Notes: generated by a model from the letters alone, not told the origin. 55,411 nt of DNA from Thermodesulfovibrionales bacterium (GCA_030019415.1 JASEEX010000009.1:1-55411), one strand, 5' to 3'. Positions 1 through 55,411 are shown, counted from the first letter of the stretch. Numbers and translations are program-made.

Positions 1-604
1 CAAACGACTCTGCCAGAGCCGCTACAGTGGAGCTGTGTCAGAGACGGGCCTCGTGCTCGATATACACGAGTCCTAAGGAGCGGAGAAATTTCTGATAGAG
101 CCAGCATTCCTCGTTGTTAAGATGGGCACTACCTATGGCAGCAATTTCATTACACCTGTTGACCACCTGACCTTTGGCGTTTTTCTCCGTGAAGCTTTTG
201 TCTCTGCTCTTCTTAATCCTCCTGGCAATCTCACCAAGGGCCCAATCCCATGACTTCTCTTCCCATTTTGCGCTCTTAGGAGCACGATACATAACCTTTG
301 TCAGCCTTTGTGGGTTTGTTACCAATTCATATGCACCCGCACCTTTGGCACAGAGAGAACCTTCACTTGTGGGTTGATCAGGATCGCCTTCGATGTTGAT
401 AACTTTTCCGCCACCTGTGTGAACAATCTGACCACAGCCTACTGAACAATAGCAACAAACTGTGGTCGTCTCCTTTGCACCTTTGATCCTGAGTTCAGTG
501 GCATAGGCCTGTACCGGGGTGAGGTCAAAACCCAGTTGGCTCAGGGTTGCGCCAGCCACTGTTACTCCAGAGATCTTCATAAAATCCCTTCTCGTAACCT
601 TCAT
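1..604 (-). CDS. fdhA: Selenocysteine-containing formate dehydrogenase, catalytic alpha subunit (5' part; runs off the left edge)
   Basis: Molybdopterin enzyme oxidising formate to CO2, exported by Tat to the periplasmic face. The ATG at 604 follows a strong AGGAGG; a longer reading to 709 has no such support. Residues 1-35 are a Tat signal (RRDFMK at 5-10, likely cut after AYA35). Cys50, Cys53, Cys57 and Cys85 form the N-terminal [4Fe-4S] site typical of FDH/DMSO-reductase enzymes. At residue 189 (bases 38-40) there is an in-frame TGA, after which the same frame continues HSSTVAALAESF. That is the conserved sequence just after Sec in FdhF/FdnG-type enzymes, so the TGA is read as selenocysteine and not as a stop. 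A hairpin follows at the right distance. Divergent from the LysR gene, which may regulate it. Confidence 0.93.
5..21 (-). promoter_or_regulatory. Candidate bacterial SECIS hairpin for the UGA at 38-40
   Basis: On the minus strand, 20-36 bases downstream of the U of the UGA, bases form a 7-bp stem (one G-U pair) with a GGC apical loop. A hairpin just 3' of UGA recruits SelB in bacterial selenoprotein mRNAs. The position fits; the loop sequence differs from the E. coli fdhF loop, as expected between lineages. Confidence 0.65.
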
Positions 605-925
605 ACTTTCCCTCCTTTCTTTGAGTTTTTTAATAAAATTAACAAAAAGAGCCAAAACAGCAATATTAAGGTTGATTGTTTCAGAGCAGCGGGGGAATTC
701 ATAATGCAACCAGAGATTTCTGGAAGGATCCTATGTACCATGAATTTTCCCATGATCTCTGGTTGCATGTATTGTCCACTCCAGCATGGTTCCTATAATA
801 TTTAAACTAAATCAATATTTTCGATAAGTCAAATAGATAATTTCTATAATAAATCAATACCTATGGAAATCAGCTATTCGATATTGCCCAAATTATTTTG
901 CTACAAGTATGCTACAATTTTAACG
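605..925. promoter_or_regulatory. Divergent regulatory region between formate dehydrogenase and LysR genes
   Basis: About 320 non-coding bases, AT-rich, holding the fdh Shine-Dalgarno (just above 604), a perfect 14-bp inverted repeat (704-717 / 755-768), a nested CATG-N8-CATG inside it, and near the LysR start a TACAAT box (913-918) seven bases before the ATG at 926. A divergent regulator plus a long dyad is the usual LysR operator arrangement. Confidence 0.6.
704..768. repeat. 14-bp perfect inverted repeat, possible operator
   Basis: ATGCAACCAGAGAT at 704-717 and its exact reverse complement at 755-768, separated by 37 bases that contain a second small palindrome (CATG at 740-743 and 751-754). 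The left arm is about 100 bases upstream of the fdh ATG. It could be a LysR binding site or a large mRNA hairpin in the fdh leader. Confidence 0.75.
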
Positions 926-1828
926 ATGGACATTCACGGTCTAAAGGTATTTGCCTCTGTATTTAAAAACAAAAGCTTTACAAAGGCTGCCGAAGAAATA
1001 CATCTAAGTCAGCCAACCATAAGTGACCACATAAAGGCTCTGGAAGAGGAACTTGATTGTAAACTGTTTGACAGGTTAGGAAGAACGGTCATTCCCACAA
1101 AGGAAGCTGAGGCCCTATACAGTCTTGCAGAGGAAATTATAGAAAAAGCCACTAATGTTAAAGATATCATCGGGCAATTGAAGAAAGAGCTTAAGGGGGA
1201 ATTAACCATTGGTGCAAGCACAATACCCGGTACCTATTTGATGCCCTCTCTCATGGCAGCTTTTCAGAAAAAATATCCATCCGTTTCCTTCCAGATATTT
1301 ATATCTGATTCTAAGGAAATTGCGGAGAAGGTCCTAAAACATGAATTACTCCTTGGGGTTATTGGTATGAAACTCAGTAACGAGCAGATACATCACATAC
1401 CTTTTATTGAAGATGAACTTATCGCTGTGGCCTCACCTCATTCAATAAAAACCAGCATTATGACATTGAGAGATTTCATAAAATTCCCAATGGTTCTAAG
1501 AGAAGAAGGCTCGGGAACAAGAAGGGAGCTGGAAAGGATTTTAGAAAATAGGGGTATTACCCTGGAAGATGTTAAAATTGCCGGTATCTTTGGCTCAACA
1601 GATGCAGTAAAACAGGCTGTAAAGGCAGGACTGGGAACCTCGATACTGTCAGAATACGCTGTAATTGACGAATTAAAACACAATATACTCAAAGAAATAA
1701 AGCTCAGTGATATCCAGATGGGACGAAAATTCTACTTTATAACTCACAAAAAAAGAACCCTTCCTTTTCTCTATAACACCTTCTTACAGCATATTAAAGC
1801 TATTAAAACCGATTCAAAAAATATTTGA
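926..1828 (+). CDS. LysR-family transcriptional regulator
   Basis: 300 aa from the ATG at 926. The longer reading from 863 adds 21 residues before the usual LysR start and is unlikely. The N-terminal winged helix-turn-helix (about residues 2-60, with SFTKAAEEIHLSQPTISDHI) is followed by a periplasmic-binding-like effector domain (about 88-295), including the common EEGSGTRRE effector-loop sequence. CysB/CbbR-like architecture; ligand unknown. No Shine-Dalgarno; a TACAAT box lies seven bases upstream, so the mRNA may be leaderless. Divergent from the formate dehydrogenase gene, the most likely target. The dyad at 704-768 is a candidate site. Confidence 0.9.
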   Translation: MDIHGLKVFASVFKNKSFTKAAEEIHLSQPTISDHIKALEEELDCKLFDRLGRTVIPTKEAEALYSLAEEIIEKATNVKDIIGQLKKELKGELTIGASTIPGTYLMPSLMAAFQKKYPSVSFQIFISDSKEIAEKVLKHELLLGVIGMKLSNEQIHHIPFIEDELIAVASPHSIKTSIMTLRDFIKFPMVLREEGSGTRRELERILENRGITLEDVKIAGIFGSTDAVKQAVKAGLGTSILSEYAVIDELKHNILKEIKLSDIQMGRKFYFITHKKRTLPFLYNTFLQHIKAIKTDSKNI

Positions 1829-1835
1829 AGTGGTA

Positions 1836-2306
1836 CTAAATCCTCAGGGTTGCTATCAGCCTCTTAGGCGAAAGGAGTAAGTCAATGGCGTCAATAGGAG
1901 ATGTTACGAGAATTTGGGAAGCCTCAAGGGCCTCTTTCGAACATCCTTCTTTTAGACATACGGCAATACCGAGCCTCGCTGCCTTGAGCATAAGTACATC
2001 ATTATTCCCATTCCCGAGGGCCACTGCTTTATCAGCTCCAATATTCATTACATACTTTTCCTTCTGAACTACATGCCTCTCACCCTCAAGTACGTGGAGT
2101 ACGCAGTTGACTCCTTCAAGTTCTTTTCTAGCACGTCCAAAGGTATCTGAGGTAAGCACATGTATTTTTAACTTGCCAGATAACTCCTCCAACTTCTCTC
2201 TCACCCCTGGTAGCAAAATGCCATCTTCAGAGAGCGTTCCTGAGAAGTCAGTGACGAAATGCTCAAGTTCAAGGAGGCCTGATCCCGGAATTTCAATTCT
2301 TATCAT
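1836..2306 (-). CDS. HAD-superfamily soluble phosphatase (P-type ATPase-like fold)
   Basis: 156 aa, cytoplasmic. HAD motifs: nucleophile segment DFSGT (Asp20), a VLTSDT motif II, and GNGNND as the Mg-binding motif IV. The second Asp of the classical DxDGT is replaced (DFSGT), a pattern I associate with the small soluble P-type-ATPase-like phosphatases (COG4087 type). No cap domain is evident from the length. Substrate unknown. Converges with the LysR gene, with seven bases between the stops. No clear Shine-Dalgarno at the ATG (2306). Confidence 0.78.
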   Translation of the reverse strand: MIRIEIPGSGLLELEHFVTDFSGTLSEDGILLPGVREKLEELSGKLKIHVLTSDTFGRARKELEGVNCVLHVLEGERHVVQKEKYVMNIGADKAVALGNGNNDVLMLKAARLGIAVCLKEGCSKEALEASQILVTSPIDAIDLLLSPKRLIATLRI

Positions 2307-2392
2307 GGTATAACTTATTTAATGTATATCTTACAAATTGTAGCAGCAACTGGTACAGAAACAGATATTCCATAGACTAAATATATAAGATT

Positions 2393-3415
2393 TTAAAAAG
2401 ATAGCCTGGATTTAATAACTCCATAAACCTTCTCTGCAGACAAACTCTTCATGCACTTAAGATCATTGCATTTTTTCCTGAAGCATGGTGAGCATGTTAG
2501 ATCTTCTCTGATAATTATATGGCCTTTTCCGTAAGGGCCTGTTCTCATTGGATCTGTAGGCCCAAAGATGGCAAAGACAGGAATGCCGAGGGCAGCGGCA
2601 ATATGCATCGGGCCTGAGTCATTGCTTACTACAAACCGTGCACTCCTTATCACCTCAATTAATTCCTTCAGGTCTGTCTTCCCGGCAAGAGATATCGACT
2701 TCCCATTTGAGAGAGTTATAATTTCATTTGCGGTACTCATATCTCCTTTGCTTCCCACTATCGTTGTACGTAGAGGCAACAGTGATGAAAGTTCTCCAAA
2801 TTTCTCCGGAGGCCATCTCTTTGTCTTCCACCTTGCACCAGGAACCATGACAGCGTAATCTCTGGCGAGTGATGAGTGATGAGTGATGAGTGATGAGTTA
2901 GAAGACAGCGGGAAAGGAAAGCACACATCGGTTATATTACATCCGAGAGAATGTGCGATCTTTAGATATCTATCAACGGCATGAATATCCCTCCCACCTT
3001 TAACCTTATGGGTATAGAAAAATCTGCTTCCCTCTCTTGCCTCTTTAAAACCCACCCTTAGAGGAGCACCTGTCATCATAGTAATGATGCCACTTCTGAG
3101 AAGTCCTTGAAGGTCTACGACAATATCAAAATGTTCTTTTCGTAATTTCCTGAAAAGGGTATGGAGTTCTTTAAATGAATGAGGAATATGAGTTGTCTTT
3201 TTCCACATATCCTTATTGATCAACCAGACCTTGTGTATCATTGGATGGCCTGTGAGAAGACCTTCCAGTCCCTTTGCAACAACCCAGTGAATCTCTGCCT
3301 TGGGAAATCGCTCCTTCACCGCATTCAGAAATGGCAGGCTATGCACCACATCACCGAGCGAGCTTGGCTTCACGATAAGTATTTTTTTAGGTGGTTTCCT
3401 TCCTATATTTGCCAT
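2393..3415 (-). CDS. Glycosyltransferase family 9, lipopolysaccharide heptosyltransferase (WaaC/WaaF-like)
   Basis: 340 aa. GT9 enzymes transfer L-glycero-D-manno-heptose from ADP-heptose to the LPS inner core at the inner membrane. Seen: the N-terminal KPSSLGDVVHSLP donor-side motif (about 16-28), and the C-terminal NDSGPMHIAAALG and FGPTDPMRTGP motifs of ADP-heptose transferases. The late Cys cluster (CSPCFRKKCNDLKCM) is common in this branch. Start ATG at 3415 overlaps the end of the restriction gene fragment by 13 bases. Odd: a run of four GAGTGAT heptamers (2867-2894) inside the gene encodes SSLITHHSSL. Whether it is heptosyltransferase I or another GT9 cannot be settled here. Confidence 0.88.
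   Translation of the reverse strand: MANIGRKPPKKILIVKPSSLGDVVHSLPFLNAVKERFPKAEIHWVVAKGLEGLLTGHPMIHKVWLINKDMWKKTTHIPHSFKELHTLFRKLRKEHFDIVVDLQGLLRSGIITMMTGAPLRVGFKEAREGSRFFYTHKVKGGRDIHAVDRYLKIAHSLGCNITDVCFPFPLSSNSSLITHHSSLARDYAVMVPGARWKTKRWPPEKFGELSSLLPLRTTIVGSKGDMSTANEIITLSNGKSISLAGKTDLKELIEVIRSARFVVSNDSGPMHIAAALGIPVFAIFGPTDPMRTGPYGKGHIIIREDLTCSPCFRKKCNDLKCMKSLSAEKVYGVIKSRLSF
2867..2898. repeat. Heptanucleotide tandem repeat (GAGTGAT x4 plus partial) inside a coding sequence
   Basis: Four exact copies of GAGTGAT (2867-2894) and a partial fifth (GAGT). The unit is not a multiple of three, so gain or loss of one copy would shift the frame of the heptosyltransferase. Confidence 0.9.
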
Positions 3416-4716
3416 ATTCTGTCAATCTCTTTTTGTATTTCTATTGTCAAAGCTATGGCAAGGATAATTTTGAAATATTTCTGTTTCTCTTCAAGACTTA
3501 AGGGTTTTCCTTTTCTGTCTTTCAGAAATTTTTCTAAGACCTGATAACTTCCGATATGATAATTCCAGACATCTTCTGGGACATTGTCAAAATACTGTTC
3601 TTTATTAATATAAACCTTGCCATTCTGGTATTTGACCCTTTCCACTTTGTCGCTGCCAGTAACAGGATAACCGACTGTGATTGCAGATTGCAGATTTGAG
3701 ATTTCGGATTTTAGTAAATGTAAATCAACGAGTCTTTTGCCGAGATTTGACAGCATTTTAAATGTTTTTTGATTTTCAGGCAGAGGGATTCTTGGAAGAT
3801 CTATTTTTAAAAATTCCTGATACCTTGCTCTATATGTTGGTGAGTAAAGCACAGCGTAGATGTAATAGAAAATTTCCTCTGGAACAGGTTCATAACCAAG
3901 GGAATCTCTAATAGCAGTTAAAAATTCGGGTTTAAAGTTGGGCATTCTTTGAGAAGTTTGCATGTGTATCAGTTTGTCACCCTGAACCCTGAAAGTGTCA
4001 TTCTGAACTTGTTTCAGAATCTCTTCAGGGCAGGCTTGTTTCAGGGTCTCTTTAGATGCCGAAACAAGTTCGGCATGACTGAAGGGGTAGAGGTAAAGTG
4101 GGAAAAAGTAATTTTGGTCACCAATTAGATGTATATCACTAACATTACTACAAATAAAAGCTGAAACACTGAATACTTCTGGCATTCTTCTTGTTGTAGT
4201 CAATCCAAGATTACCACCGAAGAAATTCTTCATCAAATCATACCTAGCGCACCCTCTATCAATTAAATCCGTGCAATAGCAGATATATCTCTGGTCAAAT
4301 GCTCTATAAGCATAAGGAATTATCAAATCTTTCCAATGGACAGCTTTTAGTTTTGTTCTTGCATCAGAAAGTTTCCAATCCCTTGTATCCTTCAACTTCA
4401 AGCTTTCCTTTACTGTCTCATCATCCAATGTTCCTGTAAAGATCCGCATCTTGTTTGCCACTTCTTGCCTTGTAAAGCCCACAATAAAATGGTCTCTATG
4501 AGTCTTGACACCACTGCTGAATTGAATAAAAATATTCTTAACTGACCAGAAACCCTCATGCTCCTCTTTTAACGAAAAGTCTTTTGGCACAAAGAAATAA
4601 TAAGGCTCTGTAAGGGTTAACTCCTTCCAATCAACAGTAGCGACATCGTTTGTTTCAAGGAACCTGTATTTATCCTCTCTCTTTCCCCAGAGGTCTTTGT
4701 AGAAAAGTTTTGGCAT
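3403..4716 (-). pseudogene. Type ISP restriction-modification enzyme, C-terminal part (target recognition) separated from its N-terminal part
   Basis: 437 aa. It begins MPKLFYKDLWGKRE, the sequence that in single-chain relatives follows the methylase domain and opens the C-terminal target-recognition region (Type_ISP_C-like). It lacks methylase and nuclease motifs of its own. The matching N-terminal half is 600 bases upstream on the same strand (5325-7181), and a hicBA pair lies between. The fragment may be expressed from its own ATG (4716), giving a two-polypeptide enzyme, or may be dead. A palindromic repeat is inserted in frame at 3976-4086 (SHAELVSASKETLKQ...). Overlaps the downstream heptosyltransferase start by 13 bases. 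Confidence 0.75.
3976..4086. repeat. Interspersed palindromic repeat inserted in frame in the restriction gene
   Basis: The DNA carries nested inverted segments (GCCGAAACAAGTTCGGC at 4048-4064; TTCTGAACTTGTTTCAGAA at 4001-4019). It translates as a low-relatedness insert containing AELVSASKETLKQ and EILKQVQND. I know this peptide pattern from translated interspersed repeats in many bacterial genomes. The reading frame is kept through it. Confidence 0.7.
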
Positions 4717-4721
4717 TATCT

Positions 4722-4961
4722 TTACTTTTTTCTCAACTCTTCAAATTCTTCTATTGTCAAACCTGCTGATGCTAATATTGACTTCAATGTCTTTCTCTTA
4801 ATGATTTTTCCAGAATGAATTGGCACATTGGTGCGTCTTTTGTCTTCTGCCCTGTAGTAAATTGCATGGCTACTACCAGATTGCCTTTTAAATCTAAAAC
4901 CTACTTTTATTAGTACCTTTATAACTTCATCAGAAGTAACTGCTGGAAATTTTGTACTCAT
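4722..4961 (-). CDS. hicA: HicA-family mRNA interferase toxin
   Basis: 79 aa, a usual HicA (YcfA) length. HicA has a dsRNA-binding-like fold and cleaves mRNA and tmRNA; HicB neutralises it. Seen: TSDEVIKVLIKVGFRFKRQ, then GSSHAIYY with the catalytic His of the G-S-H motif, then VPIHSGKIIKRKTLKSIL, all typical. It follows hicB on the same strand after 76 bases, so the antitoxin is made first. Stop at 4722-4724, six bases before the ATG of the restriction fragment. The pair sits inside the type ISP gene. Confidence 0.9.
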   Translation of the reverse strand: MSTKFPAVTSDEVIKVLIKVGFRFKRQSGSSHAIYYRAEDKRRTNVPIHSGKIIKRKTLKSILASAGLTIEEFEELRKK

Positions 4962-5037
4962 ACTGCAACTTTACCACATTTTTGTGAAGTGTTCTGGCAG
5001 ATGAGTTGAATATTTTGGACTGTTGGCAACTTTTGAA

Positions 5038-5271
5038 TCATACAGCTACTTTGAGGGATGTGATTGTAACCTCATCCTCAGGCAGAGGTTCATTCTCTTC
5101 CAAATAATCTGCTATAAAGGCTTCAATGGCTTTTTTCATCTCGTTAATGGTTTCTTCATAAGTCTCGCCTTCAACATGGCATCCTGGAAATGCTGGGCAC
5201 ATTGCAAAGTAACCACCCTCTTCACAGGGTTCAATTATTATCGTAAATCTGTATTCTTTCTTTTCAATCAT
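5038..5271 (-). CDS. hicB: HicB-family antitoxin
   Basis: 77 aa. HicB has a degraded RNase-H-like fold that blocks HicA. Seen: EYRFTIIIEPCEEGGYFAMCPAF-type start with a GGYFAMCPAFPGCHVEGET core, then an ETINEMKKAIEAFI helix. It is the short form without a C-terminal DNA-binding domain, so autoregulation may need another factor. Strong AAGGAGG six bases upstream of the ATG at 5271. Paired with hicA downstream; the pair interrupts the restriction gene. Confidence 0.9.
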   Translation of the reverse strand: MIEKKEYRFTIIIEPCEEGGYFAMCPAFPGCHVEGETYEETINEMKKAIEAFIADYLEENEPLPEDEVTITSLKVAV

Positions 5272-5324
5272 CTTTCCTCCTTATACAATACGACCCTATT
5301 GTTAATCGAATTATATCTTTTTTA

Positions 5325-7181
5325 TTATAGCTTCACAAACAACCCTATCGCCACGCCCTGTTGAATGTTAAAGACATTTTCATCTGTGACACCATTTGGC
5401 GGTTTCTCTCCTGTCCTGCTATTTCCATGCAGATTGAGTATGTAAATCTCATCAAATGAATTAAAAAGTCTTTTACGCATGCCTCTATGAATGAGACCGC
5501 TCAGATATGAATTGTTTGTTATAAATCCTACTATGCCCTTTCCTGTTTTTTCTATTTTCCATTGTGCAAAACGCAAAAACTTTATATAATCATCACTCAA
5601 CGGCTGGATATTACGTTCATCTTTCACATCTCTTTTATAATCTTCCATTAACTCCTCAATGAATGGAGATTTATTATCTGAAGAGACCGAATATGGAGGA
5701 TTTCCCATAATTACAAGCACAGGCACCTCCTCTTTCACCTTATGTGCCAACTCACCTTCTTTTGCAAGGTCAATTAAAAAACTTCCCTGTTTAGGTATTT
5801 CCATATCAAGGGTATTTGTAAGGAAAAAATTGAATCTCTCTTTAGCCGATAAGCTGTATCCCATATCCTCGAGAACAAGAGATGCCTTGAAATGACCAAT
5901 TACATAGGGTGCAATAAGAAACTCAAAGGCATAAAAGTTTTTAAGGACATGTTCTTTAACAAGCGAAGGGAATATACCTGTCTTACCTGACAGGTCAAGC
6001 TCATTTTTAATAAGTTTTATAGCCAGAGTTGGAAATGTCATTGTACCAGAAGCAGGATCGAGAATTATAACTGTTGAATCTGCAAGTCCTTCAGCTTTTC
6101 CGAATTTCTCTTTAAGCAGATTATTAACGGATTTGACGATAAAAGAGACAACAGGTGGGGGTGTATAATATACGCCAAGCTTCTCACGTTCAGATGGATT
6201 ATAGACCGAAAGAAAAGTCTCATAAAAATGAATAACAGGGTCATCAATCCACCTCTCAGTATGAAGTTCTTTGTGAATAGCGACAATATCAGTATTTTCT
6301 AAGACGCTGGCGATGTCATCCACAATCCATTCAATAGATTGGGGCAGATTAGGTCCTGTTAGGAAATAAAAAAGACTTTTTAGTAAGGGAATTGTAGATG
6401 GTATATTTTGATATGCTGTAAGCCTTGAAAACTTTTGTTCTGAAAATCCCCCCTTACCCCCCTTTGCTAAAGGGGGGATGGGGGGATTATGAAATCTCAT
6501 TCGTGATGAGAAAAGTCCATAAGCTATGGTCTGGCTATACATATCAGAAAATTTTTCTTCTGTTAAAGATGGCATTAGATTATTTTTAAAGGCTTCATAA
6601 AAGCCCCTTAAATCAGCGTTACCCTCTTTGATTTCTTCCGAAATAAGAAATTGTAAAAGCCTTGTTTTTTTTGCAAGTTCAATTGCAAGGACTTTAGATG
6701 TGGTTATTGCCGGGATAGAGAAAGATAGAAATTTTTCAAAAAGTAGTTTAACTACCTCCAGGTTTTTTATGCTTTTTGGTATTTTTACTTCGATAAAAAG
6801 GGATTTTGCATCTGTAAGCCTCACAGCATCTATAAGCTTTCCATCCCTGTATAGATGAAATTCAAGGAAATTTGTAAGGATAAGATTAGGTAATGATTCC
6901 CTGTATCTTTTAAGCTGTTCTGATTCAGCTATGCCATAAAGGTCTTTTTCGTCAGGATGCTTCGCCTCAATGTAACCTATTAATTTCTGGCTTTTATCTT
7001 TGATTAGAAAATCAGGGATACCAGCTATATTTTTCTTCGGCTGTGCAATTATGGATATAAAATCACCAAAAGACGTTTCCAGAAAGTCCTTTAAAGCAGG
7101 ATAATAACTCTCTTCTCTTGCCTCTCTGCTTGAATAAAGGGTGTTAATAGTTTGTAAATAAGTTTTGTAGATAGTCTTCAT
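5325..7181 (-). pseudogene. Type ISP restriction-modification enzyme, N-terminal part (nuclease and N6-adenine methylase domains)
   Basis: 618 aa. Residues about 1-110 hold a PD-(D/E)xK nuclease-like region (GIPDFLIK then IGYIEAKHP). The methylase follows with motif I LDPASGTMTF, and motif IV NPPYS in VIMGNPPYSVSS. The protein stops at GVAIGLFVKL, where single-chain relatives run on into a YxDLWG segment, now found at the start of the 3403-4716 fragment. So the gene is broken exactly between catalytic and target-recognition parts, with hicBA in the break. An in-frame palindromic insert at 6445-6488 encodes NPPIPPLAKGGKGGF. Whether the halves still cooperate is unknown. Confidence 0.78.
6445..6488. 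repeat. G/C-tract palindromic repeat in frame (PPL-KGG type) in the restriction gene
   Basis: CCCCCCTT and AAGGGGGG arms around TTGCTAA, with flanking C and G tracts; translated on the minus strand as PPIPPLAKGGKGG. A second copy of the same family is at 8063-8107 in another gene. This is a widespread dispersed repeat in bacterial genomes. Confidence 0.8.
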
Positions 7182-7246
7182 TAGTTATAAAGTCTGCTGT
7201 TTCTATTAGTTTTTTTCAATAAAATTATAATCTTTATTTCAAGCTT

Positions 7247-8833
7247 TTACCCTTTCTCACTGTCCCTTATAATAAAATCAACAGCCTCTGTAATGTTCTT
7301 AGCAATAAAATCAGCATATACTGATTCCTTTGCCGCTCCCGTCCTGACCAGTATTCCTTTCGCACCGACTGCCTTTGCAAGAAGCATATCCGTTTCTTTA
7401 TCTCCTACTACATAGGATCTCTTAGGGTCAATCCCTTGCTCAGCCCTTGCCCTGAGAAGCATCCCTGGTTCTGGTTTCCTGCAGGAACAATATTCTTCAG
7501 GATGATGCGGACAGTAGTAAAAATCGTCAAAGTCATATCTTTCGATAAAAATCTTGTTTACTTCCCTTACGAAATCTTCTTCAATAATCCCTCTCGCAAT
7601 ACCAGATTGATTGGTGACCCCGATAAGTTTGAAGCCTCTTTCTTTAAGAAGCGTTATACTATCGATATCTGTAAAAATCTGTAAGTCATCATATTTATTA
7701 AGGTAACCCACATCTCTGCATAAGGTCCCATCCCTGTCAAAAAACACTGCAGGCCTGTTTGGTAATAATTTCTTTATTCCGTAATAAACGTCATCTGAGG
7801 TTATCGCATACATACATCTCATGTCATTACTCTTACAAGTGCGTTCAAAACAAGGGCTGCATGAAAGGTTAGGGGACATCACCACATTGCTATATCCAAC
7901 AGGGCCTGTTAATTTAGGGTCTGTGGAGCCAAATATTGCTACCAGAGGAGTCCCAACTGCACAGGCAATGTGCAGCGGGCCTGAATCATTAGTAACAAAA
8001 ACATCGCATTCTGAAATCAGTGAAGTAAGCTCTCTAAGGGATGTCTTTCCTGTCAAATTTAACACCCCCCCTTCTTGCCCCCCCTTGTTAAGGGGGGGAT
8101 GGGGGGGTAAAGTCTTATTTGACTGTTGCCTCCTGAAAAGATATTCTATTTCCTGTGCAATATCTACTTCATTCCTGCCTCCAAAAATTACCACACTCCC
8201 ATTGGTATCCTTTATAAACCAGTTCGTGACCTCAGCAAACCTCTCTGGGAACCATCTTTTGGCTGAACCGTATGTTGCTCCAGGATTGATTCCTACGATT
8301 GGCCTTTTCATATCTTGCAGGAATTTCCTTGCAGACAATCTTTCATCAAGGGAGAGATATATGTAAGGCTCTGAATATTCTGCCTCTACTCCTATCTGCT
8401 TAAGAAGGTTGAGATAATAGTTAATTTGATGTACTTTCCCCTCATCTTGAGGTACAGAGACTGCTGTTGTCAGAAGAAAGCCTCTGCCATCCCTGTCATA
8501 TCCTACTCTTTCCTTTATTCCTGCGAGAAATGTAATAAAAGCTGCATCAAAGGCATTTTGAAACAGAATGGCACTTGAGAAACCTTTTTTATTAAGCATC
8601 CTTGAGAGCTTTACCTTGCCGATTATGCCTCTGTATTCAGCACCATAAATAATTATTTCATCCACATTCGGATCCTTTTCAAAGATCGGCGATACCCAGG
8701 GTTTGACAAGGAGGGAGATTCTTGCTTCAGGCATGGCCTTTCTCAAGACCCTTAATGCAGGAAGGGTCATAACAGCGTCACCTATCCAGTTAACACCCCT
8801 GACCAGCAGGTTCTTACAAGATTTATGAAACAT
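7247..8833 (-). CDS. Fusion: heptosyltransferase (GT9, WaaF-like) + D-glycero-D-manno-heptose 1,7-bisphosphate 7-phosphatase (GmhB)
   Basis: 528 aa, two enzymes of LPS heptose metabolism in one chain. Residues 1-350 are GT9: VRGVNWIGDAVMTLPALR at the start, later NDSGPLHIACAVG and FGSTDPKLTGP. From about 358 a HAD phosphatase begins, with FFDRDGT (nucleophile Asp366), GVTNQSG, the zinc-binding CPHHPEEYCSCRKPEPG loop of GmhB, and VGDKETDM. GmhB makes heptose-1-phosphate on the way to ADP-heptose; the GT9 part then uses ADP-heptose. A PPHPPLNKGGQEGG insert from a palindromic repeat (8063-8107) lies in the GT9 part. Start ATG at 8833. Confidence 0.92.
   Translation of the reverse strand: MFHKSCKNLLVRGVNWIGDAVMTLPALRVLRKAMPEARISLLVKPWVSPIFEKDPNVDEIIIYGAEYRGIIGKVKLSRMLNKKGFSSAILFQNAFDAAFITFLAGIKERVGYDRDGRGFLLTTAVSVPQDEGKVHQINYYLNLLKQIGVEAEYSEPYIYLSLDERLSARKFLQDMKRPIVGINPGATYGSAKRWFPERFAEVTNWFIKDTNGSVVIFGGRNEVDIAQEIEYLFRRQQSNKTLPPHPPLNKGGQEGGVLNLTGKTSLRELTSLISECDVFVTNDSGPLHIACAVGTPLVAIFGSTDPKLTGPVGYSNVVMSPNLSCSPCFERTCKSNDMRCMYAITSDDVYYGIKKLLPNRPAVFFDRDGTLCRDVGYLNKYDDLQIFTDIDSITLLKERGFKLIGVTNQSGIARGIIEEDFVREVNKIFIERYDFDDFYYCPHHPEEYCSCRKPEPGMLLRARAEQGIDPKRSYVVGDKETDMLLAKAVGAKGILVRTGAAKESVYADFIAKNITEAVDFIIRDSEKG
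8063..8107. repeat. Second copy of the PPL-KGG palindromic repeat, in frame in the heptosyltransferase-GmhB gene
   Basis: CCCCCCCTT and AAGGGGGGG arms around GTT, flanked by further C and G runs. Translated as PPHPPLNKGGQEGG between two GT9 secondary-structure blocks. Same family as 6445-6488. Confidence 0.8.
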
Positions 8834-8907
8834 GTAATAGTGTAACCGAATTGATATGAAATTTCATGATGAGTGCCTGGAAGCATCTAATCGAGGGAAG
8901 CACTGGG

Positions 8908-8936
8908 TTGACAATTAGTATTCATAGGGCTATGAT
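8908..8936 (+). promoter_or_regulatory. Consensus sigma-70 promoter of hxlA (probably leaderless)
   Basis: TTGACA (8908-8913), 17-bp spacer, TATGAT (8931-8936). The ATG at 8945 is eight bases after the -10 box, so transcription should begin at or within a few bases of the start codon. No Shine-Dalgarno. Confidence 0.85.
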
Positions 8937-8944
8937 TTCATAAG

Positions 8945-9586
8945 ATGGCCCTTCTTCAGGTAGCCCTTGATTTCTCAAGAATTGACGAGACTCTTAGAGT
9001 TGCAGAGGCGACCCAGGATTATGTCGAGATAATCGAGGCAGGCACACCTCTTATTAAATCCGTGGGTATCAGGGTAGTAGAAACCCTTAAGAAAAATTTT
9101 CAAATAAAGCAGATCTTTGCAGATTTAAAGATAATGGATGCGGGTGCCCTGGAGGCAAAAATGGCCTTCGAGGCAGGAGCCGATATGATAAGTGTCTGTG
9201 TACAGGCATCTGTGGAAACCATTGCAGGAGCTATAGAGGAAACAAGGAAAAGAAATAAGAAAGTGGTTATAGACCTTATAGGCTCAAGGGACTGGCTTTC
9301 AAGTTCAAAAGAAACGAGGCATCTCTCCCCTGACTTCTTCTGTATCCATACAGGCCTGGATGAGCAGATGAGGGGTAAAAAACCCTTTGGAGTACTGGAT
9401 GGCTTCGTAAAAGAAATAAATTTTCCCTATTGCATTGCGGGTGGAATAACGCCCGGAGACATCCCCTTCATAATGCCTTTTAATCCTTCAATCATTATAG
9501 TGGGTGGATACATCACAAAAGCAGAAAGACCGGGGGAGGCTGCAAAGACAATCAGAGAGGTAATGGGTAGCTGGAGACATGTATGA
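8945..9586 (+). CDS. hxlA: 3-hexulose-6-phosphate synthase (HPS)
   Basis: 213 aa TIM-barrel of the orotidine-phosphate-decarboxylase group. It condenses formaldehyde with ribulose 5-phosphate, or works in reverse to make ribulose 5-phosphate from hexulose phosphate. Seen: LLQVALDF start, the DLKIMDAGALEAKMAFEAGAD block holding catalytic Asp-x-Lys-x-x-Asp, HTGLDEQ, and the phosphate-binding AGGIT and VVGGYI strands. Followed by hxlB with a 4-base overlap (ATGA). Promoter 8908-8936 is consensus and would give a leaderless mRNA. The role (formaldehyde fixation or pentose supply) is not decided by sequence. Confidence 0.92.
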   Translation: MALLQVALDFSRIDETLRVAEATQDYVEIIEAGTPLIKSVGIRVVETLKKNFQIKQIFADLKIMDAGALEAKMAFEAGADMISVCVQASVETIAGAIEETRKRNKKVVIDLIGSRDWLSSSKETRHLSPDFFCIHTGLDEQMRGKKPFGVLDGFVKEINFPYCIAGGITPGDIPFIMPFNPSIIIVGGYITKAERPGEAAKTIREVMGSWRHV

Positions 9587-10149
9587 ACTATTATCCATTT
9601 ATATTGAGTAAGATAAAGGAGATTACCGATAAGATACCTTCCGGGGATTTTGATAACTTCATTAACCTAATAATCAAGACGCCCCGGGTATACATTATCG
9701 GTGCTGGCCGTTCTGGCCTTGTCGCAAGGGCCTTTGGCATGCGCCTTGTTCACCTGAAGAAGAAGGTTTTTATAGTTGGTGAGACCATCACGCCGGCCCT
9801 GAGAAAGGGTGACACTTTGATTGCCGTCTCAGGTTCTGGAAAGACTACCTGGGTTGTTGAGACTGCAAAGGCCTCTAAGGCCCTCGGTGGAAAGGTGGCT
9901 GCGATCACGTGGGATTCAAATTCCGAGCTTGCAAGGTTTGCAGATGTAGTGGTTCAAATCCCTTCGGAGGCCATGCCGAGGGAAGTAAGCGGTTACACTA
10001 CAAGGGAGCTCATAGGTGTTCCCCTTCCGCCTTTAGGCTCACTTTTTGAGATTTCGACCCTCATCTTTTTTGAGGCCTGTGTCATCGAGCTCATGACTCG
10101 GCTTGGTATACAAGAAGAGGAGATGAGGAGGATCCACGCCAACCTCTAA
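9583..10149 (+). CDS. hxlB: 6-phospho-3-hexuloisomerase (PHI)
   Basis: 188 aa SIS-domain isomerase that interconverts 3-hexulose 6-phosphate and fructose 6-phosphate, the second step of the RuMP pathway. Seen: the SIS sugar-phosphate site (IIGAGRSGLVARAFGMRLVH), VSGSGKTTWVVETAKASK, and a late acidic helix FFEACVIELM. The start ATG overlaps the hxlA stop, so the two are translationally coupled. An imperfect hairpin (TTTAAAA at 10174-10180, TTTTAAA at 10191-10197) lies between this gene and the next. Confidence 0.92.
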   Translation: MNYYPFILSKIKEITDKIPSGDFDNFINLIIKTPRVYIIGAGRSGLVARAFGMRLVHLKKKVFIVGETITPALRKGDTLIAVSGSGKTTWVVETAKASKALGGKVAAITWDSNSELARFADVVVQIPSEAMPREVSGYTTRELIGVPLPPLGSLFEISTLIFFEACVIELMTRLGIQEEEMRRIHANL

Positions 10150-10236
10150 ACTATACGGGAAGAGCGAGTGACCTTTAAAAACAGCCGCGGTTTTAAACTG
10201 GTAGCAAATATCGAAGGTTTGAGAGGGTGATTTAGA

Positions 10237-10890
10237 ATGTTTAATGACAGAAGAGATGCAGGGGCTCAGCTTGCATTGAGGCTGAAGGAATATAAAGACC
10301 AGAAAGATGTTCTTGTATTGGCCCTTCCAAGGGGTGGGGTCGTAACAGGTGATGAAATAGCCCATTATCTCAATGCACCTCTGGACATCGTCATTGTTCG
10401 AAAAATAGGCTTTCCCGGACAGCCTGAATTCGGGATAGGTGCCGTTTCTGAGACAGGAACCACTGTTTTAAATGAGCTCGTCATATCCACCTATGGTGTC
10501 CCGAAGGATTATGTAGAACGTGAGATTTCCAGACAGAAAGAAGAGATCTCTCGCAGGGTTAAATTTTATCGCAAAGGCAAAGGGCTTCCAGACCTTGAAG
10601 GGAAAACCATCATCCTCGTTGACGACGGAGTTGCCACAGGGGCCACCATGAAGGCAGCAATTGTCACGCTAAGGGAAGAGAAATTAAATAAGTTAATAAT
10701 TGCACTCCCCGTTGCCCCTCCTAACGTAGCCGACGAGCTTCAGCAGATGGTGGACGAATTCATATGCATAGAAACCCCTCCTGATTTCATGGCTGTTGGG
10801 GCCCATTATCATGATTTTACCCAGATCTCGGATAAAGAGGTAGTGGAGCTCCTACAAAAATCAAAAGTCGAATTACCTGAAACGGAGTGA
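10237..10890 (+). CDS. Phosphoribosyltransferase-family protein
   Basis: 217 aa type I PRTase fold. Seen: an N-terminal ALPRGGVVTGDEIA segment, LDIVIVRKIGFPGQPEFGIGA, and the PRPP-binding loop ILVDDGVATGATM (about 128-140). The mid-domain YGVPKDYVEREISRQKEEI helix is typical of the predicted PRTases often linked to dienelactone-hydrolase-like domains; that second domain is absent here. Substrate base unknown. GAGGGTG upstream of the ATG. Lies between hxlB and ftsY in one direction, so it may belong to pentose-phosphate use, but this is only context. Confidence 0.8.
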   Translation: MFNDRRDAGAQLALRLKEYKDQKDVLVLALPRGGVVTGDEIAHYLNAPLDIVIVRKIGFPGQPEFGIGAVSETGTTVLNELVISTYGVPKDYVEREISRQKEEISRRVKFYRKGKGLPDLEGKTIILVDDGVATGATMKAAIVTLREEKLNKLIIALPVAPPNVADELQQMVDEFICIETPPDFMAVGAHYHDFTQISDKEVVELLQKSKVELPETE

Positions 10891-10900
10891 GGGAGAAAGC

Positions 10901-11806
10901 ATGAAGTTTTTTGAAAGGCTTAGAGAGGGTCTCACAAAAACAAGAAAGGGCCTGATAGAAAGGGTTGAATCCCTCTTTACCGGTCCTGAGATTGGTGAGG
11001 AGACACTGGAAGAGCTCGAAGAGATATTGATCGCCTCTGATGTGGGCATAAGGGCTACGAAAGAGATAGTGGCATCGTTACGGGAAAAGGCTAAAGGAGA
11101 GGAACTCAGAGATGCAGGCTCTTTGAAGGAGCTACTGAAAAAAGAGATGGTATCCATTCTTGGCTACTCGCAGCCCCTTGTGGTTTACGGAGAGAGACCT
11201 TTTGTGATTCTCGCTGTTGGTGTTAATGGTGTGGGCAAAACGACAACTATCGGGAAGCTTGCTAACAGGTTCCACTACCAGGGCCTCTCTGTTTTACTCG
11301 CTGCAGGGGATACATTCAGGGCTGCCGGGATTGAGCAACTCGAGATATGGGCAAAAAGGGCAAATGCCCAGTTTGTCAAACACAAGAGTGGTTCAGACCC
11401 GGCCGCAGTTGCCTTTGATGCGGTCGTAGCAGCTCAGCATAGAAGCGTAGACGTTGTTATAGTGGATACTGCTGGCAGACTGCATACAAAAAGCCCTCTC
11501 ATGGAAGAATTAAAAAAAGTGAAGAGGACTATCGGAAAGTCAATGCCTGGTACACCTCAGGAAATCCTTCTTGTCGTTGATGCAACAACAGGTCAGAATG
11601 CCCTGAGGCAGGCAGAGATGTTCAATGATGCGATCGGTGTGACTGGTATTGCCCTTACAAAGCTCGACGGCACCGCAAAGGGCGGTATTGTATTTGCGAT
11701 AAAAAAGGAATTTGGAATACCCGTAAGACTTATCGGGATTGGCGAGGGTTTAGATGACCTGAGGGATTTTAATCCAGAAGAGTTTGTGGAGGCACTTTTT
11801 TCATAA
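10901..11806 (+). CDS. ftsY: Signal recognition particle receptor FtsY
   Basis: 301 aa SRP-family GTPase docking ribosome-SRP complexes to the membrane. Short N-terminal form lacking the acidic A domain. N domain about 1-95, then the G domain with P-loop GVNGVGKTTTIGKL, DTFRAAGIEQL, VDTAGRL, TKLDGTAKGG and the closing GIGEGLDDLRDFNPEEFVEALF. ATG at 10901 follows GAGGGAG after ten bases. Ends 38 bases inside the convergent PBP gene. Confidence 0.97.
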   Translation: MKFFERLREGLTKTRKGLIERVESLFTGPEIGEETLEELEEILIASDVGIRATKEIVASLREKAKGEELRDAGSLKELLKKEMVSILGYSQPLVVYGERPFVILAVGVNGVGKTTTIGKLANRFHYQGLSVLLAAGDTFRAAGIEQLEIWAKRANAQFVKHKSGSDPAAVAFDAVVAAQHRSVDVVIVDTAGRLHTKSPLMEELKKVKRTIGKSMPGTPQEILLVVDATTGQNALRQAEMFNDAIGVTGIALTKLDGTAKGGIVFAIKKEFGIPVRLIGIGEGLDDLRDFNPEEFVEALFS

Positions 11807-13601
11807 ATTCGATCCATATCGGAAGTGCCGTCCTCGCACCTGTCTCCCCCGAACCAATCGGCGTATGGTCATCCCTGCCAACCCAGACACCTACAGCTAA
11901 CCTGTCATCAAAACCAATAAACCAGGCATCTGTGTAATTATTTGTTGTGCCTGTCTTACCATAAACAGGCCTGCCGAGCTCCTTTGCCTTCTGTGCCGTG
12001 CCCTCCTTGACAACTGCACCGAGGGATATCCTTATCTCCTCAATGACATTCCTGTTGACTATCTCTTCCGCCTTGGGCCCTGTCTCTTCGAGGACTATAT
12101 CGTCCCTGTTCAATATCCTCTCATAAGTGAGGGGCTCAATATTTCTGCCTGTTGCAAAGGTGGAGTAGGCTGAGACCATTTCCATAAGTGTGACGTCTGA
12201 GGCACCGAGCGCTGTTGGCAGATAGGGCTGGAGATCACCCTTTATGCCGAGTTTTCGAGCAGTTTCTATAACACTTGCCATGCCGACCCTGCCAGCAAGC
12301 CTGACAGTAGCAGCATTCAAGGATTTAGCAAGTGCCGTTTTAAGGGTAACCAATCCACAGTACCTCCCATCATAGTTCTGCGGAGACCAGACCTCACCCT
12401 TGCGCACACCTCTGAAAGAGATCGGGGAGTCAACAATCTTATCTTCTGATAGCATCCCGTTCTCAAAGGCTGTAAGATAAACAAAGGGCTTAAATGCTGA
12501 GCCTGGCTGCCTCTTTGCCTGTGTTGCCCTGTTATACTGATTTCTCCAGAAATCAAGACCACCTACCATCGCCTTTATATGTCCTGTCTGAGGCTCTATT
12601 GCAATGAGTGATGCCTGGATTCCGGGCTTTACCCTTTTCTCGATTGCTTCTACCTTATTTTTTATCGCCTCTTCTGCTATCCTTTGCATCCTATAGTCCA
12701 GGGTCGAATAGATCTTATACCCTGAGGTATATATCTCAGAACCATATTTTTGCTCGAGCCTCTGACGCATAAATTCTATGAAGTACGGTGCCTCGTATTT
12801 CCTCATATGAGGTGACCCGGGTAAAGGTTCATCCATGGCCTTATCAAACTCCGCCCTGGTAATAAACTTATGGCCGAGCATCTTTTTCAGTACAACGGAA
12901 CGCCTTTCTCTTGCCTTCTCAGGGTTTTTGAAGGGGGAGAAAAGAGATGGTGCCTTAGGGAGGGAAGCAAGGAGTGCTGCCTCTCCGATGGTAAGTTCAT
13001 TAACTGATTTCCCGAAATATGTCTGCGAGGCAGCCCCTATGCCATATGCCCTTGTGCCAAGGTAGGCCTGGTTTAAATAGAGTCCGAGGATTTCATCTTT
13101 TGTGTAGTGTTTTTCTATCTGAATAGAAAGCGCTGCCTCCTTAAATTTCCTTTTTAGTGACCTTTCGGGTTTTAAAAAGAGCATCCTTGCAAGCTGCTGT
13201 GTAATGGTGCTTCCTCCTTCGACAATGTCTCCTGCCTTGATGTCATGCCACAATGCCCTCATTATTCCTATAAGATCAACCCCGGGATGGAAGTAAAACC
13301 TGATGTCTTCAACAGAGATAAAGGCCTTTTTTACATGATCGGGTATCTGATAGTGGGGTATAAATGTTCTCCGCTCGATATAGAGTTCTGCAAGGAGCTT
13401 TTCATCACTCGAATATACCCTAGATGACTCCATAGGAGCATATTCCTCAAGGGTCCTTATTTTCGGAAGGTCAGAGACAATCCAGTAGAAGAAGCCACCG
13501 AGAACTCCGATGAGAGCAGAGATGATCATAAGAAATGAGATTATCTTTTTGGATGTTGACCTTCTCTCTGCCTTTTTTAAATCATCCTCAAGTCTTGTCA
13601 T
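11769..13601 (-). CDS. mrcA: Class A penicillin-binding protein (PBP1A-like)
   Basis: About 610 aa bifunctional peptidoglycan synthase, short for the family (often 700-850). Membrane anchor about 21-46; glycosyltransferase 51 domain with EDIRFYFHPGVD and GGSTITQQLARM; transpeptidase with SxxK in GSAFKPF, SxN in KSLNAA, and GKTGTTNNYTDAWF. No C-terminal extension after the transpeptidase. An in-frame TTG (13604) directly precedes the ATG (13601). TATAAT lies at 13608-13613, six bases before the ATG, without Shine-Dalgarno, so a leaderless start is likely. The last codons overlap ftsY tail to tail by 38 bases. Confidence 0.94.
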   Translation of the reverse strand: MTRLEDDLKKAERRSTSKKIISFLMIISALIGVLGGFFYWIVSDLPKIRTLEEYAPMESSRVYSSDEKLLAELYIERRTFIPHYQIPDHVKKAFISVEDIRFYFHPGVDLIGIMRALWHDIKAGDIVEGGSTITQQLARMLFLKPERSLKRKFKEAALSIQIEKHYTKDEILGLYLNQAYLGTRAYGIGAASQTYFGKSVNELTIGEAALLASLPKAPSLFSPFKNPEKARERRSVVLKKMLGHKFITRAEFDKAMDEPLPGSPHMRKYEAPYFIEFMRQRLEQKYGSEIYTSGYKIYSTLDYRMQRIAEEAIKNKVEAIEKRVKPGIQASLIAIEPQTGHIKAMVGGLDFWRNQYNRATQAKRQPGSAFKPFVYLTAFENGMLSEDKIVDSPISFRGVRKGEVWSPQNYDGRYCGLVTLKTALAKSLNAATVRLAGRVGMASVIETARKLGIKGDLQPYLPTALGASDVTLMEMVSAYSTFATGRNIEPLTYERILNRDDIVLEETGPKAEEIVNRNVIEEIRISLGAVVKEGTAQKAKELGRPVYGKTGTTNNYTDAWFIGFDDRLAVGVWVGRDDHTPIGSGETGARTALPIWIEFMKKVPPQTLLD

Positions 13602-13607
13602 CAATTA

Positions 13608-13613
13608 ATTATA
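13608..13613 (-). promoter_or_regulatory. -10 box (TATAAT) six bases before the PBP start codon
   Basis: Perfect TATAAT on the minus strand, then TAATTG and ATG. The predicted start site coincides with the A of the ATG. The -35 is not clear. Confidence 0.6.
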
Positions 13614-13624
13614 ACCCGAATTCG

Positions 13625-13785
13625 TTAACCAATCACCAAATAAGCTCCGACATGAATCAAATAACCAAACACCCATAACCAATTACCAAATAAATTCCAA
13701 TAACCGAGCATCAATTGACCAAACACTTGGAATTTGGTCATTGATTATTATTTGGTTATTGTGATTTGGTTATTGGTGATTTTAG
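13625..13785. repeat. Intergenic palindromic repeat of ACCAAATAA / TTATTTGGT motifs
   Basis: The gap between the PBP and leuD genes is filled by CCAATCACCAAATAA-like motifs on the left and their complements (TTATTTGGTTATTG, GATTTGGTTATTGGTGA) on the right. A central hairpin has TTGACCAAA near 13714 and TTTGGTCATTGA near 13734. Similar word use occurs at 38705-38750. A dispersed non-coding repeat; no gene seen in it. Confidence 0.7.
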
Positions 13786-13894
13786 GTCGATCTACATATA
13801 GCAACATCCCGTCAAGAGCCAAAATTTGTTTACTCTAAGTTGTAAATTGCCTATAATACTATAATTATGGTTATATCTTCGGTATGGAGGATAC

Positions 13895-14395
13895 ATGCTG
13901 ATAAGGGGCAGGGTATGGAGATTTGGTAATGATGTAAATACAGATGTAATTATACCAGCAAGGTATCTTAATACCTCTAATCCCAAGGAGCTTGCCATGC
14001 ATGTGATGGAAGGTATTGATAGGGATTTCTCCCATAAGGTGAAGGCAGGCGATATCATTGTTACTGGAAAGAACTTTGGCTGCGGCTCATCGAGGGAGCA
14101 TGCACCAATTGCAATAAAGGCAGCAGGGATCCAGGCAATCATAGCAAAAAGCTTTGCAAGGATCTTCTACCGTAATGCCTTTAATACAGGTCTCCCGATC
14201 TTCGAGTCCTCTGAGGCATCAGAAAAGATTGAAGAGGCTGATGAGATAGAGATTGATGCCAACAGGGGAGTAATAAAGAATATGACGAGACAAGAAGAAT
14301 ATAAAGCTAATCCCATCCCCAAATTTATGCAGGAATTGATTGCAGCAGGAGGATTGGTAGAATGGACAAAGAAAAAGTTTAAAGTTACAAGTTGA
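13895..14395 (+). CDS. leuD: 3-isopropylmalate dehydratase small subunit
   Basis: 166 aa, the swivelling domain of isopropylmalate isomerase in leucine synthesis, short thermophile/archaeal-type form. Seen: [21 protein letters not shown] start, the [21 protein letters not shown] active-site loop, and [19 protein letters not shown]. Needs LeuC, which is not in the window. GGAGG precedes the ATG; TATAAT-type boxes lie about 40 bases upstream. leuB follows after 33 bases that contain AAAGTT repeats. Confidence 0.94.
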
Positions 14396-14428
14396 AAGTT
14401 CAAAGTTTAGAATACAAGAGAACAACTT

Positions 14429-15502
14429 ATGAAATCTTATAACATAGCTGTTATCCCTGGAGATGGAACAGGACCAGAGGTCATTAGAGAGGGCATCAGG
14501 GTACTTGATGCCCTCTCTAAGAGGTCCGGGTTCAAACTCAAATTTAATTATTATGATTTTGGTGGCGAGCGCTACTTGAGGACTGGTGAAACCCTGCCTG
14601 ATAGTGCAGTAGAAGAGCTCAAAAAATATGATGCAATCTATCTCGGTGCGATAGGGCATCCTGACGTAAAGCCTGGAATACTCGAGAGGGGGATTCTCTT
14701 AAGACTGAGATTTGAGCTCGACCAGTATATAAATTTGAGACCCGTAAGGCTGTATCCCGGGGTTGACTGTCCTTTGAAAAACAAGGGGCCTGAGGATATA
14801 GATTTTGTTGTTGTGAGAGAAAATACTGAGGGACTTTATGCAGGGGCAGGTGGGTTCTTGAAGAAGGGCACCTCTGATGAGGTTGCAATACAGGAGTCTA
14901 TCAATACAAGGAAGGGTGTTGAGAGGTGTGTACGTTTTGCCTTTGAATACTGTAAGAAGAGAAACAAGATGAAGAAGCTTACACTCTGCGGAAAGACGAA
15001 TGTCCTCACCTTTGCCTTTGACTTATGGGAGAGAACATTCTATGAAGTGGCTAAGAAATATCCTGATATAAAGATTGATTATGCACATATTGATGCTGTA
15101 ACAATGTGGCTTGTGAAAAATCCTGAGTGGTTTGATGTGATCGTTTCAGACAACATGTTTGGAGATATTATTACGGACTTAGGAGCAATGATACAGGGTG
15201 GCATGGGCATAGCCGCAGGAGGAAACATTAATCCTTATGGGGTCTCGATGTTTGAGCCTATAGGAGGCTCGGCACCAAAATATACGGGAAAGGATGTTAT
15301 TAATCCTTTGGCTGCAATCTGTGCCGGTGGAATGATGCTTGAACATATTGGCGAGGAGAAATCTGCTCAACTACTCGAGAAGGCCGTTATGGAGGTTACA
15401 GGTAAATATCTCAGGAGCCTCGCTGCTGGCCAGATGGGATACAGCACATCCGAGGTTGGTGATCTTGTTGTAAGGTTCGTTACCGAACTTAGCCTCGATT
15501 GA
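14429..15502 (+). CDS. leuB: 3-isopropylmalate dehydrogenase
   Basis: 357 aa isocitrate/isopropylmalate dehydrogenase family; NAD-linked oxidation and decarboxylation of 3-isopropylmalate to the leucine precursor. Seen: [10 protein letters not shown], the substrate-loop arginines ([18 protein letters not shown]), [12 protein letters not shown], the metal-binding [11 protein letters not shown], and [13 protein letters not shown]. The leader region before Arg favours isopropylmalate over isocitrate; tartrate or malate dehydrogenase relatives cannot be fully excluded, but leuD next door supports leuB. The tRNA promoter overlaps its stop codon. Confidence 0.9.
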
Positions 15503-15528
15503 CAAAAGATCAAACTATCTGATATAAA
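15499..15528 (+). promoter_or_regulatory. Consensus promoter of tRNA-Asn overlapping the leuB stop codon
   Basis: TTGACA (15499-15504), 18-bp spacer, TATAAA (15523-15528), about 11 bases before the tRNA. The TTGACA contains the leuB TGA. Confidence 0.85.
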
Positions 15529-15539
15529 ATCAAAATTAT

Positions 15540-15615
15540 TCCTGGGTAGCTCAGCTGGCAGAGCGGGTGGCTGTTAACCACTTGGTCGGGGGTTCGAATC
15601 CCTTCCCAGGAGCCA
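15540..15615 (+). tRNA. tRNA-Asn (GTT)
   Basis: 76 bases including encoded CCA. The acceptor stem TCCTGGG pairs with CCCAGGA; D arm AGCTCAGCTGGCAGAGC; anticodon loop CTGTTAA with GTT at 15573-15575; T loop GTTCGAATC. All arms close. Confidence 0.97.
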
Positions 15616-15690
15616 ATGAACTCTAATATAGGGACACTTCCCATATTTTTGACAACTTATCCCCTCTCATACTTTTAATAGTCTCCTCCC

Positions 15691-16031
15691 ATGCCAAGGA
15701 TAGCAAGGATATGTACTATAAATTACCCTCACCACATAACCCAGCGGGGAAACGATAAAAAAACAGTTTTTGAAGATGAAGACAAAGAGTTTTATCTAAA
15801 AATTCTTAGGAGATATAGCCAAAAATGGAGTTTGAGGTATGTGCTTATTGTCTTATGTCAAAGCATGTCCATATTCTTACACAAATCTACACTCAATACA
15901 TGAACCATAAGTATAGACGGAGTGGAAGACTTTGGCAGAATCGTTTCGTCTCTACCATAATGAGATCAGAGAAGTCTTTTGTTATTGTTCTTTCAGAAGC
16001 CGGATATAGAATCCATAGATATGGGAATTAA
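15691..16031 (+). pseudogene. Decayed REP-associated tyrosine transposase (IS200-like / RAYT)
   Basis: The start MPRIARICTINYPHHITQRGN is the hallmark N-terminus of Y1-type RAYT transposases. After about 45 residues the frame shifts near the CAAAAATGG at 15820. The second frame continues VCAYCLMSKHVHIL (the His-x-His metal site), then skips some 30 residues to YMNHKYRRSGRLWQNRFVSTI. The catalytic tyrosine region is unrecognisable. At least one frameshift and one deletion, so it is inactive. It lies just after tRNA-Asn and before argD. Confidence 0.85.
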
Positions 16032-16129
16032 TAATCATGTTACTTGCCGTTGATGAACCCATCCCCAACAATCCCTATCTTTCTAAGTGATGTTTGATTT
16101 TCCCCGGGATTTTTCGTTATTATCACCTG

Positions 16130-17329
16130 ATGGGAACTAAAAAACTCATTGATGAATCAAGTCTCTACGTCATGAATACCTACAAGAGATTCCCCATTGT
16201 CCTGAGAAAGGGGCGGGGTATGAAGGTATGGGGTACTGATGGCAGGGAGTACATCGATTTTGTTGGTGGTATTGCAGTAAATATTCTCGGCCACTGCCAT
16301 CCTAAGGTGGTGGTTGCGATACAGAAACAGGCACAGAGGCTCTTACACGTCTCTAATTTTTACTACATAGAACCCCAGATAAAACTTGCAAAACTGCTTG
16401 TAAGGCACACCTTTGCGGACAAGGTATTCTTCTGTAACTCTGGAGCCGAGGCAAATGAGGCAGCAATAAAGCTTGCCCGCAAATACTCAAAGGAGAATAT
16501 CAGCCCTGAGCGTTTCGAGATCATAACGGCGAAGGATTCCTTTCATGGAAGGACACTCGCAACACTCACTGCAACGGGTCAGGAAAGATTTCAGAGGGGT
16601 TTTGAACCATTGGTGCCGGGGTTCACACATGCCCCCTTTAATGACATTGATGCGATAGGGAAGGCGATGACGAAAAATACCTGTGCCATAATGTTGGAGC
16701 CTATACAGGGAGAGGGGGGTGTTAAGTTACCGGACCCTAATTACCTAAAAGAAGTAAGAAAGATCTGTAACGAAAATAATCTCCTCCTCATACTGGATGA
16801 GGTCCAGACAGGTATGGGAAGGACAGGTAGATTCTTCGCCCATGAGTATTTCGGCATTACTCCAGATATTATGACTATAGCGAAAGGCCTTGGTGGTGGT
16901 GTACCCATAGGAGCTATGCTTGCAACAGATAAGGTTGCCTCTGCATTTCAGCCCACTACCCACGCTGCGACCTTTGGAGGTAATCCACTCGTATGTGCTG
17001 CTGCAATTGCGACGATAGAAACACTCCTTGAAGATGGGTTTATTCTCGACCAGTGTAACAGGATGAGTGTCTATATGAAGGAAAGACTCGAGAATCTGAA
17101 GCTGAAATTCCCAGCCCTTATTGTAGAGATAAGAGGTCTCGGGCTCCTCCTGGGCATGGAGCTTACCATTGAGTGTGAGGCAATAGTAAAAACCTGCCTC
17201 GAAATGGGTGTACTCATTAACTGTACCGCAGAAAAGGTTTTGAGGTTTATGCCGCCCCTGATTGTTCAGAAAAAGGATATAGACCATCTTATAAATATTC
17301 TCGAGAAGGTGTTCGAGAGGTTACCGTAA
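16130..17329 (+). CDS. argD: Acetylornithine aminotransferase
   Basis: 399 aa PLP enzyme of arginine synthesis (N-acetylglutamate semialdehyde to N-acetylornithine). Start taken at ATG 16130 (MGTKKLIDESS); a TTG at 16094 would add 12 atypical residues. Seen: GGIAVNILGHCHPKVV, NSGAEANEAAIKLARKY, SFHGRTLATL, EPIQGEGG, LDEVQTGMGRTG, and the PLP lysine in TIAKGLGGGVPIGAM. No strong Shine-Dalgarno. Its stop overlaps the argF ATG by one base. Confidence 0.94.
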   Translation: MGTKKLIDESSLYVMNTYKRFPIVLRKGRGMKVWGTDGREYIDFVGGIAVNILGHCHPKVVVAIQKQAQRLLHVSNFYYIEPQIKLAKLLVRHTFADKVFFCNSGAEANEAAIKLARKYSKENISPERFEIITAKDSFHGRTLATLTATGQERFQRGFEPLVPGFTHAPFNDIDAIGKAMTKNTCAIMLEPIQGEGGVKLPDPNYLKEVRKICNENNLLLILDEVQTGMGRTGRFFAHEYFGITPDIMTIAKGLGGGVPIGAMLATDKVASAFQPTTHAATFGGNPLVCAAAIATIETLLEDGFILDQCNRMSVYMKERLENLKLKFPALIVEIRGLGLLLGMELTIECEAIVKTCLEMGVLINCTAEKVLRFMPPLIVQKKDIDHLINILEKVFERLP

Positions 17330-18240
17330 TGAAAAGGGATTTTCTGAGATTATGGGATCTATCTTCAGAAGAGATAGATCTTATGCTTGAAAAGGCAGCA
17401 GAACTTAAATCAGGCAAGGATGTAAATAAATGCCCCCTAATTGGCAGAAGTATAGGCCTTCTTTTCGAGAAGGCATCGACAAGGACGAGGGTTTCCTTCG
17501 AGGTAGGCATATATCAGATGGGAGCACAGGTAATCTATATGAATCCGAGGGAGATACAACTGGGAAGGGGAGAGACCATCCATGACACAGCAAGAGTTCT
17601 ATCAAGATATTTAGATGCCATCATCATCAGAACCTTTAGCCATAATACCCTCGTAGATTTTGCATCCAGCTCTTCGATTCCCGTGATTAACGGACTGAGC
17701 GATTTGCACCATCCGTGCCAGGCGCTTGCAGATCTGATGACTATTTTCGAAAAGAAGAGAAGGCTGAAAGGTATCCGCCTCGCTTATATTGGGGACGGCA
17801 ATAATGTAGCGAATTCCCTCACAGAGGCTGCTTCGAGGATGGAGATAAACCTTAAGATTGCATGCCCTGAAGGATATGAGCCTGACCCTCATATCTTCGA
17901 GGAGGCGAGGGCCTCTGCGAAAAGCGAAATCACGATAGTTCGAGACCCGAAGGAGGCTGCTGATAAGGCAGATGCGGTCTATACGGATGTCTGGGTAAGC
18001 ATGGGTCAGGAGGAAGAAGCAGAGGAGAAGAAAAAAAAGTTCAAGGACTATCAGCTAAACAGCAAACTTCTTTCATATGCGAAGAAGGATGCGATAGTTC
18101 TCCACTGTCTTCCCGCACACAGGGGTGAGGAGATTAAAGACGATGTGATAGATGGCCCTCAGAGTGCAGTTTTTGACCAGGCAGAAAATAGACTCCATAC
18201 CCAGAAGGCATTGCTGGAATTCCTGTTAACTTCCAGATAG
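17329..18240 (+). CDS. argF: Ornithine carbamoyltransferase
   Basis: 303 aa; makes citrulline from ornithine and carbamoyl phosphate. Carbamoyl-phosphate site STRTRVSFE (about 46-54), DLHHPCQALADL, the ornithine site DVWVSMGQE, and the C-terminal HCLPAHRGEE loop. Coupled to argD (TAATG). Confidence 0.97.
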   Translation: MKRDFLRLWDLSSEEIDLMLEKAAELKSGKDVNKCPLIGRSIGLLFEKASTRTRVSFEVGIYQMGAQVIYMNPREIQLGRGETIHDTARVLSRYLDAIIIRTFSHNTLVDFASSSSIPVINGLSDLHHPCQALADLMTIFEKKRRLKGIRLAYIGDGNNVANSLTEAASRMEINLKIACPEGYEPDPHIFEEARASAKSEITIVRDPKEAADKADAVYTDVWVSMGQEEEAEEKKKKFKDYQLNSKLLSYAKKDAIVLHCLPAHRGEEIKDDVIDGPQSAVFDQAENRLHTQKALLEFLLTSR

Positions 18241-18281
18241 CAGGATTATCACAGGATAATTCAAAATTGGAATTATTCAAA

Positions 18282-18959
18282 ATGAAGACACTGTCCTTTT
18301 TCAGCCTGTTCCTGGTGTGCTTATATTTTGTTCTTGCAGGTTGTGCAGTAGTTACTGTCCCTTATAAAGTTGCTAAGGGGACTGTAAAAGGTAGCATATG
18401 GGTGGTAAAGGGAGCATATGAACTTACTGCGGGTACAACAAAACTCTTATATAAAATTGGCGAATTTACTTTTGAGGTGCTACGAGCTCCTCTGAACTGG
18501 GCACTTACTAACGAAGACATTGAGACAATAGACGGTATGCCACCTAAAGAGGCGATTCGTTTAGGTCGAGTAAAAAATTCCCCTTATACAGTTAAAGGAA
18601 GGACCTATTACCCCATGTCTGTTGAGGAAGCTGAAAATTACAGTGAAACAGGAATGGCATCCTGGTATAGCTATGAGACCTTACAAAAAAAGGGAGGTTG
18701 TATGACCGCCAATGGTGAGGCATTTAATCCAGATGGGTTAACAGCTGCCCACAAATATTTACCCCTTCCAACTCATGTTAAAGTTACAAATCTTGAGAAC
18801 CGCCGCTCAATCATTGTAAGGGTCAACGACAGAGGACCGTTCCCGAAATCTGGCGACAGAATTATTGATCTAAGTATGGGTGCTGCCAAAAGGCTTGGGT
18901 TTTATGAAAAAGGTACAGCCAGGGTTAAGGTTGAAGTAATTCAATTAAAAGAGGGATAG
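18282..18959 (+). CDS. rlpA: RlpA-family lipoprotein (septal ring lytic transglycosylase-like)
   Basis: 225 aa from ATG 18282 (a TTG at 18267 is the alternative). Lipoprotein signal with lipobox LAGC (Cys21). A mid-region of unknown role (about 25-120) precedes a double-psi beta-barrel (about 123-222): ETGMASWYSYETLQKKGG, TAAHKYLPLPTHVKVTNL, VRVNDRGPF and the catalytic-type Asp in GDRIIDLS. RlpA proteins cut peptide-free glycan strands at division sites or elsewhere. No SPOR domain. Ends 44 bases before rnj, whose -10 lies in the gap. Confidence 0.88.
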   Translation: MKTLSFFSLFLVCLYFVLAGCAVVTVPYKVAKGTVKGSIWVVKGAYELTAGTTKLLYKIGEFTFEVLRAPLNWALTNEDIETIDGMPPKEAIRLGRVKNSPYTVKGRTYYPMSVEEAENYSETGMASWYSYETLQKKGGCMTANGEAFNPDGLTAAHKYLPLPTHVKVTNLENRRSIIVRVNDRGPFPKSGDRIIDLSMGAAKRLGFYEKGTARVKVEVIQLKEG

Positions 18960-18985
18960 TTGCTGAAAAGTATGGGAGCAAAATC

Positions 18986-18994
18986 TGATATAAT
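18986..18994 (+). promoter_or_regulatory. Extended -10 promoter of rnj
   Basis: TGATATAAT (TG-N-TATAAT), nine bases before the ATG at 19004; no recognisable -35 and no Shine-Dalgarno, so at most a few leader bases. Confidence 0.65.
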
Positions 18995-19003
18995 AATTTA
19001 TTA

Positions 19004-20659
19004 ATGGAAAGTACCCTATCTGTGATTCCCCTCGGTGGTGTTGAGGAGATTGGCCTCAACATGACAGCCTTTGAACACGAAAATGACATTATTATCGTTG
19101 ATGCAGGTCTTATGTTTCCAGAAGAGGACATGCTCGGGGTTGATTTTGTCATCCCTGATTTTTCATATATTCTCGATAACAGGGAAAAGGTAAAAGGCAT
19201 AATCCTTACCCATGGGCATGAAGACCACATAGGAGCCCTCCCCTTTTTACTTAAGGAAATCTCTGTCCCGGTTTATGGTACAGCCCTCACACTCGGTCTC
19301 GTCAGGATCAAACTCCTGGAACATCATCTCGAAAAGACTGAACTCATCCCTGTTAAACCGAGGGATGTTATAAACCTCGGTGTATTTTCTGTTGAGTTTA
19401 TAAGGGTTACTCACAGCATAGTGGATGCAGTTGGACTCGGAATACAGACCCCTGTCGGGCTGGTTGTCCATACTGGCGATTTCAAACTCGACCCTACTCC
19501 CGTTGATGGTCAATTGATGGACCTCCATAAATTTACAGAATATGGAGAAAAGGGAACCCTCCTCCTCCTCTCTGACAGCACAAATTCTGAAAAAGGTGGA
19601 TTCACATTCTCCGAGAAAGAGGTTAAACGTGTATTCGAGGATATATTCTCGAATGCGTCAGGAAGAATTATCATCGCTACCTTTGCATCAAATATCCACA
19701 GGATTCAACAGGCAATTGATGTTGCAGTAAAGTATGGGAGAAAGGTGATAATCTGTGGAAAAAGCATCGTGTCGAATGCACAGATTGCGCTCGATCTCGG
19801 TTATCTAAAAATCCCTGAGGATACATGGCTCAGGCTTGAAAACCTGAAAAGACTCAAAGACAACGAAGTTGTAATTATAACAACAGGTAGTCAGGGTGAG
19901 CCGATGAGCGTGCTTTCGAGGATTGCAATGGATGAGCATAAAGATATCAAAATAAAGGAAGGGGATACGGTAGTCCTTTCAGCAAGGATGATCCCGGGCA
20001 ATGAACGCTCCATAGGAAGGATAATAAACCACCTTTTCAGGCGGGGAGCAAATGTCTTCTATGAAAAGGTCTCTGAGGTACACGTCTCTGGACATGCCTC
20101 AAAGGAAGAACTCAAGCTTATGCTAAACCTCATAAAACCAAGATACTTTATGCCCGTTCATGGTGAATACAGACATCTTGTGTATCATTCGATTCTTGCA
20201 AAGAAACTCGGCATTCCAAAAGAGAATATATTCATTCTCGAAGATGGCGAAATCCTTGAGATATCCGATAAAGAGGCAAGGGTAAACAGCAGAGTAAATT
20301 CTGGCAGAATATTTATAGACGGCAAAGGCATAGGGGATGTGAAGAAAATGGTCCTTCGAGACCGGGTGAGACTCGCCCATGACGGAATCGTCCTGATACT
20401 CTTAGCAATAGAAAAACTTACGGGGAACATTGTCTCAGGTCCTGACATAATATCGAGGGGGTTTGTGTTTGAGGATGCCTCTCAGGAAGTAATTAATGAT
20501 GTAAGAGAGCTCCTGACAAATACAATAAAAGGACTCGATAAAGAAATAATATCAGATTCTCCAGTGCTCCAGGCAAAGCTAAGAAATACCCTGAAGAAAT
20601 ACCTCAGAGACAAAATGGAAAGAAGACCCTTGATTATGCCGATTATATTTGAGGTTTAG
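19004..20659 (+). CDS. rnj: Ribonuclease J
   Basis: 551 aa metallo-beta-lactamase/beta-CASP nuclease with 5'-exo and endonuclease activity in mRNA decay. Seen: PLGGVEEIGLNM, the zinc motif THGHEDHIGAL (HxHxDH), HTGDFKLD, SDSTNSEKGG, the beta-CASP block IIATFASNIHRIQQ, and PVHGEYRHL. Full length with the C-terminal domain. An extended -10 lies just before the ATG. The remnant uppP and ftsK follow closely. Confidence 0.96.
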   Translation: MESTLSVIPLGGVEEIGLNMTAFEHENDIIIVDAGLMFPEEDMLGVDFVIPDFSYILDNREKVKGIILTHGHEDHIGALPFLLKEISVPVYGTALTLGLVRIKLLEHHLEKTELIPVKPRDVINLGVFSVEFIRVTHSIVDAVGLGIQTPVGLVVHTGDFKLDPTPVDGQLMDLHKFTEYGEKGTLLLLSDSTNSEKGGFTFSEKEVKRVFEDIFSNASGRIIIATFASNIHRIQQAIDVAVKYGRKVIICGKSIVSNAQIALDLGYLKIPEDTWLRLENLKRLKDNEVVIITTGSQGEPMSVLSRIAMDEHKDIKIKEGDTVVLSARMIPGNERSIGRIINHLFRRGANVFYEKVSEVHVSGHASKEELKLMLNLIKPRYFMPVHGEYRHLVYHSILAKKLGIPKENIFILEDGEILEISDKEARVNSRVNSGRIFIDGKGIGDVKKMVLRDRVRLAHDGIVLILLAIEKLTGNIVSGPDIISRGFVFEDASQEVINDVRELLTNTIKGLDKEIISDSPVLQAKLRNTLKKYLRDKMERRPLIMPIIFEV

Positions 20660-20665
20660 GGCTTG

Positions 20666-20896
20666 ATGCCTGAAGCGATAATACTCGGGATTATTCAGGG
20701 ACTTACTGAATTCTTTCCGGTAAGCAGCACTGCACACCTTATATTATTCCCCTGGTTCTTCGGAACCTCTTCTATCACAGGATTCATTGCTATTAAATTT
20801 CTCCTGAACTTTTTAAAGAAGTACCCTTTAAATATCTTCGTCTATTACAGATTCATACTTGCAGTTGTTATAATAACGATATGGTTGAAAGGATAA
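20666..20896 (+). pseudogene. uppP: Undecaprenyl-diphosphatase (uppP) with large in-frame internal deletion
   Basis: 76 aa instead of about 260. Residues 1-32 match the UppP N-terminus ([21 protein letters not shown], one of the two catalytic motifs). After FFG the sequence resumes at the very C-terminus ([16 protein letters not shown]... YYRFILAVV). The middle, including the PGxSRSGxT motif, is missing although the frame is kept. It cannot be an active phosphatase alone; another UppP or PAP2 enzyme must exist. An in-frame TTG precedes the ATG. The 3' end holds the likely ftsK promoter and overlaps ftsK by 16 bases. Confidence 0.85.
20866..20874 (+). promoter_or_regulatory. Extended -10 promoter of ftsK inside the uppP remnant
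   Basis: TGTTATAAT (TG-N-TATAAT) followed by AACGAT and the ATG at 20881: the predicted start is at the start codon. A weak TTACAG lies 18 bases upstream. Confidence 0.65.
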
Positions 20897-22905
20897 AACG
20901 TATAAAAGAAGAGATTGTTGGTGTCGTTTCTGTTCTGGGAGGAATCTACCTTTCTATGAGTCTGACCACACATTATATAAAAGACCCTGTTCCTTTTTTT
21001 AGATCCACAGAACCCCTTGAACCAGTAAGAAATCTCGGCGGGATAATCGGAGCTTATATTTCAGGCTGGTTGATTATCCTATTAGGGCTTGCTGCCTTTA
21101 TCATCCCCCTTCTCACGATTGCCTTTGGCATTAAGAGGCTACTCGGAAAAGAGGGGCATAAGATATACCTGCTCGGGGGTATCTTGTTTATTATATCGTC
21201 TTCCATATTATTATCGCTTCTATCACTTACTTTTAATACCACTATAGAAAGATACCCTGATGGTATTGGTGGCCTTATAGGTAGAGGAATAGCTTATATG
21301 GCTAACCGCTTACTGTCCCTTACAGGTGCCTACATATTTTCGCTCTCCGCATTTCTATCTTCAATCATCCTTCTGAGCCCTATACCCGTCACTGCCCTTG
21401 CACTCCGGAAGAGGCGGAAGACAGAGGACAGAAGCCAGGTTATAGAAGAAAAGACCTTAGAGAAGCAGGAGATAAGTCCTCTTCAGCCTGAAGCTATAAG
21501 ACCGAGAAAGACAGAGGGCTATGAGCTTCCATCTTTAGAACTGCTAAATCTATATGACTCCACATCCAACAGACCCTCAAGAGAGGAACTACTGGCAAAT
21601 TCAACACTTATCGAGAGAAAGCTCAAAGACTTTGATGTTGAAGGTAAGATTACCCAGGTACATCCAGGCCCTGTTGTTACTATGTTTGAGTTCGAGCCTG
21701 CACCAGGTGTGAAGATAAACAGGGTTGTCTCCCTTTCTGATGACCTCGCACTCGCTCTTAAGGCACAGAGCGTCAGGGTTTCTCCAATTGCAGGCAAGGC
21801 TACAATAGGCATAGAGGTGCCAAACAGTCAGATGGAAACAGTATCATTAAGGGATATCCTCTCATCAGAGAGTTTCAAAAAGAGCAATTCAAAGCTTACC
21901 CTTGGCCTCGGCAAGGATATATTCGGAAGACCTGTAGTGGCGTATTTATCAAAAATGCCCCATCTTCTTGTTGCAGGTGCGACAGGCTCAGGCAAGAGCG
22001 TATCAATAAATTCGATGGTTATAAGCATACTCTATAAAGCAGCACCGACAGAGGTAAAGATGTTGATGATAGACCCAAAACTGCTCGAGCTCTCAGCATA
22101 CGAGGAAATACCCCACCTCATCTCGCCTGTTATAACAAACCCGAAAGAGGCAGCAGAGGCATTGAAAAAGATGGTGATAGAGATGGAACGAAGGTACAGG
22201 GTGCTCGCAGAAAGGGCTGCAAGGAATATTGAGAGTTATAACAGTCAGGTAGACCCTGAAGAGCAAATGCCTTATATTGTTATTGCTATAGACGAACTCG
22301 CTGACCTGATGTTCGCAGTGGCAAATGAGGTGGAGGACTCGATAGCCAGGCTCGCGCAGATGGGAAGGGCAGCAGGTATACACCTTATCCTCACAACACA
22401 GAGACCCTCTGTTGATGTAATTACAGGAATAATAAAGGCCAACTTCCCTGCACGTATATCTTTCCAGGTGTCTTCAAAAGTAGACTCAAGGACGATCCTC
22501 GATTCCCATGGTGCAGAACATCTCCTCGGTAAAGGTGACATGCTCGTAATGTTTCCAGGTGCAAGAATCATCCGAGTGCATGGCGCCCTCATCACAGAGG
22601 AGGAGATAAGAGCTGTTACTGAATTTGTAAAGTCTCAGGGAAGGCCTGATTACACGATATTAGAAGGAATACAGGCAACCGAGATGGATGCGGATGAGAT
22701 GATAGGAGAAAGAGATGAGCTTTATCTGAAGGCGATTGAGTTCGGGGAGTCAGTTGGAGAGGTATCCATATCATCTATCCAGAGGCGGCTCAAGATAGGA
22801 TATAACAGAGCAGCAAGGATAATGGAACTGATGGAAGAGGACGGCTATGTCGGACCGCCAAAGGGTGCAGGAAAGCCAAGAGAGTTTTTAAGGAGAAGGA
22901 GATGA
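20881..22905 (+). CDS. ftsK: DNA translocase FtsK/SpoIIIE
   Basis: 674 aa ATP-driven DNA pump at the septum that helps resolve and segregate chromosome termini. About four membrane segments in the first 175 residues, a short linker (compared with E. coli FtsK), the alpha/beta motor with Walker [15 protein letters not shown] (about 363-376), Walker [26 protein letters not shown], and a C-terminal winged-helix gamma domain ([24 protein letters not shown]) that reads KOPS-like sites. No Shine-Dalgarno; a -10 box ends six bases before the ATG. Confidence 0.97.
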
Positions 22906-22940
22906 ATCTTTTTTCTAAGTCCATCCCTACTGTCTCTCTT

Positions 22941-24008
22941 TTACCTCCAGTATCCGGCTCCCTTTATTCTAATCAGATTATCCTTGACTTCGGTCTTTGC
23001 CCCAAGCATCTCCTCTACCAGCCATAATCTCGTTTCGACATGTTCTGTCATCCGGGGGATTAAATATTCACTGACACCTTCAGCTAGGGCACAATAAGGT
23101 ATTAATTGATCGGCTAAGTGTCTGTCGACTGTTGCCCCGGTATCTAAATCTTCGATTAGATCTTTAGCCACTTTCCTTCCGATAGATTCAGCAGTTCTTC
23201 CAAGCTTACCAGCCATATCTGATCCAATCAGGGCTGCCGTATCGGTTTTTGCCCAGATTGCTAAGGAAGCTCCAGCCTGGATCGAAGGTTTCTCATAAAC
23301 CGGTTTATCCTCAGTGTCATAGAGTATTTCTATGTTTGAGTCATAATTTTTTTTAGCCTTCAATTCTTTTTGACATTCTTGAGCCATCCTTTCTGAAACC
23401 CTCCTTTCTTTAAGGAGTGAAGAGAGGGCAATCCCTTTTGTCCCGACTACTCTTCCCTGTTCGATCAGAATGATGGGTTTAAGCCTTTCTATTTGTGGCT
23501 CGATCTTTATCTCTATTATCCCACCACCACGGGGAACATAACCGGGTTGAATTATATCCAATTCGGCATCGACTCCTATCTCTTTTAAGATCGGCAATAA
23601 AACATATTTCAGGTGAAAGGCAGAAGGAGCAAAATCCTGAAACAGACCACCGGTAATTCTATAAACTGAAGGTTCTTTAGCGAAGATGGCTAATGGTAAA
23701 ACAGTAGATGCTAACATAGTGGTAGAACCGGCAGTTCCGATATCCCAATTAAAATTGCCTCCGGTTATCTTATTCCCCGGCCTGAACCATATCTCGCTTG
23801 ATCCAACTCTTGCCCCTTCTAATCTCCCCTGGCAAATCTGGCTACAGGCTTCTACCCCCCTCAGATGTTGAGGTCTAAGGCCAGGTTTATCCCTTTTTGC
23901 CCGGATATTCCTTAAACAAAGTTCTTCGCCAGTTAAGACTGAAAGTGCAACCGCATCTCTGACTATTGTTCCTGAACCTGATTTCTGGCTTCCATCAATC
24001 TCCATCAT
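22941..24008 (-). CDS. rtcA: RNA 3'-terminal phosphate cyclase
   Basis: About 355 aa; converts RNA 3'-phosphate to a 2',3'-cyclic phosphate through an enzyme-AMP intermediate. Seen: GSQKSGSGTIVRDAVALS start, NIRAKRDKPGLRPQHL, GGNFNWDIGTAGSTTM, YVPRGGGIIEI, and TVDRHLADQLIPY with the His that is adenylated in E. coli RtcA. GAGGAA precedes the ATG. Alone on this strand between ftsK and rpiB, with no rtcB or rtcR here. Its few features do not point to a partner. Confidence 0.92.
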   Translation of the reverse strand: MMEIDGSQKSGSGTIVRDAVALSVLTGEELCLRNIRAKRDKPGLRPQHLRGVEACSQICQGRLEGARVGSSEIWFRPGNKITGGNFNWDIGTAGSTTMLASTVLPLAIFAKEPSVYRITGGLFQDFAPSAFHLKYVLLPILKEIGVDAELDIIQPGYVPRGGGIIEIKIEPQIERLKPIILIEQGRVVGTKGIALSSLLKERRVSERMAQECQKELKAKKNYDSNIEILYDTEDKPVYEKPSIQAGASLAIWAKTDTAALIGSDMAGKLGRTAESIGRKVAKDLIEDLDTGATVDRHLADQLIPYCALAEGVSEYLIPRMTEHVETRLWLVEEMLGAKTEVKDNLIRIKGAGYWR

Positions 24009-24152
24009 TTTTCCTCTTTTCTCATGGCTTACTTAATACATCAAGTCCTTCGACTCTAATTTTACCTGGCATTAAAAGGGAAAGCAAAGATTCCCGTTGC
24101 CTCATCAAAAATCTACACGAGATTGAATCATTTTTATAAGATAGTCTGAACC

Positions 24153-24182
24153 TTGACTTCTTGCTAATCTCTCGGATAAGAT
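24153..24182 (+). promoter_or_regulatory. Promoter of rpiB-glyA
   Basis: TTGACT (24153-24158), 18-bp spacer, TAAGAT (24177-24182); ATG at 24196, so a leader of only about six bases and no Shine-Dalgarno. Confidence 0.6.
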
Positions 24183-24195
24183 ATAAAAATTTAAA

Positions 24196-24663
24196 ATGAA
24201 AATTGGGATAGGCTGTGACCACGCAGGATTGGAACTTAAAAATGAGATTATCTCGCTCTTAGGTGGTCTTAGCATTGAGTGTATTGATTACGGTACAAAT
24301 AGCCCTGAATCAGTAGATTATCCAGATTTTGGCGAAAAGGTCTCTGAGGCAGTCTCTTCAGGAGGGATAGACAGAGGAATACTTATCTGCGGTACAGGTA
24401 TAGGCATGTCCATAGTGGCTAATAAATTTCCCCGCATAAGGGCATCTCTATGCAATGATCTCTTCACCGCCAAGATGAGCAGACTGCACAATGATGCTAA
24501 TATCCTTGCCCTCGGTGGAAGGATAGTCGGGAAGAGCCTGGCAAAAGAGATTGTGAGGACGTGGGTTAACACTCCCTTTGAAGGAGAAAGACACTGCATC
24601 AGGCTAAAAAAGATAACCCAGATAGAAGAACGCTTAATAAGATATGAATCTCGAAAATCTTAA
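24196..24663 (+). CDS. rpiB: Ribose-5-phosphate isomerase B
   Basis: 155 aa RpiB/LacAB family; interconverts ribose 5-phosphate and ribulose 5-phosphate. Seen: [47 protein letters not shown] with the active-site Cys, and [15 protein letters not shown]. It supplies or uses the ribulose phosphate that hxlAB handle. Overlaps glyA by 20 bases. Confidence 0.95.
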
Positions 24664-25882
24664 GCTCACCGATCCAGAGGTCTTTGAAGCAATACGGAAA
24701 GAGATAGAGAGAGAAAGGGAAAATGTAGTGCTTATAGCCTCTGAGAACTATGTTAGCCCCTCCGTACTTGAGGTTCAGGGTTCTGTCCTTACAAATAAAT
24801 ATGCAGAAGGATATCCCGGGAAAAGATACTATGGTGGCTGTGAATATGCCGATATCGTTGAAAACCTTGCAATTGAGAGGGCAAAGGAATTATTCGGCGC
24901 TGAGCACGTAAATGTCCAACCCCACTCAGGCACCCAGGCTAATATGGCCGTATATTTCTCTATGCTTAAGCCAGGCGATACAATACTAGGTATGAGCCTG
25001 AGCCACGGGGGACATCTTTCTCACGGCGCATCAGTAAACTTCTCGGGAATTTTTTATAAAGTCGCAACCTATGGTGTTGATAGAGATACTGGATACGTTG
25101 ATTATGAGGAAGTAAGACGCCTTGCCATAGAGAATAAACCAAAGATGATAATTGCGGGTGCGAGCGCATATTCGAGGATCATTGATTTCAAGATATTCTC
25201 TGATATTGCAAAGGAAGTCGGTGCATATCTTATGGCAGACATAGCCCACATAGCAGGACTTATTGCTGCAGGCCTGCATCCATCCCCGGTGCCACATGCA
25301 GATTTTGTAACAACAACAACTCATAAGACCCTCAAAGGGCCAAGGGGTGGAATGATAATGTGCAAGGCAGAATATGCAAAGGCAGTGGACAAAATGGTAT
25401 TCCCGGGAATACAGGGCGGTCCCCTCGTCCATGTCATAGCAGCGAAGGCAGTTGCTCTGAAAGAGGCAATGAGCAAGGAATTTAAAGACCACCAGGCTAT
25501 GGTCATCAAGAACGCAAAAAGACTTGCAGAAAACTTGATAAACAGGGGTTTCAAGATCATCTCAAGAGGCACGGACAACCATATGATACTTGTAGACCTG
25601 ACCAATAAAGGCACCACGGGAAGGGATGCCGAAGAGGCACTTGGGATGGCAGGAATAACAGTTAACAAAAATGTAGTACCCTATGATGAAAGGCCACCTA
25701 CAATAACAAGCGGAATAAGGCTCGGTACACCCTGTGTTACAGCAAGGGGCATGGGTGAAGCGGAGATGACAGAGATAGCAGACATAATATCATCGGTCAT
25801 TCAAAACATAAATGATATCAGGGTGATCAGAAATCTTACAAAACGGGTTAAGGTTCTTTGCGACAGTTTTCCTATATATTGA
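24644..25882 (+). CDS. glyA: Serine hydroxymethyltransferase
   Basis: 412 aa PLP enzyme moving the serine hydroxymethyl group to tetrahydrofolate. Seen: [57 protein letters not shown], and the PLP lysine in [14 protein letters not shown]. Full length. Starts inside the end of rpiB. Confidence 0.97.
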
Positions 25883-25888
25883 TGTTTA

Positions 25889-26022
25889 AAAATCCTAAAT
25901 CCGAAATTCTAAATACTAAACAAATCCTAAATCCAAATGTTCAAAACAGTTTTATACCAAATCAATTTCGGGATCGGCCATTTGGTATTGTTTAGGATTT
26001 CGGATTTGGGATTTTGGATTTC
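25889..26022. repeat. Intergenic repeat of AATCCTAAATCC / GGATTTGGGATTT motifs
   Basis: Between glyA and nrdR. The left part has AAATCCTAAATCCGAAATTC-like motifs; the right part has their complements (TTAGGATTTCGGATTTGGG). Together they form a long imperfect hairpin. No gene seen. Confidence 0.7.
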
Positions 26023-26028
26023 CTTGTT

Positions 26029-26484
26029 ATGAAGTGTCCTTTCTGTGGAAACATAGAAGATAAGGTTATCGACTCGAGGACGAGCAAAGAGGGCGACGCA
26101 ATACGCCGCAGGCGTGAGTGCCTTAGGTGTGGGAAACGTTTCACATCCTATGAACGTGTAGAAGATATCATACCTATGGTGGTAAAAAAAGATGACAGGC
26201 GGGAACCCTTCGATAGAACGAAAATACTGACCGGTCTGAAGAAGGCATGTGAGAAAAGGCCAATAGGTATAGAGACCCTTGAAGGTATTACAGACTCCAT
26301 AGAAAAGAAACTTATAGGTCTTGGTGTAAAGGAAATTCAAAGCACATGGATTGGTGAAGAGGTAATGTCAGCTTTGAAGGAGCTTGACAAGGTTGCATAT
26401 GTCAGGTTTGCCTCTGTCTACAGGCAGTTCAAGGATATAAATGAGCTGATGAACGAAGTAAAGACTTTATTTAAAAATAAATAA
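26029..26484 (+). CDS. nrdR: Transcriptional repressor NrdR
   Basis: 151 aa from ATG 26029; five upstream in-frame residues are unlikely. The zinc ribbon (MKCPFCG and CLRCGKRF, four Cys) is followed by an ATP-cone (about 46-136: VVKKDDRREPFDRTKI, VAYVRFASVYRQF). NrdR senses ATP/dATP and represses ribonucleotide reductase genes; none is in the window. No Shine-Dalgarno visible. Confidence 0.96.
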   Translation: MKCPFCGNIEDKVIDSRTSKEGDAIRRRRECLRCGKRFTSYERVEDIIPMVVKKDDRREPFDRTKILTGLKKACEKRPIGIETLEGITDSIEKKLIGLGVKEIQSTWIGEEVMSALKELDKVAYVRFASVYRQFKDINELMNEVKTLFKNK

Positions 26485-26549
26485 AGGATGTTCTAAATCT
26501 TCCCCATCTATTCAACTTGGCAGGCTTATGAAGGCCTCGGGATATCTCT

Positions 26550-27935
26550 ATGGAACTCCTTAAGAAAGTAAAAGAAACAATCAAGAAACATTCTATGCTC
26601 TCTAGTAAGGAGAGGGTTTTAACTGCTCTCTCTGGCGGACCGGATTCTGTATGTCTTCTTTATGTGCTGAAGAATCTTAAGGACGAGTTCAAGCTGGATC
26701 TACATGCTATCTACATTGACCACGGTCTAAGACCAGAGGAAACGCCGAAGGAAATTGAGTTCTGTAAGAAGCTGTGCGAAAAGCTCAATCTGCCTTTTAT
26801 CACAAAATTCATAGATGTGAAATCCTACGCTAAAGAAAAGGGGATTAACAGGCAGGCAGCAGCAAGGCAGTTGCGTTACCAGGTTTTTGAAGAAACGGCT
26901 TTCGAGATTAATGCACATAAAATTGCATTGGGACATACAGCAGATGATCAGGCAGAAACTCTCCTTATGCACCTCTTTAGAGGCTCAGGCCCAACAGGTC
27001 TTTCCGGTATCCCGCCAGTCAGGGGGAGGTTCATAAGACCCCTGATCGAGATCGAGAGGAGGGAGATTGATAGGTATCTCCGGGAAGAGGAGATTGATTT
27101 TATAGTTGATTCATCAAACCTCAGAAAAGATTATCTGCGGAATAAAATAAGGCTTTCTCTCATGCCAATGATAAAGGAAGTTAATCCTAACATTATAGAG
27201 ACCCTCTCAAGGACCGCAGCAATACTAAGAGAAGAAGAGAGATATTTCGGGATTATTGTCACAAAAACATTGATGAGGCTTATCAGTAGAAAATCGGATT
27301 CTCGCATTGAGCTTTTTCTTGCCCCCTTAGAGGCTATGGAAAAGGTGATCCTGCGTAGGACTTTAAGGAGGGCAATAGATGAGACAAGGGGTCTTCGTGG
27401 AATAAACTTCATTCATATAGAAGATATCATTGAGCTTATCAAAAGTGGTAAAACTGGCGACAGGCTCTATCTTCCAGATGGCATAAGAGCTATAAAGGAG
27501 TATTCTACCCTTATCCTTACATCAGAGCCTCCTGTTAAATTAGATACTTATATCCTCGAAGTTCCTGGAGAGATTACCCTTAAGGAAGCCGGGCTTTCAA
27601 TCAAGGCTTCTATAATTGAACCTTCAGAGGTAAGTCAAACAGTCGAGGGACTACAGAGGACTTTAGCCTTCTTCGACGCAGAGAAATTAACCTTTCCCCT
27701 TACAGTTAGATCAAGAAAAAGCGGTGACTTCTTTTACCCCCTCGGCTTTGGCAAGAAGAAAAAACTTCAGGACTTCTTCGTTGACGAGAAAGTACCGAGG
27801 GATGAGCGTGATAGAATTCCATTAATCGTATCTGGAGAGGATATCATCTGGGTTATGGGATATAGAGGGGACGAGAGGTTCAAGGTAACGGATGAAACGA
27901 AGAAGGTTTTGAGATTAGAGGCGAGGAAAATTTAG
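26550..27935 (+). CDS. tilS: tRNA(Ile)-lysidine synthase
   Basis: 461 aa; puts lysine on C34 of tRNA-Ile(CAU) so that it reads AUA. PP-loop motif ALSGGPDSVCLLY (about 27-39), IDHGLRPEE, LGHTADDQAETLLMHLFRGSG; C-terminal TilS domain with LTVRSRKSGDFFYPLGFGKKKKL split here as SRKSGD and KKLQDFFVDEKVP. Full length. Confidence 0.95.
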   Translation: MELLKKVKETIKKHSMLSSKERVLTALSGGPDSVCLLYVLKNLKDEFKLDLHAIYIDHGLRPEETPKEIEFCKKLCEKLNLPFITKFIDVKSYAKEKGINRQAAARQLRYQVFEETAFEINAHKIALGHTADDQAETLLMHLFRGSGPTGLSGIPPVRGRFIRPLIEIERREIDRYLREEEIDFIVDSSNLRKDYLRNKIRLSLMPMIKEVNPNIIETLSRTAAILREEERYFGIIVTKTLMRLISRKSDSRIELFLAPLEAMEKVILRRTLRRAIDETRGLRGINFIHIEDIIELIKSGKTGDRLYLPDGIRAIKEYSTLILTSEPPVKLDTYILEVPGEITLKEAGLSIKASIIEPSEVSQTVEGLQRTLAFFDAEKLTFPLTVRSRKSGDFFYPLGFGKKKKLQDFFVDEKVPRDERDRIPLIVSGEDIIWVMGYRGDERFKVTDETKKVLRLEARKI

Positions 27936-28005
27936 TCCTTAAAAATTGCACCTATAGTCCGAATCTGTTATATTCGTGAATAGTAAAAAGGGATAGAGGT
28001 TATTT

Positions 28006-29418
28006 TTGGCAGAGAAGGTAAGGGTAAGGTTTGCACCAAGCCCAACAGGGCTTTTGCATTTAGGTGGGGCAAGAACTGCCCTTTTTAATTGGCTTTATGC
28101 AAGACATAATAAGGGCACCTTTATACTCAGGATTGAAGACACTGACAGGACACGTTCAACGGAGGAATACATAGATGCCATTATCGAAGGTATGAGGTGG
28201 CTTGGCCTCGACTGGGATGAAGGCCCATACAGGCAGACGGATAGATTCAGTATCTATAAGAGCTACGCTGATAAACTTTTAAGAGAAGGTAAGGCATATT
28301 ATTGTTATTGCTCACCCGAAGAACTTGAAAAGAGAAGACAGGAGGCATTAGCACAGGGGAGGCCGCCTAAATATGATGGGCGGTGTAGAAATTTGAAGGA
28401 ACCTGTGCCTGGAAGGGTAGCCGCAGTCCGCTTTAAGATGCCTCAAGAAGGAGAGACCGTTGTTGATGATTTAATTAAAGGAAAGGTCGTTTTTGATAAT
28501 GCCCAGCTCGATGACCTTATAATCATTCGGTCTGACCGGACACCGACATATAATTTTGTCGTAGTCGTTGATGACGTGGATATGGAAATTACACATGTAA
28601 TAAGAGGCGATGACCACCTTAATAACACCCCAAAACAGATCCATATATATAGAGCCCTTGGCTACAGAATCCCTGCATTTGCCCATTTACCGATGATCTT
28701 AGGTCCTGATAAGACAAGACTGAGCAAGAGACATGGTGCAACATCCGTCACGTCTTATAAGGAAATGGGTTACCTTTCTGATGCCTTTGTTAATTATATT
28801 GTCCGCCTCGGATGGGCTCACGGAGACCAGGAGATCTTTACAAGGGATGAGTTAATAGAGTATTTCTCTTTAGAAGATGTTGGGAAATCTGCTGCCATCT
28901 TCAACCCCGAAAAGCTCTTATGGCTTAATAGCCAATATATAATTAATTCAACAGCCGAAAGACTCGGAGAGCTTGTAATGCCCTTTCTTCTGAAACAGGG
29001 CATTATTAAGGAGGGTCAAATCCTTGATAGAGAATGGCTTTCAAAGGGGATCAAGACATTAAAGGAACGCTCAAGGGCATTAGTGGAGCTTGCAAATTCC
29101 CTCAGATATTATATCTCTGAGGATATAGGGATTGACCCTAAGGCGAAGGAGAAGTTCCTGAATAAAAAAAGCCTCCCCTATCTGATTGATGTGAAAGAGG
29201 CACTCAAAAGACTTGATAACTTTGTCGCACAGGAGATTGAAAAGGCCTTTATGACCCTTGTTGAAAAGCATAATACCAAACTCGGCAACATTGCTCAGCC
29301 TGTACGGGTTGCTATAACAGGCAAGACAGAAACCCCGGGAATATTTGAAGTGCTTGAGATTGTTGGCAAAGAGAAGGTTATAAAAAGGTTAGAGAAGGCA
29401 ATAAAGACAATAGGTTAA
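28006..29418 (+). CDS. gltX: Glutamyl-tRNA synthetase
   Basis: 470 aa class I synthetase. Seen: [16 protein letters not shown] (HIGH-like), [24 protein letters not shown], and the KMSKS-like [12 protein letters not shown] start with AGAGG upstream. Adjacent to glnS, which makes non-discriminating charging of tRNA-Gln unnecessary, though not impossible. Arginine is written mostly AGA/AGG, like the other genes. Confidence 0.96.
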
Positions 29419-29460
29419 GTCTTCACCATCCTCAACCGCAAGTACCCTGTCTTTCAGGAT

Positions 29461-31164
29461 ATGCTAAACTATTTCTTGATGCCTGAAACTGGTTCTAAAC
29501 CCTCTGATTTTATCAGAGAAATCATAAAAGAAGATTTGAAGAACAATAAATACGGTGGTCGAGTACATACCCGATTTCCACCTGAGCCGAATGGTTATCT
29601 ACATATTGGACATGCCAAATCCATCTGCCTCAATTTCGGCATCGCCGCAGAATTCGGAGGCCTTTGCAATCTGCGGTTCGATGATACCAATCCAATTAAA
29701 GAGGAATCAGAATATGTGGAATCGATCAAAGAGGACGGACGATGGCTTGGATTCGACTGGGGTAACAGGTTGTATTATGCATCAGACTACTTTGAACAAC
29801 TATACCAGTATGCCGTACAGTTAATCAAAGATGGTAAGGCATATGTTTGCGACTTGAGTCCAGAGAAAATCAGAGAGTACCGCGGTACCTTGACTGAACC
29901 CGGCAGGGAAAGTCCCTATCGTAATCGGTCAGTGGAAGAAAATCTGGACTTGTTTGAGCGCATGCGTGCAGGAGAATTCGAGGACGGTTTTCGTGTACTT
30001 CGAGCAAAAATTGATATGGCATCTGGAAACTTGAATATGCGAGATCCAGTCATGTACCGCATTCTACATGCAACGCATCACAGGACGGGTGACAAGTGGT
30101 GCATTTATCCGATGTACGACTTTGCCCATTGCATTTCGGACTCTATCGAGGGGATCACTCATTCTATTTGTACGCTGGAGTTTGAAGATCATCACCCATT
30201 GTACGATTGGTTTCTCGATGAATTGAATCTCCATCATCCACAGCAGATCGAGTTTGCCCGACTCAATCTCAGCTACACAGTGATGAGTAAGCGAAAGCTT
30301 CTGGAATTGGTAGAGGGAGGATGTGTCACCGGGTGGGACGATCCACGAATGCCTACACTATCGGGTTTGCGGAGACGTGGCTACACACCAGAATCAATCC
30401 GAAACTTTTGTAATCGCATTGGAGTGGCCAAGAGGGATAGTATAGTCGATGTGGCACTGCTGGAGCACTGTCTCCGGGAAGATTTGAATAAACGGGCTCA
30501 ACGTGTGATGGCTGTTTTGCGTCCCCTTCGGGTGGTCATAGACAACTATCCGGAAGACCTGGCGGAAGAAATGGAGGCCGTGAACAATCCGGAGGATCCC
30601 GATATGGGGACACGGAGGGTTCCTTTTTCACGTGTGCTGTACATCGAACGAGATGATTTTCTTGAGGTACCACCAAAACAATTTTTCCGTTTGGCCCCTG
30701 GTCGTGAGGTACGATTACGTTACGCATATTTTATTAAATGTGTGGGGGTTGTTAAGGATGAACATACTGGTGAAGTGGTCGAGTTACACTGTACCTATGA
30801 TCCAGCAACGCGTGGAGGTGATGCTCCAGACGGACTCAAAGTCAAGGCAACACTCCACTGGGTTTCGGCTGCCCACTCGATCAAGGCAGAAGTACGCTTG
30901 TACGATCACCTCTTCACAGTACCAAACCCAGGCGATCAAGAAGATTTTAAAACCTGTTTGAATCCAAACTCTCTGGAAAGGTTGACATCGTGCCGAGTTG
31001 AACCATCTCTGGCAGGTGCAAAGCCAGGAAGTCGATACCAGTTCGAGAGACTCGGTTATTTCTGTGTTGATCCCAATTCTTCAGAAGATATGTTGGTGTT
31101 TAATCGAACGGTGACGTTACGTGATACATGGGCCAAGATCATAAAAGCGCAGAAATTGAGATAG
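29461..31164 (+). CDS. glnS: Glutaminyl-tRNA synthetase
   Basis: 567 aa class I synthetase. Seen: [22 protein letters not shown] (HIGH within PNGYLHIGH), [33 protein letters not shown], and VMSKRKL (KMSKS). The C-terminal anticodon-binding barrels are present. Start is 29461 (AGGAT upstream) or the ATG at 29479. Codon use stands out: arginine is mainly CGA/CGT/CGC, against AGA/AGG in gltX and other neighbours, and GC is higher. This suggests recent acquisition; glnS is known for transfer between lineages. Confidence 0.95.
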
Positions 31165-31276
31165 GGAAGTCATTAATTTCTTCATTGCAGACAAATTGAA
31201 ATAGATACAGGACGCCACGATAAAAAAATTAGTTTTTTTTTATGTCGTTCATCATGTATCATGTAATGGCTAACCC

Positions 31277-32272
31277 ATGAGCTACATCGCTGTCATAGGT
31301 GCCGGTAGCTGGGGAACAACCCTTTCATATCTCCTGTCAACTAAAGGCTATGACGTATCACTCTGGGTCTATGAAAGGGACCTCGCTGAGGAGATGGAAA
31401 GGACAAGGATAAATAGTGCATACCTTCCTGATGCCAAGCTTCCTGAAAACATAAAGATTTCTCACCAGATTGATGAAGTTATGGATAAAGCACGCTATAT
31501 CATCAATGCCGTGCCTGCGCAGCATACAAGGTCTGTATTTAAAGAATCCCTTCCCTACATATTGGATGAAGCAATAATAATCAGTGCATCAAAGGGCATA
31601 GAGAGAGGAACACTTATGACAATCTCTGCGGTATTAAAAGAGTTGTCTGGACATGAGGTTGCTGTTCTTTCAGGACCGAGTTTTGCCAGGGAGGTGATAA
31701 AGGGTCTGCCTACTGCTGTTACCCTTGCAACAGAAGATAAGGATACGGGCTTCATGCTTCAGGAAGTATTTAATACAGATAACTTCAGGGTTTACACCCA
31801 TAACGATATACTCGGCGTAGAGATTGGAGGGGCTCTAAAAAATGTGATGGCCATCGCATCTGGAATCTCTGACAGCCTCGGTCTTGGCTATAATGCAAGG
31901 GCTTCACTCATAACAAGGGGTCTTGTTGAAATGACGAGGCTCGGGCTTGCAATGGGTGCAAAGGAAAAAACCTTTTTAGGGCTCAGTTGTCTGGGAGATC
32001 TTGTCCTAACATGTACAAGCCCTTTATCAAGAAATTATACATTAGGAATTAAACTCGGCCAGGGAATGAAGCTTAAAGATATCTTAGACCAGACAAAGAG
32101 TGTTGTAGAGGGAGTAGCAACTGCGGAATCTGCCTTTGAACTGTCGAAAAAATACAATATCGAAATGCCCATTGTAGAACAGGTCTATAAGATTATCTAT
32201 GAGGAGAAAGACCCTGCTGTTGCAGTCAGGGATTTGATGAGCCGTCCATTGAAGGCGGAGTTTTATGGATGA
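31277..32272 (+). CDS. gpsA: Glycerol-3-phosphate dehydrogenase [NAD(P)+]
   Basis: 331 aa; reduces dihydroxyacetone phosphate to sn-glycerol 3-phosphate for phospholipids. Seen: IGAGSWGTTLSYLLS, INAVPAQHTR, SGPSFAREV, and the catalytic Lys in GGALKNVMAIASGI. Overlaps larB by eight bases. A TGTAAT box ends nine bases before the ATG; no Shine-Dalgarno. Confidence 0.97.
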   Translation: MSYIAVIGAGSWGTTLSYLLSTKGYDVSLWVYERDLAEEMERTRINSAYLPDAKLPENIKISHQIDEVMDKARYIINAVPAQHTRSVFKESLPYILDEAIIISASKGIERGTLMTISAVLKELSGHEVAVLSGPSFAREVIKGLPTAVTLATEDKDTGFMLQEVFNTDNFRVYTHNDILGVEIGGALKNVMAIASGISDSLGLGYNARASLITRGLVEMTRLGLAMGAKEKTFLGLSCLGDLVLTCTSPLSRNYTLGIKLGQGMKLKDILDQTKSVVEGVATAESAFELSKKYNIEMPIVEQVYKIIYEEKDPAVAVRDLMSRPLKAEFYG

Positions 32273-33002
32273 ATCAAAGATAAAAAAGATCCTCGAATCC
32301 GTAAAATCCGGAAAGTTGAGCGTTAATGCTGCATTTAACAGATTCAAACATCTCCCCTATGAAGACCTGTCCTTTGCTAAAGTAGACCACCACAGGCATA
32401 TAAGGCAGGGAATTCCTGAGGTAATTTTTGCCGAGGGCAAAAAAGTAGAAGATGTTATTGCCATAGCACGCTCTATGTACAGAAAAAGCAAGAAACTTTT
32501 AATCACAAAGGTATCAAAAGAGATATATGATGCCCTAAAGATTAAAGACGCAGTCTTTTATCCTTCATCAGGCACAATATCAGTAGGAGGAGAGAAAAAG
32601 AGAAAGGGTCATATTCTTATACTTTCTGCAGGGACATCTGACATACCTGTTGCAGAGGAGGCTGAAGTCACGGCATCATTTCTTGGAAGCAGAGTCGAGG
32701 GCATCTATGATGTTGGCGTGGCAGGGATCCACAGACTTGTGGATATCAAAAAATCTATTGATTCTGCAAAGGTGATTGTAGTTGTTGCTGGTATGGAAGG
32801 CGCCCTTCCCTCTGTTGTTGGAAGCTTCACAGATAAACCAATCATTGCAGTTCCTACATCCATCGGTTATGGCACAAGCCTCGGCGGACTAACAGCCCTT
32901 TTTTCGATGCTCAATTCCTGTGTGCCGGGCATCGCAGTGATGAATATAGATAATGGCTTTGGTGCTGGATGTCTGGCACATAAGATAAATACCTTAAGTT
33001 GA
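32265..33002 (+). CDS. larB: LarB-type protein (pyridinium-3,5-biscarboxylate synthase, PurE-like domain)
   Basis: 245 aa. LarB carboxylates and activates nicotinic acid adenine dinucleotide for the nickel-pincer cofactor of lactate racemase-type enzymes. Seen: an N-terminal helical part (KIKKILESVKSGKLSVNAA), FAEGKKVEDVIAIA, and a PurE-like C-terminal half with SAGTSDIPVAEEAEVTA, DVGVAGIHRL, AGMEGALPSVVGS and VPTSIGYGTSLGGLTAL. No larA, larC or larE in the window. Confidence 0.93.
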   Translation: MDESKIKKILESVKSGKLSVNAAFNRFKHLPYEDLSFAKVDHHRHIRQGIPEVIFAEGKKVEDVIAIARSMYRKSKKLLITKVSKEIYDALKIKDAVFYPSSGTISVGGEKKRKGHILILSAGTSDIPVAEEAEVTASFLGSRVEGIYDVGVAGIHRLVDIKKSIDSAKVIVVVAGMEGALPSVVGSFTDKPIIAVPTSIGYGTSLGGLTALFSMLNSCVPGIAVMNIDNGFGAGCLAHKINTLS

Positions 33003-33034
33003 CATTTTTAAAAAACCTCATCTATACTTAAATT

Positions 33035-33120
33035 AACCCTGGGGGAGGCCAAAAGCCTGAGAGGACGAGACGTCGACCCCTCGAACCTGATCCGGGTAAT
33101 GCCGGCGTAGGGAATGGGAA
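33035..33120 (+). promoter_or_regulatory. TPP (thiamine pyrophosphate) riboswitch
   Basis: Conserved TPP aptamer elements in order: GGGGGAGGCC, GCCTGAGAGG (CUGAGA loop), CCCCTCGAACCTGATCCGGG, TAATGCCGGCGTAGGGAA. A terminator hairpin follows, then the Thi4 gene. Ligand binding is expected to favour termination. Confidence 0.97.
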
Positions 33121-33125
33121 AGCAG

Positions 33126-33160
33126 ACCGTATCCTTCAGGGATGCGGTTTTTTTGTTTTT
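33126..33160 (+). terminator. Riboswitch-controlled intrinsic terminator
   Basis: ACCGTATCC / GGATGCGGT-type stem of nine pairs (33126-33148) with a short loop, then a T-rich run to 33160. It stands between the aptamer and the GGAGG of thi4. Confidence 0.9.
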
Positions 33161-33170
33161 GGAGGATAAA

Positions 33171-33974
33171 ATGGATGAAGTGCTTATATCTCGTGCAATA
33201 ATGGAGAGCTATTTTAAGAACTTCCTCGATGCCCTTGATGTAGAGGTAGCCATAGCAGGGGCAGGACCTTCGGGTATGACCGCTGCTTATTATCTAGCAA
33301 GGGAGGGTGTAAAGATAGCTGTATTTGAAAGACAGCTCCGGGTTGGAGGTGGAATGCCAGGTGGAGGGATGATGTTCAACTGCATTGTTGTCCAGGAGGA
33401 GGGGAGAAGGGTTCTGGATGAATTTGAGGTGCGAACAAAGAAATATAAAGATGGGCTTTATGTAGCCCATGCCTTAGAGGCGGTTTCAGCCCTCTGCCTT
33501 AAGGCCATAAAAGCTGGGGCGAACATCTTCAACCTCATAAGTGTGGAAGACGTAATGATAAGGGAGTCCGCCTCAGGCCGAGATGTCATTACTGGATTAG
33601 TCCTTAATTGGAGTGCTGTTTCTTGGTCAAAGCTCCATGTAGACCCATTAACTGTGAGGTCAAGGGTGGTGATAGATGCTACCGGGCATGACGGCGAAGT
33701 ATGCCGCATAGTGTCAAGAAAGATAGGGCCCAGGCTAAGGACCTCCACGGGCGATATTATGGGTGAGAAGTCTATGTGGTCGGAAAAGGGAGAAAGGGAG
33801 ATATTGGAGAATACGAAAGAGGTTTATCCTGGCCTCATCGTCGCCGGGATGGCAGCAAATGCGGTCTTTGGTTCTCCCAGGATGGGCGCTATTTTCGGAG
33901 GGATGCTTCTTTCTGGCAAAAGGGCAGCAGAGATAGCCCTGGAGAAGCTCAGGGTTGAGAGGTTACTCAAATGA
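33171..33974 (+). CDS. thi4: Sulfide-dependent adenosine diphosphate thiazole synthase (Thi4 family)
   Basis: 267 aa from ATG 33171 with GGAGG. Makes the thiazole of thiamine from NAD, glycine and sulfide. FAD/NAD-type site GAGPSG (30-35), GGGMPGGGMMFN, and the active segment KLHVDPL. Yeast Thi4 has a sacrificial Cys in this position; here it is His156, as in archaeal enzymes that use free sulfide catalytically. The C-terminal GMAANAVFGSPRMGAIFGGM is conserved. First gene of the riboswitch operon, overlapping thiC by four bases. Confidence 0.93.
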   Translation: MDEVLISRAIMESYFKNFLDALDVEVAIAGAGPSGMTAAYYLAREGVKIAVFERQLRVGGGMPGGGMMFNCIVVQEEGRRVLDEFEVRTKKYKDGLYVAHALEAVSALCLKAIKAGANIFNLISVEDVMIRESASGRDVITGLVLNWSAVSWSKLHVDPLTVRSRVVIDATGHDGEVCRIVSRKIGPRLRTSTGDIMGEKSMWSEKGEREILENTKEVYPGLIVAGMAANAVFGSPRMGAIFGGMLLSGKRAAEIALEKLRVERLLK

Positions 33975-35257
33975 CGAGAATAGAACTGGCGAAAAGGGGA
34001 ATTGTTACTGATGAAGTTAAGGTTGTTGCCCTTTCTGAAAATATATCACCGGAAAGGCTCGCTTCTGATATCGCGGAGGGATTAACGGTAGTCCCCAGAA
34101 ATAGTAACCACGAAGTAAAACCAATAGGCATAGGAAGAGGGCTAAGGACAAAGGTCAATGTAAATATAGGTACATCGAAGGATAAGGTCTCACTTGATGA
34201 TGAAAGAGGGAAGCTCGATATCCTTGTTAAGTACGGTGCTGATGCTGTTATGGACCTCTCAACAGGTGGACCTATTAAAGAACTTAGGCGACTCCTTTTG
34301 AAGAGGTCTCCTCTTTCGGTCGGTACAGTTCCGATATATGAGGCTGCCATAAGGGCTGCAGAGACTTATGGCACTATAGCAAAGATGACTCCTGATGACA
34401 TCTTTGGTGTGATAGAGGAACACGCATTAGAAGGAGTTGATTTTGCTACAGTCCATTGTGGTCTTACAAGAAAGGGTGTTGAAAGGCTTAAGGATGAAGG
34501 TAGGATTCTTGATATTGTAAGTCGTGGTGGCTCATTCCTTCTTGAATGGATGATTTACAATGACAAAGAAAATCCCCTCTTTGAATATTATGACAGGCTT
34601 CTCGAGATTGCAAAAAAATATGATTTAACCCTAAGCCTTGGCGACGGTCTACGACCTGGCTGCCTTGAGGATGCAACAGACAGAAGTCAGATCGAAGAGT
34701 TGTTAACTATTGGAGAATTAAGAGATAGAGCACTCGAATCAGGGGTTCAAGCGATCATCGAAGGCCCAGGTCATGTACCTTTAAACCAGATCGAATTAAA
34801 CATAAAAATCCAGAAGGAGATCTGCAAAGGTGCGCCATTCTACGTCCTCGGCCCCCTTGTGACAGACATTGCAATGGGATACGACCATATAGCAGCAGCT
34901 ATAGGAGGTGCCATCGCAGGTGCAGCAGGCGCAGATTTCCTGTGTTATGTAACTCCGGCAGAACATATCAGGCTACCGAATATTGAAGATGTAAAAGAGG
35001 GGCTCATTGCATCAAAGATAGCTGCCCATGTAGCAGACATTGCAAAGGGTGTCCCTGGTTCAATCGAGCTTGACAGGAAGATGGCAAGATACAGAAAAAA
35101 CCTCGATTGGGACGGTCAGATTTCGTTAAGCCTCGATCCTGACAGGGTGCGCAAGTGGCGGGCAGAGGTTCCTCCTGCAGAGAGAGAAGTCTGCTCAATG
35201 TGCGGGGAGTTCTGTGCAATAACAATAGTGGAGAAGGCGCTGAAGAAAAGGAGATGA
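33971..35257 (+). CDS. thiC: Phosphomethylpyrimidine synthase
   Basis: 428 aa, the short form. Radical SAM rearrangement of aminoimidazole ribotide to the thiamine pyrimidine. Seen: TKVNVNIGTSKD, GADAVMDLSTGG, SLGDGLRPGC, EGPGHVPLNQI, GAAGADFLCYVTPAEHI, and the C-terminal cluster CSMCGEFC (Cys408, 411, 415). The spacing is one residue shorter than the CX2CX4C of the long bacterial form. Overlaps thi4 and thiD (ATGA). Confidence 0.97.
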   Translation: MTRIELAKRGIVTDEVKVVALSENISPERLASDIAEGLTVVPRNSNHEVKPIGIGRGLRTKVNVNIGTSKDKVSLDDERGKLDILVKYGADAVMDLSTGGPIKELRRLLLKRSPLSVGTVPIYEAAIRAAETYGTIAKMTPDDIFGVIEEHALEGVDFATVHCGLTRKGVERLKDEGRILDIVSRGGSFLLEWMIYNDKENPLFEYYDRLLEIAKKYDLTLSLGDGLRPGCLEDATDRSQIEELLTIGELRDRALESGVQAIIEGPGHVPLNQIELNIKIQKEICKGAPFYVLGPLVTDIAMGYDHIAAAIGGAIAGAAGADFLCYVTPAEHIRLPNIEDVKEGLIASKIAAHVADIAKGVPGSIELDRKMARYRKNLDWDGQISLSLDPDRVRKWRAEVPPAEREVCSMCGEFCAITIVEKALKKRR

Positions 35258-36015
35258 AAATAGCCCTCACCATAGCTGGTTCCGATCCTACAGGGGGGGC
35301 GGGGCTACAGGCAGATCTAAGGGTCTTCAGGGCCTTCGAGGTACACGGGCTTTCTGTAGTGTCTGCTATTACGGCACAGAATACAAAGGCTGTTGATTTT
35401 GTCTTTCCTGTTGAGAGAGATTTTCTCGAGAAACAGCTCCATGTGCTTCTCCCTGATATCAGACCTGATGCATTGAAAATAGGGATGCTTTACAGCAGAT
35501 GGGCTGTTGAACTTGTTGCTGAGATTTTAAAGGAGTATTCATTAGGCAACCTTGTGATTGACCCTGTGACAGTTTCTTCATCTGGTATAAGCCTCATTGA
35601 GAATGGGACCTTAGATTCCTTAAAAGAAAGACTTTTCCCTCTCTCAAAGATAATCACCCCAAATATTTATGAGGCCTCTGTTCTGACGGGTATCATAATT
35701 GAAGATAAAAAGGATATGGAAAAGGCTGCGAAGGTCCTGAAGGATATGGGCCCTGAAGTCGTAGTCATTACAGGCGGACACCTCGAAGAGGTAGCCCTTG
35801 ACCTTTTTTATGACGGGAATTTTCATGATATAGAAGGCTTAAAGATAGAAGGTGAATATCATGGCACAGGGTGTGCTTTTTCTGCTGCTGTTACGGCATC
35901 ACTTGCCCTTGGCTATATCCCCCTCGAGTCAGTAAGGAGGGCAAAGGAATTCATGGATAAGACAATAAAAAAAGCCCATCATCCTGGTAAAGGTATGGGG
36001 CTGCTCTATATATAA
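35254..36015 (+). CDS. thiD: Hydroxymethylpyrimidine/phosphomethylpyrimidine kinase
   Basis: 253 aa ribokinase-like kinase phosphorylating HMP and HMP-P. The start ATG (35254) overlaps the thiC stop and has AAAGGAG; earlier in-frame residues are thiC overlap. Seen: IAGSDPTGGAGLQADLRVF, ITAQNTKAV, DALKIGMLYS, and EYHGTGCAFSAAVTA (anion hole and catalytic Asp replaced region G-T-G-C). No ThiE domain fused; thiE must be elsewhere. Confidence 0.95.
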   Translation: MKIALTIAGSDPTGGAGLQADLRVFRAFEVHGLSVVSAITAQNTKAVDFVFPVERDFLEKQLHVLLPDIRPDALKIGMLYSRWAVELVAEILKEYSLGNLVIDPVTVSSSGISLIENGTLDSLKERLFPLSKIITPNIYEASVLTGIIIEDKKDMEKAAKVLKDMGPEVVVITGGHLEEVALDLFYDGNFHDIEGLKIEGEYHGTGCAFSAAVTASLALGYIPLESVRRAKEFMDKTIKKAHHPGKGMGLLYI

Positions 36016-36100
36016 AATCGCAAAGCTGAATTTCGGTAAACTAAAATTTCGGAAACCTCAACTAATACACTTCTGCTATAATTAAATCAGGTTACATAAG

Positions 36101-36239
36101 CCCAAATCCAGCGATAAACGTGCAAACCATTGCTATTGTGTCACCCTGAGCGTGTCGAAGGGTGACACTGATGTCATGGTTCGACTGGCTCACCATGACA
36201 TTATCGCTTCATTACGACAAATTTATCGCTGGATTTGGG
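36101..36239. mobile_element. Miniature inverted-repeat element (139 bp) with 18-bp perfect terminal repeats
   Basis: Terminal repeats CCCAAATCCAGCGATAAA (36101-36118) and its exact reverse complement (36222-36239). Inside are two hairpins: GTGTCACCCT / AGGGTGACAC (36138-36147 / 36159-36168) and ATGTCATGGT / ACCATGACAT (36171-36180 / 36192-36201). The 5-bp word ATAAG flanks both ends (36096-36100 and 36240-36244), as a target duplication would. No ORF; a transposase must act in trans. Confidence 0.8.
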
Positions 36240-36267
36240 ATAAGGTTAACAAAATGTCATTGGTGAT

Positions 36268-37629
36268 ATGCCGAAGATAAAGACATTCTACCAGTGTCAG
36301 TCATGCGGTTACACAAGCCCTAAGTGGCTTGGTAGATGCCCAGACTGTGGAACATGGAATAGCCTTGTTGAAGAAAGGAAAGAAGCCGTTACCCGTCAAT
36401 CCTCATTTCTTACCCATCTCGGTAAATCAGAGCCCCAGTCCCTGAGTTCAATCACGGGCGGATACGGGCAGAGGACATCAACAGGGATGAAAGAACTCGA
36501 CAGGGTTTTAGGAAGTGGCGTTGTCACAGGATCAGTGATACTCGTTGGAGGCGACCCTGGCATAGGCAAATCCACATTGCTCCTGCAGGCCCTCTCGGGT
36601 CTTTCCAGATACGGTAGGGTACTTTATGTCTCGGGTGAAGAGTCTCCTGAGCAGATAAAAATCAGGGCAGAAAGGCTCTCAATAAACTCTAATGAGATAA
36701 TATTACTTTCAGAAACCTCACTCGAAGGCATTATTAATACAGCATCAAAACTTTCCCCAAAGATAATAGTTGTAGATTCCATCCAGACTGTTTACACAGA
36801 GGAGCTTGTTTCCGCACCTGGTTCTGTCAGCCAGGTGAGGGAGTGCGCTGCAAAATTGATGATCTTTGCAAAGAGGTCGGATATCCCTGTATTCCTCGTC
36901 GGCCATGTTACCAAAGAGGGTACGATTGCTGGCCCACGTGTACTTGAACATATCGTAGATACAGTTCTCTATTTTGAAGGTGACAGGGGACACTCTTACC
37001 GCATCCTCAGGACAGTAAAAAACCGCTTTGGCTCAACAAACGAGATAGGGGTCTTCGAGATGTCTGACTCAGGTCTTATAGAGGTAGAAAATCCATCTGA
37101 ACTCTTCCTTCTCGAAAGGCCACTGAATGTTTCAGGCTCAACAGTTGTTGCGAGCCTCGAAGGTACCAGGCCCCTAATGGTCGAGATACAATCCCTCGTC
37201 TCTCAGACTAACTTCGGGATGCCTCGAAGGACAACCATAGGTGTTGACTTTAACAGGGTAAACCTACTCGTGGCAGTGCTTGAAAAAAGGGCAGGCCTCC
37301 ATCTCGGAGGAATGGATATATTTGTAAATGTTGTCGGAGGGCTCAGGATAATTGAGCCTGCTGTTGATCTCGGCATCATTGCAACAATAGCTTCTTCTTT
37401 GAAAAACATACCGATAGACCCAAAAACCTTTGTATTTGGCGAGGCCGGTCTTTCGGGTGAGATAAGGGCAGTTACACAGGCAGAAGCACGGATAAAGGAG
37501 GCATCAAAGATAGGGTTTAAGCGGGCTGTCATGCCTCTGGGGAACTCTGAAAAAATCAAGAATAATCCCGGATTAGAGATAATTGGGGTAAAGGATGTTG
37601 AAGACTGTCTCGAGGCTGTTCTCACTTAG
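36268..37629 (+). CDS. radA: DNA repair protein RadA/Sms
   Basis: 453 aa RecA-like branch-migration ATPase. N-terminal zinc finger (CQSCGYTSPKWLGRCPDCG), Walker A GGDPGIGKST, the RadA signature KNRFGST, and a C-terminal Lon-protease-like domain without the catalytic Ser-Lys role. Starts 29 bases after the miniature element. Its 3' end overlaps the lipoprotein gene by 35 bases. Confidence 0.97.
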   Translation: MPKIKTFYQCQSCGYTSPKWLGRCPDCGTWNSLVEERKEAVTRQSSFLTHLGKSEPQSLSSITGGYGQRTSTGMKELDRVLGSGVVTGSVILVGGDPGIGKSTLLLQALSGLSRYGRVLYVSGEESPEQIKIRAERLSINSNEIILLSETSLEGIINTASKLSPKIIVVDSIQTVYTEELVSAPGSVSQVRECAAKLMIFAKRSDIPVFLVGHVTKEGTIAGPRVLEHIVDTVLYFEGDRGHSYRILRTVKNRFGSTNEIGVFEMSDSGLIEVENPSELFLLERPLNVSGSTVVASLEGTRPLMVEIQSLVSQTNFGMPRRTTIGVDFNRVNLLVAVLEKRAGLHLGGMDIFVNVVGGLRIIEPAVDLGIIATIASSLKNIPIDPKTFVFGEAGLSGEIRAVTQAEARIKEASKIGFKRAVMPLGNSEKIKNNPGLEIIGVKDVEDCLEAVLT

Positions 37630-38221
37630 CATTATCTTACTTTTATTTTCCTGCGCAACGTCACGAGTCGAGATGCCCGTATATGAAGGCATTGATGTAA
37701 AAGATGTCCTCTACTCAAAGAACAGTATCTCAGCCATAGATGCCATTTTCTCCATAATCCTCGAAAAAGACAATGGTGAAATAAGGGGAGACGGGGTGCT
37801 AAATGTATCCAGAAACGGTGATCTAAACCTACGCGTATACTCATTCGGATTTCTTGCACTCGAGGTCACATCAGAAAAGGGTATTATAAAAAGCACTCCC
37901 TGGTTTGACAGAACCAAAGCTGAAATACTTACCCACGGCCTGCGAGATTGTCTCTTCTGGTGGGATATAGAGGACTCTGATATTGATGAAAAAGAGGATG
38001 TATATCTTCTTAAAAACCAATCGAGAATAATATGGATAGACAGAAAGACAATGCTACCCGTAAAGCAAACAATCTCTCTTGAAGATGGCAGAGAGTTTAA
38101 TTTCTATTATGAAAATCCGGAGAAGTTAGGTGATGTCTGGTATCCCTCAAAGATAAGGATAGAACTCTCAAGATATTCTGTAACATTAAAGATTAAAGAT
38201 ATATCATTGAATTTCCTTTAA
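37595..38221 (+). CDS. Outer-membrane lipoprotein, DUF4292/LolB-like fold (predicted)
   Basis: 208 aa. Lipoprotein signal with LLFSC lipobox (Cys20), then a beta-rich domain with alternating strands (GDGVLNVSRNGDLNLRVYSF, IIWIDRKTMLPVKQTI) resembling LolA/LolB-type carriers. This is a fold-level guess. ATG 37595 lies inside radA, with AAAGG just upstream. Function unknown. Confidence 0.68.
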   Translation: MLKTVSRLFSLSIILLLFSCATSRVEMPVYEGIDVKDVLYSKNSISAIDAIFSIILEKDNGEIRGDGVLNVSRNGDLNLRVYSFGFLALEVTSEKGIIKSTPWFDRTKAEILTHGLRDCLFWWDIEDSDIDEKEDVYLLKNQSRIIWIDRKTMLPVKQTISLEDGREFNFYYENPEKLGDVWYPSKIRIELSRYSVTLKIKDISLNFL

Positions 38222-38229
38222 GAGACCAA

Positions 38230-38703
38230 ATGAAGAAGAGGAAAAAACTCAGGCCTGATTGGGACGAATACTTCATCGGCATTGCAAGGGCAGTCTCGGC
38301 AAGGGCTACCTGCCTGAGGAGAAAGTATGGTGCGGTTATTACAAAGGATAACATTATTGTAAGTACCGGCTATAATGGTGCCCCTTCAGGCATGAGGGAC
38401 TGCCTTGAGGTAGGTAAATGCACGAGGAGAGAGCTTCAGATCCCCCATGGCGAGAGGTATGAACTCTGTCACGGTGTGCACGCAGAGGCAAATGCGATTA
38501 TTCGTGCATCTGTCGATGAATTAAGGGGTGCAACAATTTATATATCAGGTATTGATGAGGGAAGTAATGAATGTTATGCTGAGCCGTGCATGATGTGTAA
38601 GAGAATGATATTGAACTCAAGGATAGCGAAGGTCGTCTACTCAGATGGAAATAAGAGATTTGTGATTGTTGACCCCAGGAAATGGCTGAAGAAGAGGGTT
38701 TAA
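38230..38703 (+). CDS. Deoxycytidylate (dCMP) deaminase family protein
   Basis: 157 aa zinc deaminase making dUMP from dCMP for dTMP synthesis (ComEB/Dcd type). Seen: RPDWDEYFIGIARAVSARATC, VSTGYNGAPSGMRDC, zinc ligands in VHAEANAI and EPCMMCKRMI. ATG eight bases after the lipoprotein stop. The short, stand-alone form fits dCMP deaminase better than RNA-editing enzymes. Confidence 0.92.
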   Translation: MKKRKKLRPDWDEYFIGIARAVSARATCLRRKYGAVITKDNIIVSTGYNGAPSGMRDCLEVGKCTRRELQIPHGERYELCHGVHAEANAIIRASVDELRGATIYISGIDEGSNECYAEPCMMCKRMILNSRIAKVVYSDGNKRFVIVDPRKWLKKRV

Positions 38704-38771
38704 TCTAATAACCAATAACCAAATTTCAAATTCCAAATAAAAGTATTTAAAAAATTCGCTTGAGGTAGATT

Positions 38772-39740
38772 ATGAAAACTATTTTAGTGACCGGATGTGC
38801 TGGATTTATCGGGTGGAAGGTCTCGGAGGGATTGCTTGAGGAGAATATGGATGTTGTGGGTGTTGATAACTTTAATGACCACTATGATCCACGGCTAAAA
38901 GAATGGCGATTGAGTTCATTAAATAAAAATCAAAACTTCTCTTTACAGATCCTTGATATTTCAGAATATGAACCTGTAAGAAGATTATTCCTGGAAAATA
39001 AATTCGATGCTGTCATCAATCTCGCTGCGAGGGCGGGGGTGAGGGCATCTGTAGAAAACCCATGGGTTTATCTCGATACAAATATAAAAGGCACTTTAAA
39101 TCTTCTTGAATGTTGCAGAGAATTTAGTGTTAATAAGTTTGTATTGGCATCCACTTCGAGCATTTATGGTCTGAAGGAGATACCCTTCAGAGAGATAGAC
39201 AGGACAGACTTTCCCCTCGCACCCTATTCGGCAACAAAAAAGGGGGCCGAGGTCCTCTGCTATTGCTACCATTATCTCTACGGCCTGGATATAAGCATAC
39301 CGAGATACTTTACAGTCTATGGTCCTGCAGGCAGGCCCGACATGAGCATATTTATATTCGTAAAAAGAATTGATAAGGGTCTTCCTATAATTGTGTTCGG
39401 AGACGGCAAACAGCAAAGGGATTTTTCTTACATCGATGACATTGCCGATGGTACAGTTAAATGCCTCCAGCCCTTCGGTTACGAAATATTCAACCTCGGC
39501 AGTGACAATCCTGTTGAACTCATGTATGTGATAAACCTTATAGAAGAGGCCCTCGGTAAAAGGGCAACCATAGAGTTTTTACCACGCCATCCTGCTGACG
39601 TCCCTGCAACATGGGCAGATATTGAAAAGTCCAAAGAAAGATTGAACTGGTATCCAGAGACCACAATAGAAGAAGGCATCAAAAAGACAGTTAAATGGTA
39701 CCTCGAAAATAGAGAGTTCATAAACAGCCTGAAAAATTAA
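38772..39740 (+). CDS. NAD-dependent sugar-nucleotide epimerase (UDP-glucuronate/UDP-glucose 4-epimerase-like)
   Basis: 322 aa extended SDR. Seen: VTGCAGFIGWKVSEGLL NAD site, NFNDHYDPRLKEWRL (typical of UDP-glucuronate 4-epimerases), LAARAGVRASVENP, catalytic APYSATKKGAEVL (YxxxK), YFTVYGPAGRPDM. It supplies sugars for surface polysaccharide; the exact substrate is not certain. GAGG precedes the ATG. Its stop meets folK tail to tail. Confidence 0.87.
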   Translation: MKTILVTGCAGFIGWKVSEGLLEENMDVVGVDNFNDHYDPRLKEWRLSSLNKNQNFSLQILDISEYEPVRRLFLENKFDAVINLAARAGVRASVENPWVYLDTNIKGTLNLLECCREFSVNKFVLASTSSIYGLKEIPFREIDRTDFPLAPYSATKKGAEVLCYCYHYLYGLDISIPRYFTVYGPAGRPDMSIFIFVKRIDKGLPIIVFGDGKQQRDFSYIDDIADGTVKCLQPFGYEIFNLGSDNPVELMYVINLIEEALGKRATIEFLPRHPADVPATWADIEKSKERLNWYPETTIEEGIKKTVKWYLENREFINSLKN

Positions 39741-40201
39741 TGACGGTATCGAAGCTCCTGCATAAGATCGCAAACTCTCACCTTTAATATGGGGTGTATT
39801 CTCTCTGGTGCAATCTCACACAGGGGTCTAAGAACGAAATCCCTCTCATGCATCAAAGGATGGGGGATTTCTAAATTATCTTCCCTTAAAATAAGAGCAT
39901 CGAAAAGGAGGATGTCAAGGTCGATAATGCGTGGCCCCCACTTGAAGGACTCTTCCCTGCCAACCTCTCTCTCTACCTCCTTTAATATCCTTAAAAGCTC
40001 CTTTGGCTCAAGCCCTGTCTCTACTTCTATAGCCATGTTTATGAATCGAGGTTGATCCTTTACACCCCAGGGCTCGGTCTCATATATGGAAGACTTCTTT
40101 TTAACGGTGATTCCTCTTTTTTCAAGAATTTCTATTGCACGCAGGCAGTTTTCCTGCCTGTTGCCGAGATTAGAGCCAATACCGATGTAAGCTATAGCCA
40201 T
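39737..40201 (-). CDS. folK: 2-amino-4-hydroxy-6-hydroxymethyldihydropteridine pyrophosphokinase
   Basis: 154 aa; second-last steps of folate synthesis, moving pyrophosphate from ATP to hydroxymethyldihydropterin. Seen: YIGIGSNLGNRQENC, SSIYETEPWGVKDQPRFINMAIEV, WGPRIIDLDILLF with the Mg-binding Asp pair, PHPLMHERDFVLRPL. GGATGA before the ATG. Convergent with the epimerase (4-base overlap). Confidence 0.96.
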   Translation of the reverse strand: MAIAYIGIGSNLGNRQENCLRAIEILEKRGITVKKKSSIYETEPWGVKDQPRFINMAIEVETGLEPKELLRILKEVEREVGREESFKWGPRIIDLDILLFDALILREDNLEIPHPLMHERDFVLRPLCEIAPERIHPILKVRVCDLMQELRYRH

Positions 40202-40289
40202 GAATCATCCAGTTTTTACCGATAATATTAAAAATCACTCTTGTTATTTTAATATCCTTGGTGCCTTTATTGTATCACATAATAGTCCC

Positions 40290-40338
40290 CTCACCTTGCG
40301 GGGGTTCACCCCGCACCACAGGAAACCACGGTGCGGGG
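40290..40338. repeat. Small GC-rich palindrome between folK and the radical SAM gene
   Basis: CCCCGCACC (40309-40317) and GGTGCGGGG (40330-40338), with a third related arm TTGCGGGGG just to the left. It sits in an otherwise AT-rich gap. Confidence 0.65.
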
Positions 40339-40377
40339 TTCACACAAAATTTAAGAGACAATACCAATAGATTAGTG

Positions 40378-40383
40378 TATAAT
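40378..40383 (+). promoter_or_regulatory. -10 box of the radical SAM gene
   Basis: TATAAT, eight bases before the ATG at 40392, with GAGACA 17 bases upstream as a weak -35. No Shine-Dalgarno; probably leaderless. Confidence 0.6.
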
Positions 40384-40391
40384 TAGAAACC

Positions 40392-41795
40392 ATGGATGTC
40401 AGAAGAATCTCGTTTATTGAAGCAAAGTCACCCGGTGCCAATATTTTTAGCAAGTGTTTGATGCCGAGGCTTGGTGCAGTCCTGCTCTCCACAATTTTGA
40501 CCGAACGGGGTTACGAGGTAAAGGCATTTATTGAGGATGTCGCTGACCCTGATTGGTCCTATATTGAAAACTCTGATGTTGTCTGTATCTCCACCATTAC
40601 TTCCACTTCTGTGAGGGCTTACAGAATTGCCGACGGACTCAGGCGAAAAGGAATCCCTGTTGTCATGGGAGGTGCTCATCCATCCTTCCTTCCAGAAGAG
40701 GCACTTAAACATGCTGATTATGTGGTGCGTGGAGAAGGTGATTTTACTCTCCCTGAACTAATCGATTATCTTAAGAAAGGGACTCCGGACATCACTTCAA
40801 TAAAGGGCCTCAGTTATAGAGACAGTGGCGACGGTATTATAAATAATTCCCCGAGACCTCTCATCGAAGACCTTGATGTACTCCCTGAACCTGACTTTAA
40901 GCTCGTCCCACATTGGAAACCTTCTAACATCTATCCCATTTCAACATCAAGAGGATGTCCCTTTAATTGCAAATTCTGCTCTGTGATACATATATTTGGA
41001 AGAAAATACAGGTTTAAAACCGTTGCTGCCACGATGAAGGAATTACGACATGTCCATTCGATCTCAGGGGCGAGCAAGTTCTTCGTTGACGACAATTTTA
41101 CCGCAAACAAGAAACGAACAAAAGAACTCCTTCGTGCGATGATTGCTGAAGGGATAACTTCCAGCTGGTCTGCACAGGTGAGGACAGATGTTGCGAAGGA
41201 TGAAGAACTCTTACGCCTCATGGCTGATTCAGGCTGTGATACCCTTCACATCGGGTTTGAGTCTGTCAGCCAGAAAACTCTTCAAGCATATAACAAAGGG
41301 CAGGACATTGACGAGATCGTGCATTGTATCAAAATAGTAAGGGACCACGGTATCGAAATCCATGGCATGTTTGTACTCGGCGCTGATACCGATACGATAG
41401 ACACCATAAAGGAGACAGCAGACTTTTCCGTTAAACTTGGTATTGATACAATACAATTTTTGATCCTTACCCCCCTGCCGGGTACACCATTATTTTATGA
41501 GATGAAAGAATCAGGAAGGCTCCTCCATACTGACTGGAGCAAATATGATGGCCATCATATTGTCTATAAACCTCTCCTTATGAGCCCTCAAACTCTCCAT
41601 ATTGAGAGCCTCAAGGCAATGGGACGATTTTACTCATGGAAATATATATTCAGGCACTTTGCTCATCTCGATTTCTTCCATGCAGCAGTCGGGTTATACG
41701 GAAAGAGGGCGATAAAGAAAGCGCTTGAAGAAGCCGGGGACTACCTTCAATCTATAAGTAAGCTTATAGATTCTCCCCTCCCAGAACAGTCGTAG
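40392..41795 (+). CDS. B12-binding-domain radical SAM protein
   Basis: 467 aa. N-terminal Rossmann-like cobalamin-binding domain (about 1-130: LSTILTERGYEVKAF, VVMGGAHPSFLPEEAL, VVRGEGDFTLPELIDYL). It lacks the DxHxxG cobalamin-histidine motif. The radical SAM barrel has the CPFNCKFC cluster motif (Cys189, 193, 196), then FVDDNFTANKKR and HIGFESVSQKTLQAYNKGQ. The C-terminal LTPLPGTPLF is usual in this group. Relatives methylate or modify lipids, hopanoids or cofactors; substrate unknown. Stands alone. Confidence 0.87.
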   Translation: MDVRRISFIEAKSPGANIFSKCLMPRLGAVLLSTILTERGYEVKAFIEDVADPDWSYIENSDVVCISTITSTSVRAYRIADGLRRKGIPVVMGGAHPSFLPEEALKHADYVVRGEGDFTLPELIDYLKKGTPDITSIKGLSYRDSGDGIINNSPRPLIEDLDVLPEPDFKLVPHWKPSNIYPISTSRGCPFNCKFCSVIHIFGRKYRFKTVAATMKELRHVHSISGASKFFVDDNFTANKKRTKELLRAMIAEGITSSWSAQVRTDVAKDEELLRLMADSGCDTLHIGFESVSQKTLQAYNKGQDIDEIVHCIKIVRDHGIEIHGMFVLGADTDTIDTIKETADFSVKLGIDTIQFLILTPLPGTPLFYEMKESGRLLHTDWSKYDGHHIVYKPLLMSPQTLHIESLKAMGRFYSWKYIFRHFAHLDFFHAAVGLYGKRAIKKALEEAGDYLQSISKLIDSPLPEQS

Positions 41796-41808
41796 ATAAT
41801 AAACCCTA

Positions 41809-42981
41809 TTAAAGAATCTTTCCTATCCTCTCGACTGCCTCTTTAATCCTTTCTACAGATGCCGTTAATGCAAACCTCACAAACCCTTCTCCTGCCTCTC
41901 CAAAACCATTACCAGGTGTTGCAAGCACCCCTGCCCTCTTCAGTAGATGTGTTACAAAACCCGTGGAATCAAAATTAGAGGGTATCTTTGCCCAGATGTA
42001 AAAGGTCGCCCTCGGTTTCATGAGATGTATACCGAGTTTTTTTAAACCACTGTAAAAGACATCTCTCCTTTCCTGATAAGTCTTCCTTATCGCCGAAAGA
42101 ATCTCATCACCTGTATCGAGGGCAACTATAGCCGCCTCCTGTATGGCCTGAAAAACCCCTGAATCGAGGTTTGTCTTTATCTTTCCAAGGCCTGCTAAGA
42201 CCTCCCGGTTTCCAACAGCAAAACCTATCCTCCATCCTGTCATATTATACGTCTTTGAGAGTGAATGGAACTCGATGCCCATATCCTTTGCACCGGGTAT
42301 CTGCATAAAGCACAAAGGTCTCTTATCATAGTAGATCTCGGAGTATGAGGCATCATGGCAGACAATGATGTTGTACTTTAATGCAATCCCTACCACTTCC
42401 TTATAAAATTTTACAGGCGCTATTGCTGAGGTAGGATTATTGGGGTAGTTTAAGAAGATAAGTTTCGCCTTCCTTAATACCTTTTTGGGTATTGCATCAA
42501 GATCAGGCAGAAAGTCATTCTTCTCATTTAAAGGCATTACATGATTTTCCCCCCCGGCAAAAAGGGTACCCGCTGAATAAACAGGATAACCAGGAGATGG
42601 CACAAGTACTATATCGCCTGGATCAACAAATGCTAAAGGGATATGGCCTATGCCCTCCTTCGAGCCAATTAATGAGAGAACCTCTGTCTGCGGGTCAAGC
42701 TTAACACCAAATCTCTTCCTATACCACAGCGCAACAGCCTCCCTGTAAGAGGGCATGCCCTCGTATGATGGATAACGGTGGTTAGCAGGTTTCTCAACAG
42801 CCACTTTCATGGCATTAACTATATGTGGCGGCGTAGGGATGTCAGGGTCACCGATACTCAGATCAATGAGGTCAGTGCCTCTGGCTATCGCCTTCTGTTT
42901 CATCTTGTCTATGGATGCGAATAGATAAGGTGGTAGGTGCCTAATGCGTGTAGAGAGTTCAACAGAAATCCTTTTCTCCAA
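41809..42981 (-). CDS. dapL: LL-diaminopimelate aminotransferase
   Basis: 390 aa fold-type I PLP enzyme converting tetrahydrodipicolinate directly to LL-diaminopimelate (lysine and peptidoglycan). Seen: DLSIGDPDIPTPPHIV, PNNPTSAIA, HDASYSEIYYD, and PLP Lys243 in FHSLSKTYNMTGWR. TTG start with CAGGAGG. A generic aspartate/alanine aminotransferase is the alternative, but the GxPDxPTPxHI and SKTYNMTGWR pattern favours DapL. Confidence 0.87.
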   Translation of the reverse strand: MEKRISVELSTRIRHLPPYLFASIDKMKQKAIARGTDLIDLSIGDPDIPTPPHIVNAMKVAVEKPANHRYPSYEGMPSYREAVALWYRKRFGVKLDPQTEVLSLIGSKEGIGHIPLAFVDPGDIVLVPSPGYPVYSAGTLFAGGENHVMPLNEKNDFLPDLDAIPKKVLRKAKLIFLNYPNNPTSAIAPVKFYKEVVGIALKYNIIVCHDASYSEIYYDKRPLCFMQIPGAKDMGIEFHSLSKTYNMTGWRIGFAVGNREVLAGLGKIKTNLDSGVFQAIQEAAIVALDTGDEILSAIRKTYQERRDVFYSGLKKLGIHLMKPRATFYIWAKIPSNFDSTGFVTHLLKRAGVLATPGNGFGEAGEGFVRFALTASVERIKEAVERIGKIL

Positions 42982-43084
42982 AGCTGCCTCCTGATTTTTT
43001 TGCTATTATATACTATAATAGCCTATTAAAGAGAAATGAGGATGAAAGGGTTGAAGGTGCACTCAGTTTCACAGGAAAAAGCTC

Positions 43085-43900
43085 ATGAGTAAAAATTACT
43101 GGGAAGCATATTTCAATGCTATAAAAAAGCAAGACTGGGAAGGAGCTAAAAACTCTCTCCATCACCTCAGTAATGTTGAACGAGACAATCCCCAGGTACA
43201 TCTCAAGATTGGGGACATATATCAAAGGATGGGTGATTCTCTTAATGCAATAGCCTCGTATCACCACGCTGCATGGATTCTCACAAAGCAGGGCTTCATG
43301 CAGAAGGCCCTTGCACTCTATAAGGTAATTCTCAGGCTTGATCCCTACAATGCAGAGGCAATAAACAGATCAAAGGAACTGATGGTGAAACTCGAATCTG
43401 CAAAAATCTCCGCAGCACCTAAGCCTCTTCTTAGAGAAGAACCTATCCCGTCACTCTTTTCTTCCCTGCAGAAAGATGAGATAAAAAAAATAATAGAAAA
43501 AGCAGAGATCAAATCGTTCTCAGACAGTGAGAAGGTAATAGAGGAAGGCGACTCCGGAGACTCATTATTTATAGTAAAATCAGGACAGGCAAGGGTCATT
43601 TCACATATCCTCGGGAAAAAGATAGAACTTGCTACTCTCTCAGAAGGAGATGTCTTCGGCGAGATAGCATTTCTGACAGGGAGGCCAAGAACAGCATCTG
43701 TGATTGCAAAAGGACCACTTGTTGTTATCGAGATAAGGAGGCAGCTTCTCGAAGAAGTAATAGAGAAAAACCCGGACGTACTTTATAAACTCGAGGATTT
43801 CTACCAACAACGTCTTCAGAATACACTGAAAAAGACAGAATCAGAAATAACCCCCGTTAGAAGAAATATTTCTAACGGGGTAAAAATTAAGGAGGTTTAG
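43085..43900 (+). CDS. TPR and cyclic-nucleotide-binding domain protein
   Basis: 271 aa, no signal peptide. Residues about 3-105 are tetratricopeptide-like helices (WEGAKNSLHHL, PQVHLKIGDIYQRMGDSLNAI, KALALYKVILRLDPYNAEA). Residues about 130-245 form a cyclic-nucleotide-binding barrel (VIEEGDSGDSLFIVKSGQARV, GDVFGEIAFLTGRPRTASV, the phosphate-binding cassette). No DNA-binding or enzymatic output domain. Probably a scaffold or sensor. AGGAAA before the ATG. The last 20 codons include a palindrome at 43852-43879. Confidence 0.85.
   Translation: MSKNYWEAYFNAIKKQDWEGAKNSLHHLSNVERDNPQVHLKIGDIYQRMGDSLNAIASYHHAAWILTKQGFMQKALALYKVILRLDPYNAEAINRSKELMVKLESAKISAAPKPLLREEPIPSLFSSLQKDEIKKIIEKAEIKSFSDSEKVIEEGDSGDSLFIVKSGQARVISHILGKKIELATLSEGDVFGEIAFLTGRPRTASVIAKGPLVVIEIRRQLLEEVIEKNPDVLYKLEDFYQQRLQNTLKKTESEITPVRRNISNGVKIKEV
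43852..43879. repeat. Palindrome within the 3' end of the TPR/cNMP gene
   Basis: CCCCGTTAGA (43852-43861) and TCTAACGGGG (43870-43879), in frame, coding TPVRRNISNGVK. Of a dispersed-repeat type. Confidence 0.75.
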
Positions 43901-43901
43901 G

Positions 43902-43926
43902 AGCAGGGGGGACTCTGTCCCCCCTG
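43902..43926. terminator. Hairpin between convergent genes
   Basis: GCAGGGGGGAC / GTCCCCCCTGC, an 11-bp perfect stem with a TCT loop, directly after the TPR/cNMP stop and before the stop of the secreted protein gene. No long T run on either side, so termination efficiency is uncertain. Confidence 0.7.
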
Positions 43927-43936
43927 CGAGCTAAAG

Positions 43937-44362
43937 TTATTTCTTCTTTGCTGGCTCAGCTGGCTCTGCTTTCTTCGGTGCTGGCTTGATAGCAACGCTC
44001 TTTGCTACATTCTTACCCTCAACCTCTGTGTACTTGACAGTCACCTTATCGCCGACCTTCACATCTGCAAGCACCTTCTTCTCTTTGTCTAAGGTGATCT
44101 TGGTCTTATCATCGACAGTAACAACTGTCTCCTCGACCTTACCCTTTACCTTCTTGGTTACAGTGATGGTCATGGCTTTTGTGTCGACCGCTTTCACCTC
44201 ACCGGTAACCCGTTTAACCTTTGGCTTTTCAGCTGGTTTTGCTGGCTCGGCCTTCTTCTCTGCAGGTACAGGAGCTGCCTTCTTCTCCTCTACTGCAAAG
44301 GAGATAGAGGTTATGGCGAATACAAAAAGTACTGCTACGACAAGAGCTAATGCCTTCTTCAC
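43937..44362 (-). CDS. Secreted Lys/Ala/Pro-rich protein under a sigma-54 promoter
   Basis: 141 aa. Sec signal peptide 1-23 (cut SFA-VEE), a K/A/P/E-rich linker (24-50), a short beta-rich OB-like core (about 52-123: RVTGEVKAVDTKAMTITVTK, VTVDDKTKITLD, LADVKVGDKVTVKYTE, close to DUF5666-type folds), and a K/A/P/E tail. GTG start with GGAGGTGA seven bases upstream. The sigma-54 promoter at 44395-44410 gives a leader of about 22 bases. Downstream of its likely activator and sensor kinase. The beta core resembles metal- or polyanion-binding small domains, but function is unknown. Confidence 0.8.
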   Translation of the reverse strand: MKKALALVVAVLFVFAITSISFAVEEKKAAPVPAEKKAEPAKPAEKPKVKRVTGEVKAVDTKAMTITVTKKVKGKVEETVVTVDDKTKITLDKEKKVLADVKVGDKVTVKYTEVEGKNVAKSVAIKPAPKKAEPAEPAKKK

Positions 44363-44394
44363 TAAAAATCACCTCCTTTCACAGAAGTAAATGT

Positions 44395-44410
44395 AGCAAT
44401 AAATATGCCA
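44395..44410 (-). promoter_or_regulatory. Sigma-54 (RpoN) -24/-12 promoter
   Basis: TGGCATATTTATTGCT on the minus strand: consensus TGGCAY-N5-TTGCT with GG and GC exactly ten bases apart. Predicted start near 44384, just above the Shine-Dalgarno of the secreted protein gene. The neighbouring regulator is a sigma-54 activator. Confidence 0.88.
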
Positions 44411-44460
44411 GGGCTAAACTACCTAAAAATAAACCTTAAATAAAAACAGCCCTTGCCCTT

Positions 44461-45837
44461 TTAGGAAGGGGTATCCTCTTTTGGGGAAACGAGGTTGAAC
44501 TTTTCCCACCTGTAACAGAATGTCTTATAACTCATGCCGAGAAGTTTTGCTGCCTTTGTTGCAACACCGTTTGACTTCAGCATAGCCTTCCTCAGGAGTT
44601 CTTTTTCAAGCTCCTCAAAATTTATCCCTTCCTCCGGGAGTTCGAAGTCAAGGATATTACCTCCGTGCGAAGAACCTAATTCGCTCTTAATGTCCTTAAG
44701 GCCTATATAAGGAGATTCGCTCATAAGAACAGCTCTTTCTATAACAGACTCGAGTTGTCTGATATTTCCTGGCCAGTGAAATTCCATGAGTGTCTTCAAC
44801 GCATTTTCCTCAATCCCTTTTATTCTTTTGCCAAATTCCCGGTTATATTTCTCTATGAAAAAGTCCCTAAGTTCGGGGATGTCTTCCTTTCTCTCGCGCA
44901 ATGGTGGAAGCTCGATGGTTATAACCTTTAGCCTGTAATAGAGGTCTTCTCTAAAGTTCTTCTTAATGATTTCCCTCTCAAGGTCTTTGTTTGTTGCCGA
45001 GATTATTCGAACATCAACCTTTATACTCTCGCGGCTACCAATTCTTCTTATCTCCTTATCCTGAAGCACCCTGAGGATCTTCGACTGCGTCACGGACGGG
45101 AGGTCTCCAATCTCATCAAGCAATATTGTTCCACCATCCGTAGACTCGAAAAGCCCTATTTTCCTCGATGTCGCACCTGTGAAAGCACCTGGCTCGTAAC
45201 CAAAAAGCTCACTCTCTATCAGGTTCTCAGGGATTGCAGCACAGTTCACGGCAGTGAAGGGCCTTGCGCGTCTCGGGCTGTTGTAGTGAATGGCCCTTGC
45301 CACAAGTTCCTTGCCAGTGCCGCTCTCACCAATTATAAGAACAGATGCAGAGATCAAAGAAACCTTCTTCATTACCTCGATCGCCTTCTTCATCTTTCTG
45401 GAGCTCCCTACAATCCCTTCTATACTGAATTTATCGTAAAGTGCCCTCTGAAGTTGCAGATTTTCTTTAAGGAGGGCGGCCCTCTCAGCAGCCCTCTTGA
45501 CAGTCAGAAGTAGTGTGTCTTTATCAAGAGGTTTTGTTAGATAATCAAAAGCACCTTTCTTCATTGCCTCCACAGCAGATGGTATTGTGCCGTATGCTGT
45601 CATAATAATCATTGATGGCTCAAAAGGCCCCTTAGGGATGGATTCAATAAATTCTATGCCGTCAATACCTTCCATCTTAAGGTCGGTCAGAACTACATCA
45701 GGATTAAGCCTCTTAACAATCTTCGAACCTTCCTCACCTGATGAGGCGGTATAGGTCTCGTATCCTTCATCATTAAGTATTGTCTTAAGTATCTCCCTTT
45801 GCAGGGGTTCATCATCTACTACAAGCACAACAGCCAC
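44461..45837 (-). CDS. Sigma-54-dependent response regulator (NtrC family)
   Basis: 458 aa. Receiver domain 1-120 with phosphoacceptor Asp52 (VVLTDLKMEG); AAA+ domain with Walker A GESGTGKE, the sigma-54-contact loop GAFTGA, Walker B GGTILLDEIGDL, and the R-finger region; C-terminal Fis-type HTH (ATKAAKLLGMSYKTFCYRW). GTG start with GGAGG. Follows the kinase gene after 20 bases. The downstream gene has a matching sigma-54 promoter. Confidence 0.96.
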   Translation of the reverse strand: MAVVLVVDDEPLQREILKTILNDEGYETYTASSGEEGSKIVKRLNPDVVLTDLKMEGIDGIEFIESIPKGPFEPSMIIMTAYGTIPSAVEAMKKGAFDYLTKPLDKDTLLLTVKRAAERAALLKENLQLQRALYDKFSIEGIVGSSRKMKKAIEVMKKVSLISASVLIIGESGTGKELVARAIHYNSPRRARPFTAVNCAAIPENLIESELFGYEPGAFTGATSRKIGLFESTDGGTILLDEIGDLPSVTQSKILRVLQDKEIRRIGSRESIKVDVRIISATNKDLEREIIKKNFREDLYYRLKVITIELPPLRERKEDIPELRDFFIEKYNREFGKRIKGIEENALKTLMEFHWPGNIRQLESVIERAVLMSESPYIGLKDIKSELGSSHGGNILDFELPEEGINFEELEKELLRKAMLKSNGVATKAAKLLGMSYKTFCYRWEKFNLVSPKEDTPS

Positions 45838-45857
45838 TTATTCCTCCATATCACTTC

Positions 45858-47288
45858 TCACTTCTTCATAAGAAAAGATATCGTCACAGTGCTTCCCTTG
45901 CCTTCTATACTCTGGAACTCCACCTTACCGCCGTGTTCCTCGACAACCCCTTTTGTCATGGCAAGTCCGAGACCAAGGCCAGTGCCCTTGGTCGAGAAAA
46001 AGGGGTCAAAGACCTTCGATAGGTTTTCCTTAGAAACGCCGATACCTGTATCCTCAATAATAATAGAGACCCTGCTGTCAGAGACCTTTGTACTCACTGT
46101 AAGCCTCCCGCCATCAGGCATTGCCTGAAAGGCATTCAGGATAACATTAAAGATACATGTCTTTACCAGCTCTGGGTCTAAATAGAGCTTAGGAAGCACC
46201 TCGTATTGTCTGTATATCTCAATGTTGTCCATTTCTGCTTTTGCCAGTACCACTGCCATTACCTCCTCGATAAGACCACCCAATTCAATCTCCTGAAGGC
46301 TCAGCCTCAATGGTCTTCCATAATCCAGGAAATCCCCTACGAGTTTGTTAAGACGCTGTACCTCCTGCTTTATACTCGTGATAAGGGACTCAAACTTCTC
46401 TTTTTCCCCGCTTTCCAAGGGTGAACATTTTTCCTTTAGATAGTCTATCGAAAGGCTTATAAAATTCAGAGGATTTCTTATCTCATGGGCAATGCCCCTT
46501 GCGAACTGTGCTACCCCGGAAAGGTGCTCAACCTCGCGCAGTTTCTCCTCAAGGGCGCGCTCCTCCCTTAGTTTTTGAACCATGAAGTTAAAACTCTGTG
46601 TCAGCTCTCCTATCTCGTCTTTCCTGTCTGTAGTAAGCTCTGGTGTCAGATCCCCTGCTGCGACCCTCCGTGCAGCACTCACCACATTATGTATTGGCCT
46701 GGCATACATCCATGAAAGAAATACAGCGATGAGTATGCCAAGACCAAAGACCAAAGAAGTTGCACCTATCCTTTTTATTGCATTGACCTTGAGGAGCTTA
46801 GAAAAATCCTCTGCGTTTATCTTCAGATGTATATAACCATAATGCTCGTTACCAGCAACCACAGGAAGAGTGACATTATAGACCTTCCCCTCTTTAGAAA
46901 CAGGTTCTCCGAGCTCTGCCTTTATGATACGTTCTTTTTTCCTGGGGCTAACCTGCTTTCCCACCCTCATCGGATTAGTACTTGCTATAATCTCATCTGT
47001 ATTGCTGATGATAGAAATCTCCTTCACACCTTTTGCATTTAGCTCCTGAAGGTAATGATAAAGCCTCATCTGGTCTGTGGACCCTGTGCTCGTGACTTCT
47101 TCAACACCAACCTGTATTGCCTTTGAAAGCTCAGTTGTCTGTCTTTCGAGTTCTGCAAGCAGCGCCCTTTCAGATTGTGAGTAAAGGAAGAGTAATACCA
47201 AGACGAGGACAAGACTCAGAAAGAGCATCATCCCGATCAGTTTTTTATTCAAAGAAAGGCTGAGGAAATAATTTCTCAGTCGTAACAT
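45858..47288 (-). CDS. Membrane sensor histidine kinase (HAMP-HisKA-HATPase)
   Basis: 476 aa. TM1 about 17-35, a periplasmic sensor domain about 36-165 (PAS/CACHE-like, VEEVTSTGSTDQMRL), TM2 about 168-190, HAMP about 190-243, HisKA with phospho-His in GIAHEIRNPLNFISL, HATPase with NVILNAFQAMP, DTGIGVSKE and GTGLGLGLAM. Partner of the downstream NtrC-type regulator. AGGTCAG before the ATG. Diverges from the TusA-like gene with only 42 bases between, containing back-to-back -10-like boxes. Confidence 0.95.
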   Translation of the reverse strand: MLRLRNYFLSLSLNKKLIGMMLFLSLVLVLVLLFLYSQSERALLAELERQTTELSKAIQVGVEEVTSTGSTDQMRLYHYLQELNAKGVKEISIISNTDEIIASTNPMRVGKQVSPRKKERIIKAELGEPVSKEGKVYNVTLPVVAGNEHYGYIHLKINAEDFSKLLKVNAIKRIGATSLVFGLGILIAVFLSWMYARPIHNVVSAARRVAAGDLTPELTTDRKDEIGELTQSFNFMVQKLREERALEEKLREVEHLSGVAQFARGIAHEIRNPLNFISLSIDYLKEKCSPLESGEKEKFESLITSIKQEVQRLNKLVGDFLDYGRPLRLSLQEIELGGLIEEVMAVVLAKAEMDNIEIYRQYEVLPKLYLDPELVKTCIFNVILNAFQAMPDGGRLTVSTKVSDSRVSIIIEDTGIGVSKENLSKVFDPFFSTKGTGLGLGLAMTKGVVEEHGGKVEFQSIEGKGSTVTISFLMKK

Positions 47289-47306
47289 ACACTGACCTGT
47301 TTTATA

Positions 47307-47315
47307 TGCTATAAT
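47307..47315 (+). promoter_or_regulatory. Extended -10 promoter of the TusA-like gene
   Basis: TGCTATAAT (TG-N-TATAAT), 15 bases before the ATG at 47331; no Shine-Dalgarno. Confidence 0.6.
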
Positions 47316-47330
47316 AAAAAGCTTAAAATA

Positions 47331-47582
47331 ATGGATGATTTAAAATCAAGGACACCAACGGAAATACTCGATGTTCTCGGAAGGGATTGTCCCTATTCTC
47401 TGATAATGATAAAAAAGACAATGGAGAAGTTACCAAGCGGAGCAATACTGAAAATATTCTGTGATTCACCCGCCTCTGTTGAGGATTCTATCCCACGGTA
47501 CTGCGAAAAACATGGATATGCATTCGAATCTGTTTGGCTTGAGGAAGAGGGCAACTGGGAAATTTATATCCAGAAAACCTAA
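47331..47582 (+). CDS. TusA-family sulfur carrier (SirA-like)
   Basis: 83 aa. Two-layer alpha/beta sandwich: LDVLGRDCPYSLIMIKKTMEKL with the sulfur-carrying Cys20 in CPxx (usually CPxP; here CPYS), then GAILKIFCDSPASVEDSIPRYCEKHGYAFESV. TusA-like proteins relay persulfide to DsrE or DsrC-type acceptors. Near, but separate from, the dsr operon. Overlaps the convergent DedA gene by four bases. Confidence 0.85.
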   Translation: MDDLKSRTPTEILDVLGRDCPYSLIMIKKTMEKLPSGAILKIFCDSPASVEDSIPRYCEKHGYAFESVWLEEEGNWEIYIQKT

Positions 47583-48151
47583 CTCCTCGTACCCTCTGCG
47601 TTCCTCCTCTTCCTCACATCCCTTATAAACCAGATGATAAAACCTCCTACCATAACAGCGATCGCTACATATACCTCGTATTTTTTTAGATCGCCAAGGA
47701 GCGTTTTCAGGGATGCGCCAAAGAAATAGCCTACATAGGTGCATATAGCTGCCCAGATGAGACAACTTATAAGCAGAAAGGTAAAGTACTTTTTTTTACC
47801 CATACGCGAAAGGCCAAGGATTGCTGCACTCATAAGCCTGAACCCATAAAGCCACTGACTTATAAATATCGATGCAACTCCATACCTTGCCATTAAAGAC
47901 TCGAGTTTTGATAGATTAACTTTTATCACTTTCTGGGTGTATTTTAGGAAAGCTTCTCTCCTGTGTAAGGCAATAAGGAAGAATGTGCTATGACCTATAT
48001 ATGATGCTATAGCCGAGACGAACACAACCGCATTCGCGTCGAGATACCCATTATAAGCAAGAAATCCTGACGCGATAAGAACACTCTCACCTTCAAAAAA
48101 TGTGAATACAAATACAGCAATATAGCCGTATCTTGATATAAACTCTTCCAG
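47579..48151 (-). CDS. DedA-family membrane protein, probable CTG start
   Basis: About 190 aa. Reading back from the GTG at 48025 the same frame continues upstream through FISRYGYIAVFVFTFFEGES and LIASGFLAYNGYL, the conserved DedA N-terminus (E-G-E motif), until a stop. The only initiator-like codon before this block is CTG at 48149-48151, with GGGAGG four bases upstream. The GTG at 48025 would drop the conserved segment. About four to five membrane helices; C-terminal SRMGKKKYFTFLL and a basic tail. DedA proteins are implicated in lipid-carrier flipping and proton-motive-force homeostasis. Confidence 0.8.
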   Translation of the reverse strand: MEEFISRYGYIAVFVFTFFEGESVLIASGFLAYNGYLDANAVVFVSAIASYIGHSTFFLIALHRREAFLKYTQKVIKVNLSKLESLMARYGVASIFISQWLYGFRLMSAAILGLSRMGKKKYFTFLLISCLIWAAICTYVGYFFGASLKTLLGDLKKYEVYVAIAVMVGGFIIWFIRDVRKRRNAEGTRS

Positions 48152-48220
48152 AAATCCTCCCGCAGGTTAATTTATAGGAGAGAATATTTTATGTCAAGTT
48201 TAGAAGGGTTGTAACAAATA

Positions 48221-48247
48221 AGGGATGCCAGATTTTCTGGCATCCCT
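48221..48247 (-). terminator. Intrinsic terminator of the dsr operon
   Basis: AGGGATGCCAG / CTGGCATCCCT, an 11-bp perfect stem with a five-base loop, 24 bases after the dsrP stop, followed on the minus strand by TATTTGTT. Confidence 0.88.
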
Positions 48248-48270
48248 TTCCAATAGGTTACTCAAAAAAT

Positions 48271-49458
48271 TTAGACTCTAACCTGCCTTTCACCATATTT
48301 ATCAAAGATTGCCTCTTCCTTAACTGAGACAGCTACTTTATAGAGAATGGTGAGTATAAAGAACCCGATTCCCCATACCCCAAGGGTAATTAATGTCTCG
48401 GGTATCGTAGGCCAGTATTCAAATACCCTTTCAAATGGATTTGGTATAAATCCTCCAACAACAAGACTTATGCCCTTTTCAAGCCATAAACAGAGAAATG
48501 TTGCCACAGCCGCAAAACCTAAGGCGGTCTCGTTCCTTCTTGCCTGAGGAATAATCAATATTGGAAGGGCTACTGCTGCAAGGGCAGTACATATCCACAT
48601 TACCGGTACAAGTTTTGTATATCCATGAATACCAGTAAAGAGATACTTAAAGGAGTGCATATGACCCGGTATATTGCTATAAAAGGCAGTAAATAGTTCA
48701 AAACCATAAAAGGCCAAAGTTACTATTAAAAAGTAAAGGGAAGTTTTCGCCATTGTCTGGATGGCCTCCCAACCAGGATCGAATCTTGTAAATCTTCTTA
48801 AAATTAAAGAAATTACTATCAGGAGGGATGGACCTGCTGCAAAGGCTGATGAGAGAAACTTTGCTGCCATAATGGCTGTCAGCCAGTAATGCCTTCCTGG
48901 AAGACCCTGGTAGAGGAATGCTGTAACAATATGGATTGAAGGTGCCCAGCAGATTGCTAAAATAATGAATGGCTTTATCCAGGCTGCTGGCGGCACTCCC
49001 TTTCGCTCAGCCCCTAATACATACCAGCCGCATAAGATATTAAGCAGGAGGTATCCACTAAGGACGACCATATCAAAGAACATGACAGACCTTGGAGTTG
49101 GATGCAGAAGGACATTCAGGACTCTAAGTGGTTGACCAAGATCAACAAAAATGAAGAGCATACACATTGTCACACTGGCAACAGCAACAAATTCACCCAG
49201 GACGGCAATCCTTCCGTATTTCTTGTAGTTATGGAGGTAATAAGGCAGGACTATTGTAACTGCGGAGGCAGCAACGCCAACAAGAAAGGTAAACTGACCT
49301 ATATAAAGCCCCCATGAGACATCCCTGCTCATTCCTGTTATTCCCAGGCCAACACGAAATTGGTAAATGTAAGAAATAAATCCTACGCCGATAACAGCGA
49401 GTAAAAAAATTACCCAGCTCCAGTATGTTCGACTTCCTTTTAGTGCAGTTTCAAGCAT
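48271..49458 (-). CDS. dsrP: DsrP, integral membrane subunit (NrfD/PsrC family) of the DsrMKJOP complex
   Basis: 395 aa with about ten membrane helices; quinone-interacting subunit thought to pass electrons between the menaquinone pool and DsrO/DsrJ. Seen: YWSWVIFLLAVIGVGF start, GISRDVSWGLYIGQFTF-like segment, and the long NrfD core. Last gene of the operon; GGAGG before the ATG, 12 bases after dsrO. Followed by the terminator at 48221-48247. Confidence 0.94.
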   Translation of the reverse strand: MLETALKGSRTYWSWVIFLLAVIGVGFISYIYQFRVGLGITGMSRDVSWGLYIGQFTFLVGVAASAVTIVLPYYLHNYKKYGRIAVLGEFVAVASVTMCMLFIFVDLGQPLRVLNVLLHPTPRSVMFFDMVVLSGYLLLNILCGWYVLGAERKGVPPAAWIKPFIILAICWAPSIHIVTAFLYQGLPGRHYWLTAIMAAKFLSSAFAAGPSLLIVISLILRRFTRFDPGWEAIQTMAKTSLYFLIVTLAFYGFELFTAFYSNIPGHMHSFKYLFTGIHGYTKLVPVMWICTALAAVALPILIIPQARRNETALGFAAVATFLCLWLEKGISLVVGGFIPNPFERVFEYWPTIPETLITLGVWGIGFFILTILYKVAVSVKEEAIFDKYGERQVRV

Positions 49459-49470
49459 ATTTAATACCTC

Positions 49471-50247
49471 CTAAACTATATAGTAAACACTGGGCCTTGT
49501 CCCGAGTTCGGACTTACGCCGAATGGTGTATTTTGAATGAAGAATCTTGCTTACCTCCGAATCAGGGTCTTCAAGATCACCAAAGATTATTGCACCCTTT
49601 GATTCCTCAACACATGCAGGCTGAAGCCCTACGGCGAGCCTTTCATAACAGAAGGTACACTTCTCTACGACACCCTTCATCCTTGTTGGATATTCCTTAT
49701 TCTCCTCTTTTATGAAAGGCCTTGGGTCTCTCCAGTTGAAACTCCTTGCTCCGAAGGGACAGGCAGCCATGCAGAACCTGCAACCAATACAGCGGTGCAT
49801 GTCCATCATTACGATTCCATCTTCCCTCTTATATGTGGCCTTCGTCGGGCAAACCCTTACGCAAGCGGGATTGTCACACTGGTTACAGAGCACCAGAAGG
49901 GGCAGATGTTTTATATCTTCTCCCATGTATTCATGTTCCTGGCCAGGAAAGGCATGCTCAAAGGTCTCTTTCCATATCCATTTGATCTCCTCCTTTGGCT
50001 TTTCAATATCAGGGACGTTGTGTATCCGATGGCACGCATCTATGCATTTCTGCATCGTCTGTTTATCCAGCTTTTTCATATCTATGACCATAGCCCATCT
50101 CTTCCCAACCAGAGCCTTTGGACCTCTTGAAACCTGTGAGGCCTCAAATTGCCCTGGATGTAAGATTTCAATAGCAGATATACCTCCAAGCCCCACTATA
50201 GCAGAGGCACCTGCTATCTTTAAGAATTCTCTTCTACTGATTCCCAT
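49471..50247 (-). CDS. dsrO: DsrO, periplasmic iron-sulfur subunit with Tat signal
   Basis: 258 aa from ATG 50247, with GGAGGG; an upstream reading to 50289 lies inside dsrJ. Tat signal MGISRREFLKIAGAS. Ferredoxin-like clusters: CNQCDNPACVRVCP, CIGCRFCMAACPFGAR, CTFCYERL, and a late Cys. Carries electrons between DsrJ and DsrP. Two bases after the dsrJ stop. Confidence 0.95.
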   Translation of the reverse strand: MGISRREFLKIAGASAIVGLGGISAIEILHPGQFEASQVSRGPKALVGKRWAMVIDMKKLDKQTMQKCIDACHRIHNVPDIEKPKEEIKWIWKETFEHAFPGQEHEYMGEDIKHLPLLVLCNQCDNPACVRVCPTKATYKREDGIVMMDMHRCIGCRFCMAACPFGARSFNWRDPRPFIKEENKEYPTRMKGVVEKCTFCYERLAVGLQPACVEESKGAIIFGDLEDPDSEVSKILHSKYTIRRKSELGTRPSVYYIV

Positions 50248-50249
50248 GT

Positions 50250-50714
50250 CTAACCCTCCTCCTTCGGCTCGATATGACAATCCCAGCAATATGGTGTAAC
50301 AGCCGCATAATTATGACATTCATCGCAAAACTTTTTCTTGTTTGAATGACACTTCATACATGTATTGGAAAGGCTTATATTATATTGCTTTCCATCAGTA
50401 GCAGTATAGATCGACCTCCCCTCACGGACATACCAATCCCTCCAGTCATCCAACATTACCATATGCTCTGTCTTCATGAACGATTTCGGCTCAATGCACT
50501 TCTTTTCGACCATTTTCTGTATCTCAGGTGTATCTATCTTTGGTTCTGGAGGGGGTGGAGCAGCTTTTCCGAGATCAAATAAGAAAGGAAGTATGGATAT
50601 ACCCAGGAATACAATAAGCCCAATAGTAACCTTCCAGCCATCAAAAAATTTCCTTACTAAAGGAACCTGCTTAGGTGAAGATGGGTCAAATAAGGTTTTC
50701 CATTCCTCATGCAT
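50250..50714 (-). CDS. dsrJ: DsrJ, membrane-anchored triheme cytochrome c
   Basis: 154 aa. One N-terminal membrane anchor (about 29-47), then a periplasmic domain with three CxxCH sites (119-123, 130-134, 143-147). Cys73 in KKCIEPKSFMKTEHM is the conserved cysteine proposed as unusual axial heme ligand. Four bases after dsrK. Characteristic of DsrMKJOP. Confidence 0.96.
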   Translation of the reverse strand: MHEEWKTLFDPSSPKQVPLVRKFFDGWKVTIGLIVFLGISILPFLFDLGKAAPPPPEPKIDTPEIQKMVEKKCIEPKSFMKTEHMVMLDDWRDWYVREGRSIYTATDGKQYNISLSNTCMKCHSNKKKFCDECHNYAAVTPYCWDCHIEPKEEG

Positions 50715-50718
50715 CTTC

Positions 50719-52398
50719 TTAAGCCTCCTTCCCTGCGATCTTTCCCGGTGTTATAGGTCTTTTAAGAGGCTGACGACGTAAGTCTACCGTCCTCGGACTC
50801 TCTCCCGGTATTACAAGTGCATTGGCAAGGAGCTCGTGTACACCTCCTACTGTCACCTGAGGACACCAGTACGACAAGCCCATCGAAAGGACAGCCCTAT
50901 CAATAGCACACATACAGAGAAGTCGGTTTACACCGAATTTCTCATGGACATGCTTTGTGGCATTAGACCTGGGAAAGTTTCCCCTCAGTAATGTCTCCAA
51001 CTGTTCATCAGTACCAAGGCCTGCACCTCCTCCGCAGCAGAAGGTCTTCTCCCTTATACAACTTTCCGGCATCTCATAGAAGTTATTGCATACATTCTTG
51101 ATAATATATCTTGGCTCCTCAAAAAGTCCCATTGCCCTCGAAGGGTTACATGAATCATGGTAGGTTGCGATTACATGGTCATTTCTGCTCGGGTCTAATT
51201 TGAGTTTGCCATGTCTGATTAAATCAGCAGTAAACTCAGCAATATGAACCATCTTTGTGTCTTTTGCATTCTCGAATTTCGTTCCCGTAATAGGTGAGAC
51301 CGGTTCCTCAAGAAAGTCCGCCGGGCCATTCACGGTTCCCATATACTGATTTATTACCCTCCACATGTGACCGCATTCCCCTCCAAGTATCCACTTTACC
51401 TTTAATCTCTTCGCCTCGGCATACATCTTTGCATTTAGCCTCTTTATCATCTCATGGGATGTGAATAAACCGAAGTTTCCGCCCTCAGAGGTGTACGTGC
51501 TCCATGTATAGTCAAGACCAATGTGATAGAAATATAAAAGAGTAGCTATAGTAAGGATAACGCCACGTTCATCAAAGAAATCTCCGGAAGGAACTATGTA
51601 GAGGATTTCAGCACCCTTCCTGTTCATGGGCACATCAACCTTGAAGCCCGTTATTTTTTCTAATTCGTCTCTATATTCATCCATAAAGTCCTTAATTGTG
51701 TGGGGCAGAAGGCCCATATGATTTCCCGTCAGAAAACTCTTCCCCACAGGTTCAATAGCCCAGTTAACGTGCATCCCGAGCAAGAGGAGAAGTTCCCTCG
51801 CTATCATCGTGATTTCAGCCATATCAATGCCATAAGGGCAGAAAACAGAGCAGCGGCGACATTCAGTGCACTGAAAGCTGTACTTGAACAATTCTTTTAT
51901 TACATCTACTGTAAGTTCTCTTGCCCCGGCGATCTTTCCGAGAATCTTCCCCGATGTTGTAAAATACCTTCTGTATATTGACCTGAGAAGCTCAGCTCTA
52001 AGGACAGGCATATTCTTTGGGTCTCCTCCACCAATAAAAAATTGGCACTTGTCAGCACATGCACCGCACCTCACACAGATATCCATAAAGAGCTGAAAAG
52101 ACCGAAATCTTTTCAGACGGTCTTCCATACCGTTTAAGAATATCTCTTTCCAGTTTTCGGGAAGCTTCCAGTCCTCATCAGGGGGTGACCATTCTCTTGG
52201 GAAGGGGAGATCAATTACTTTCATCCATTTTACCTTTGCAGGATTGAGATAGTCTAACTTTTTGAATTTAGGAGGGACATCCATCCATGGCTTCGCAGGG
52301 GGTTTGTAATCTACTGTCGCTAATTTCTCAGGGCTTGCACCGAGTACTGTTTCATAATATGGGACCTCTCTTTCTTCCTTTTTTTCAACCTCTGCCAT
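50719..52398 (-). CDS. dsrK: DsrK, cytoplasmic HdrD-like catalytic subunit
   Basis: 559 aa. Two [4Fe-4S] motifs (Cys108/111/114/118 and Cys177/180/183/187) and CCG-type cysteines late in the chain (HDSCNPSRAMG; CCGGGAGLG), which hold the noncubane cluster used for disulfide reduction in HdrB/D. It reduces the DsrC trisulfide or disulfide. GGAGG before the ATG; three bases after dsrM. Confidence 0.96.
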   Translation of the reverse strand: MAEVEKKEEREVPYYETVLGASPEKLATVDYKPPAKPWMDVPPKFKKLDYLNPAKVKWMKVIDLPFPREWSPPDEDWKLPENWKEIFLNGMEDRLKRFRSFQLFMDICVRCGACADKCQFFIGGGDPKNMPVLRAELLRSIYRRYFTTSGKILGKIAGARELTVDVIKELFKYSFQCTECRRCSVFCPYGIDMAEITMIARELLLLLGMHVNWAIEPVGKSFLTGNHMGLLPHTIKDFMDEYRDELEKITGFKVDVPMNRKGAEILYIVPSGDFFDERGVILTIATLLYFYHIGLDYTWSTYTSEGGNFGLFTSHEMIKRLNAKMYAEAKRLKVKWILGGECGHMWRVINQYMGTVNGPADFLEEPVSPITGTKFENAKDTKMVHIAEFTADLIRHGKLKLDPSRNDHVIATYHDSCNPSRAMGLFEEPRYIIKNVCNNFYEMPESCIREKTFCCGGGAGLGTDEQLETLLRGNFPRSNATKHVHEKFGVNRLLCMCAIDRAVLSMGLSYWCPQVTVGGVHELLANALVIPGESPRTVDLRRQPLKRPITPGKIAGKEA

Positions 52399-52400
52399 CT

Positions 52401-53408
52401 CTAATCCTCCTTTTCTAATGGTAACCCAGCATCTTTCATAAATTCTCTATAGTCGTCCTCGTACTCCTCATATGTATGAACCTTGACAGGATAATTCCAT
52501 GGGTTGATGTGTCTCTTAGCTCGATTGTTATTTGCAATGTTTCTTGTAGGACTTAGAAAGACGCCTGCCATATGCATCAGCTTGCTGAAGGGAAAATAGG
52601 CAAAAAGGGTGCTGACTAAAAACAGATGGATATAAAAGAGGACACCGATACCTTCCGGAATCTTTGGACTGAAATTGATTAACCCCATCGTCAGCTCCTT
52701 AATGCCTACAACATTTACCTTGTAGAAATACCTCATGAGCCCCCCCGTAATCCCGATACCGAGGATAAGGAAGAGGGGGAAGTAATCGCTGGGAAGGGAG
52801 ATGTAACGCATCTGCGGTATAAAAACCCTCCTCAGTAAGAGGTATGTCACCGCTCCTATAAGCATTAGATCAGTTATGTAAACGAGCGGCACCCACACCT
52901 GGAAAAAGGAATCAATCATCTCAAGAAACTTCACGGGAGAAGGTACTGGCTCGATGAAAAGTCTGAGGTGTCTGATTAAGATAATGAGGAAGGAGTAGTG
53001 AAATGCCAGTGCTGCAAGCCAGAGCCACTTGGCGGATGCAAATGAAAGCCTTGGCCCAGGTCTTAATTCGGTTCTCATGTTCCTGAAAAGAGAACGGAAA
53101 AGAAGCACCTCAAAGACCATCCTTATGGCAGCACCGAGAGCAGTAGAGGGGTTTTCTATCTTATTCTGCTTTATCCACGGGAGTGATTTCTGCTGCCCTG
53201 TGGTTGTAGGGATACGGAATGGGAGAGGTATTGATGCCCATTTAAGTATTCGATAGATCATTCCCACAACAAATATAGCAATCGCGACATAGGGTATGAT
53301 AGCTCCAAATAAGAAGTTCAGTTTTGCCCCCTCAACTCCAACCCACGCGACCAAGATAAGTGCTAAAACTGCAATAAGGGAAACCCAGAAAGAAAGCCCA
53401 AAACTCAT
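52401..53408 (-). CDS. dsrM: DsrM, membrane cytochrome b subunit (NarI-like)
   Basis: 335 aa, about six helices, with the NarI-like diheme core (AALAFHYSFLIILIRHLR; His-containing helices) and the C-terminal NNRAKRHINPWNYPV conserved in DsrM. Quinol-linked partner of DsrK. GAGGTGA before the ATG. First gene of the MKJOP set; 31 bases after the RsbRD-like gene. Confidence 0.95.
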   Translation of the reverse strand: MSFGLSFWVSLIAVLALILVAWVGVEGAKLNFLFGAIIPYVAIAIFVVGMIYRILKWASIPLPFRIPTTTGQQKSLPWIKQNKIENPSTALGAAIRMVFEVLLFRSLFRNMRTELRPGPRLSFASAKWLWLAALAFHYSFLIILIRHLRLFIEPVPSPVKFLEMIDSFFQVWVPLVYITDLMLIGAVTYLLLRRVFIPQMRYISLPSDYFPLFLILGIGITGGLMRYFYKVNVVGIKELTMGLINFSPKIPEGIGVLFYIHLFLVSTLFAYFPFSKLMHMAGVFLSPTRNIANNNRAKRHINPWNYPVKVHTYEEYEDDYREFMKDAGLPLEKED

Positions 53409-53439
53409 AATATTTTCACCTCATTTCTTTTATAATTAT

Positions 53440-53997
53440 CTATAATTTATCTATATTTTGACCTTCTTTGAGATCAAATTCTCCCTCCTGAATATCACAT
53501 ATCAGACCTGCTTTTTGACATGCCTTAAACATACTTCTTATTTCATAACCTTTGAGTTCATAAATCTGCTCCCGACACTTCATGTAAATGTCAAAGGAGA
53601 GAAGGGCAAGATTATCTATTCGAGAGTCTAATTCTGATAGCTCCCTGGAGAGGTCATTTTCCCTGATTTCTTTTTTTAATTCCTCTCTGATTACCTTCTT
53701 CAGAAGGAAGAGGAATGAAATAGCCTGAGAGGGCGAAAAATCCTGAATGGCTCTTACTCTTATGATATTGTCAAGATAGGTGGAAACCCTCTCGTAATTA
53801 ATTCCCTTAAGGAGCTCCCCGAATAGGTCTTCTATCCCTTGAAAAATAGTAGATCCTACAGGATTTGCAATACTGTCCTTTTGCCTTCTAAGGAATAGTG
53901 CAGTCTCAGGTGGGTAAGTCTCAATCACCACATCAAACCACTTCTTTAATATAGTGGATCTCTTTTGTGTCAGGAGATTTTCAAGCTTCACATTCAT
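53440..53997 (-). CDS. RsbRD-N-like domain protein adjacent to dsrM
   Basis: 185 aa, all-helical, no membrane segment. Resembles the RsbRD_N-type (globin-like sensor) proteins that occur beside dsrMKJOP in sulfate reducers: ILKKWFDVVIETYPPETALFL, NPVGSTIFQGIEDLF, VRAIQDFSPSQAISFLF, LLSFDIYMKCREQIYEL. Role unknown; perhaps a redox or gas sensor for the complex. AAGGA before the ATG. 217 bases separate it from dsrC. Confidence 0.82.
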   Translation of the reverse strand: MNVKLENLLTQKRSTILKKWFDVVIETYPPETALFLRRQKDSIANPVGSTIFQGIEDLFGELLKGINYERVSTYLDNIIRVRAIQDFSPSQAISFLFLLKKVIREELKKEIRENDLSRELSELDSRIDNLALLSFDIYMKCREQIYELKGYEIRSMFKACQKAGLICDIQEGEFDLKEGQNIDKL

Positions 53998-54203
53998 TCC
54001 AAGTCCTTATGACTTAAAAGAGACCATTATTTATAAAAAATAAAATGTAATTTGTCAACTTAAAATTTAATTATATTAATCTTCTACATAAAGAAACAAA
54101 ACTATTTTGATAACATCACAAAAGGGAGGATACAAATCAGTTCCCCCCCTTTGTAAGAAAAGGCTCAGAGAGTAAAGATTATTTTTACTTTTACTTAAAC
54201 CCT

Positions 54204-54225
54204 GCTGCCGTATATTATACGCAGC
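54204..54225 (-). promoter_or_regulatory. Hairpin overlapping the dsrC stop
   Basis: GCTGCGTAT / ATACGGCAGC with one bulged base, containing the last dsrC codons and the stop. It could protect the dsrC 3' end or reduce read-through into the downstream genes; no strong T run follows. Confidence 0.55.
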
Positions 54226-54550
54226 CTGTTGGTTTTGGAAGCCCGGCGAATTTACATGCCTGTTTTGCAGGTCCCCCCGGGAAGAGCTGGTAGAGATACT
54301 TAGTATTCCCCTTCTCTGGACCAAAAGCCTTAGCCATCTCCTTAACGAGCATCTTTATAGGGGGAGCAATCTGATATTTAATGTAATAATCTCTGAGGTA
54401 CCTGATTAACTCCCAGTGCCGATCGTCAAGTTCAACTCCCTCCATCTTGGCAAGTTCGGGAGCCATTCCTTCTTCCCATGCCTCCCAGTCCTGAAGAAAA
54501 CCGTCCTCATCCATATCATACTCTTTTCCCTTATACGGCCACTTTGGCAT
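54215..54550 (-). CDS. dsrC: DsrC/TusE-family sulfur carrier
   Basis: 111 aa. The C-terminal arm has both cysteines, Cys99 and penultimate Cys110 (QACKFAGLPKPTGCV), as in true DsrC that forms the trisulfide substrate of DsrK; TusE has one. DWEAWEEGMA and the HTH-like DDRHWELIRYLRDYYIKYQIAPP are conserved. AGGAGG before the ATG. First gene of the dsrC-RsbRD-dsrMKJOP cluster. Confidence 0.97.
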   Translation of the reverse strand: MPKWPYKGKEYDMDEDGFLQDWEAWEEGMAPELAKMEGVELDDRHWELIRYLRDYYIKYQIAPPIKMLVKEMAKAFGPEKGNTKYLYQLFPGGPAKQACKFAGLPKPTGCV

Positions 54551-55007
54551 ATTCTACCTCCTTTTTAATTTTTAGAATTTTTTCTGAGGAAGAAATCTTC
54601 CGTCAGCATATTACCACACATTTGTGAATCTTTCAAGATTAAAAATACCTTGTTTTGTGCGGTATGAGTCATCAACTTTAATTTTAGTTTAGCAAAAATT
54701 TATAACCTATTGAAATATAATGCAATTTCGTACATCCGTGATGTCATTCCCGCGAAGGCGGGAATCCAGTAAAATCAACGCTTCTGGATTCCTGCTTCCG
54801 CAGGAATGACGGAAATTTGCTAAACTACACAACTTTAAAATAAAGCTGAAAATAGTTCAAATAAAAAAAATTTATGAATAAATAAATTTTTTGCCCCTTT
54901 TTGAACCTTAACTTTTGTGTAATTTGATTTAAACTAAAACAATCTCGAAAAAAAAGTCAACATGAAATTAAAATTATTAGATGAACTAAAGTTATTTTAT
55001 CCCGCAT
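54551..55007. other. 457-base non-coding region upstream of dsrC
   Basis: Very AT-rich except for a palindromic element at 54683-54829. The dsrC Shine-Dalgarno is at the left end. No ORF of note; the dsrC promoter is expected in 54560-54680 but no consensus pair stood out. Confidence 0.6.
54683..54829. mobile_element. Miniature palindromic element upstream of dsrC
   Basis: Terminal repeats TTTAGTTTAGCAAA (54683-54696) and TTTGCTAAACTACA (54816-54829), 13 of 14 matching. Inside is the widespread palindrome GTCATTCCCGCGAAGGCGGG... with CCGCAGGAATGAC (54743-54810). CAACTTTAA flanks at 54673-54681 and 54830-54838, as a 9-bp target duplication would. No ORF. Confidence 0.72.
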
Positions 55008-55411
55008 TTAACGGGTGAGCAGTGAACGTGTCTTTTCCCCTTCCATTCTCACAATCTCAGCAATATATTTCTGAGTTTCCCCTATCCTCTCCAGCATCTG
55101 GCCTTGCTTTTCTGACCTCTCGTCCATCTTTGAAATGAGGGCCATTGTATCCCTGTGAACCTCCATTATAAGACTCTCTGTCCTTTCCCTGCTTTCTATT
55201 ATCAAGCGATCTGTCCTTTTGTCACCTTCTTCTATAAGGTTGCTAATCCCCTTGTTACCTTCTTCTATAAGGCCGTTAGTCCTATTATTACCTTCTTCTA
55301 TAAGGTTGCTAATCCATTTATTGCCTTCCTCTATAAGGTTGCTGACCCTATTATTGCCTTCTTCTATAAGGCCGTTAGTCCTATTATTACCTTCTTCTAT
55401 AAGGTTGCTAA
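55008..55411 (-). CDS. Coiled-coil protein with 11-residue repeats (5' end off the window)
   Basis: At least 133 residues, open to the window end; an ATG at 55205 is internal to the open frame. From the right edge the chain reads an 11-residue unit of the type NLIEEGNNRTN / GLIEEGNNRVS, six or more copies, then diverged units (RLIIESRERTE, SLIMEVHRDTM) and a helical tail ending TRSLLTR. Hendecad repeats form right-handed or straight coiled coils. No membrane segment in the part seen. Function unknown. Confidence 0.7.
   Translation of the reverse strand, partial: SNLIEEGNNRTNGLIEEGNNRVSNLIEEGNKWISNLIEEGNNRTNGLIEEGNKGISNLIEEGDKRTDRLIIESRERTESLIMEVHRDTMALISKMDERSEKQGQMLERIGETQKYIAEIVRMEGEKTRSLLTR
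55180..55411. repeat. 33-bp tandem repeats encoding hendecads
   Basis: About seven copies of a 33-bp unit built on AACCTTATAGAAGAAGGT (minus strand), some alternating in 66-bp pairs (units with GGCCTT versus AACCTT). They continue past the window. Confidence 0.85.

Follow-up and report, generated by a model that had tools for sequence, protein, structure and literature searches.

The stretch of DNA analysed here, hereafter the window (55,411 nt from a Thermodesulfovibrionales bacterium, GCA_030019415.1 JASEEX010000009.1:1-55411), carries an island between a waaF-gmhB fusion and a waaC-like gene, in which an N-terminal (N) and a C-terminal (C) half of a restriction-modification enzyme flank a hicB-hicA toxin-antitoxin (TA) pair (Table 1). 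All four ORFs were recovered on the minus strand at the coordinates given by an original prediction, with the complete hicB-hicA pair exactly in the break, while the distance from the hicA stop to the ATG of the second half, which had been put at six bases, is 5 nt (AGATA). The C half in turn overlaps waaC by 13 nt.

Table 1. Features of the split restriction-modification locus and its borders, in the order of transcription.
Feature	Position in window	Strand	Basis
waaF-gmhB fusion, upstream island border	7247..8833	(-)	
N half of restriction enzyme, 618 aa	5325..7181	(-)	PF02384 + PF07669 (N6_Mtase, Eco57I; Pfam), PADLOC
In-frame repeat-derived insert NPPIPPLAKGGKGGF in N half	6444..6489	(-)	>10 genome copies
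DNA between N half and hicB	5272..5324	(-)	Promoter-like site and AGGAGG ribosome-binding site for hicB, consensus match only
hicB antitoxin, 77 aa	5038..5271	(-)	PF15919 HicB_lk_antitox, 1.2e-8; match to HicB structures
hicB-hicA spacer, 76 nt	4962..5037	(-)	Comparison with related hicBA pairs
hicA toxin, 79 aa, with GSSH motif	4722..4961	(-)	PF07927 HicA_toxin, 2.9e-18
C half of restriction enzyme, 437 aa	3403..4716	(-)	PF18135 Type_ISP_C, E 1.6e-84
In-frame repeat-derived insert HAELVSASKETLKQACPEEILKQVQNDTF in C half	3975..4052	(-)	88% copy elsewhere in genome
waaC-like heptosyltransferase, downstream island border	2393..3415	(-)	

The N half consists of a PD-(D/E)xK nuclease (D57, E72, K74), a helical connector and an N6-adenine methyltransferase with the motifs DPASGT at residues 375-380 and NPPY at 494-497, and it ends with GVAIGLFVKL followed by tandem stops (TAA TAA). 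The C half comprises the final predicted strand of the methyltransferase sheet (KLFYKD) and an ISP-like target-recognition domain. In PADLOC both halves fell to a single model, that of a fused IIG endonuclease-methyltransferase; profile positions 3-496 are covered by the best stretch of the N half and positions 658-1065 by the C half. None of the four window proteins scored above the limits of any NCBIfam family. Each half contains one repeat-derived insert: NPPIPPLAKGGKGGF is missing from aligned relatives of the N half, and HAELVSASKETLKQACPEEILKQVQNDTF, likewise not found in relatives, is predicted to be disordered (pLDDT about 31-47); both could impair function. Upstream of hicB, a promoter-like TTGTGA-17-TATAAT lies at 5338-5310 with its -35 element within the final N-half codons, sites of this kind not being significant by number (14 observed vs 12.4 expected). 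The ends of the hicBA insert display neither a target-site duplication nor terminal repeats, no transposase lies within it, and a search of the window's own genome for further copies found none.

By gene order, size and domain content, the TA pair belongs to HicBA Class 2 as defined by Gerdes 2024 (PMC10865869), in which hicB lies upstream of hicA and encodes a protein of 63-103 aa lacking a DNA-binding domain; HicB of the window (77 aa, devoid of such a domain) precedes a HicA of 79 aa, and toxicity and its neutralisation are predicted from this likeness. HicA further matched the structures 1whz (E 1.8e-6) and, weakly, HicA 6g26, and shares the GSSH motif with its relatives; the genome contains ten HicA-like places, seven of them at or above the Pfam cut-off. 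In contrast to other Class 2 pairs, the two genes are 76 nt apart rather than overlapping, and they sit inside another gene. The nearest relatives are hicB of genome G382 (80% nucleotide identity) and the hicBA pairs of G339, G154 and G325, none with such a restriction gene beside it in the stretches read; the G339 pair, for instance, is located between livH and livM, its hicA stop directly preceding the livM ATG. These related pairs have no spacer, the stop of hicB and the start of hicA overlapping each other. In the window spacer the junction between hicB end and hicA start occurs once more, as AAAGTTGCAGTATGAGT, along with a mini-ORF of 27 aa which joins hicB and hicA through two ATGA overlaps. 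The duplicated junction is a possible trace of recombination between two hicBA copies and, given this hint, HicB and HicA may derive from different parents.

That the two halves correspond to adjacent parts of one protein, as originally predicted, was borne out by alignment to homologues. The N half was located in 49 relatives (L010-L058), drawn from 296 genomes of the phylum and the GTDB contig set, of which one (L053) stops short of the seam; in all 48 others, ranging from Nitrospirota to archaea, the C half continues the frame of the N half, and the naturally two-gene homologues named beforehand as counter-evidence did not occur among them. IMG/VR loci carrying both halves likewise display a single continuous frame, with no split seen in these relatives. 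Judging by nearly all relatives, namely the 48 across phyla and the IMG/VR loci, the ancestral form would have been a single chain, and the window alone among the seam-reaching sequences has genes in the break. Between the aligned ends, most relatives possess 3-9 residues, six possess 28-35, and L018 possesses 13, including the peptide FAKGGKG; in several cases these seam inserts look like peptides derived from repeats. L024, for example, has SVIPARQESFLKKDAGQAGMTTK, of which L030 and L033 have close copies. Because in-frame inserts of varied length occupy it in relatives, the seam is evidently permissive.

In a structure model of the single-chain L017 (mean pLDDT 75.7), the seam is a loop (610-617) between strands 602-609 and 618-623. 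Thus, the break is predicted to fall in the turn between the two strands closing the methyltransferase domain, their pairing as a hairpin being deduced from secondary structure. Modelled by itself, the C half reached good confidence everywhere but in residues 1-12 and the repeat insert, and its fold matched LlaGI, LlaBIII and DrdV. Taken together, the loop position of the seam and the C-half model suggest that the last methyltransferase strand would go with the C half, and that the N half should need this strand.

The "type ISP" label of the original prediction had to be abandoned. An SF2 helicase is part of both LlaGI and LlaBIII (PMC4666363), whereas a domain search of the N half found no helicase family, only the nuclease, connector and methyltransferase regions, and the combined halves measure 1055 aa vs 1578 for LlaBIII; moreover, PADLOC calls IIG (REase_MTase_IIG, 3.1e-139). 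The methyltransferase and recognition domains are homologous to those of Type ISP enzymes, and the C-terminal ISP-type recognition domain is present (PF18135; LlaGI/LlaBIII fold matches), but an SF2 helicase-like ATPase is not, nor is the enzyme one polypeptide. As in Type IIG/IIC, nuclease and N6-adenine methyltransferase share one motor-less chain, which however stops after residue 618 and lacks the recognition domain. By its domain content we classify the enzyme as Type IIG/IIC with an ISP-like recognition domain and not as true Type ISP. Such a combination is known from the helicase-less Thermus TaqII/TaqIII family, whose recognition domains are ISP-like (PMC5587805). TaqII, TaqIII and TspGWI (PMC5587805, a likeness taken from that description, without alignment) and DrdV (PDB 7lo5) share with the window enzyme the order of nuclease, helical connector, N6 methyltransferase and ISP-like recognition domain, the lack of a helicase and a total of about 1050-1100 residues; among PDB entries DrdV was the best fold match for the single-chain relative (good local match, low global TM-score). 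Those enzymes are single chains, whereas here the chain is broken with a TA pair in between. In this respect the locus resembles the Type IIB enzymes BsaXI and BcgI, a precedent for an R-M chain and a separately encoded recognition (S) chain (PMC11997821). However, the S chain of those enzymes contains two recognition domains as against the single PF18135 of the C half, and the BsaXI R-M chain retains strand 8 of the sheet, whereas here the last strand is placed in the C half by the model.

A further occurrence of the split was found by searching genomes of the class with the insert DNA, which identified G228, a member of another family. On its contig C24, waaF-gmhB is followed by GTCTTTAACATTCAACAGGGTGTGGCAATAGAGTTGTTTGTG, corresponding to the end of the N half (93% over 42 nt), then by 8 nt, the 3' part of hicA joined to ATGCCAAAACTT, the start of the C half (82% over 130 columns), and finally waaC. 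This copy has lost the N body together with hicB, the 5' portion of hicA and almost the whole C half, and the remaining relic differs from the window by 0.14 (Jukes-Cantor). Among the genomes searched, the arrangement thus recurs as this decayed copy, while no second intact split was found. The relic also bears on an assembly or binning artefact, in which an unrelated hicBA would have been joined into the gene. Although the genome is a draft of 166 contigs, G228 independently carries both junction regions at the syntenic location, where N end, hicA and C start succeed one another as in the window, and both halves of the window share their nearest relative; we regard an assembly error, which the original prediction had itself named as a possible refutation, as contradicted and such an artefact as extremely improbable.

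In sixteen other genomes waaF and waaC are adjacent with no restriction gene found between them, the gap being less than about 50 nt in most; in four of the sixteen it extends to about 105-220 nt, where no island remnant was found. The closest waaC is that of G342 (84%), which lacks the island, whereas waaC of G228, which retains the relic, is only 66% identical. Synonymous positions of waaF and waaC are mostly near saturation between the window and G228, except for a patch near the waaF 3' end. We read this as horizontal sharing of an already split locus between lineages, since the relic is 82-93% identical in spite of the near-saturated neighbours, and since the island is present in the distant G228 and absent from the closer G342; vertical descent of the split locus with loss in G342 would be the alternative. 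The original prediction also envisaged a layered defence locus, in which the antitoxin would disappear along with restriction. The relic shows that the island can be lost, so that addiction would be leaky at most; a single deletion tends to remove toxin and antitoxin together, as hicB and hicA adjoin.

The relic furthermore provides a time frame for the state of the halves. Neither of them has stops or lost motifs; D57/E72/K74, DPASGT and NPPY are kept, and the catalytic residues are invariant across 20 aligned sequences. Leave-one-out comparisons found 5 departures of the window among 127 N columns that are invariant in the remaining sequences (others 0-10), and 3 among 48 such C columns (others 0-4). 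Single-chain L041 is the closest relative of both halves and sister to both. The C/N distance ratio (1.17 vs 1.32 +/- 0.21 for single-chain pairs) shows the C half to evolve no faster than its single-chain counterparts. In simulations of neutral drift, 2.6 stops were expected at 2% divergence (8% of runs stop-free), 6.1 at 5% (0.2% stop-free) and 8.3 at 7%, where 0 of 2000 runs stayed free of stops; the last value is half of the relic divergence of 0.14 (Jukes-Cantor), with equal shares per lineage assumed. These simulations covered substitutions; adding indels would strengthen the result, whereas slow evolution along the window lineage would reduce its weight.

The claim that a defence gene had been disrupted thus fits poorly, as four measures revealed no decay and conserved residues are kept, and simple disruption is disfavoured on these sequence comparisons. 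A more refined version holds that the hicBA insertion inactivated the enzyme, so that the halves are a young pseudogene before decay and hicBA is kept for itself. Insertion into an enzyme of 1055 residues would usually break it, deletion removed almost all of the island in G228, and a search of 230 genomes of the class yielded this one intact split. Yet the halves are open over all 1055 codons with their conserved residues kept and the C half not accelerated, and the split is older than the divergence of the window and G228 copies (0.14 substitutions per site). We therefore regard a young pseudogene as unlikely, though it keeps a substantial minority of our belief.

To assess recurrence at the seam, stand-alone C halves were searched by Type_ISP_C in overlapping sets of 296, 176, 230 and 396 genomes, in which no second intact split locus was found. 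Most stand-alone C halves that stood out were dismissed, nearly all being contig ends, fragments or the product of a simple in-frame stop (G331). Only G160, among the sets searched, has a stand-alone C half that starts at the seam behind a toxin gene: on contig C110, the C half (MKAKVYHAEVWG...) overlaps by ATGA a gene for a RelE/StbE-type toxin of the RelE/ParE family (PF05016 3.1e-14; TIGR02385 above cut-off). Upstream of this gene lies the end of an ORF, maybe its antitoxin, where the contig ends, and the start of an N half is located at the edge of a separate contig, C87. Two toxin families at one seam are suggestive of a preferred site, though not proof of one. Tentatively, and with rather low confidence, the turn between methyltransferase and recognition domain might be a recurrent TA landing site, giving rise to two-chain enzymes whose recognition subunit is translated only via the toxin gene, so that restriction and TA functions would be expressed and inherited together.

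The same observations invite comparison with an integrated guard, in which HicBA would monitor the restriction enzyme, either its expression or its subunits, and arrest growth upon its inhibition or loss, as PrrC does. The TA genes alternate with the R-M genes in a compact array (the 5-nt gap and the 13-nt overlap with waaC), the seam of G160 has a toxin of another family directly before the C half, and PrrC and PARIS are known guardians (PMC12707154). In the EcoprrI locus, too, an RNase toxin gene, prrC, is embedded in a restriction locus (PMC12707154); there, however, prrC stands as a gene of its own among the several of a Type IC locus, and PrrC responds to inhibited restriction, whereas the window TA pair splits one gene, the likeness being one of gene order. 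In addition, HicB lacks the DNA-binding domain, as in Class 2 (PMC10865869), close counterparts of this hicBA pair occur at sites with no restriction gene (e.g. G339 livH-livM), and G228 tolerated the loss of its island. Consequently, we consider a guard function rather improbable.

The explanation that we favour, with moderate confidence, is a Type IIG/IIC gene split by a resident Class 2 hicBA, whose halves reassemble as a two-subunit enzyme. According to this model, hicBA would have inserted into a single-chain enzyme, at the short turn that separates the final two methyltransferase strands, so that the first half ended at a stop right after the last strand residue (VKL), while the second half acquired its start at an ATG close to the conserved lysine. 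Translation of the C half would proceed from this ATG, probably by reinitiation after hicA. The R-M chain and the chain bearing the last methyltransferase strand and the recognition domain would most likely reassemble, as the chains of BsaXI and BcgI do and in keeping with EcoKI, whose M and S tolerate fusion and splitting (PMC6158711), yielding an enzyme that presumably methylates and restricts DNA. Between the halves, hicBA would persist as a resident TA pair co-expressed with the enzyme. Lineages would then have shared the split locus at the waaF-waaC site, and at least one of their copies has since decayed.

A search of titles and abstracts in the open-access literature turned up no TA module described as lying within a Type IIG gene, and the locus is probably a new combination, in which a resident TA module divides a Type IIG-like enzyme between two genes. 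Models of restriction evolution invoke shifts between one-chain and multi-chain forms, which have so far been tested mostly by engineering. Here, such a fission appears to have occurred naturally, with the TA agent still in the break, a decayed sister copy for dating and empty sites for comparison. With the TA pair and the restriction enzyme physically interlocked, mutual guarding of the two systems becomes a directly testable question.

In single-chain relatives, the seam at which the two halves of the restriction enzyme are separated in the window carries in-frame inserts of 28-35 residues at six loci (L024, L025, L030, L033, L027, and L032) and of 13 residues at a seventh (L018), several of them repeat-like in character. 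The relative on contig C186 of genome G331 (L133/L135) has one in-frame stop shortly before the seam (FNI*QGVAIAIF), which might reflect a pseudogene, read-through, or a sequencing error. Within the window, the C half and the N half have in-frame inserts of repeats that are scattered through the genome and belong to two families.

In-frame repeat inserts within the two halves
Feature	Window position	Relatives
Dispersed genomic repeat, C half	3975-4052	absent
Dispersed genomic repeat, N half	6444-6489	absent

As to the toxin-antitoxin pair itself, the hicB-end/hicA-start junction is present in duplicate at 4962-5037, together with a 27-aa mini-ORF; the two genes may have come from separate modules. 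A close relative of this hicBA lies between livH and livM in G339 C241 (L156 1400-2060), where the livM ATG directly follows the hicA stop: the same tight fit as in the window, but into another operon.

Near the 3' end of the bordering waaF-gmhB, third-position identity between the window and L167 (G228, which holds a decayed copy of the split locus) reaches up to ~0.8 at ~7400-7720, while third positions outside this patch are near saturation, a pattern suggesting a possible recombination tract.

Other toxin genes were observed elsewhere beside a C half or a remnant of one. In G160 C110 (L099 1584-3121), a stand-alone C half starts at the same seam as in the window and is overlapped by a RelE/ParE-type toxin gene through ATGA; no N half was seen upstream, up to the contig end there. 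In G188 C34 (L106 4807-6309), a truncated Type_ISP_C remnant is adjoined, on the opposite strand, by a PIN-domain (VapC-like) gene, which is a third toxin type close to a decayed recognition half.
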